Positions 1 through 33,406 of a stretch of DNA of 33,406 nucleotides are shown here, piece by piece (the stretch's first letter is position 1; the number at the start of each line of letters is the position of its first letter). This stretch comes from an uncultured Pseudomonadota bacterium (GTDB lineage: Bacteria; Pseudomonadota; Gammaproteobacteria; Steroidobacterales; Steroidobacteraceae): the NCBI GenBank assembly GCA_903832085.1, contig CAIKZZ010000038.1:1-33406 (forward strand). The letters are read 5' to 3'. The notes under the pieces are model-generated. The model saw only the letters and a list, made by a program, of their open reading frames with translations. It was not told where the DNA came from and did no database searches. A program made the position numbers and the translations under genes.

Positions 1-267
1 CGTCGTGGTGTTAAAAGATGCCCATGTCGGTTGATTAACAATCGAAAAACTGAGCGTGCCACCACTCGGATTCGTCGTCGTCGGCGTGAATGTATACACC
101 TGCCCCACCACCACGCTCGTCGCCGCTGTACCACTGATGGTCGGAATCACAACAATGACGGCTGCAGAAGCACTAACACCCGAACCGCCGCCAGCATTAG
201 AACCAGCTCCACCGCCGCACCCAGCAAGCGCAAGCGATAACAGTCCCGAAGCACACAGAACCCGCAT
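1..267 (-). CDS. Ig-like domain lipoprotein, N-terminal part (runs off left edge)
   Basis: Reading the minus strand from 267 gives an open frame to the window edge. It starts with a type II signal peptide: Met-Arg, a hydrophobic core, then the lipobox LALAGC, with Cys17 as the lipidation site. A Gly/Ser/Ala-rich linker follows, then a segment with PTISGTAATSVVVGQVYTF and FSIVNQPTWASF, typical of putative Ig (He_PIG/cadherin-like) repeats in secreted bacterial proteins. The product should be an outer-membrane or periplasmic lipoprotein with Ig-like repeats; the repeat number and any catalytic domain lie outside the window. The frame is also open to an ATG at 384 (stop just before 387), which would add 39 residues before the signal peptide. 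I prefer 267 because it puts the lipobox at a normal distance, but neither start has a clear Shine-Dalgarno sequence. It lies downstream of, and in the same direction as, the 493-1734 glycosyltransferase. Confidence 0.7.
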   Translation of the reverse strand, partial: MRVLCASGLLSLALAGCGGGAGSNAGGGSGVSASAAVIVVIPTISGTAATSVVVGQVYTFTPTTTNPSGGTLSFSIVNQPTWASFNTTT

Positions 268-396
268 CACACGCGATAGCAATGCACTCAGGTCATCGCC
301 CAGCAGGGAGACGGCCAGTCGATCGGTACGAGCGCTGCAAAAGAACTCTGAGACTTTGGCTAACGCCACTTTCGATGACTCCATCACTTAAATGAT

Positions 397-424
397 TTTC
401 AATAGAATTTGAAACCATTTGAAA
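397..424. repeat. Helically phased TTGAAA repeats upstream of the lipoprotein gene
   Basis: TTTCAA at 397-402 is followed by TTGAAA at 409-414 and 419-424. The last two are part of an 8-bp direct repeat, ATTTGAAA, with a 10-bp period, and the first is inverted relative to them. The AT-rich stretch sits just upstream of the lipoprotein frame and is a plausible operator or promoter element. No regulator can be named. Confidence 0.3.
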
Positions 425-492
425 AATCTACAATCGACGCCCAGACACCTTGCATAAATACCGAAAGCCGTACAGCGCACATACCAGGAGCG

Positions 493-1734
493 TCACTCCT
501 TGCCCCTCACAACCCCTTCCAGTAACTCAGTAAATTGCTTCCCAATCCTGTCGAATGAATAGCGGTCTTCGGCGAGATCTCGCGCAGCACGGCCGATGGA
601 CTGTCGCCGTTCAGGGTCGCGGAGCAACGCCTCAATCGTGTTAACGAATTCTGTTGGCGACTCGGCATACATAACTGTCTTGCCAGGCGTGACATTAATG
701 CCCTCGCAGCTCACAGGGTGCGCAACAATGCACTTGGCCATTGAGAGTGCATCAAGAATTTTCAGCTTTGTGCCGCCGCCATCACGGATCGGGCACACAT
801 AGATCGCGGCACGCTCGATCAAAGGCCGCACATCGTCCACAAAGCCATGTAGCTGCACACCGGGCGACGCCTTTGCGATATCTACAAGTTCGGCTGGTGC
901 ACCCGCCCCGACCAAATCAAGCGTCACATTTGGCACTCGCTTGCGCAACAGCGGCCAGATCTGCTGCAGCAGGAACATCATCGCATCAATATTTGGATAC
1001 CAGTTTAGTGTTCCTACGAAGATCAGCGAATCTGAACGTTGGATAGCTGCTCCTGACGCAAAATAATCGATATCAACACCGTTTGGGACTGCCACAAGTT
1101 TGGCAGCCGGCATGGTTGCGCGTAGACGCTCAGAGTCGAGTTCTGAGCACGAAATATGCAGTGCGAAGCGTTCTGCGATCGTCGCTTCGTAGCGAGCAAT
1201 CCGCCGGCTCTCGAGGTAAAAATACCATCGCTTTAATAAAACCCGCTCGCGTATGGCTCGCCGATTCATCATGTGCGACTCGGCATTGTGGTGCCCAAGC
1301 GTCGCAGGAGTGTCTGGAAATAAAGAGCGGAACCGCGCAAGACTCAGCGAGTCACAATGCATAAGGTCATACTTACGCGCAGCACAGACTTCAGCTAGCA
1401 CCTGACGCGCGCTGTCACTGTCCAGCCAACCAGCCATATATCCCTCAGATGAAAACAGACTTTCAGCAGCCGTGCGGAGCTGACCAAACGGTCGAATGTT
1501 TTTTTCGATCGGCAGAAAACGCACGCTACGGCATAGACTGGCAAGCTCTGCGTAACACGCCTCGAGACCTTGCTCGACATCGTCATAAAACGTCGCCAGC
1601 AACGGGCGCTGCACAAACGCGACGAGATCGACATCGTGACGAGCCGCAACCCCACGCAACAGATGATAGGCACGCAACAAGACACCGGCTTTAGGCGGGT
1701 AGGGAATAACGTGTGAGAGCCATAATACGCGCAT
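493..1734 (-). CDS. GT4-family glycosyltransferase
   Basis: This 413-residue GT-B-fold glycosyltransferase would transfer a sugar from a nucleotide-sugar donor to a glycan or lipid acceptor at the cytoplasmic face. The N-terminal half opens with LWLSHVIPYPPKAG followed by YHLLRGVAARHDV, the acceptor-side start typical of GT4 enzymes, including those near PEP-CTERM/exosortase polysaccharide loci (TIGR03087-like). The C-terminal half has the donor-side signature: LIFVGTLNWYPN, LVGAGAP, GVQLHGFVDDVRPLIERA and the conserved RDGGGTKLKILDALSMAK, where Glu is replaced by Asp in the usual KxLEAL. The frame extends to a GTG at 1746, but ATG 1734 is better: it starts directly with the first beta strand and has AGG a few bases upstream. 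No PEP-CTERM genes are visible, so the exact role is unassigned; donor and acceptor are unknown. Confidence 0.85.
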   Translation of the reverse strand: MRVLWLSHVIPYPPKAGVLLRAYHLLRGVAARHDVDLVAFVQRPLLATFYDDVEQGLEACYAELASLCRSVRFLPIEKNIRPFGQLRTAAESLFSSEGYMAGWLDSDSARQVLAEVCAARKYDLMHCDSLSLARFRSLFPDTPATLGHHNAESHMMNRRAIRERVLLKRWYFYLESRRIARYEATIAERFALHISCSELDSERLRATMPAAKLVAVPNGVDIDYFASGAAIQRSDSLIFVGTLNWYPNIDAMMFLLQQIWPLLRKRVPNVTLDLVGAGAPAELVDIAKASPGVQLHGFVDDVRPLIERAAIYVCPIRDGGGTKLKILDALSMAKCIVAHPVSCEGINVTPGKTVMYAESPTEFVNTIEALLRDPERRQSIGRAARDLAEDRYSFDRIGKQFTELLEGVVRGKE

Positions 1735-1746
1735 AAAACCTGACAC

Positions 1747-2142
1747 AGTCCATCGAGATTGATACGACAGGCTACTCTAAAGCCGCGCCAGCCACCGACT
1801 AGACTGGATGCCCCTTCAACCAAAGCCTACCCGCACAAAACATGCGTTGTTAACTCGGTTGCGCTCGAGTCACAGCGGTGGGCGTAGCCGCCATGGCAAC
1901 CTCGCAGCGTTCACCGCCTCATGGCCACGAGTGGGTACGTGACACCGCGTACCAAGGCGGGCCATGGCACCGATCTTGCGGCAACCAAACCACGGGGCGC
2001 CAGCGCCTAGGCCTGCACGACGCGCAGCCATAAAACCAGACGTCTGCTTGAGCACCGGAGGCCTGATGCCAATTAGCGCATGAACACATCCAGGCTCAAC
2101 CCGCGCCCTACCAAATTAAGCGTTTGATTTTATTGTTTTAAT
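1747..2142. other. Intergenic stretch without a recognised gene
   Basis: About 400 bp between the glycosyltransferase start and tRNA-Val. Short open frames exist on both strands (for example 1870-2055 minus), but none has a recognisable protein, a ribosome-binding site or a coding look. The promoter of the glycosyltransferase presumably lies at its left end. No terminator hairpin with a T-run was seen downstream of the tRNA (2100-2142), which is only AT-rich. Confidence 0.5.
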
Positions 2143-2217
2143 TGGTGGGCGGTACAGGGCTTGAACCTGTGACCCCTGCCGTGTGAAAGCAGTGCTCTAC
2201 CGCTGAGCTAACCGCCC
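2143..2217 (-). tRNA. tRNA-Val (anticodon CAC)
   Basis: On the minus strand a complete cloverleaf can be drawn. The 7-bp acceptor stem is GGGCGGT pairing with ACCGCCC, followed by discriminator A and a genome-encoded CCA (2145-2143). The D-arm contains TAGCTCAGCGGTAGAGCA. The anticodon arm is CTGCT-TTCACAC-GGCAG, with C34-A35-C36, reading the valine codon GUG. The T-arm contains GGTTCAAGCCC. The length is 75 nt including CCA. The gene stands alone between two glycosyltransferase genes. Confidence 0.95.
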
Positions 2218-2236
2218 GCCGAGTAATCAAGGCGAC

Positions 2237-2265
2237 ATTGTAAGGGTTCACAGCCATCGGTTCAA
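2237..2265 (-). promoter_or_regulatory. Sigma-70 promoter of tRNA-Val
   Basis: On the minus strand TTGAAC (2265-2260) and TACAAT (2242-2237) are separated by exactly 17 bp, matching 4/6 and 5/6 of the -35 and -10 consensus. The predicted start, near 2230, would leave a leader of about 13 nt before the tRNA at 2217. Confidence 0.55.
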
Positions 2266-2752
2266 ATGAGATCCGTTAACGGAATGGCTAGGACGCCGTA
2301 CGCCGCCTGTTTAGTTTGGCCCAACACCCCGCCTGCCATGCGTAGCTAGCGAGCATTTCCTGTCAAATGGACCCCACGAAACGGCCCACTTGACCATTCG
2401 CCCGCCCCCACGCCACTTCCCCATAGACAGACTCTTAAGCTGCATACAAAAATCAAACCGCACACATCGAACGGCGGGCACCTGCCGCTTTCTTTGATGA
2501 TTTCATGGGCGCCAATAGGACGCGTAGGAACTCCAGAGCCCATACCCGAGGATCCCCAAATCACTCGGAATCAGTCTATGCTTTAATACCTCGACAGCCT
2601 CGGCACGCACGCAATCAAATGATCTCGGGAAAAGTTGAACGCGAATTTTCCAAGGATCTACTGGTCATTTAGGTTCGCCTCACAATCGTCCCGACAATTG
2701 GACCGGCGCTTCGAAAAATAGGTTAGGCCGATTATCCCAGAGACCGCATCAC
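2266..2752. other. Intergenic stretch; possible decayed insertion-sequence end
   Basis: Nearly 490 bp between the tRNA promoter and the next glycosyltransferase, with no convincing gene on either strand. The only structure I see is an imperfect inverted pair, TCAAATGGACC (2363-2373) and GGCCCACTTGA (2383-2393), matching 9 of 11 positions. It begins with TGTCAAATGGACCCC, which is reminiscent of terminal repeats of some IS21-type elements. No transposase remnant was found, so this is only a hint. Confidence 0.35.
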
Positions 2753-3895
2753 ATGAAGATAATCACACTCGTCGAGGCGCGCTCTGTTACCGGGCCCATA
2801 AAACCATTATTACACCTTGCAGCCATTGAGAGCTCAGCGAATAAAACGCACCATGACTGGCAGCGGATATGCGTCACAACGACACGGGATCCAGACCTCG
2901 GAATTACCCACACAAACTCTTTGCTAGATGCGGCTAAAAAAGTCGCCCTTCCGATAATTCTAATTCGCGAGAAACGGCTTTTTGACTTTAGCGTCATCCG
3001 GCAACTGGGTTCAATACTCACTGACGAACAACCGGATATTGTTGAAACTCACGATTTTAAGTCACACTTACTGTTACTGCTCTGCAAGCGACTAACGCGT
3101 CACCACAAATCATTTCGCTGGATCGCGTTTCATCATGGTTACACGCGCATGAGCTGGCGAGTTTACTTCTACCAACAACTGGATCGAATCAGTCTCCGGT
3201 ATGCCAATACAGTGGTAACGCTGTGCAAGCCATTTGTCTCTGTAATTCAGCGTCGTGGAGTCAGATCAGACCGCATACGTGTCATCACAAATTGCATAGA
3301 ACCATTACCGCCACCACATGCGGTAACGCTTGATACGTTGCGTCAAGACCTTGCCATACATGATGAGATGATTCTGCTTGTGGTAGGACGCTTGTCTCCT
3401 GAGAAAGGACACGCCGACTTGTTTGCAGCACTGCGCACATTACTGCAGGACAATCCGGCACTCCGGTGGCGTCTATTGGTCGTTGGTGATGGCGGTGAGC
3501 GTGAGCGCTTGCAGCGCCTCGCCGCACCTCTCAAAAATCGTATTACATTTATTGGCCATCAAACGGACACCTGGCCATACTACTGTGTAGCTGACCTGTT
3601 CGTGCTTTCGTCGCTGAGCGAGGGCTCACCACTCGTCATCCTTGAGGCCATGGCGGCAGGATTGCCCATCGTAGCCACCATCGTCGGCGGAGTTCCTGAA
3701 CTGTTAACCGATAATGAGACTGCTCTTTTAACGCCACCCGCCGATCCGCAGGCCTTGGCACGTGCTATAGCGATTCTGCTCACCAATCCGGCAGTGCGTC
3801 AGTCATTAGGAGCCGCGGCTCGAAGCGCTTCAGAATCCCATACACCCCTAAAGTACGCCACGGCAGTTCATGCCCTATATGCAGACCCACTGTAA
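2753..3895 (+). CDS. GT4-family glycosyltransferase
   Basis: A 380-residue GT-B glycosyltransferase. The N-terminal domain (about 1-185) has the acceptor-side fold, with PDIVETHDFKSHLL and WIAFHHGYT, patterns seen in polysaccharide or LPS GT4 enzymes. The donor domain (about 200-380) has LLVVGRLSPEKGHADL, LLVVGDGGERERLQRLA, ITFIGHQTD and the signature SEGSPLVILEAMAAGLPIVA, in which the first conserved Glu of the EX7E motif lies in SEGSP and the second in LEAM. It ends with the GGVPELL loop. Donor and acceptor cannot be predicted. It is transcribed away from the tRNA and is separated from cstA by 219 bp, so it is probably its own unit. The start is the first Met, with only weak upstream purines. 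Confidence 0.88.
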   Translation: MKIITLVEARSVTGPIKPLLHLAAIESSANKTHHDWQRICVTTTRDPDLGITHTNSLLDAAKKVALPIILIREKRLFDFSVIRQLGSILTDEQPDIVETHDFKSHLLLLLCKRLTRHHKSFRWIAFHHGYTRMSWRVYFYQQLDRISLRYANTVVTLCKPFVSVIQRRGVRSDRIRVITNCIEPLPPPHAVTLDTLRQDLAIHDEMILLVVGRLSPEKGHADLFAALRTLLQDNPALRWRLLVVGDGGERERLQRLAAPLKNRITFIGHQTDTWPYYCVADLFVLSSLSEGSPLVILEAMAAGLPIVATIVGGVPELLTDNETALLTPPADPQALARAIAILLTNPAVRQSLGAAARSASESHTPLKYATAVHALYADPL

Positions 3896-4114
3896 AACGA
3901 TAGGAATACGGTCGATCGCAACAACTGGCGAAACCAATCGTGCGAATGGGTCACAAACCGACTCACACCACATCGCGCATTCGCACCATTAAACTGCGGC
4001 TGCGCCTGCGCCTTAGACAAAATCTTAGGTTTGTAGTTGGTTTTGTTATCATTCATCCGTGATTAAATCCACTCTCACACAGCGATCGCGCGTCACCATA
4101 AAAGGTCAATACCC

Positions 4115-6169
4115 ATGAAACGCACCCTCGTTGCAGTTCCCGCCTTGCTCACAGCTCTCGTGTTGAGTGCTATTGCAATCAATCGCGGCGAGGCGGTGAA
4201 CTCCCTCTGGCTCATTACAGCAGCGGGCTGCTGCTATGCCATTGGCTATCGCCTGTATGCAGCCTGGATAACCGCAAACGTATTAGTCACTGACCGTACT
4301 CGAGCGACACCCGCAGAGCGCCTTGATAATGGCCGAGACTTTGTACCCACACCCCGCTGGGTGGTATTTGGGCATCACTTCGCTGCAATTGCAGGTCCCG
4401 GCCCGTTAATCGGGCCGACACTTGCGGCCCAATTTGGCTATTTACCCGGGACGCTGTGGATACTCATAGGCTCAGTGCTGGGCGGCTGCGTGCAAGACAT
4501 GGTGGTGCTATTTGCGTCGACCCGCCGCAACGGCCGTACACTGGGACAGATGGCGCGAGATGAACTAGGCCCTATCGGTGGTGCGGCCGCACTGATTGGT
4601 ACATTCGCGATCATGATTATTCTCATTGCTGTACTCGCGCTGGTGGTCGTAAACGCCATGAAGCACAGCCCTTGGGCAACATCTACCGTCTTTGCAACGA
4701 TCCCCATTGCGATCTTAATCGGCACCTACATGCGGGGGATTCGTCCCGGCCGTGTTGCAGAGGCCTCACTTATTGGTATCGCACTACTACTGGTCGCTGT
4801 TGCTGGCGGCGGTTGGTTGGACCACCAACCCTTACTACGCGCTGCATTCGATTTCGATGGCGTTTCGCTCGCATGGTTTGTGATCGGGTACGGATTCCTA
4901 GCAGCTGTGCTGCCAGTGTGGGTATTACTCGCACCACGCGACTATTTGTCTACATTTCTGAAGCTTGGTACGGTCCTCGTCTTGGTTATCGCGATCATTG
5001 CGACCCACCCCACACTCAAGATGCCGCCGCTAACGCGCTTTATTGACGGGACGGGGCCGATTTTCGCCGGCAAGCTATTCCCCTTCGTTTTTATCACCAT
5101 CGCGTGTGGGGCCATATCTGGTTTTCACTCGCTAATCGCAAGCGGCACGACGCCGAAGCTGATTCGAAATGAGAGCGATATACGCCTGATCGGCTACGGT
5201 TCTATGGCGTTGGAGTCCTTGGTTGCCATCATGGCGATGATCGCAGCAACGCTACTCGATCCGGGCGTCTTTTTTGCAATGAACAGCCCACTTGCAGCTC
5301 TCGGTGGTAGCCCAGACGCTGTTGTCACAACTTTAACCAACCTCGGGTTCCCGGTAAGCGTGGACCAAATGCAGGCACTTGCGCAGCAGGTAGGTGAACA
5401 CACGCTGTTTGCACGTACCGGTGGAGCACCATCACTCGCAGTCGGTATGGCCAGCATCTTGTCCGGCGTTTTTGGCGCGGGTTTACTGGCGATGTGGTAT
5501 CACTTTGCGATTATGTTTGAAGCAGTTTTTATTTTGACAACCTTGGACGCGGGAACGCGCGTTGGTCGCTTCATGCTGCAAGACTTGCTGCAACATATTT
5601 GGGCGCCTCTTGGACGCACTTCTTGGTACCCGTCAGTTATTGTTTCAAGTGCACTCGTTGTATCAGGTTGGGGCTATTTTCTCTACGTGGGTGTCATTGA
5701 CCCACTTGGCGGCATCAATATACTTTGGCCGCTGTTCGGAATTGCGAATCAGATGCTCGCAGGTATTGCCTTGGCGATCGTCAGCGCTATTCTGATGAAG
5801 ACAGGCAAGTTCAAATATGTATGGGTCACCGCCTTGCCTCTTGCATGGATCGCTGTGGTTACAACCACCGCTGCATATCAAAAAATCTTCAGCACGAATC
5901 CAAAGATTGGCTTTCTAGCGGGAGCTAATGATTTATATGCCAAAGCCCTGGCGCATACACTACCGCCCGACAAGCTCGCGGCTGCAGATCATCTGATTTT
6001 TAATCAGCGCCTAGACGCATTTCTTGCAGGATTTTTCTTGGTAATTCTGTGGGCCGTCATCATCGACATGCTGCATACAGGATGGAACGTATGGCGTCGT
6101 CATCCCTTGCAAACGTCCCTTGAGGCGCCTTACCAGCGCTCACAGTTACCGGAGTCTGCGCATGGTTAA
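4115..6169 (+). CDS. cstA: Carbon starvation protein A, pyruvate/peptide transporter
   Basis: A 684-residue polytopic inner-membrane protein of the CstA family. E. coli CstA and its paralog BtsT import pyruvate with protons, and CstA is also linked to peptide uptake during starvation. Family landmarks visible here are RDFVPTPRWVVFGHHFAAI, AGPGPLIGPTLAAQFGYLPG, LGGCVQDMVVLFASTRRNG, GAISGFHSLIASGTTPKLI and LFGIANQMLAG, with well over a dozen hydrophobic segments. AAGG lies upstream of the ATG. A possible -10, TATCAT, is at 4047-4052, but no good -35 is seen. The gene overlaps the following ybdD-type gene by 8 bp, the standard cstA arrangement, so both are co-translated. Confidence 0.95.
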   Translation: MKRTLVAVPALLTALVLSAIAINRGEAVNSLWLITAAGCCYAIGYRLYAAWITANVLVTDRTRATPAERLDNGRDFVPTPRWVVFGHHFAAIAGPGPLIGPTLAAQFGYLPGTLWILIGSVLGGCVQDMVVLFASTRRNGRTLGQMARDELGPIGGAAALIGTFAIMIILIAVLALVVVNAMKHSPWATSTVFATIPIAILIGTYMRGIRPGRVAEASLIGIALLLVAVAGGGWLDHQPLLRAAFDFDGVSLAWFVIGYGFLAAVLPVWVLLAPRDYLSTFLKLGTVLVLVIAIIATHPTLKMPPLTRFIDGTGPIFAGKLFPFVFITIACGAISGFHSLIASGTTPKLIRNESDIRLIGYGSMALESLVAIMAMIAATLLDPGVFFAMNSPLAALGGSPDAVVTTLTNLGFPVSVDQMQALAQQVGEHTLFARTGGAPSLAVGMASILSGVFGAGLLAMWYHFAIMFEAVFILTTLDAGTRVGRFMLQDLLQHIWAPLGRTSWYPSVIVSSALVVSGWGYFLYVGVIDPLGGINILWPLFGIANQMLAGIALAIVSAILMKTGKFKYVWVTALPLAWIAVVTTTAAYQKIFSTNPKIGFLAGANDLYAKALAHTLPPDKLAAADHLIFNQRLDAFLAGFFLVILWAVIIDMLHTGWNVWRRHPLQTSLEAPYQRSQLPESAHG

Positions 6170-6398
6170 AAACACCCCAGACGCTAGCAACCCAAGCTTG
6201 AGGGGCGTCGCATTTGCTGCGGTACGACTCGGGCAAATTGTCCGCGATGTGTGTGCTGGCGCGGCCGGCACCAATGCCTATGCGCATTATCAGGCGCACC
6301 AGCAAGCACACCATCCGGATATGCCAGTACTACCCAAAGACGTTTTTTTCCGCGAACAACTCACAGCGCGCTGGCACGGCGTCTGCCGCTGCTGTTAG
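6162..6398 (+). CDS. ybdD: YbdD/YjiX family small protein (CstA partner)
   Basis: A 78-residue protein whose second half matches the YbdD/YjiX (DUF466) family: NAYAHYQAHQQAHHPDMPVL, then FFREQLTARW and a terminal CRCC. E. coli YbdD has the same order, with Y..YVEHMR..HPD, then EEFFRERQDARY and a Cys-Cys end. These proteins always accompany CstA-type transporters and YbdD is reported to be needed for full CstA-mediated pyruvate uptake. The ATG at 6162 overlaps the cstA stop at 6169. An upstream ATG at 6120 is in frame but deep inside cstA and less likely. Confidence 0.88.
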   Translation: MVKNTPDASNPSLRGVAFAAVRLGQIVRDVCAGAAGTNAYAHYQAHQQAHHPDMPVLPKDVFFREQLTARWHGVCRCC

Positions 6399-6408
6399 CG
6401 GCGACACA

Positions 6409-7749
6409 ATGGAGCCGCCTGTCAGTCAATTGACCCGCCGCGCATGGTGCGTGCTCTTGGTTGCATGGCTGGGCTGGGGTTTTGATGTGTTTGATGCGCT
6501 GCTATTTAATTTTGTTGCTCCGAACTGTATCCCAACACTTTTGCACCTACCGCTAGGCTCGCAAGCGGCCAGGGCCGCCACCGCACAGTGGACAGGCATC
6601 CTCACAGCGCTCCTGCTGGTTGGTTGGGCACTCGGGGGCACTCTGTTTGGCTATGTGGCGGATCGCATCGGTCGAGAGCGGGCTTTGATCCTCACGATTC
6701 TTGTTTATGCTTTAGGAACCGCAAGCTGCGCACTTGCGCCGTCACTCCCTGTGCTTATTTTATGTCGTGCTGCCGCTAGCCTTGGGATTGGTGGCGAATG
6801 GGCGGCTGGTGCAACCTTGGTGGCCGAGACTGTCCCATCGCGCCACCGACTACTCGCAGGCGCACTCTTACAAACCGCCTCGCCGCTCGGTCTGTTTTTG
6901 GCGATGGGCATGACGTGGCTGATCGCGGGTCACCTGATGGCCGATTCCCCTGCAACGTCATGGCGGTACGTCTTTGCTTGCGGGCTCATACCCGTAGTCG
7001 TCGTGCTGATTGCACGGATCGGGCTATCAAAACAGTTAGCGGCACCCCAAACGCACCCGCACGGCTCGTTAGTAGCCGGACTACTGGACTTATTTAGCCC
7101 ATCTTTACGTAGAGCAACGCTGTCCGCACTCGCCATGTCGGTGGTCGCGATTATGACTTGGTGGTGCTGCAACGCGTTTTTACCCACAATTGCCAATACG
7201 CTGGGTAGCCGAGCCGCTGTGCTGCAAGGCCTCAGCGGCGGCGCCGCAGTCAAAGTCGCTGAGTCATGGAAAGCCACCACGACCCTTTGGTTTAACTGTG
7301 GTGGCATTGTGGGAGCGTTGCTCGCCGTACCACTAGGTCACTGGCTCGGCCGAAGAGCACTCTTTGCTGTGTATTATGGGACAGGAGCCTTCGCGCTTCT
7401 CGTTGTGTTTGGCGTCGCATGGCCGCCTGAGATTACTTTACGACTCACTTTCTTTGTCGGTGTTTCAATCTATGGGGTCTTTGGCGCTCTCACCTATTAC
7501 CTGCCTGAACTCTTTCCGTCGCATCGCCGCGCCTTGGGAGCCGGGTTTTGTTACAACACAGGCCGACTACTCGCCGCAGCAGGCCCGTTTCTCGTAGGCG
7601 CCTACTCTGCCCAGCAAAGCGATCCATTGCGTGGCGCGCTCACAGCACTCACTGCCGTTGCCATAGTACCCCTACTTGCCGCAATTGGTACGCCTTGGAT
7701 CAGCGAATCCGGATCGCTTCACAACACACGCGAATTGCCGCTAGGATAG
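6409..7749 (+). CDS. MFS transporter
   Basis: A 446-residue major facilitator with twelve predicted membrane segments. Motif A between TM2 and TM3 is GYVADRIGRERAL; the next segment is followed by LGIGGEWAAGATLVAETVPS, typical of the metabolite:H+ symporter/sialate-type subgroups. A weaker motif A repeat, PLGHWLGRRAL, follows TM8. The central loop includes LLDLFSPSLRRATL. The substrate is not predictable; organic acids or sugars are usual for the subgroup. I place the start at ATG 6409, 10 bp after ybdD, because it directly precedes the conserved TRRAWCVLLVAWLGWGFD N-terminus; the open frame extends to 6214 but that part overlaps ybdD. It probably forms one transcript with cstA-ybdD, suggesting a role in uptake of carboxylates alongside CstA (inference). 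Confidence 0.85.
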   Translation: MEPPVSQLTRRAWCVLLVAWLGWGFDVFDALLFNFVAPNCIPTLLHLPLGSQAARAATAQWTGILTALLLVGWALGGTLFGYVADRIGRERALILTILVYALGTASCALAPSLPVLILCRAAASLGIGGEWAAGATLVAETVPSRHRLLAGALLQTASPLGLFLAMGMTWLIAGHLMADSPATSWRYVFACGLIPVVVVLIARIGLSKQLAAPQTHPHGSLVAGLLDLFSPSLRRATLSALAMSVVAIMTWWCCNAFLPTIANTLGSRAAVLQGLSGGAAVKVAESWKATTTLWFNCGGIVGALLAVPLGHWLGRRALFAVYYGTGAFALLVVFGVAWPPEITLRLTFFVGVSIYGVFGALTYYLPELFPSHRRALGAGFCYNTGRLLAAAGPFLVGAYSAQQSDPLRGALTALTAVAIVPLLAAIGTPWISESGSLHNTRELPLG

Positions 7750-7815
7750 TGCGCCCTTGCATGCCTGTCGCCTGCGCACGAGTTTATTCAGCCATAGTCT
7801 ATGGAACATCTTGTT

Positions 7816-8616
7816 ATGACCGACAACACTTGGATCTCGCTCGTCCTCGGCCTCGTTGAGGGTATTACCGAGTTTTTGCCAGTCTCATCGACCGGGCACC
7901 TCATTATCATCGGCGACTTACTACACTTCGGCGGCAACTTTTCCAAGCTATTTGATGTTGTCATTCAGTTTGGCGCAATCCTTGCAGTCGTATGGCTTTA
8001 TCGGAAAAAACTGCTACTCACAGCATCATCACTCAACACGAGCGCCACCTCACGCCGCTTCACTATTAACGTCCTGCTCGCATTCGCGCCCGCTGTAGTT
8101 ATTGGCTTTGCAGCACACGATTTCATTAAGCGCGTTTTATTCTCTCCCGTGGTCGTCGGGTGGGCATTTATCGTTGGCGGCGTTGTGATCTTGATTGTTG
8201 AACGGTGGCGACCAAAAGCACACATCACAAGTCTTGAGGAAATGCCATCGCTCAGTGCTCTTAAAATCGGTTTTTTTCAATGCCTTGCTATGATCCCGGG
8301 GACATCGCGCTCCGGTGCTACCATTGTTGGCGCATTGCTACTCGGCGTCACACGTGAGGCCGCCACCGAGTTCTCATTTTTCTTAGCCATCCCAACGATG
8401 GCAGGAGCTACTGCGCTTGATTTATACAAGGCGCGTCATGAAATCGCGGGGAGTGATGCCGGCATGCTCGCTGTCGGCCTAGTGATAGCGTTCGCCTCAG
8501 CCCTTGTAGTGGTCAAAGGTCTCGTCGGCTTTGTCAGTCGGCATGGATTTGCGCCATTTGCCTGGTATCGCATCATTGCAGGCGCAGGCATCCTCGCGCT
8601 GATTTACCGCGCCTAA
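7816..8616 (+). CDS. uppP: Undecaprenyl-diphosphate phosphatase
   Basis: A 266-residue UppP/BacA integral membrane enzyme that dephosphorylates undecaprenyl diphosphate to recycle the lipid carrier for peptidoglycan and surface glycans; it confers bacitracin tolerance. Both catalytic motifs are intact: LVEGITEFLPVSSTGHL near the N-terminus (two conserved Glu and the SS pair) and MIPGTSRSGATI in the middle (the Arg-containing motif). Length is typical of the family. ATG 7816 gives the usual short N-terminus before the first motif; ATG 7801, five codons upstream and in frame, is the alternative. It follows the MFS gene by 66 bp on the same strand. Its product supplies the carrier that the nearby glycosyltransferases and ManC/Ugd products would need. 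Confidence 0.95.
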   Translation: MTDNTWISLVLGLVEGITEFLPVSSTGHLIIIGDLLHFGGNFSKLFDVVIQFGAILAVVWLYRKKLLLTASSLNTSATSRRFTINVLLAFAPAVVIGFAAHDFIKRVLFSPVVVGWAFIVGGVVILIVERWRPKAHITSLEEMPSLSALKIGFFQCLAMIPGTSRSGATIVGALLLGVTREAATEFSFFLAIPTMAGATALDLYKARHEIAGSDAGMLAVGLVIAFASALVVVKGLVGFVSRHGFAPFAWYRIIAGAGILALIYRA

Positions 8617-8629
8617 GAAAGCGCTGTAG

Positions 8630-8845
8630 TTACTTTTTCGGCAAACTAGGCTTCGTCAGACCAGAGCCACAGGCCTGACAGGCAGTCGGACCAGCGAGCC
8701 AAATTCGCAATCGATCGGGAAGCCGTCCTGCGGTGTAGTTAGCGATCCATACGCGTACACGAAATGGGGTGAGAGCTCGCAGCGCGTATACCGTACTAGC
8801 CCCGACTGCTATGCCTACGACCAACGACTGTAGGAACTCGCTCAT
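8630..8845 (-). CDS. Small FeoB-linked membrane protein (DUF6587-like)
   Basis: A 71-residue protein with one N-terminal membrane segment (about residues 5-25), a basic middle (FRVRVWIANYTAGRLPDRLR) and a CxxC pair in ACQACGSG near the C-terminus. Its ATG overlaps the feoB stop as ATGA, so it is translationally coupled to FeoB. Short membrane proteins with Cys motifs after feoB are common (the FeoB-associated Cys-rich and DUF6587 types) and could bind or deliver Fe(II), but this one has no proven function. The family name is recalled from its position and general look, not from an alignment. Confidence 0.65.
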   Translation of the reverse strand: MSEFLQSLVVGIAVGASTVYALRALTPFRVRVWIANYTAGRLPDRLRIWLAGPTACQACGSGLTKPSLPKK

Positions 8846-10749
8846 GAGTCGGTGCCCAGCCACCGTGCGGCATGGTAGGTAATACCAGCCGCGACATAAG
8901 CCAGCGCAAATAGATATCCCGCCATCAACAGCGGATAGCGCCATGAGTTGGTCTCACGCCGCACGGTAGCGAGCGTCGATAGGCACTGAGGAGCAAAGAC
9001 ATACCAAACGAGCAAACTAAGCGCAGTCGGCAAACTCCAGTTCGCCGCAATAATTGGTGCCAACTGACCCGCCACATCTTTGCCACTTGCGGCCAGTGAA
9101 TACACTGTTCCAAGCGCACCGACCGCTACCTCGCGTGCCGCAAAGCCAGGCACCAATGCCAATGAAATCTGCCAATTAAAACCAATCGGCGCAAAAATAT
9201 GCGTAAGAGCAAGACCAATGCGACCCGCATAGCTGTATTCAATTGCGGGGCCGACAAAATCCGTAGGAGCTACGGGAAATGAACTCAAAAACCACAGCAC
9301 AATGGTCAGTGCCAGAATAACCGAACCGATACGACCGACGAAAATCTTTACGCGCTCTACAAGGCCGAGCACCAAGTTACGCATGCTTGGCCAGTGATAG
9401 GTCGGCAACTCCATCTGTAATGGATTAACCGCACGGCCCTTCGCAAAAAACTTAAGCACAGATGCGACCGCAAAAGCAGCCACCACCCCACCCACGTACA
9501 AACTGAACAACACAACACCCTGCAGACCAATTCCGAAACTTAAGTTTCTATCCGGAATAAATGCACCAATGAGCAAAACGTACACGGGCAGTCGTGCTGA
9601 GCAGGTCATCAATGGCGCGATCATGATAGTCACTAGGCGTTCGCGTGCACCGGGAATTGTGCGGGTCGCCATAATGCCCGGGATGGCACAAGCAAAGCTC
9701 GACAGCAGCGGTATGAACGCGCGCCCTGATAAACCCACAGAACCCATCAGCCGATCCAATAAAAATGCCGCCCGCGGCAGATAACCCGAATCCTCAAGCA
9801 AGATGATGCAGCCAAACAGTGTAATAATCTGCGGCAGAAACACCAGAATACTGCCAGTCCCTGCAAGTACCCCATCGACAAGCAGACTCTTCAGAATTCC
9901 TGGTGGTAACAAGGAGCCAACCGTGACAGAGAGCCAACCAACAAGATCCGTAAAGAGCTCCATAAACGGCTTCGCAAACCGATAGACTGCTTGAAACATC
10001 AAAAACAAGATTGATATCAATACCAACGGACCAAGCACGGGATGCAATACAACGCGATCAATGCGATCGCTGATGGTACCCAATGGCACGACGTCCAATC
10101 TGCACGCAGCAAGTATGCGCTCCACTTCTACATAGTCGGCAGCGATAGCCTCACTATCACTCACGCTTAAGTGGGTCGCATCATCACTGAGCGAACTTCG
10201 ACCATCTTGGGTCTGAAAATTCTCAAGGTACTGGATGAGCGCATCAGCACCGTGTGCTCTGATACCCACTGTCTCAATGACCTGTACTTGAAGCTCATGG
10301 CTGAGCAGTGCTCCGTCGATTGGCAAGCCGCGACGGCGAGCAAGATCGACCATATTCAGCGCTACAACGACAGGATAACCCAGGCGCTTTAGCGCCAGTA
10401 CAAGTCGCAAATGTCGTCGTAGATTCGTCGCATCAACCACAGCAACTATGGCACTTGGTGCCACCTCACCGGGCAAGCGCCGCAGCACGGTGTCACAGGT
10501 CACGCTCTCATCGGGCGTGCGCGGTCGCAAACTATAGGCACCCGGCAGATCCAAGATACGCACCAATCGACCCGTCTGTGTTTTCAGGCGCCCCTCTTTA
10601 CGCTCAACCGTGACACCGGCGTAATTCGCTATTTTTTGGCGAGCACCCGTCAGCAGGTTATAAAGCGCGGTCTTGCCGCAGTTGGGATTACCCACTAGCG
10701 CAAACACGGGGCCAGCCAGATTGGTTGGCAGTGCAGCCGTGTCGGTCAC
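8842..10749 (-). CDS. feoB: Ferrous iron transporter FeoB
   Basis: A 635-residue inner-membrane Fe(II) transporter with an N-terminal G domain. G1 is GNPNCGKT (residues 20-27), the switch region is NYAGVTVE, G3 is DLPG and G4 is NMVD. The membrane domain follows with the two gate repeats: GCIILLEDSGYLPRAAFLLD, then IPLLSSFACAIPGIMATRTI and MIAPLMTCSARLPVYVLLI. In these, the Cys-containing pore motifs AIPG and CSARLPVY are conserved. At 635 aa it is shorter than E. coli FeoB (about 770) but normal for compact FeoBs. The start is GTG, and GTGA overlaps the feoA stop, so the two are translationally coupled. Confidence 0.96.
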   Translation of the reverse strand: MTDTAALPTNLAGPVFALVGNPNCGKTALYNLLTGARQKIANYAGVTVERKEGRLKTQTGRLVRILDLPGAYSLRPRTPDESVTCDTVLRRLPGEVAPSAIVAVVDATNLRRHLRLVLALKRLGYPVVVALNMVDLARRRGLPIDGALLSHELQVQVIETVGIRAHGADALIQYLENFQTQDGRSSLSDDATHLSVSDSEAIAADYVEVERILAACRLDVVPLGTISDRIDRVVLHPVLGPLVLISILFLMFQAVYRFAKPFMELFTDLVGWLSVTVGSLLPPGILKSLLVDGVLAGTGSILVFLPQIITLFGCIILLEDSGYLPRAAFLLDRLMGSVGLSGRAFIPLLSSFACAIPGIMATRTIPGARERLVTIMIAPLMTCSARLPVYVLLIGAFIPDRNLSFGIGLQGVVLFSLYVGGVVAAFAVASVLKFFAKGRAVNPLQMELPTYHWPSMRNLVLGLVERVKIFVGRIGSVILALTIVLWFLSSFPVAPTDFVGPAIEYSYAGRIGLALTHIFAPIGFNWQISLALVPGFAAREVAVGALGTVYSLAASGKDVAGQLAPIIAANWSLPTALSLLVWYVFAPQCLSTLATVRRETNSWRYPLLMAGYLFALAYVAAGITYHAARWLGTDS

Positions 10750-11066
10750 GAGGCCACCGAAACGAGTTCGACACGGATACAGGCGGCTTCTGCAAGTCGC
10801 AATGCGAAAGTGCCCGAACTGACCCGCACCGCGATGGGATCACCAAATAGCGCACGGGCTAACAAAAGCACGCGCTCACCCGGCACGAACCCCAACTCCG
10901 CAAGACGCTCAATGGTGTCACTGCGATCACCAAGTGGGCTTACCAGAGCCACCACCCGCGCCTCTTGCGCGATGGGGAGCTCAGACACGGCACAAGCTCC
11001 GCGTCGCCCCACAGGGGGCGCGGAATCAATGAGGTGGGCATGTGGTGTAGTTTTGGACTGAAGCAT
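10746..11066 (-). CDS. feoA: FeoA-domain protein of the ferrous iron system
   Basis: A 106-residue protein with a C-terminal SH3-like FeoA domain (about residues 30-105). The signature is RLAELGFVPGERVLLLARALFG, with DPIAVRVSSGTFALR before the end, matching the usual LGlxPGxxv...P...v.g...aLr pattern. FeoA binds the cytoplasmic part of FeoB and is needed for transport. The first 25-30 residues (with a His and Cys) are an extension beyond minimal FeoA of about 75 aa; no later start is better placed. The first gene of the feoA-feoB-small protein operon, with the Fur-like promoter just upstream. Confidence 0.92.
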   Translation of the reverse strand: MLQSKTTPHAHLIDSAPPVGRRGACAVSELPIAQEARVVALVSPLGDRSDTIERLAELGFVPGERVLLLARALFGDPIAVRVSSGTFALRLAEAACIRVELVSVAS

Positions 11067-11088
11067 GCTGAGCCTGGGCGTGGCTCGT

Positions 11089-11117
11089 ATTGTAAGTGAG
11101 AATCGATCGCATTTGGA
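11089..11117 (-). promoter_or_regulatory. feoA promoter with candidate Fur box
   Basis: On the minus strand a TACAAT -10 (11094-11089) lies about 23 bp upstream of the feoA ATG. A weak -35 (TCCAAA, 11117-11112) is 17 bp further up. The spacer holds TGAGAATCGATCGCA (plus-strand 11097-11111), which matches 10 of the 14 defined bases in the 7-1-7 Fur consensus TGATAATnATTATCA. A repressor there would block the promoter, as expected for iron-repressed feo genes. Confidence 0.45.
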
Positions 11118-11220
11118 AGATCAGGGCTCAGGAGCTGAAATAGCCGCAGCTAATCAACTTATCTTGTTGATTTTTAACACTTTATCTGAAAATGATCTGC
11201 AGAGAATGCCCCGCCCTGCG

Positions 11221-12615
11221 CTAGTGATCGGTCGCAATTGCCCCCATACCGGCCAAGAGCCCCAAGATCTCTTGCGTCTTAGCCTCCATCAGCGCGCCGT
11301 CTGCCCGACTTTCCACATTGAGGCGCAGTAGCGGCTCTGTATTGGAAGAACGCACGTTGAGCCGCCACTGTGGCATTTCTAATGACAGGCCATCCGTTCG
11401 ATCGATGCGCATCGCGAGCGGCCCATAGGCGCGCTCAATGGCGGCGATGGCTTGCTCAGCATCTGGGACACGTCGATTAATCTCGCCACTGACCGGGAAC
11501 AAACGCTGCCGCTCGCTCACTAGTGCCGACAGCGACTGACCTGTCTGTGACAACACTTGTGCGAGCACCAACCAGGGGATCATACCGCTGTCGCAGTATG
11601 CAAAGTCACGGAAGTAATGATGTGCACTCATTTCACCGCCATACACCGCATCAACCTCACGCATCACTTGCTTAATAAACGCATGTCCCGACTTGCACAA
11701 CACCGCCTTGCCGCCACTTTGCTCAACCATATCCAAAGTGTTCCACGTCAGTCGCGGATCATGGACCACACGTGCTCCGGGCTCACGGGCGAGGAACACC
11801 GAGGCAAGCAAACCGACGATGTAATATCCCTCAATAAATGCACCGGTTTCATCAAAGAAAAAACAGCGGTCGAAATCGCCATCCCAAGCAATACCGAAAT
11901 CTGCATGCTCACGGCGCACCGCATCAGTAACTGGCTGCCGGTTTTGCTCCAACATAGGGTTCGGAACACCGTTCGGAAATGTTCCATCAACATCATGAAA
12001 TAATTTGACGAATTGAAAAGGCAATCGCGACTCGAGCTGATCAATAACCAGCCCAGCACCACCATTACCTGCATTACAAACGATTTTTAATGGCTTAAGA
12101 GCTGCCACATCGATATAGCTCAATAAATGGTCGATATATCGCTGCGAATTATCCACCTGGCTAATCATGCCGCGCTTAATTGGCGTCTTAAACTGCCCCT
12201 GCTCCGCAAACTTGCGGATTTCTTGAAGGCCAGTGTCACCTGAAATCGGCCTCGAGCCCTCACGCACAAATTTCATCCCGTTATAATCGGGCGGATTGTG
12301 ACTCGCCGTGACCATGATGCCGCCGTCAAGCGCAAGATCAGATGTTGAGAAATAGACGCCCTCGGTCCCGCATAACCCAATATCGACCACATCGACCCCT
12401 GAGTCTGCCAAACCACGCATCACAGCCTCAGCAAGCTCTGCGCTCGATAGGCGAATATCGCGCCCTACGCAGACGCGCGCAGGGCGCAAAAACTCCGCAT
12501 AGCCACGCGCAACTCGATAGGCGATGTCGGGATTTAACTCTGTCGGAATCCGGCCACGCAAATCGTATGCTTTAAAGCAACTAATTGATGACACAGTCGT
12601 GGATGCTGCTGTCAC
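11221..12615 (-). CDS. manB: Phosphomannomutase (ManB/CpsG type)
   Basis: A 464-residue alpha-D-phosphohexomutase converting mannose-6-phosphate to mannose-1-phosphate for GDP-mannose synthesis. Domain landmarks: [14 protein letters not shown] at the start, the phosphoserine loop [16 protein letters not shown] (around residues 100-115), the metal loop [13 protein letters not shown] (around 243), the sugar-specificity loop [12 protein letters not shown] (around 325), and the phosphate-binding [15 protein letters not shown] near the end. The segment [14 protein letters not shown] is very close to E. coli CpsG/ManB. In the metal loop the usual DGDxDR is DGDFDR, so metal binding is intact. Start GTG at 12615 overlaps the manC stop (GTGA). 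It is the last gene of ugd-manC-manB. Confidence 0.93.
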
Positions 12616-14036
12616 GTATTTGTCCCCTGCCGACCGTACGTATCTTCAAAGCGCACAATGTCATCTTCACCCAAATAGCTCCCCGATTGAACCTCGATCA
12701 CGTGCAACGGGACCTTGCCAGGGTTCTCAATACGATGCGTTGCTCCAAGGGGGATGTAGGTTGACTCGTTCTCAGATAGGAAAAACACCTTTTCATTGCA
12801 GGTAATTTTTGCTGTGCCAGATACCACGATCCAATGCTCTGCACGATGATGATGCATTTGCAAAGAAAGCTGCGCACCGGGGTTTACGGTTAAGCGCTTG
12901 ACCTGAAAGCGCGCCCCACCGTCGACACTGTCATAACTGCCCCAAGGTCTAAATACCTCTCGGTGCAGCGATGTTTCTGAGCGTCCCAACTGCTTCAGCT
13001 TATTCACCAAAGCCTTAACTTCTTGGACTCGCGCTTTCGGTGCAACGAGCACCGCATCCTTTGTTTCAATAACGACATGGTCTTGAAGGCCGACAGTCGC
13101 CACTAGACGTTCAGACGAGTACAGATAACAACCCGATGAGTCTTCAACGATGACATCACCACGCAACACATTACCGTCACTGTCTGCATCAAGACTTTCA
13201 TGCAATGACGACCAAGAACCTACATCACTCCACCCTGCGTCTAGCGGTACAACCACGGCATCGCGTGTTTTTTCCATGACCGCATAATCGATCGAATCAC
13301 TCGGACAGCGACTAAATTCCTCGGTGGATAAACGTGTGAAATCCAAGTCACCAGAGCTGGCTGAATATGCTGCTCGACAACTCGCGAGCATCTGCGGGGC
13401 ATGTAGTTCCAGCTCGCGCAAATAGCGTCTCGCACCAAACAGGAACATACCACTGTTCCAAAAGTACTGACCTGAAGCGACGTACTCCTGAGCTTTGACC
13501 ACATCTGGCTTTTCAACGAACTCTTCGATCGGATAAGCCGATGCCTCGATCGCCGCGCGTCTTATATAGCCGTAGCCTACCTCGGGCTTATCAGGGATCA
13601 CCCCAAAGGTCACCAGCTTCCCGGCCTTTGCCGACTCAATACCGACCCGAATAGCTGCCTGAAACGCCCCAACATCGCGCAGCAGGTGATCGGCAGGCAA
13701 CACCAACAGCAATGGATCGGCACTGGCAGGTTGGCCTTTGAGCGCAGCCAATGCAGCGATGGCCACTGCCGGTGCCGTATTACGGCCGACAGGTTCCAGC
13801 ACAATCGCGGTTGGCGTGACCACATGCTGCCGCAATTGTTCTGCGACTATAAACCGATGATTCTCATTACAGACAACGATCGGACCTTTAGCGTCCAGAC
13901 CATCAAGCCGCCGGATCGTGTCCTGCAGCATGGTAATTTCGCCGACCAGTGGCAAAAACTGCTTAGGGTAAAGTTCGCGCGATAGCGGCCAAAGTCGCGT
14001 ACCAGCGCCGCCCGACAAAATCACGGGTATCAACAT
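12612..14036 (-). CDS. manC: Mannose-1-phosphate guanylyltransferase / mannose-6-phosphate isomerase
   Basis: A bifunctional type II enzyme (474 aa from this start) of the AlgA/ManC/CpsB family. The N-terminal nucleotidyltransferase domain has [20 protein letters not shown] and later FVEKPD, and makes GDP-mannose from mannose-1-P and GTP. The C-terminal cupin (about 370-470) has [30 protein letters not shown] and [13 protein letters not shown], the isomerase metal-binding part. An ATG at 14042 is in frame, but AAGGA lies 7 nt before ATG 14036 and only 1 nt before ATG 14042, so 14036 is preferred. Ten base pairs separate it from ugd, and it overlaps manB. With ManB it provides GDP-mannose. Confidence 0.93.
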
Positions 14037-14046
14037 GTTCATATCC

Positions 14047-15402
14047 TTAACTGTCCAGTTCAGGAGCAGTCGCTAAACTGCGTCCCCGCCCTATCCCATA
14101 ATAAACGAAACCTAATCTTTCGAGCGCCAGCGGGTCGTACAAGTTCCTACCGTCAAAAATGACGGGTCGCTTTAGCAGCGACTTCATTACATCGAAATCG
14201 GGACTACGGAACTCCTGCCACTCGGTCACAATTGCCAGTGCATCCGCCTGATCTAATGCCTCTTCCATGCTGGTCGCAAACTCAAGCCCATCGCGCAAAC
14301 CCAAGACACGCTGCGCTTCGTTCATGGCAACAGGATCGTAGGCGCATACCACTGCACCGGCATGCAACAGACTCTCAATGAGCACTCGGCTTGGCGCCTC
14401 ACGCATATCGTCGGTGTTCGGTTTGAAGGCAAGCCCCCAAACAGCAATCCGAAGTCCACGCAAGGATCCTTTAAAATACCCATTAATCTTCTGAAAAAGA
14501 ACGGTCTTTTGCCGAGCATTGACGTGCTCAACGGCGTTCAAAATCTCAGATTCATACCCCACAGCACGACTCGAACGGGCCAGCGCTTGCACATCCTTAG
14601 GAAAGCACGAGCCTCCATAGCCTACGCCTGGATAGATAAAACCATACCCAATACGCGGATCAGAACCTATGCCCACGCGCACTCGCTCGATATCAGCGCC
14701 AAGTCGTTCGGCTAAATTTGCAATGTCATTCATGAATGAAATCTTTGTCGCTAACATCGCATTCGCCGCATATTTCGTCAGCTCTGCTGAGCGAATATCC
14801 ATGACTAACAGTCGATCGTGATTGCGCGTAAAAGGCTCATATAGCGCACGCATTAATTCACTGACTCGAGCACTGTCGGTGCCGACAATCACTCGATCAG
14901 GGCGCATAAAATCAGTGATTGCAGCACCCTCTTTCAAAAACTCAGGGTTTGAAGCCACATCAAAATCTATCGCAGCGTTGCGCGCCTGCAAGACAGACAC
15001 GAGAGCCGCTCGCACTTTATCAGCCGTGCCTACTGGAACTGTCGACTTAGTGATCACGACCTTGTACTCGGTCATGTGTTTCGCGATGGTCTGTGCAACA
15101 GCGAGTACGTATTGCAGGTCCGCGCCACCGTCTTCATCCGGAGGAGTACCAACGGCAATAATCTGAAACAGACCGTGCGCCACACCCTCAGCTGCATCAA
15201 GGGTAAACTTGAGGCGGCCTTTGGCCTGATTGCGGTGAATCAGCTCATCAAGGCCAGGCTCATGAATAGGCACCTCACCACGCGTGAGACGTTCGACCTT
15301 GGCAGGATCTACATCGACGCAGATAACCTGATTACCTGCGTCCGCGAGACACGCTCCGGTGACCAGCCCCACATAGCCCGACCCAAAAATGGTGATGCGC
15401 AT
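14047..15402 (-). CDS. ugd: UDP-glucose 6-dehydrogenase
   Basis: A 451-residue enzyme that oxidises UDP-glucose twice with NAD+ to UDP-glucuronate. The N-terminal Rossmann fold starts [16 protein letters not shown] with the acidic VDVD strand end. The catalytic loop is [10 protein letters not shown] with the nucleophilic Cys (around residue 268), and the C-terminal UDP-binding domain has [15 protein letters not shown] and [13 protein letters not shown] is 8 nt upstream of the ATG. It is first in ugd-manC-manB; making UDP-glucuronate and GDP-mannose together fits a mannose/uronate-containing exopolysaccharide, but the assembly genes are not in this window apart from the two glycosyltransferases. 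Confidence 0.95.
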
Positions 15403-15437
15403 TGCAGCGCCTTGTTCTAAAAGGGAAAGAGGCGCGA

Positions 15438-15466
15438 AGGGTACGCGGGGGGGGCCTTAAGGTAAA
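15438..15466 (-). promoter_or_regulatory. Candidate ugd promoter with a C8 tract in its spacer
   Basis: On the minus strand TTTACC (15466-15461) and TACCCT (15443-15438) are 17 bp apart and match 4/6 and 3/6 of the sigma-70 boxes. The spacer contains eight consecutive Cs (plus-strand G run 15447-15454). The boxes are weak, so the call is tentative. Further upstream (15480-15545) the DNA is strongly AT-rich, which could be an alternative promoter region. Confidence 0.25.
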
Positions 15467-15545
15467 GATCTGCCCACTGGGACTGTGATTTAGAACCGTT
15501 TATTTTTATAAGCTTTTGTTTTGATTACTTTTATATCAAATATGG

Positions 15546-16520
15546 CTAACTAGGGTCGCCGCCATTTGGAGGGTCCTTGCTATCGGGCGCGCGACTCATC
15601 AAGCGCATCGGCTCGAGCCGGTCTGTGAGACGACCTGTCCCAATAAAATCGCCATCCGCTCCATAGACTCGCACCGTGGAGCCACGGTGTTGCGTAGCCA
15701 TCAGCTCCGCCGCCAGTGCAACCGCCTGCCCCAAACGGAACTTCGTGTCAGCGCCCACCGGCAAAGTAACGGCAGGCATATCGTGCAGTGCCGCGTCCAC
15801 AGGAAGGAGTAGGGCATCAAGCGCCGCCTCATCGCCGAGGTGGGCCTCTAACATCTCAAGCGTATAAACCTGCTGTCCTGAAAATGCGCCAACAACGGTA
15901 CGTCGCAATGCCACGAGGTGCCCAACTGTACCTAGAGCGCGCGCTATATCTTCACCGAGCGTGCGGATATAGGTGCCCTTGGTGCAGGACACCCGCAGGG
16001 TCAGGGAATTCCCCGTCAACTGTAAAAGCTCCAGCGCATGCACAGTCACTGTGCGCGCGGCACGGTCGATCTCCACTCCCCTACGCGCTAATGCGTATAA
16101 AGGCTCGCCCTCATGCTTTAGCGCTGAATACATGGGCGGCACCTGGGTTTGGACACCCCGAAATCTAGCAAGCACTACAGCAACATCCGCAACAGTCAAA
16201 GCAGGCACAGCGCAGCTCTCGATCACGGCGCCTTCGGCATCACCCGTGGCAGTACGAGCCCCAAGCAATACAGTTGCCTCATACGTTTTATCAAGGTCGA
16301 GCATGAGACCTGCGACCTTGGTCGCTTGCCCAAAACACAGCGGCAATACCCCACTCGCTAGCGGATCGAGACTGCCTGTGTGACCTGCTTTTTCAGCACG
16401 GTACAGTCGACGCACCGTCTGTAGAGCTTGATTTGATGAGGCGCCGACGGCTTTGTCGAACAGCAAAATACCGTCCACAGACCGCCACTCGACGCGCGGT
16501 CGAGCAGCCCTGGACGTCAT
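15546..16520 (-). CDS. truB: tRNA pseudouridine(55) synthase
   Basis: A 324-residue TruB that converts U55 in the T-loop of tRNAs to pseudouridine. The N-terminal part has VDGILLFDKAVGASSNQAL and the catalytic motif AGHTGSLDPLASGVLPL with the nucleophilic Asp. Further family segments are KTYEATVLLGARTATGDAEG, VPPMYSALKHEGEPLYALAR and SCTKGTYIRTLGEDIARALG. A C-terminal PUA-like tail ends the protein. The start ATG overlaps the rbfA stop (ATGA). In E. coli rpsO-pnp follow truB; here a 143-bp gap and ugd follow instead. Confidence 0.96.
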   Translation of the reverse strand: MTSRAARPRVEWRSVDGILLFDKAVGASSNQALQTVRRLYRAEKAGHTGSLDPLASGVLPLCFGQATKVAGLMLDLDKTYEATVLLGARTATGDAEGAVIESCAVPALTVADVAVVLARFRGVQTQVPPMYSALKHEGEPLYALARRGVEIDRAARTVTVHALELLQLTGNSLTLRVSCTKGTYIRTLGEDIARALGTVGHLVALRRTVVGAFSGQQVYTLEMLEAHLGDEAALDALLLPVDAALHDMPAVTLPVGADTKFRLGQAVALAAELMATQHRGSTVRVYGADGDFIGTGRLTDRLEPMRLMSRAPDSKDPPNGGDPS

Positions 16521-16951
16521 GGCGGCTTGTCACCAAGCGGTGCATCGGCAGCAAGCGCATTGCCATTCTCCACTGCCGGATGAGCGGCGGCTCGCACCGC
16601 ATCGCTCGCGATAGCCGCATGTATTAGCGAGGACAAGTGGGCAGCCTTATCAATGGTTTCGTCCACCACAAAGTGCAGCTCAGGTACTTGACGGATAGCG
16701 AGCTGTTTTTTGAGATTCAACCGCAAAAAACCCGTTGCCGATTTTAAGGCAGCCGCGACTTCTACTGCGTTTCGTTTGGAATCAAATGGCAAAAAATGAA
16801 TCGTCGCATGCGACAAATCACGGCTCACTTCAACGGCCGTGATCGTAATTGCCCCAACCCGCGGATCTTTCACCTCACGACGGATAAGATCAACGAGCAG
16901 ACGCTGAATTTGCTCTTCGACACGCCGACTACGATGAAAATCGCGCGGCAT
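16517..16951 (-). CDS. rbfA: 30S ribosome-binding factor A
   Basis: A 144-residue RbfA that binds the immature 30S subunit and aids 16S rRNA 5'-end maturation, important in the cold. The single KH-like domain shows RRVEEQIQRLLVDLIRREVKDPRV, ITITAVEVSRDLSHATIHFL and LNLKKQLAIRQVPELHFVVD (the AxG-type KH loop region). The last ~20 residues form an unstructured extension rich in Ala. One base separates it from infB, and it overlaps truB. Confidence 0.95.
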   Translation of the reverse strand: MPRDFHRSRRVEEQIQRLLVDLIRREVKDPRVGAITITAVEVSRDLSHATIHFLPFDSKRNAVEVAAALKSATGFLRLNLKKQLAIRQVPELHFVVDETIDKAAHLSSLIHAAIASDAVRAAAHPAVENGNALAADAPLGDKPP

Positions 16952-16952
16952 C

Positions 16953-19445
16953 TCACAACGTACGAGTAATCACGACACGCTCATAACACTCGATCTGATC
17001 GCCAGCGCGCACATCGTTATAGTCTTTGACCGCGATGCCACACTCAGTTCCAGCCCGAACCTCATTAACGTCGTCTTTGAATCGTCGCAGCGACTCAAGC
17101 GCACCTTCAAAAATTACAACGTTATCACGCAGCACGCGGATCGGATTGTTGCGCTTAACATGCCCCTCCATAACGAGGCATCCCGCAACCTGACCAAATT
17201 TACTCGAGCTAAATACGTCCCGCACTTGCGCAAGACCCACAATCTGGTCACGCACTTCGGGCGCTAAGAGACCGGACAGCGCAGCACGTACATCATCAAT
17301 TGCTTCGTAAATAATACTGTAATACTGGATTGCAACGCCCTGCTCTTTCAGTGCGTTACGTGATGCTGCATCAGCCCGTACGTTAAACGCGATGATTCTT
17401 GCTTTTGACGCAACGGCAAGCGACACATCAGACTCAGTGATACCACCAACGCCACTAGAAATAACCTTGACGGCAACTTCCGAGGTCGACAACTTCTGCA
17501 GCGAATCACGCAAGGCCTCAGCAGAACCTTGTACGTCAGCTTTAATAATCAACTGAACCGTCTGCGTCTTACCATCTTCCATCTGCGAGAACGCGTCTTC
17601 AATCTTTGTCGTATTACGAGCAAGCTTGACGTCGCGGAACTTACCTTGCCGATAAAGCGCCACTTCACGCGCCTTACGCTCGCTCTCAACCACGAGAAAC
17701 TCGTCACCAGCCAAGGGTGCGCCCGTCAATCCGAGCACTTGTACCGGAATCGACGGACCAGCCGAATCAACAGCTTTGCCAGTCTCATCAAACATTGCAC
17801 GCACACGTCCGTATTCCTGACCTGCAAGAATCGGGTCACCTAGCTTTAGAGTACCGCGCTTAACAAGGATCGTTGCCACTGCGCCACGACCCTTCTCAAT
17901 GCTCGCTTCAAGCACAACGCCGACAGCCTGACCCTGTATGGAGGCCTTTAGCTCTAGCACTTCCGCCTGCAATAAGAGCGACTCCAACAACTTATCAACG
18001 CCATCTCCTGTTTTCGCTGACAGCGGTACAAAAATGACCTCACCGCCATACTCTTCAGGGATCACGCCATGTTTCACGAGTTCGTTCTTGACTCGCTCAG
18101 GCTCCGCTTCATTCTTATCAATTTTATTAAGAGCCACTACCATAGGCACTTCAGCTGCTTTCGCATGCTCAATGGCCTCGATGGTTTGCGGCATTACCCC
18201 GTCATCAGCAGCCACAACCAATACGACGATGTCGGTAATCTTCGCACCGCGTGCCCGCATCGAGGTAAACGCAGCATGGCCAGGTGTGTCTATGAAAGTA
18301 ATAATTCCGCGTGGCGTCGTCACATGATAGGCGCCAATGTGCTGAGTGATTCCACCAGCCTCACCGGCAGCAATCTTCGCACTACGAATGTAATCGAGTA
18401 GCGACGTCTTACCGTGATCGACGTGTCCCATGATCGTCACAACTGGCGGGCGCATCGTGACCTCGCCATGACCGCCAGCTGCGTTCTGCAACTCTTCTTC
18501 GAGCGCATTCTCACGCAGAGTCTTGGCCGAGTGCCCCATCTCTTCGACAACAAGTACGGCGGTATCTTGATCCAGCGGCTGATTAATAGTCGCCATCACG
18601 CCCATATTCATCAGCGACTTAATAACTTCACTGCCCTTGACGGCCATCTTCTGCGCCAGCTCAGCAACAGTGATGGTTTCAGGAATTGACACTTCGCGCT
18701 TAACAGGCGCAGTTGGCATTTCAAAGCCATGGCGACCTTCAGGGGCCTGCTGCCCACTGCGACGGCCTCGCTGTGGCTTTTTCTTTTTATATCGTGAGCT
18801 GACGTCAGAAGAAACATGCAGTTCTTGCCGACCATAACGTGTGCTTTTATCTTCGGCTTCAATAGCGCGCGGCGCAGGGCGCTCTACCGCTTTGCGACTC
18901 CTATCAGCTTCATCGCGCGCGCGTTGCTCTGCCTGCCGGCGAGCCTCTTCCTCAATCAGCCGGCGCGACTCCTCTTCAGTGCGACGACGATTGTCTTCCT
19001 CGCTACGCTTACGAGCTTCTTCATCGGCCTTGCGCTGTGCCGCTTCTTCGATGGCGCGCTGAGCAGCTTCTTCTTGCTCACGCACCTTATCAATTTCTTC
19101 TTGCGCCACACGAGCCTGCTCTTCGAGCACGCCACGATTAATATAGGTACGCTTAGTGCGCACCTCAACACTCACCGTGCGAGCGCGACCCTGAGCCGCA
19201 CTGACCTTCAGCTCACTCTGTGTTTTACGCTGTAGTGTGATTTTGCGTGGGCCAGCAGCTTGCGTCGGCTCTGCCACATGCCCGTGCGACCGACGCAAGT
19301 GGGTCAGCAGCTCAGTCTTCGCCTCGTCGCTTAACTGCGCATCTGCACTAACCACCTGAATACCAGCTTCCTCAAGCTGTTTCAGTAGTCGCTCAACAGG
19401 AACCTTGAGAACTTCGGCAAATTGCGCAACCGTAACATCAGACAT
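16953..19445 (-). CDS. infB: Translation initiation factor IF-2
   Basis: An 830-residue IF-2, the GTPase that brings initiator fMet-tRNA to the 30S P site and promotes subunit joining. The N-terminal IF2-N domain ([20 protein letters not shown]) is followed by a long charged, coiled-coil linker of Glu/Arg/Ala repeats (about 100-200) and a second IF2-N domain ([20 protein letters not shown]). The G domain starts near residue 337 with G1 [10 protein letters not shown]3 DTPGHAAF, G4 NKID and G5 SAK. Domains II-IV follow, ending with the fMet-tRNA-binding C2 barrel. AGGAG lies 6 nt upstream of the ATG. It is near E. coli IF2 in size (890 aa), and the 13-bp gap to nusA fits the operon. Confidence 0.97.
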
Positions 19446-19458
19446 GTATCGCTCCTAA

Positions 19459-20973
19459 TCAGGACGCCGCGCCGTCGGCGAACCAGTGGGCGCGCGCAGC
19501 CATAATTAACTTGCCCGCGCGGGCGTCGTCCAGGTTTTCGATACCCTCTAAATCTTCAATTGATTGTTCCGCCAACTGCTCGCGGGTTCGAACCCCGCGT
19601 GCGGCCAGTTGCTTGGCAAGCTTCGCGTCCATGCCATCGACCTCGAGCAAATCAGCGCTGGGAGGCCCAGAATCCGAGGTTTCTTCACGCGCAATCGCTT
19701 GAGTCAACAATACGTCACGAGCACGGTTCCGTAACTCACTGACCATTGCATCGTCGAACTCTTCGATTGCTAACAACTCATTGGTGGGCACATAGGCGAT
19801 CTCTTCGATCGTTGAAAAACCCTCTTGCACCAAAATAAGCGCGACGTCTGCATCCACATCGAGCGCCTGCATAAAGACATCGCGCAGCTGAGTCGTCTCA
19901 GCTTCGCTCTTTTCTTCAGCGGCCTGCTCACTCATGATGTTGAGCTTCCAGCCGGTCAACTCAGATGCCAGACGAATATTTTGTCCGCCACGTCCAATGG
20001 CCTGACTCAACTTCTCTTCTGCCACAGCAATGTCCATGCTGTGCTGCTCTTCATCCACAACAATTGAGGTCACCTCAGCTGGCTGCATCGCATTGATGAC
20101 GAACTGAGCGGGATTATCCTCGTAGGGAATAATATCAACGCGCTCGCCAGCAATCTCATTAGACACAGCTTGAACGCGGCTACCGCGCATACCAACGCAT
20201 GCACCAACCGGGTCAATACGGCTATCTGTGCTTTTGACAGCAATCTTTGCTCGCACACCAGGATCTCTGGCCGCCGACAGAATCTGGATGAGCCCCTGAC
20301 CGACTTCAGGAACCTCCAGCTTAAAAAGCTCAATCAGAAACTCTGGCGCTGTTCGTGACAAGAAGAGCTGCGGGCCCCGTGGTTCCGAGCGTACCTCACG
20401 CAGGTACGCCTTCACGCGATCTTGCGTCCGAATGGGCTCGCGCGGAATGAGGTTTTCGCGAGGGATAAAACCCTCAGCGTTTTGCCCCAGATCAACATAA
20501 ATGCCGTTGCGATCAACGCGCTTCACGATGCCGCTAATCAAGGTACCAATACGCTCTTGATAGGCTTCAACGACCTGAGCACGCTCGGCCTCGCGAACCT
20601 TTTGAACAATGACTTGCTTTGCTGTCTGCGCATCGATACGGCCGAATTCCTCGGTAGGGAGTGGGACCTCGACAAAGCCACCAACCTCAGCCGCTGGGTC
20701 TACATCCAGCGCATCTTCCAACCGCAACTCACGCTCCGGAAACTCAAGCTCACGTGAGTCATCAGCAAAAACTTTCCAGCGCTGAAACGCTTCATAATCA
20801 CCAGTGCGACGATTGATGGCGATACGCGCATCCATCTCTTCACCATGGCGCTTGCGAGTCGCCGATGCGAGCGCAGCTTCAAGCGCCTCAAAGATAATCT
20901 CTTTGTCGATGCTTTTTTCATTAGCGACGCTATCAACTGCGTCGACGATTTCTTTTAGCGTTGTCTTAGCCAT
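19459..20973 (-). CDS. nusA: Transcription termination/antitermination factor NusA
   Basis: A 504-residue NusA that binds RNA polymerase and nascent RNA to control pausing, termination and rRNA antitermination. Order: N-terminal polymerase-binding domain, S1 domain (VEAYQERIGTLISGIVKRVD, then NAEGFIPRENLIPREPIR), KH1 and KH2 (IDPVGACVGMRGSRVQAVSN, LSQAIGRGGQNIRLASELTG), and two C-terminal acidic repeats (about 365-500) ending in LEGIENLDDARAGKLIMAAR. The C-terminal repeats are the gammaproteobacterial form that contacts the alpha-CTD. The ribosome-binding site lies within the last codons of rimP, 6 bp upstream. Confidence 0.97.
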   Translation of the reverse strand: MAKTTLKEIVDAVDSVANEKSIDKEIIFEALEAALASATRKRHGEEMDARIAINRRTGDYEAFQRWKVFADDSRELEFPERELRLEDALDVDPAAEVGGFVEVPLPTEEFGRIDAQTAKQVIVQKVREAERAQVVEAYQERIGTLISGIVKRVDRNGIYVDLGQNAEGFIPRENLIPREPIRTQDRVKAYLREVRSEPRGPQLFLSRTAPEFLIELFKLEVPEVGQGLIQILSAARDPGVRAKIAVKSTDSRIDPVGACVGMRGSRVQAVSNEIAGERVDIIPYEDNPAQFVINAMQPAEVTSIVVDEEQHSMDIAVAEEKLSQAIGRGGQNIRLASELTGWKLNIMSEQAAEEKSEAETTQLRDVFMQALDVDADVALILVQEGFSTIEEIAYVPTNELLAIEEFDDAMVSELRNRARDVLLTQAIAREETSDSGPPSADLLEVDGMDAKLAKQLAARGVRTREQLAEQSIEDLEGIENLDDARAGKLIMAARAHWFADGAAS

Positions 20974-20979
20974 TTCGCT

Positions 20980-21456
20980 TTACTCCCGCCGCATGCCAAA
21001 TTCTGGCACTAGCCGCGCTGTCTTAATCGCACTTAATTCCAAATCCACTCGCTGTCCGTCAACTTCGAGCACGATGTTCTGCCCCTCGACTGCCATCAAC
21101 TGGCCAGTCCATCGCCGCCGGCCATCCCGCGGCAAAACAGATTCCACGTGCACTCGCCCACCAACAAAACGATCAAAATGCTCAAGCGTCCGCAGCGGCC
21201 GGTCAAAACCGGGCGAGGACACCTCAAGCGTGTACTCATTCTTTATCGTGTCAGCAGCGTCCATCACCGTGCTCACGCGCCGACTCACAGCTGCACAGTC
21301 CTCAACCGTGATGCCATCCGGCCCCATCGAGCCTGGTCGGTCAATGTAAAGACGCAATAGTCCGCCACCGCGATGTGACTGCACTTCAAGCTCGATCAAT
21401 TCGTAGCCTAAAGCCTCCACCTCACCACTTAGGAGCCTCAGTAGCGCCTCACGCAT
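20980..21456 (-). CDS. rimP: Ribosome maturation factor RimP
   Basis: A 158-residue RimP, required for 30S subunit maturation. Typical elements are EALGYELIELEVQSHRGGGL with the alpha/beta N-domain, RLYIDRPGSMGPDGITVEDC, the YTLEVSSPGFDRPL signature, and a C-terminal Sm-like beta barrel (GGRVHVESVL, RWTGQLMAVEGQNIVLEVDG). A GTG at 21459 is one codon upstream and equally possible; GGGGTGGA upstream serves both. It heads the rimP-nusA-infB-rbfA-truB operon. Confidence 0.96.
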   Translation of the reverse strand: MREALLRLLSGEVEALGYELIELEVQSHRGGGLLRLYIDRPGSMGPDGITVEDCAAVSRRVSTVMDAADTIKNEYTLEVSSPGFDRPLRTLEHFDRFVGGRVHVESVLPRDGRRRWTGQLMAVEGQNIVLEVDGQRVDLELSAIKTARLVPEFGMRRE

Positions 21457-21472
21457 CACAATCCACCCCGAG

Positions 21473-21486
21473 CAGAACCCGGCTTA
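21473..21486 (+). other. RNase P RNA 3'-end-like 14-mer
   Basis: The plus strand reads CAGAACCCGGCTTA, identical to the conserved 3' end of bacterial RNase P RNA (E. coli ...GACAGAACCCGGCTTATCGG). No other part of rnpB is present, as the upstream sequence is rimP in antisense. It may be a remnant or chance. Confidence 0.2.
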
Positions 21487-21510
21487 CCGTCGCCACCCAA
21501 AAAATGGGCC

Positions 21511-21533
21511 AAAAAAATGGGCCCGCAGCCCAT
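21511..21533 (-). terminator. Rho-independent terminator-like hairpin in the rimP leader
   Basis: On the minus strand ATGGGC-TGCGG-GCCCAT (21533-21517) is a 6-bp GC-rich hairpin followed directly by six more Ts (21516-21511). It lies about 55 nt upstream of rimP. It could end a short RNA read from upstream, or act as an attenuator of the rimP operon. Confidence 0.5.
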
Positions 21534-21569
21534 GAGTGGGTCACGACGTAAGTCGTCGTTTCCCAAACG

Positions 21570-21593
21570 AAAAAGCCCCGTCAGGGGCTTTTT
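21570..21593. terminator. Bidirectional terminator hairpin upstream of rimP
   Basis: AAAAAGCCCC-GTCA-GGGGCTTTTT is a perfect 10-bp inverted repeat with a 4-nt loop, the standard form of a bidirectional intrinsic terminator. On the minus strand it is the first of two hairpins between the AT-rich promoter-like region near 21740 and rimP at 21456. Confidence 0.7.
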
Positions 21594-21716
21594 ACGACAC
21601 TTTGGAGAGCTACTCTGCCAGAGCCAGCCCCCGCACCTTCCCAGTATACGACAAACTGCCTCACTCCGAAAGCCGCTATCAGCCCGGCGGTGACCGTATC
21701 GGCTCGCTGTTTAGCC

Positions 21717-21762
21717 TATAATTTCTTTATTATCAGTATGTTAGAAAATATTATAGCGTCAA
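21717..21762. promoter_or_regulatory. AT-rich promoter region between the M61 gene and rimP
   Basis: The stretch holds several promoter-like boxes. On the minus strand TTGACG (21762-21757) and CATACT (21740-21735) are 16 bp apart, matching 5/6 and 4/6, and would drive the rimP operon. Minus TATAAT occurs at 21755-21750 and plus TATAAT at 21717-21722, both without a good -35. The rest of the 380-bp gap holds the two terminator hairpins and no gene I recognise. Confidence 0.35.
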
Positions 21763-21838
21763 TTACTGCGCCCACACACAGGCCTAGGCCCGGTGCGGCG
21801 GGGCCAGCGCACCCCGACCCCACTAATCAAAATCTCCA

Positions 21839-23740
21839 TTAGTTACGAGGACTTAAGATCGCATCGAGGCGTGCCGGGACCGAACTGTCACGCACTAAAT
21901 GGGGGTACTTCAAGCCCTCGTGGTAATCGAGCCGTGTAACCCAGTAGCGCTCACCGGTCCTCATAATGAGCTCAATGGGCGCCGCGTCAGACTGAGCCCG
22001 TCGTAGGGCGTCTTTCAACGCAGCAGCGGTATACGCCACGCCGTTAACGGCAAGCACTTGCGCGGACTCCGTCACATCGGCTTTGTAGGCCGCACTACCC
22101 CACGCTACGTTGGTCACGGTACCGTCGCTATCATCAATTTGCATACCGATCGAAAAAGAAAAGTTTGCGCGCTTAGCCTGGGCCTCAGCCGCTTGTAGAA
22201 AATCACTCTCGGTATCGTCATAGCGCAGCTGATAACCACCGCGACGAATTCCGTCGAGCGGCGCGGGAATCGCCACCCGATCTAACCTCTGCCGCAAAAA
22301 CGTTGCCCAGTCATACGGCTCGACCACATTTAACTCGCGGACCAGATCTTCAAACGTGTAAGTGACGGGCTTAAAGCTACCGTCATTGATTCCAAAAAAC
22401 CGTAGCGCAAAATCATCCAGCGAACGCGTGTCGCCAGAACGCTCACGGATCAATGTATCCACATCAAGCCATATGAGCTGACCTTCCGAGTAATAATCTT
22501 CAAAACGCTGCCAATCGGTCCAAGACTGTGGCCTACGCGGATTTATGATCTCGTCATTGGTCGTGTCCTGCAAAGAGCGCCAGCCACGTCCTGCCTGCAT
22601 ATCAAAAAATGCGGCGGTCATAGCCAATTCATCCAACGCCTCTGCACGCGACCACAGCCCCGAACGGGCCGTCAACACTTCGCCCCAATACTGCGTTTGA
22701 CCCTCATAAACCCACAGCAAACTATCTTGCATTGGTACGTTATAGTTTGGTGTCCACAAATCGGCCGGGCGCCGAAACTTTCCGTTCCATGAATGCGTGA
22801 ATTCATGACCAAGCAGATCACGGCCCCAGGGATTTTTGCTCCATTCCGTAAAGAATTCCGGATCTGCCCCATCCTCACTCGACTGATGATGCTCAAGGCC
22901 GATCTGCGCGATTTGATTGCTTAAGCTAAACAAAAAATCATAGTGGCTGTAATGGTGCGCACCGAACAGCTTATATGCCTGCTGCACAAGCGCCCGAAAC
23001 TGCTCAAGCTGATCGTCTTTAACCGACAGATATTCGGCCCGATCGGCAAATAGATTCATGCGCACCGGGGCTGAACTACCAGGGTCTAGATCAAGCCGCC
23101 GACTGTATAAACCGGCATAGATCGGACTATCGACCAAGGTCTCCAATGAGACCGGTTTAAATGTTGTACTTGCACCATCAACCGTTGCCACTTCAAGCGC
23201 AGTCCCATAGGCCCACCCTGCCGGCAATGTGACAGTCGCGCTCACGGGAATGCGGCTCCCGAAGTATCCAGCCGGATACAGTACGACGGTATTCCACTCG
23301 AGCAGAAGCATCTCTCGACTGATTTCCGCCGGACCTACCTTTGCACTGGTCGGCGACAGGTACTGAAATGCGAGGTCCACAGACGTCGTGCCACTCGGCA
23401 AAGTGATGCGCAAAGCATAGGCATCCAACGGATCACGCTCCCAGCGGACCGCAACACCCTTCACACTCGCAGTCAGACCGGCTAGCCGATCAATCGGCCC
23501 TTCCGGCGCATGCGTGCCTGGTAGCCACTTCGGATAGAGCAGCGTGGTGCCGGCATGCAGACCTGAAATGGTTTCATGCACGGTGATGATCCGGCGTCTT
23601 ACGTCGCTCGCGTCCACCGCCAAATGGATCATTCCAGCATAGGGTTGATCCCGTGGTTTTTCGCTACCAGTAGCAGCGGGCAAGGCCCCCTGAGCCCAGC
23701 ACGCGACAAGACACGCAAAACCCCCTAGAACATGCGACAT
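21839..23740 (-). CDS. Secreted M61-family metallopeptidase with PDZ domain
   Basis: A 633-residue M61 (glycyl aminopeptidase type) enzyme. A signal peptide at the start (MSHVLGGFACLVACWAQGAL) indicates export. The N-terminal beta-rich domain is followed by the peptidase domain with the zinc motif HEFTHSWNGKFRRP, and downstream LLWVYEGQTQYWGE, the Glu that completes zinc binding, then DMQAGRGWRSLQDTTND. A C-terminal PDZ domain (VTNVAWGSAAYKADVTESAQ, VLAVNGVAYTAAAL) ends it. Family members cleave N-terminal Gly/Ala residues. An in-frame start at 23872 adds 44 residues before the signal peptide; 23740 is preferred as it starts at the signal peptide, with GAG a few bases upstream. It is transcribed away from the carrier-protein cluster from the same intergenic region. 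Confidence 0.85.
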   Translation of the reverse strand: MSHVLGGFACLVACWAQGALPAATGSEKPRDQPYAGMIHLAVDASDVRRRIITVHETISGLHAGTTLLYPKWLPGTHAPEGPIDRLAGLTASVKGVAVRWERDPLDAYALRITLPSGTTSVDLAFQYLSPTSAKVGPAEISREMLLLEWNTVVLYPAGYFGSRIPVSATVTLPAGWAYGTALEVATVDGASTTFKPVSLETLVDSPIYAGLYSRRLDLDPGSSAPVRMNLFADRAEYLSVKDDQLEQFRALVQQAYKLFGAHHYSHYDFLFSLSNQIAQIGLEHHQSSEDGADPEFFTEWSKNPWGRDLLGHEFTHSWNGKFRRPADLWTPNYNVPMQDSLLWVYEGQTQYWGEVLTARSGLWSRAEALDELAMTAAFFDMQAGRGWRSLQDTTNDEIINPRRPQSWTDWQRFEDYYSEGQLIWLDVDTLIRERSGDTRSLDDFALRFFGINDGSFKPVTYTFEDLVRELNVVEPYDWATFLRQRLDRVAIPAPLDGIRRGGYQLRYDDTESDFLQAAEAQAKRANFSFSIGMQIDDSDGTVTNVAWGSAAYKADVTESAQVLAVNGVAYTAAALKDALRRAQSDAAPIELIMRTGERYWVTRLDYHEGLKYPHLVRDSSVPARLDAILSPRN

Positions 23741-24027
23741 AACTCGTGATGGCACTTTCCGCGACCCCCAATATGAAAACAGCGAAAACCATACCTTAAA
23801 AGTCACGGCCAACGCTATAACCTCGGAAGGTTTATGCGTGACGGGCCACCAGAACCGAACAACCTCAACCACCGTCCGCCCGTTTTAGCTGCTGAAAACG
23901 ATGGCAGGGAGGACCCACAACGCGCGCCTCGTTGTAAGTGTTGATCGGGCAGCCCACGTTACTTAAGGTAAAATCTGATAAATTAAGGCAACTTTTGATA
24001 ACAACCGTTCTGGACCCGATTAAACCT

Positions 24028-24300
24028 ATGCCGACCAACGCCCCCACATCGCCACTCACAGCATCCGAACGCGTCCGACAGGTGCTTAAAGCGCACGGAC
24101 GCCTCGCGACTGCCATTGAGTCACTCGGCGATACGGACAGCTTGTATCAGGCGGGACTGACGTCGCATGCCAGCATCAACGTCATGCTGGGCCTTGAGGG
24201 AGAATTCAATATTGAATTTCCCGACAGTCTGTTGAAGCGGGGAACGTTTGAGAGCGTTGCAGCGATCACGTCTGCGCTTGAAACTCTCACCCCGGGCTGA
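24028..24300 (+). CDS. Carrier protein for the amino acid:[carrier protein] ligase
   Basis: A 90-residue acyl-carrier-like protein: four-helix pattern with ERVRQVLKAHGRLA first, then DTDSLYQAGLTSHASINVML, EFNIEFPDSLLKR and a last helix (FESVAAITSALETL). The phosphopantetheine site is Ser46 in GLTSHAS, where normal ACPs have GxDSL. The LYxAGLTSHAS...ML form is, as I recall, typical of carrier proteins that partner the SerRS-like ligases, including those of Bradyrhizobium. Thioester-bound glycine or alanine would be its cargo. Open frame reaches back to 23938, but ATG 24028 fits the family length. Its role follows from the ligase gene about 3.9 kb downstream on the same strand. No strong ribosome-binding site is visible. 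Confidence 0.82.
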   Translation: MPTNAPTSPLTASERVRQVLKAHGRLATAIESLGDTDSLYQAGLTSHASINVMLGLEGEFNIEFPDSLLKRGTFESVAAITSALETLTPG

Positions 24301-24334
24301 TGCTCGGACAGCTCCCAATCAGATGGAGCGATCG

Positions 24335-26854
24335 ATGACTAGCCATGCTGACATCGCCAATCTCGACGCGCAGTGGACACTCACACATTGCACGGCCAAC
24401 GCGGTCATCGACCCGGCTGATCTGACCGCACACGCAAGCACCTGGCTCAAGGCGAGCTGCCCAGGCACGGTTGCGGCCACCCTACTCGATGCTGCCGTAC
24501 AGACAGGCGAACAACTGACGCAGTTAGACAGCCACGATTGGTGGTACCACGGTGTTTTCACACTGAGCCACGAGGCCGCCACCACTGATTGGCATTTAGT
24601 ATGCGATGGTCTTGCAACGCTGGCAGATGTTTGGTTAAACGGCGTGTTACTCGGAACCGCGGGCAATATGCACCGCCAGTACCGATTTAGGGTCGCACAG
24701 AGTCACCCGGGGAAAAACGATCTGCATATCCGTTTTCGGTCCGTTTCAGCTCACCTAGAAGCGAAGCGCGAACGTCCACGCTGGCGCGCTCCGATGCTGG
24801 TGCAACAGCAGTTGCGTCATATAAGAACTACCCTGCTCGGCCGAACTCCAGGCTGGTCACCTCCATATCCCGCGATTGGTCCTTGGCGCGCAATTCGGTA
24901 TGAAAGCGCCACACAGATGCGCTTGAGTAATGTGCGCGTCGTGGCAACTTTAAGCCATAACACCGGATTACTTGAGTTTCATGCTGACCTGCGTGGACTA
25001 AATCAATCAGCGATTGTCAGTGGTCGATTACGGCTGCAAGGGCATGGCATCGACCAATCCACAGATCTTGTCCAAAAAGGACAGACCGTACACGCCCGTA
25101 TCGCTATAGAGCAGCCAGCACTATGGTGGCCACACACGCACGGGGAACCTGCACAGTATGAGCCATCCGTGACGCTCACATGTGCCGCACCTAATACTGA
25201 GTCGATCACATTAGCGTTGCCTCCGGTGGGCTTTCGCTCTGTTGAAATACAGCACCGGGATGGCGACTTCGAAATCACTGTTAATCAGTTGCCAGTTTTC
25301 TGTCGCGGGGCCGTCTGGACGCCACCGCAGGCCACTACACTTTGCACGGATAGCACCACACTCAAAGAGCTACTAGGCAACGTTGCGCGTGCCGGCATGA
25401 ATATGCTGCGTATCAGCGGCGCGATGACCTATGAGTCGGATGCGTTTTATACTGAAGCCTCGCGCCTCGGAATATTAGTTTGGCAGGATTTCATGTTCGC
25501 CAACATGGACTATCCCGCAAGTCACCAAGAATTCACCGATGAGATTACTGAGGAAATTGTAGCGTTTGTAAATCGCGTTTCTGGGCAAGCGTGTCTCAGT
25601 ATATTGTGCGGCAATAGCGAGGTCGAGCAACAGGCTGCTATGTGGGGCGCGACCCGTGAATTTTGGGCTCCCGCCCTGTTCCATACGACGATCGCACAGC
25701 TATGCGCAAAGCACTGCCCTACGATCGCTTACTGGCCGTCAAGCGCTCATGGTGGCGCCTTCCCACACCAACCGAATAGCGGCACAAGCTCTTATTACGG
25801 CGTAGGCGCCTATCGCCGTCCAATAGGTGACGCGAGATCGTCAGGCGTACGCTTTACAACCGAGTGCTTAGGTATCGCAAACGTACCCGATCCCGATGAA
25901 CTTGCCGCCATCTCAATCGGGGAAAAAGTCATCGCGGGCTCACCTGCTTGGGCCTCCCGCTCACCGAAAGATCTAGGCGCTGACTGGACCTTCGACGACA
26001 TACGCGATCATTACTTACAGAGCATTTACCAAGTAGACCCTTTGGCACTACGCGCTCAAGATCATGATCGCTATATTGAACTCAGTCGCGCGATTTCGGC
26101 GCATGTGATGCAACGTACTTTTGCCGAGTGGCGCCGTAAAAATTCGGCTTGTCGTGGAGCTATCGTTTGGTTCCTAAAAGACCTGTGGCCATCGACAGGC
26201 TGGGGGCTACTTGCCCATAACGGCGCACCCAAAGCATGCTGGCATGCGCTCAGCCGCATCCTCCAGCCACAAGTTTTATTTATCACTGATGAAGGCCTCA
26301 ATGGCACCGCCTTGCATATCGTCAATGAAAAAGCGCTGCCCCTAACGGGCTTGATCACCGTAACTCTGTATATCAATGCTGAATTAGCGATACGCACAGC
26401 ATCCATGCAGATTGCCGTCCCAGCGAGGCAGACCAACGAAATATGTATCGAGTCGCTGTTTGACGAGTTTAATGACTTATCGCATTCCTATAAATTCGGG
26501 CCTGCTGCCATCGACCTAATTACTGCAACACTCCAGCAAGACACAGCGGGCCCACCGCTCTTGACGCTCTATCAACCGGCTGGGCCGTTGCTCGAGCGTT
26601 CAGACATAGGTCTGTCAGCGCAGATCGCAGCACTCGGCAAAACTCAGTTTGAACTAGTCGTATCGACTCGAGCGTTCGCCCACTCCGTACATATACATAT
26701 TCCAGGAATGACGCTCGCCGACAATCATTTTGATATGGCCCCTGGTGAAGTCCGCCGCATCGAGCTGCCTAGGTACGAAAAGCCTTTAAACGGGGCCGTC
26801 ACCGCACTCAATTCAGACCAAAAAGTCACCTTAAAGTGGCCTACGCATAGCTAA
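24335..26854 (+). CDS. Glycoside hydrolase family 2, beta-mannosidase-like
   Basis: An 839-residue protein built like GH2 beta-mannosidases: an N-terminal jelly-roll sugar-binding domain (WTLTHCTANAVIDPADLTAH, SCPGTVAATLLDA, VCDGLATLADVWLNGVLLGT), Ig-like domains, a TIM-barrel (MNMLRISGAMTYESDAFYTE, then LGILVWQDFMFANMDYP) and C-terminal beta domains. The candidate acid/base is Glu429 in LCGNSEVEQQ and the nucleophile Glu510 in TTECLG. The residue before the acid/base is Ser where GH2 enzymes have Asn. ATG 24335 has GGAG 6 nt upstream and follows the carrier gene by 34 bp; ATG 24323 is a poorer alternative. No signal peptide is seen, so it is probably cytoplasmic. Substrate unknown; its position between carrier and ligase suggests a glycosylated product or acceptor. 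Confidence 0.85.
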   Translation: MTSHADIANLDAQWTLTHCTANAVIDPADLTAHASTWLKASCPGTVAATLLDAAVQTGEQLTQLDSHDWWYHGVFTLSHEAATTDWHLVCDGLATLADVWLNGVLLGTAGNMHRQYRFRVAQSHPGKNDLHIRFRSVSAHLEAKRERPRWRAPMLVQQQLRHIRTTLLGRTPGWSPPYPAIGPWRAIRYESATQMRLSNVRVVATLSHNTGLLEFHADLRGLNQSAIVSGRLRLQGHGIDQSTDLVQKGQTVHARIAIEQPALWWPHTHGEPAQYEPSVTLTCAAPNTESITLALPPVGFRSVEIQHRDGDFEITVNQLPVFCRGAVWTPPQATTLCTDSTTLKELLGNVARAGMNMLRISGAMTYESDAFYTEASRLGILVWQDFMFANMDYPASHQEFTDEITEEIVAFVNRVSGQACLSILCGNSEVEQQAAMWGATREFWAPALFHTTIAQLCAKHCPTIAYWPSSAHGGAFPHQPNSGTSSYYGVGAYRRPIGDARSSGVRFTTECLGIANVPDPDELAAISIGEKVIAGSPAWASRSPKDLGADWTFDDIRDHYLQSIYQVDPLALRAQDHDRYIELSRAISAHVMQRTFAEWRRKNSACRGAIVWFLKDLWPSTGWGLLAHNGAPKACWHALSRILQPQVLFITDEGLNGTALHIVNEKALPLTGLITVTLYINAELAIRTASMQIAVPARQTNEICIESLFDEFNDLSHSYKFGPAAIDLITATLQQDTAGPPLLTLYQPAGPLLERSDIGLSAQIAALGKTQFELVVSTRAFAHSVHIHIPGMTLADNHFDMAPGEVRRIELPRYEKPLNGAVTALNSDQKVTLKWPTHS

Positions 26855-26990
26855 CGCGGGGTCGGTGGACGATGGCGGCACGACACAGCCCAAAAGTGCA
26901 TTTTGTGGCCTGTGTCTCATCGATGCGACATAATTAGTCCATAATTGGCCCCGCAGCTCCCGCTCACTCAGCGCGTTTGGACTATACAGA

Positions 26991-28172
26991 ATGACTCGCA
27001 GCACGACAGCACGCCCATTCGCAGAACTACTCGCCCTGACGCGCACGATTGCTCGTGAGGTTGCAGCGAAACATGCTGATAGCGTTGATCGCGACGCACG
27101 CTTTCCGAGTGAAACACTGGCGGCCTTAAAGGACGCCAAACTGCTCTCGACTTTGGTACCAAGCGCGCTTGGTGGAGACGGCGCTAGTCTCAGTGAACTT
27201 GCTCAGCTGTGCTCGGTGCTCGCAGAAGGCTGCTCCTCGAGCGCAATGATTTTGGCGATGCATCAAATCCAAGTCGCCTGTCTTGTCCGTCACGGTCAGG
27301 ATACGCCTTTTTTCCAAAACTACCTGCGTCTGATGGTAAGCAGTCAACCGCTCATCGGCTCGGTGACATCCGAGGTTGGCACCTTCGGCGACACACGCTC
27401 TAGTATTTGTGGAGTCGAGGTCGCAGGTGACCGGTTTACGCTAATGAAGAAAGCGACCACCGTATCCTATGGCGCCTATTGCGATGCGCTACTACTCACC
27501 TGTCGCCGCAACCCTGAAACCAGCGCAAGCGATCAAGTATTAGTCCTCGCAACAAAAGACGATTACCAACTAAAACAGACGACCGCCTGGGATACTTTGG
27601 GCATGCGCGGCACCAACAGCCCAGGCTTTGAGGTCCATTGCCAGGGTTCTGCTGAGCAGATCCTCCCCGGCGCGTATGCAGACTCATCTGCGATGAGCAT
27701 GGTGCCCTACTCGCACGTCCTTTGGTCAGCGCTGTGGCAAGGCATCGCCGCCGATGCGGTCGGACGAGCCGCAACAATGGTACGCGCCGAAGCACGCAAG
27801 ACGCCGGGGACTACACCGACTTCAGCAATACGTCTCGCACAAGTCCACAGCGATTTACAGGCCATGAAACATCATTGGCAAGCCACCGCCAATGAGTTTG
27901 ATCAGCTTGAAGCAACGGACGCCGGCCGTACAGAGCTTTTATCACTTGGCTGGGCCTTGAAATTTAACAACCTAAAGACAAGCTGCTCGGATATGGCGCC
28001 GCGCATTGTTCATCAGGCACTGCAAATCACTGGAATCATGGGCTATAAGAACGATTCTCCGTATAGCGTTGGCCGACACTACCGCGATGTTTTATCCGCA
28101 TCGTTAATGGTGTCCAATGACCGCATTGCAGCTAAGAGCGCCTCAATGCTACTTGTCTTTAAAGACACTTGA
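26991..28172 (+). CDS. Acyl-CoA-dehydrogenase-like flavoprotein lacking the catalytic Glu
   Basis: A 393-residue protein of the acyl-CoA dehydrogenase fold: an N-terminal helical domain (FPSETLAALKDAKLLSTLVP, LGGDGASLSELAQLCSVLA, then CSSSAMILAMHQIQVACLVR), a middle beta domain (IGSVTSEVGTFGD, FTLMKKATTVSYGAYCDALL, WDTLGMRGTNSPGFEV), and a C-terminal helical domain with LQITGIMGYKNDSPYSVG. At the C-terminus, where dehydrogenases have YRDxxxxxxYEG, this has YRDVLSASLMVSND, so the catalytic Glu is Val374; helix G, where isovaleryl-CoA dehydrogenase keeps its Glu, also shows none. FAD binding is expected. It may act on carrier-bound aminoacyl thioesters, perhaps as an N-oxygenase. It overlaps the ligase frame only if the TTG at 28169 is the ligase start. 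Confidence 0.82.
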   Translation: MTRSTTARPFAELLALTRTIAREVAAKHADSVDRDARFPSETLAALKDAKLLSTLVPSALGGDGASLSELAQLCSVLAEGCSSSAMILAMHQIQVACLVRHGQDTPFFQNYLRLMVSSQPLIGSVTSEVGTFGDTRSSICGVEVAGDRFTLMKKATTVSYGAYCDALLLTCRRNPETSASDQVLVLATKDDYQLKQTTAWDTLGMRGTNSPGFEVHCQGSAEQILPGAYADSSAMSMVPYSHVLWSALWQGIAADAVGRAATMVRAEARKTPGTTPTSAIRLAQVHSDLQAMKHHWQATANEFDQLEATDAGRTELLSLGWALKFNNLKTSCSDMAPRIVHQALQITGIMGYKNDSPYSVGRHYRDVLSASLMVSNDRIAAKSASMLLVFKDT

Positions 28173-28186
28173 GTAAATCATCATCC

Positions 28187-29110
28187 ATGACGACTGATCA
28201 CAACACAAACTTCGATCCTTATGAGTTTTATGCAGCCCTCGTTGCCCATAAACTCATCATACCTGTGGGAGTCCCGGGCGCGTTTGGCCGAAGTGCTATT
28301 TTCGAAGACATCCTCGAGCGCTTTAACGCGCTCGTCAGCGCACATAGCGCTGATGACGATGCGCAGATGATGACGTTTCCACCGGTCATTTCGCGGCAGT
28401 TACTTGAAAAAACAGGCTATCTTGATTCTTTCCCACACCTGTGTGGCACTGTCTTCAGTTTTAATGGCGACGAGCGCCAAGCACGTGAACTATCACGACG
28501 CGTCGGAGAAAAAGAGGACTGGTCGAATACTCAAAGCATGGGCGAACTCGTGCTAAATCCAGCAGCGTGTTACCCCGTGTATCCGACTTTCACTGGCATT
28601 TTACCGGTCAAGGGACGCACCGTGACGATGCTCCACTGGGTGTTTCGCAATGAGCCTTCAAACGAACCTACCCGCATGCAATCGTTCCGTGTACGTGAGT
28701 TTGTCCGCGCGGGAACCGAGGCCCAAGTAAGCTCGTGGCGCGACATGTGGCTGGAACGCAGCTTAGGAATTTTTGCAAAACTCGGCTTGCCTGCTCACTC
28801 GGATATTGCGACCGACCCTTTCTTTGGTCGCGCCGGTAAATTGATGGCAGATAGTCAGCGGAAAAATGAGCTCAAGTTTGAAATCAATGTCCCGGTGATT
28901 TCAAAAACTGCGCCCACCGCATGCTGCTCATTCAACTGCCACCAAGATCACTTCAGCACGCCGTTTGGAATCAAAACCCATAATGGAGATGTAGCCAGTA
29001 CTGCATGCGTCGGTCTAGGACTTGAGCGTATTGTGATGGCTCTTTTAAAGACTCACGGACTAGATCCCACAGGCTGGCCAGCAACTGTGCGCAAGCACTT
29101 ATGGCCATGA
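28187..29110 (+). CDS. Amino acid--[acyl-carrier-protein] ligase (SerRS-like)
   Basis: A 307-residue catalytic-core homolog of the zinc-dependent methanogenic-type seryl-tRNA synthetase that has no N-terminal tRNA-binding domain. Family members activate small amino acids (glycine or alanine in the characterised Bradyrhizobium and Agrobacterium enzymes) with ATP and load them onto a carrier protein, not tRNA. Class II motif 2 is FRVREFVRAGT, and motif 3 is GLGLERIVMALL. The zinc ligands of the family are present: Cys128 (AACYPVYP), Glu171 (VREF) and Cys274 (TACVGLG). With the alternative TTG start at 28169 these are 134, 177 and 280, close to the Cys131/Glu176/Cys279 I recall for the Bradyrhizobium protein. 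The TTG overlaps the dehydrogenase stop (TTGA); ATG 28187 is my choice but the TTG remains possible. Confidence 0.88.
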   Translation: MTTDHNTNFDPYEFYAALVAHKLIIPVGVPGAFGRSAIFEDILERFNALVSAHSADDDAQMMTFPPVISRQLLEKTGYLDSFPHLCGTVFSFNGDERQARELSRRVGEKEDWSNTQSMGELVLNPAACYPVYPTFTGILPVKGRTVTMLHWVFRNEPSNEPTRMQSFRVREFVRAGTEAQVSSWRDMWLERSLGIFAKLGLPAHSDIATDPFFGRAGKLMADSQRKNELKFEINVPVISKTAPTACCSFNCHQDHFSTPFGIKTHNGDVASTACVGLGLERIVMALLKTHGLDPTGWPATVRKHLWP

Positions 29111-30096
29111 ACAGCCTGCACAGGCTTAGCCATCTTGACAGCAAAACCTATATCCCTAGCCCACTGCATGGGGAGGCAATGGCATGGGTTGAGAAAAACT
29201 GTTACGTCGACGTTTTTATAGAACTGATCCATGCGCTGGGACTTGAGCCTCGCGCAGCGCTACCGTTTGTATTCACGCTCGACTTTCTCAACGACCAATG
29301 GACTTTTTTTAAGCCACCGCATCACGACCTGCAGCGGCTGTACGGAATTGACATCCAAGAGCTGAATGTCTGGCGTCCTCTGTATGAGCATGCACTCACT
29401 TATCAGGAGACGGGCGACCCAATTAGTACGGAGGCAGACTCATACTGGCTTCCGGACACTGCCGGAACGGATTATCGCCGCAACCATGTCAAGACAACCA
29501 TCATCATTTGCCACATTGACGCCAAAGCTCAAACCCTTGGGTATTTCCACAACGCGGGCTATTTTCAGTTAGACGGTGAGGACTTTCGTCATCTTTTCAG
29601 ACTGGACGTCAACAACGATCCTGCTTTCATGCCGTTTTATGCTGAAATTGTGCGACTGGCGCGTGCTACAAAAAAATCTCAGGTCGAAATTACGGAAATT
29701 TCTCTCGAGCTACTGCGCCACCATCTGACCCTTGTCGCTGCTGACAATCCCGTGTCACGGTTTGAAACGTACGTCATTGATCATTGCGAAAAGACCAAAG
29801 AACTCGGTATTGATTACTACCATGCCTGGTCTTTTGCAACGACACGTCAGCTTGGAGCTGCGTCTGAACTCGCAGCCGTCTACTGTGAATGGCTCACAGC
29901 ACAAGGACGGCTTGATTTAGTATCAGCAGCGGCTGACTTTCGCACGATTTCAACACTGACGAAGACCTTACTCCTGAAAATGGCACGCATTTATACCACC
30001 CAGAAAATATCAGACCTACGGCCTCTGTTTGTAGACATGGCAGAGGCCTGGAGTCGCGGCATACACACGCTATCAGCCGCTGTAACAAGGCAATAA
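29107..30096 (+). CDS. DUF1839 protein, possible papain-fold acyltransferase
   Basis: A 329-residue cytoplasmic protein of the DUF1839 family, which occurs beside amino acid:[carrier protein] ligases. The start overlaps the ligase stop (ATGA); ATG 29101, two codons earlier, is also open. No function is established. My reading is that the N-terminal half has the papain-fold pattern of BtrH_N/C39-like proteins: NCYVDVFIELIHALGLEP, with a helix-capping Cys32, then PISTEADSYWLPD, and HVKTTIIICHIDAKAQTLGY with His127 starting a strand and Asn149 (FHNAG) at its partner strand's end. BtrH moves an aminoacyl chain from a carrier protein to an amino group, so the same is plausible here. The C-terminal half is mainly helical. 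Last gene of the cluster. Confidence 0.78.
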   Translation: MNSLHRLSHLDSKTYIPSPLHGEAMAWVEKNCYVDVFIELIHALGLEPRAALPFVFTLDFLNDQWTFFKPPHHDLQRLYGIDIQELNVWRPLYEHALTYQETGDPISTEADSYWLPDTAGTDYRRNHVKTTIIICHIDAKAQTLGYFHNAGYFQLDGEDFRHLFRLDVNNDPAFMPFYAEIVRLARATKKSQVEITEISLELLRHHLTLVAADNPVSRFETYVIDHCEKTKELGIDYYHAWSFATTRQLGAASELAAVYCEWLTAQGRLDLVSAAADFRTISTLTKTLLLKMARIYTTQKISDLRPLFVDMAEAWSRGIHTLSAAVTRQ

Positions 30097-30164
30097 GCTC
30101 AACAGGTCGGCGCACCAAGAGCATAGCCACCACTCACGCATCAGTAACGCGAGTGCGCAGCCTA

Positions 30165-30599
30165 CTAACTCGCTCCCTGCTGGCGCGCAAGCCGAATCAG
30201 CTCCCGACGAGACTTCTTATCAGGGCGGCCCACACTGCGCGGCCGAGCGAGCGCAGCGAGCTGCTGACTCTCACGCCACCGCACCCCGTTCGCGATACTC
30301 GCGACCGATTCCACGTAGCAGGCGCGCGCCTCCGGTGCGGGCCCGCGCCTGAGGGGAATGTCTAGGACCTCAAGCTCTACTTTGCGCCCAGCCATATCGA
30401 GGATGAGCGCATCTCCGATCCCCACCGAGCGGGCTGCACGCACCCGTAGACCACCCACTTGAACTTTTCCAGCCTCTACCGCAGCCGCTGCCAGAGCGCG
30501 CGTTTTGTATAAGCGCACCATCCATAGCCAGCGATCGAGCCGTAATGCCTTTTCGGCATGCCCCAATTCCGCACCATCAGACACCCGACGAGTTGCCAT
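30165..30599 (-). CDS. hslR: S4-domain RNA-binding heat shock protein Hsp15 type
   Basis: A 144-residue S4 RNA-binding protein of the Hsp15 family. The S4 domain starts with LRLDRWLWMVRLYKTRALAA and AAVEAGKVQVGGLRVRAARS, then VGIGDALIL. The C-terminal tail is basic (GRPDKKSRRELIRLARQQ), as in Hsp15, which binds stalled 50S subunits carrying nascent chains after heat stress and aids their recycling. ATG 30599 has AAGG 5 nt upstream and is preferred to the in-frame start at 30662. It is divergent from kbl, with about 110 bp between, and convergent with the DUF1839 gene. Confidence 0.85.
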   Translation of the reverse strand: MATRRVSDGAELGHAEKALRLDRWLWMVRLYKTRALAAAAVEAGKVQVGGLRVRAARSVGIGDALILDMAGRKVELEVLDIPLRRGPAPEARACYVESVASIANGVRWRESQQLAALARPRSVGRPDKKSRRELIRLARQQGAS

Positions 30600-30669
30600 A
30601 TCCACCTTACCAAACCCACCAAGGCGACAAAGTGAGCGGTTAATTGCAATGCCTGCTGACAATTTTGCC

Positions 30670-30675
30670 TATACT
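30670..30675 (+). promoter_or_regulatory. Candidate -10 box of kbl-tdh
   Basis: TATACT, 5/6 of the -10 consensus, lies 35 bp upstream of the kbl ATG in the gap shared with hslR. The nearest -35-like hexamer, TTGCAA (30644-30649), is 20 bp away, longer than usual, so the call is weak. Confidence 0.3.
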
Positions 30676-30710
30676 TTACCCTCCACAGTACACCGTAGCA
30701 GCACTCTCGT

Positions 30711-31898
30711 ATGGACACTCATTTCTACTCGCGTCTGGAATCGGATCTGGCTGGCCTAGAAACGGCTGGCCTATACAAAACAGAACGCTTGCTCGGCTCT
30801 GCCCAAAATGCGGCGATCCGCGTGAATGGCCACGAGGTAATTAACCTGTGTGCCAACAATTATTTAGGCCTCGCCAGCCACCCAGCCATCCGTGAAGCGG
30901 CGCACCGAGCACTGGACCGCTATGGCTATGGCATGGCGTCCGTGCGTTTCATCTGCGGCACACACGATGTACATCGCGAGTTAGAAGCCAAACTCGCATC
31001 CTTTCTCGGGTTCGAAAATGCCATATTATATTCGTCTTGCTTTGATGCGAACGGCGGATTATTCGAGACGCTCCTTGGTGAGGAAGATGCCGTCATCTCC
31101 GACTCCCTAAACCACGCTTCCATCATTGACGGTATTCGTCTGTGTAAAGCACAAAAGTTTCGCTACGCGAATCGCGACCTTGCGGATCTGGAGAGCAAAC
31201 TAAAAGACAGCGCGAGCGCTCGGACACGAATGATCGTAACCGATGGTGTCTTCTCAATGGACGGCACCTTTGCGCCGCTATCTGAAATCGTCGATTTGGC
31301 TGAAAAATATCAAGCACTTGTCGTTGTAGACGACTCACATGCCACCGGATTTATTGGCGAGCATGGTCGCGGCACTCATGAGCGCGCGAATGTCTTAGGA
31401 CGAGTTGATCTGATGACCGGCACGTTAGGCAAAGCCCTCGGTGGCGCCGCTGGTGGCTATGTCGTCGGGAAACAGTCGGCCATCAACTGGCTACGCCAGC
31501 GCTCACGACCGTATTTGTTCTCAAATTCTGTGCCGCCAGTGATCGCCGCCACCACCTTGCGCGTACTCGACTTAATCAAAGACGGCGCCGCATTGCGAGC
31601 CCAACTCAATCAAAATGCAGTTCAATTCAGAGCCGGCCTTACGGCCGCCGGGTTCACACTCACACCCGGTACCCACCCAATTATCCCCGTGATGATCGGC
31701 GATGCAGCGCTCGCCGGAAAAATGGCAGATCGGCTATTGGGACTTGGCGTGTACGTCATTGGCTTTTCATTCCCAGTCGTCCCAAAAGGACAAGCGCGTA
31801 TACGCACACAAATGAATGCCGGTCATACTAAAGAGCAACTGGAACACGCGATCGCGGCGTTTACCACAGCTGGCCGCGAACTTGGCTTAGTGAATTAA
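30711..31898 (+). CDS. kbl: Glycine C-acetyltransferase (2-amino-3-ketobutyrate CoA ligase)
   Basis: A 395-residue PLP-dependent alpha-oxoamine synthase that splits 2-amino-3-ketobutyrate with CoA into glycine and acetyl-CoA. Signature segments are [60 protein letters not shown] and [18 protein letters not shown], the last holding the PLP-binding Lys. Length and order match E. coli Kbl (398 aa). Ten bases separate it from tdh, so together they form the threonine degradation pathway. If the neighbouring amino acid:carrier ligase uses glycine, the pair may also supply its substrate, but this is only suggested by proximity. Confidence 0.97.
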
Positions 31899-31908
31899 GG
31901 GACGCACG

Positions 31909-32937
31909 ATGAAAGCACTCGTAAAATCAAAAGCGGAGCCCGGGATCTGGATGGCAGATATTTCCGAACCTAGCTACGGCCCAAACGATGTCTTGATCAA
32001 GATGAAAAAGACGGCGATCTGCGGCACTGATATGCACATCTGGCACTGGGACGAGTGGGCCCAGCGCACCATCAAAGTACCCATGGCCGTTGGCCACGAA
32101 TATGTCGGTGAAATCGTTGCGATGGGCACTGAAGTACGCGGCCTTTCAATAGGCGATCGTGTCTCGGGTGAAGGGCACATCACGTGTGGCCATTGTCGGA
32201 ATTGTCGCGCTGGTCGGCGTCATCTGTGCCGCAACACGGTTGGCGTTGGCGTCAACCGGCCGGGATGCTTTGCAGAACTCATGTCGCTGCCATCGAGCAA
32301 TGTCTTTAAACTATCGGACTCGATCACGGACGACATCGCCTCAATCCTAGACCCATTTGGCAATGCTACTCACACCGCGCTGTCCTTCAATCTTGTCGGC
32401 GAGGATGTGCTCATCACAGGCGCGGGCCCTATCGGTATTATGGCAGTCGCTATTGCTCGCTTTGTCGGATGTAGACATATCGTGGTGACTGATATAAACC
32501 CCTACCGACTAGAACTCGCCCGTCGCATGGGAGCCACGCGAGCCATCGATATCCGCACCGAGAGCATTGACTCAGCGATGAAAGAGCTAGGCATGGAAGA
32601 AGGCTTCGATGTCGGCTTAGAGATGTCGGGTGTACCGAGCGCATTCCGTGAAATGCTGCGCACGATGCACCATGGCGGCAGCGTCGCACTGCTCGGCATC
32701 ATGCCGGCGGACACCGGCATCCACTGGGATGAAGTGATTTTTAAGGGACTTGTAATGAAAGGCGTCTACGGACGCGAAATGTTCGAAACGTGGTACAAGA
32801 TGTCGAGCATGCTACAAAGTGGGCTCGACATCGCACCGGTTATTACCCACCGGCTGCCAGTCGCTGAGTTTCGTACGGGCTTTGAGACGATGGCCTCAGG
32901 CAAAAGCGGCAAAGTCATCCTCGACTGGACGGTTTAA
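31909..32937 (+). CDS. tdh: L-threonine 3-dehydrogenase
   Basis: A 342-residue zinc-dependent medium-chain dehydrogenase that oxidises L-threonine to 2-amino-3-ketobutyrate with NAD+, feeding Kbl. Catalytic zinc ligands are Cys38 (AICGTD) and His63-Glu64 (GHEY); the structural zinc site is Cys93, Cys96, Cys99 and Cys107 ([15 protein letters not shown]). The dinucleotide-binding loop [10 protein letters not shown] follows, and the [15 protein letters not shown] strand ends in an Asp that favours NAD+. AAGGGA lies 6 nt upstream of the ATG. Size and start match E. coli Tdh (341 aa). Confidence 0.97.
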
Positions 32938-32974
32938 ACTTACCCACCCAAGCCGAGGCACTCACCGCCAAGCC

Positions 32975-33406
32975 CTAGTCAGGAATGCAAGCGCAGTACG
33001 CGTAGATATGTCGTGGGTCATTGAAACCCGCGAATACGTGCATTTGTGCGTCCAGCGCACCAAGCATCCGGGCTGCTGCAGTTGATTCTGACGGTACTAA
33101 ATTCAGGCGCCCGGCAACGCTGCGCCCTTCAGCACTCAACTGACGTAGCAATGACTCTCGCCAGTTCAGGTTCTTTTCCCGGTAGTTAATATCGTATTGC
33201 CCAGGCTTTAGTTTGGCGCGTGTAGCCGCGGATGCGATTGCTTGGTCTAAAGAACCGATCTGATCAACTAAACCAATTTCTTGCGCGCGTGTACCAATCC
33301 AAACACGGCCTTCTGCGATCTTTTCAATCTCAGCGACAGGACGATGCCTAGCATCCGCTACGCGCGCCACGAAAGAGTGGTACGCATGCTCTACCCCAAG
33401 CTGCAA
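32975..33406 (-). CDS. sppA: Signal peptide peptidase SppA, C-terminal part (runs off right edge)
   Basis: The last 143 or so residues of an S49-family peptidase, with the 5' end beyond the window. Recognisable parts are HSFVARVADARHRPVAEIEK and AEGRVWIGTRAQEIGLVDQI followed by GSLDQAIASAATRA, the post-catalytic segment of 67K-type SppA, then a tail. The catalytic Ser and Lys are not in this part. SppA is a membrane-bound protease that degrades cleaved signal peptides. It converges with tdh; no terminator was seen in the 37-bp gap. Confidence 0.88.
   Translation of the reverse strand: MQLGVEHAYHSFVARVADARHRPVAEIEKIAEGRVWIGTRAQEIGLVDQIGSLDQAIASAATRAKLKPGQYDINYREKNLNWRESLLRQLSAEGRSVAGRLNLVPSESTAAARMLGALDAQMHVFAGFNDPRHIYAYCACIPD

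Follow-up and report, generated by a model that had tools for sequence, protein, structure and literature searches.

A five-gene cluster with a SerRS-like ligase, a carrier protein and DUF1839, and its putative role in attaching a small amino acid to an acceptor

What is the purpose of a seryl-tRNA-synthetase-like enzyme that is encoded between a flavoprotein and DUF1839, together with a small carrier protein and a glycoside hydrolase? The window (the whole stretch of 33,406 nt that was analysed) holds five such open reading frames. They are consecutive and all located on the plus strand, in the order given by a reading of the sequence alone. The cluster and three neighbours are listed here.

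24028..24300, plus strand: carrier protein, 90 aa (ATG start; NF005480, PF00550)
24335..26854, plus strand: GH2 beta-mannosidase-like protein (PF22666, PF17753; alternative ATG at 24323)
26991..28172, plus strand: ACAD-fold flavoprotein (PF02771, PF00441)
28169..29110, plus strand: SerRS-like amino acid:carrier protein ligase, 313 aa (NF005479; TTG start)
29101..30096, plus strand: DUF1839, papain-like protein (PF08893)
30165..30662, minus strand: Hsp15-like S4 protein, boundary gene outside the system (PF01479; NF007673 under cut-off)
30711..31898, plus strand: kbl, neighbour outside the system (NF005394 over cut-off)
31909..32937, plus strand: tdh, neighbour outside the system (NF003808 over cut-off)

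The spacing that had been claimed was recovered as well. GH2 may start at ATG 24323 or ATG 24335, and the gap of 34 bp to the carrier gene holds only for the latter; GH2 and ACAD are separated by 136 bp. The ligase, said to start at the ACAD stop, overlaps it by 4 bp when read from TTG 28169 (ATG 28187 is also in frame), and the reported overlap of DUF1839 with the ligase amounts to 10 bp. Promoter and terminator scans gave no excess over shuffled sequence.

The genome-context survey proposed by the sequence-only reading confirmed the linkage. Of 398 genomes drawn evenly from the phylum, 16 carry DUF1839 (source genome included), and carrier, ACAD, ligase, DUF1839 and GH2 are adjacent in each of them. 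Since the same five families stand side by side in 16/16 DUF1839 genomes, the linkage exceeds chance. A further set comprises 82 loci, 49 with sufficient flank. All five genes are found in 43 of these 49, GH2 in 48, a two-domain hydrolase in 41 and an AcpS-like transferase in 31. Moreover, across 69 loci the pairwise distances of one protein correlate with those of another at 0.60-0.82, against a permutation maximum of 0.198 with kinship ignored. Taken together, the five genes form a real unit, and the cluster probably represents a widely shared, unstudied bacterial pathway.

The ligase had been described as a synthetase core without a tRNA-binding arm and as a member of the amino acid:carrier protein ligases, and both descriptions hold. 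It scores 397.6 bits against NF005479 (curated cut-off 357) and matches PDB entries 4h2w (E 2.8e-79) and 3mey (E 1.8e-77). Residues 25-309 align with Bll0957 43-328; with nearly all of its 313 aa aligned, there is therefore no room for a tRNA-binding arm. Cys134, Glu177 and Cys280, which we take to be the Cys-Glu-Cys metal ligands, are kept in 98/98 sequences. Judged by its sequence, the enzyme belongs with the amino acid:carrier protein ligases of Bll0957 type, sharing the family over full length, the reduced synthetase core and the separate small carrier encoded alongside. That it charges tRNA instead is extremely improbable. A weak likeness to archaeal-type SerRS does exist, but NF002120 reaches 61.7 bits where the cut-off is 611, and the missing tRNA-binding domain, the full-length Bll0957 match and the carrier gene in the cluster led us to reject this candidate. 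According to a 2022 review, it is unknown what purpose the attachment of amino acids in this manner serves (PMC9437257).

Nine sampled ligase loci without DUF1839 keep ACAD in 9/9 cases, with the carrier detected in 7/9 and GH2 in 0/9; the cluster described here differs from these relatives by its GH2. Because all nine retain ACAD in the absence of GH2, the core works without DUF1839 and GH2. The loader, in turn, seems replaceable. Four clusters consist of carrier, ACAD, DUF1839 and GH2 with no ligase, and their host genomes have no ligase match either. The stand-alone adenylation enzyme of one of them, used as query, has relatives of 54-57% identity in the other three genomes, whereas in the 11 searched genomes that bear the ligase identity does not exceed 39% (E<=1e-60). 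Hence the ligase is seemingly swapped in nature for an adenylation enzyme, whose family occurs in 5/49 flank-sufficient loci. FkbH was rejected as the substitute: it is present in L006 and L081, yet also in L010 and L031, where the ligase is retained. A search for FkbH in the window's own genome gave no match, as did the controls, and is hence uninformative.

The carrier protein scores 97.3 bits against NF005480 (cut-off 72) and also matches PF00550. Ser46, the predicted phosphopantetheine site, is kept in 93/93 aligned sequences. D-alanylation by DltA/DltC likewise uses a loader and a small carrier that bears an amino acid; the loader family differs, and the match of our carrier to the DltC model is weak (16.5 bits, cut-off 68).

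DUF1839 matches PF08893 with 338 bits, its sole Pfam match at E<=0.01. The AlphaFold model (pLDDT 95.9, pTM 0.93) was compared with the PDB using Foldseek. All 19 chains at E<=0.001 are CtaG, AziU2-U3 or CcbD (TMq 0.48-0.62, E 3e-6 to 7e-4), CtaG (closthioamide) and AziU2-U3 (azinomycin) being the best matches; the next match follows at E 0.058. This fold match is new in this analysis. A profile of 57 DUF1839 sequences finds none of CtaG, AziU2-U3 and CcbD in the PDB at E<=10. To our knowledge the CtaG and AziU2-U3 pathways are different ones, with neither GH2 nor a SerRS-like loader.

Cys34 is present in 99% of 98 DUF1839 sequences; in the aligned set His129 and His150 are invariant, Lys131 is conserved and Thr133 reaches 95%. 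Two of the 16 phylum genomes have a ligase-adjacent copy without the Cys and a second copy with it; these two Cys-less copies fall under the 300-bit filter and stand outside the conservation counts. In a published model from a 2023 survey, the position expected for the catalytic His is taken by Thr/Ser, giving Cys-Thr/Ser-His; the survey also suggests that DUF1839 acts on glycans at the cell wall in an acyl-CoA-dependent manner (PMC10318531). Together with the papain-like class, this suggestion would fit a hydrolase, namely a thioesterase or peptidase releasing the carrier-bound group or cutting a glycan peptide. We consider this unlikely, as no ordinary papain-like protein comes up until E>0.05, well behind the carrier-dependent enzymes.

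A functional parallel is offered by CcbD, which loads carrier-bound proline on its own Cys and then passes it to an amino sugar, the acceptor being the sugar amine (PMC12945683). Since CcbD moves a carrier-bound amino acid to an amino sugar via a Cys, DUF1839 is likely the transfer step: based on model and analogy, its Cys34 may receive the acyl group of the carrier, which would then be handed to the acceptor. CcbD/LmbD systems share the predicted fold and the combination of a loader, a small carrier and a papain-like amide synthase that does the work of an NRPS condensation domain. In contrast, no sequence similarity of DUF1839 to them was detected, the CcbD triad is Cys-His-Glu as opposed to the reported Cys-Thr/Ser-His, the loader here is SerRS-like and not an A-domain, and ACAD and GH2 are extra. 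BtrH, also papain-like, is portrayed in the 2023 survey as an enzyme that acylates an aminoglycoside from a carrier (PMC10318531). This carrier-acyl transfer would be alike, whereas the BtrH_N family PF14399 is not matched by the DUF1839 protein at E<=0.01.

For the flavoprotein, PF02771 and PF00441 were matched and the AlphaFold model (pLDDT 93.7; Foldseek TM about 0.8) has the TcsD acyl-ACP/acyl-CoA dehydrogenase as top Foldseek match. The fold was discarded as a guide to chemistry: at E<=0.001 it is shared by 346 PDB chains, the best 50 of which include dehydrogenases as well as monooxygenases. Position 374, counted from the conserved Arg365-Asp366, is presumably the site of the MCAD Glu376-type catalytic Glu. 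It is Val374 here and Val/Ile374 in relatives. As the usual proton-abstracting Glu is absent, an alpha-imine-forming or oxygenating reaction is no less likely than plain desaturation. The enzyme likely acts on the carrier-bound group.

GH2 matches PF22666 (E 2e-26) and PF17753, with beta-mannosidase 5n6u as best PDB match (E 4.6e-51). Glu433 and Glu514, which we regard as candidate acid/base and candidate nucleophile, are found in 96% and 100% of 83 sequences (numbering from start 24323). A catabolic cluster for beta-mannoside utilisation that lies beside acyl-carrier genes by chance would agree with the beta-mannosidase likeness and both conserved Glu residues. It is very unlikely, because GH2 accompanies carrier, ligase and DUF1839 in distant taxa and in several gene orders.

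Gene identities, co-occurrence, the predicted DUF1839 fold and residue conservation form the computational basis from which we infer all enzyme activities, the acceptor and the product, above all the oxidation, transfer and trimming steps. That the genes encode a pathway in which a small amino acid, or the oxidised form of one, is attached to an acceptor by way of a carrier protein is slightly better than an even bet. A phosphopantetheinyl transferase would arm the carrier at Ser46. The SerRS-like ligase would activate a small amino acid (analogy suggests Gly or Ala) and load it on the carrier thiol, whereupon the ACAD-fold flavoenzyme would oxidise the carrier-bound group (alpha-imine, oxygenation or desaturation). 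DUF1839 would take the group onto Cys34 and deliver it to the amine (or hydroxyl) of an acceptor, much like CcbD and its amino sugar, and GH2 and the two-domain hydrolase would trim or release a glycoside product. Counting against this reading are the lack of a detectable sequence relation of DUF1839 to CtaG, AziU2-U3 and CcbD, the Thr/Ser of the published model, the Cys-less copies beside the ligase, the uninformative ACAD fold, the core that lacks DUF1839 and GH2, FkbH-like genes with and without the ligase, and, as described below, the Priestia plasmid and the neighbours in Phyllobacterium and Caballeronia. GH2, nearby glycan genes and the CcbD analogy favour a sugar-containing acceptor. 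The acceptor probably belongs to a sugar polymer, and the product is most likely a secreted glycoconjugate or a unit of an exopolysaccharide. More specifically, but only tentatively, Gly or Ala on the carrier may be converted by the base-less ACAD-fold enzyme to an imino- or dehydro-aminoacyl thioester, which DUF1839 may place on an exopolysaccharide amino sugar. If true, this would constitute a tRNA-synthetase-derived class of glycan decoration with a substituent not yet described. The link to DUF1839 as a predicted amide synthase and the apparent loader swap make the role of the attachment a question for a handful of bench tests.

Conceivable though rather doubtful is a natural product that is small and diffusible, such as an amino-acid-derived amide or dipeptide; DUF1839 would join its two building blocks, as presumed for CtaG, and GH2 and the hydrolase would take off a glycosyl or ester mask. 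Like CtaG, AziU2-U3, which acts in azinomycin biosynthesis, matches the DUF1839 model. CtaG acts in closthioamide biosynthesis, where acyl transfer between carriers has been proposed for it (PMC6772006). Likewise, on a Priestia plasmid the core is accompanied by genes for an ATP-grasp enzyme, an alanine permease and an alanine racemase, with no glycan genes, and relatives of DUF1839 were found in 59 of 72,556 plasmid records. However, only one flank-sufficient DUF1839 locus is without GH2, stand-alone adenylation enzymes were seen in no more than five of the 49, and glycan genes adjoin several clusters. In phage, DUF1839 had no match among 50,697 records.

The aminoacyl-carrier reading proposed from the sequence is thus supported as far as co-occurrence and ligase type are concerned, and the predicted amide-synthase fold of DUF1839 adds a concrete transfer step, but its glycine link via kbl-tdh is not supported. 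kbl indeed starts 614 bp past DUF1839, in line with the claimed 0.6 kb, with the Hsp15-like gene on the minus strand in between. Neither the 83 remaining loci of the DUF1839 set (one of them a duplicate) nor the 29 loci L138-L166 gave a match to kbl, tdh or Hsp15 at E<=1e-20. The Hsp15-like gene adjoins kbl in 10/12 genus loci, and the Hsp15-kbl-tdh block is also present in genus genomes without DUF1839. As glycine supply, kbl-tdh was rejected on this basis; the proximity is incidental.

Membership in an exosortase (XrtA) system was rejected: PF09721, a model matched in 1/14 control genomes, has no match in the window's own genome (98.89% complete). Likeness to XrtA/PEP-CTERM EPS loci is seen in the two-domain hydrolase, whose representatives resemble TIGR03100/TIGR03101, and in two glycosyltransferases in the window resembling TIGR03087/TIGR03088, all under the curated cut-offs. 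A Pfam tally over 70 of 171 mechanically picked flank ORFs (best 25 of 87 families) gives Hydrolase_4 in 11/70, methyltransferases in 4 and Bac_transf in 3, and points to no single pathway. Annotated neighbours in Phyllobacterium and Caballeronia comprise no further glycan genes. Glycan genes were seen beside several clusters, counted without a random-locus baseline, and locus L081 carries an XrtA-type FemAB over its own cut-off. Azospirillum brasilense Sp7 has the genes of the cluster, together with the hydrolase, in one run on a plasmid.

An ORF check bears out the earlier description of five ORFs on one strand (+), from 24028 to 30096; together with the adjacency survey described below, it lets the observation of a five-gene cluster stand.

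The five genes of the cluster in the window
Carrier protein, + strand, NF005480 match
GH2 protein, + strand, start at 24335 or 24323, PF22666 match
Acyl-CoA-dehydrogenase-like flavoprotein (ACAD), + strand, PF02771 and PF00441 matches
SerRS-like amino acid:carrier protein ligase, + strand, from TTG 28169 (4 bp overlap with the ACAD stop), NF005479 match, 397.6 bits against a cut-off of 357
DUF1839 protein, + strand, PF08893 match

Structures of Bll0957 align with residues 25-309 of the 313 residues of the ligase.

Recurrence was evaluated in an evenly drawn phylum sample of 398 genomes. DUF1839 is present in 16 of them (own genome included) and the ligase exceeds its cut-off in 28. The loci of the 15 other DUF1839 genomes were compared with the window, and carrier, ACAD, ligase, DUF1839 and GH2 are adjacent in 16/16, which answers the genome-context survey proposed by the sequence-only reading in favour of co-occurrence. 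Twelve ligase genomes lack DUF1839, and nine of these were examined; their ligase loci show ACAD in 9/9 and a detected carrier in 7/9, with DUF1839 and GH2 in none (0/9). Ligase matches below the cut-off occur in 16 further genomes, and in the three examined the other four genes were not found at the thresholds used. DUF1839 is found in 4 of 98 relatives (own genome included) and in none of the 14 other genomes of the own genus, and its distribution is thus patchy.

The second survey drew on named genomes and used the best 80 of 571 DUF1839 relatives there, a non-random set biased to close relatives. With three relatives and the window added, all five genes are seen at 62 of 84 loci, many of the misses being contig ends. 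Requiring at least 7 kb before and at least 4 kb after DUF1839 left 49 of 82 loci (window and a duplicate, L014, excluded), of which 43 carry all five genes. The six exceptions are loci L006, L077 and L081 without ligase, L015 with DUF1839 and GH2 only, L026 without GH2 and L033 without ACAD. HMMs built from these same 49 loci place a two-domain alpha/beta hydrolase at 41, an AcpS-like transferase at 31, an esterase at 15 and a stand-alone adenylation family at 5. Names in the record titles of this survey include Proteobacteria, Myxococcales, Planctomycetes, Acidobacteria, Gemmatimonas, Chloroflexi, Acidimicrobiales and Brevibacillus. Where all five had usable copies (69 loci), the pairwise distances of any two families are correlated at 0.60-0.82 (permutation maximum 0.198), to which shared species history contributes as well. 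The cluster represents a real, widespread and, judging by the open-licence literature searched, apparently undescribed pathway.

Four loci (L006, L063, L077, L081) possess carrier, ACAD, DUF1839 and GH2 with no ligase, and the ligase model has no match in their genomes, that of L006 (G079) being 99% complete. The L015 genome does encode a ligase, away from its DUF1839-GH2 locus; at L013, L036 and L051 the ligase is not in view, the latter two ending at contig ends. Used as query, the stand-alone adenylation enzyme of L081 has relatives in each of the other three genomes without a ligase match (54-57% identity), and in 11 ligase-bearing genomes no match at E≤1e-60 goes above 39%. The ligase is apparently replaceable by such an enzyme. 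The comparison is suggestive but does not count as independent, since one of the four supplied the query and common EPS-locus ancestry of the four is possible. FkbH-like genes neighbour L006 and L081, and equally the ligase-bearing L010 and L031.

The AlphaFold model of DUF1839, built from 57 sequences, reaches a pLDDT of 95.9 and a pTM of 0.93. Foldseek against the PDB gave 19 matches at E≤0.001, namely chains of CtaG (8), AziU2-U3 (3) and CcbD (8), and ordinary papain-like proteins come next, starting at E 0.058. DUF1839 sequence profiles do not reach the solved structures of these three families, hence this kinship is one of predicted fold only. CcbD is described as moving carrier-bound proline to its own Cys and on to a sugar's amino group (PMC12945683), and CtaG as a proposed mover of an acyl group from carrier to carrier (PMC6772006). 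A 2023 survey assigns DUF1839 to the papain-like proteins, gives it a Cys-Thr/Ser-His triad and offers a guess at action on glycans and acyl-CoA dependence (PMC10318531). To this papain-like classification the present analysis adds a specific tie with the carrier-dependent amide synthases, along with the genomic neighbourhood. Filtering by length and a 300-bit score left 98 DUF1839 sequences; 99% of them keep Cys34, and all have Glu111, Asp119, His129, Lys131 and His150. In genomes G352 and G425 the ligase-adjacent copy lacks the catalytic Cys and a second copy elsewhere retains it; both Cys-less copies scored under the 300-bit filter and lie outside these counts.

DUF1839 copies in G425 and G352
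L152:7401-8381
L152:12232-13452
L160:8435-9421
L159:88-1299

The ACAD model shows an ordinary fold (pLDDT 93.7). Foldseek ranks the acyl-ACP/acyl-CoA dehydrogenase TcsD first, with many dehydrogenases and monooxygenases close behind. Counted from the conserved Arg365-Asp366, the usual catalytic Glu site is Val/Ile374; Glu128 is invariant and His242 99% conserved. From these residues we infer that ACAD may not perform standard Glu-driven desaturation, or may use a different base.

Also encoded in the window are a mannose-1-phosphate guanylyltransferase, a relative of UDP-glucose-6-dehydrogenase and two glycosyltransferases that score below cut-off against the XrtA/PEP-CTERM models they resemble; the own genome has no exosortase match.

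Glycosyltransferases of the window
493-1746
2753-3895

A relative of the two-domain hydrolase (426 bits) lies on another own-genome contig, C28 (L138:8895-10667), beside genes that, read by eye, look like dTDP-rhamnose and glm genes. In a raw tally of inspected loci, flippase, chain-length, XrtA-type or glycosyltransferase genes lie near L007, L061, L081, L157, L161, L166 and L189; the annotated neighbours in Phyllobacterium and Caballeronia include none. We lean, with reserve, towards a load-oxidise-transfer scheme in which transfer would proceed via DUF1839 to a glycan-related acceptor. The suggested tie to kbl-tdh as glycine source did not hold, as kbl, tdh and the Hsp15-like gene adjoin the cluster in the window only, among the loci scanned. 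At 12 kbl loci of the own genus, tdh follows kbl in 12/12 and Hsp15 was found in 10/12.

Named examples were read from plasmid-record annotation, which is incomplete (a Burkholderia cenocepacia record yielded none). Carrier, ACAD, ligase, DUF1839 and GH2 (or beta-mannosidase) are annotated in Caballeronia grimmiae and, with an alpha/beta hydrolase, in Azospirillum brasilense Sp7, Mycetohabitans rhizoxinica HKI 454 and Phyllobacterium sp. 628. Rhizobium leguminosarum CC283b plasmid pCC283b_4 (L183) carries carrier-ACAD-ligase-DUF1839 amid transposase genes, GH2 not being annotated. Priestia aryabhattai plasmid p-LAD4 (L187) combines acpS, carrier, ACAD and ligase with genes for an ATP-grasp enzyme, an alanine permease and an alanine racemase, a set that hints at alanine, possibly at an alanine-derived product; DUF1839 and GH2 are absent from its annotation. 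On Tsukamurella tyrosinosolvens plasmid 13 (L189), where no ACAD or DUF1839 is annotated, ligase and carrier sit within an exopolysaccharide gene set that also encodes glycosyltransferases and a phosphopantetheinyl transferase. Separately, 22 Streptomyces plasmid records hold divergent ligase relatives (~26-32% identity among the matches listed), several of them annotated as hypothetical.
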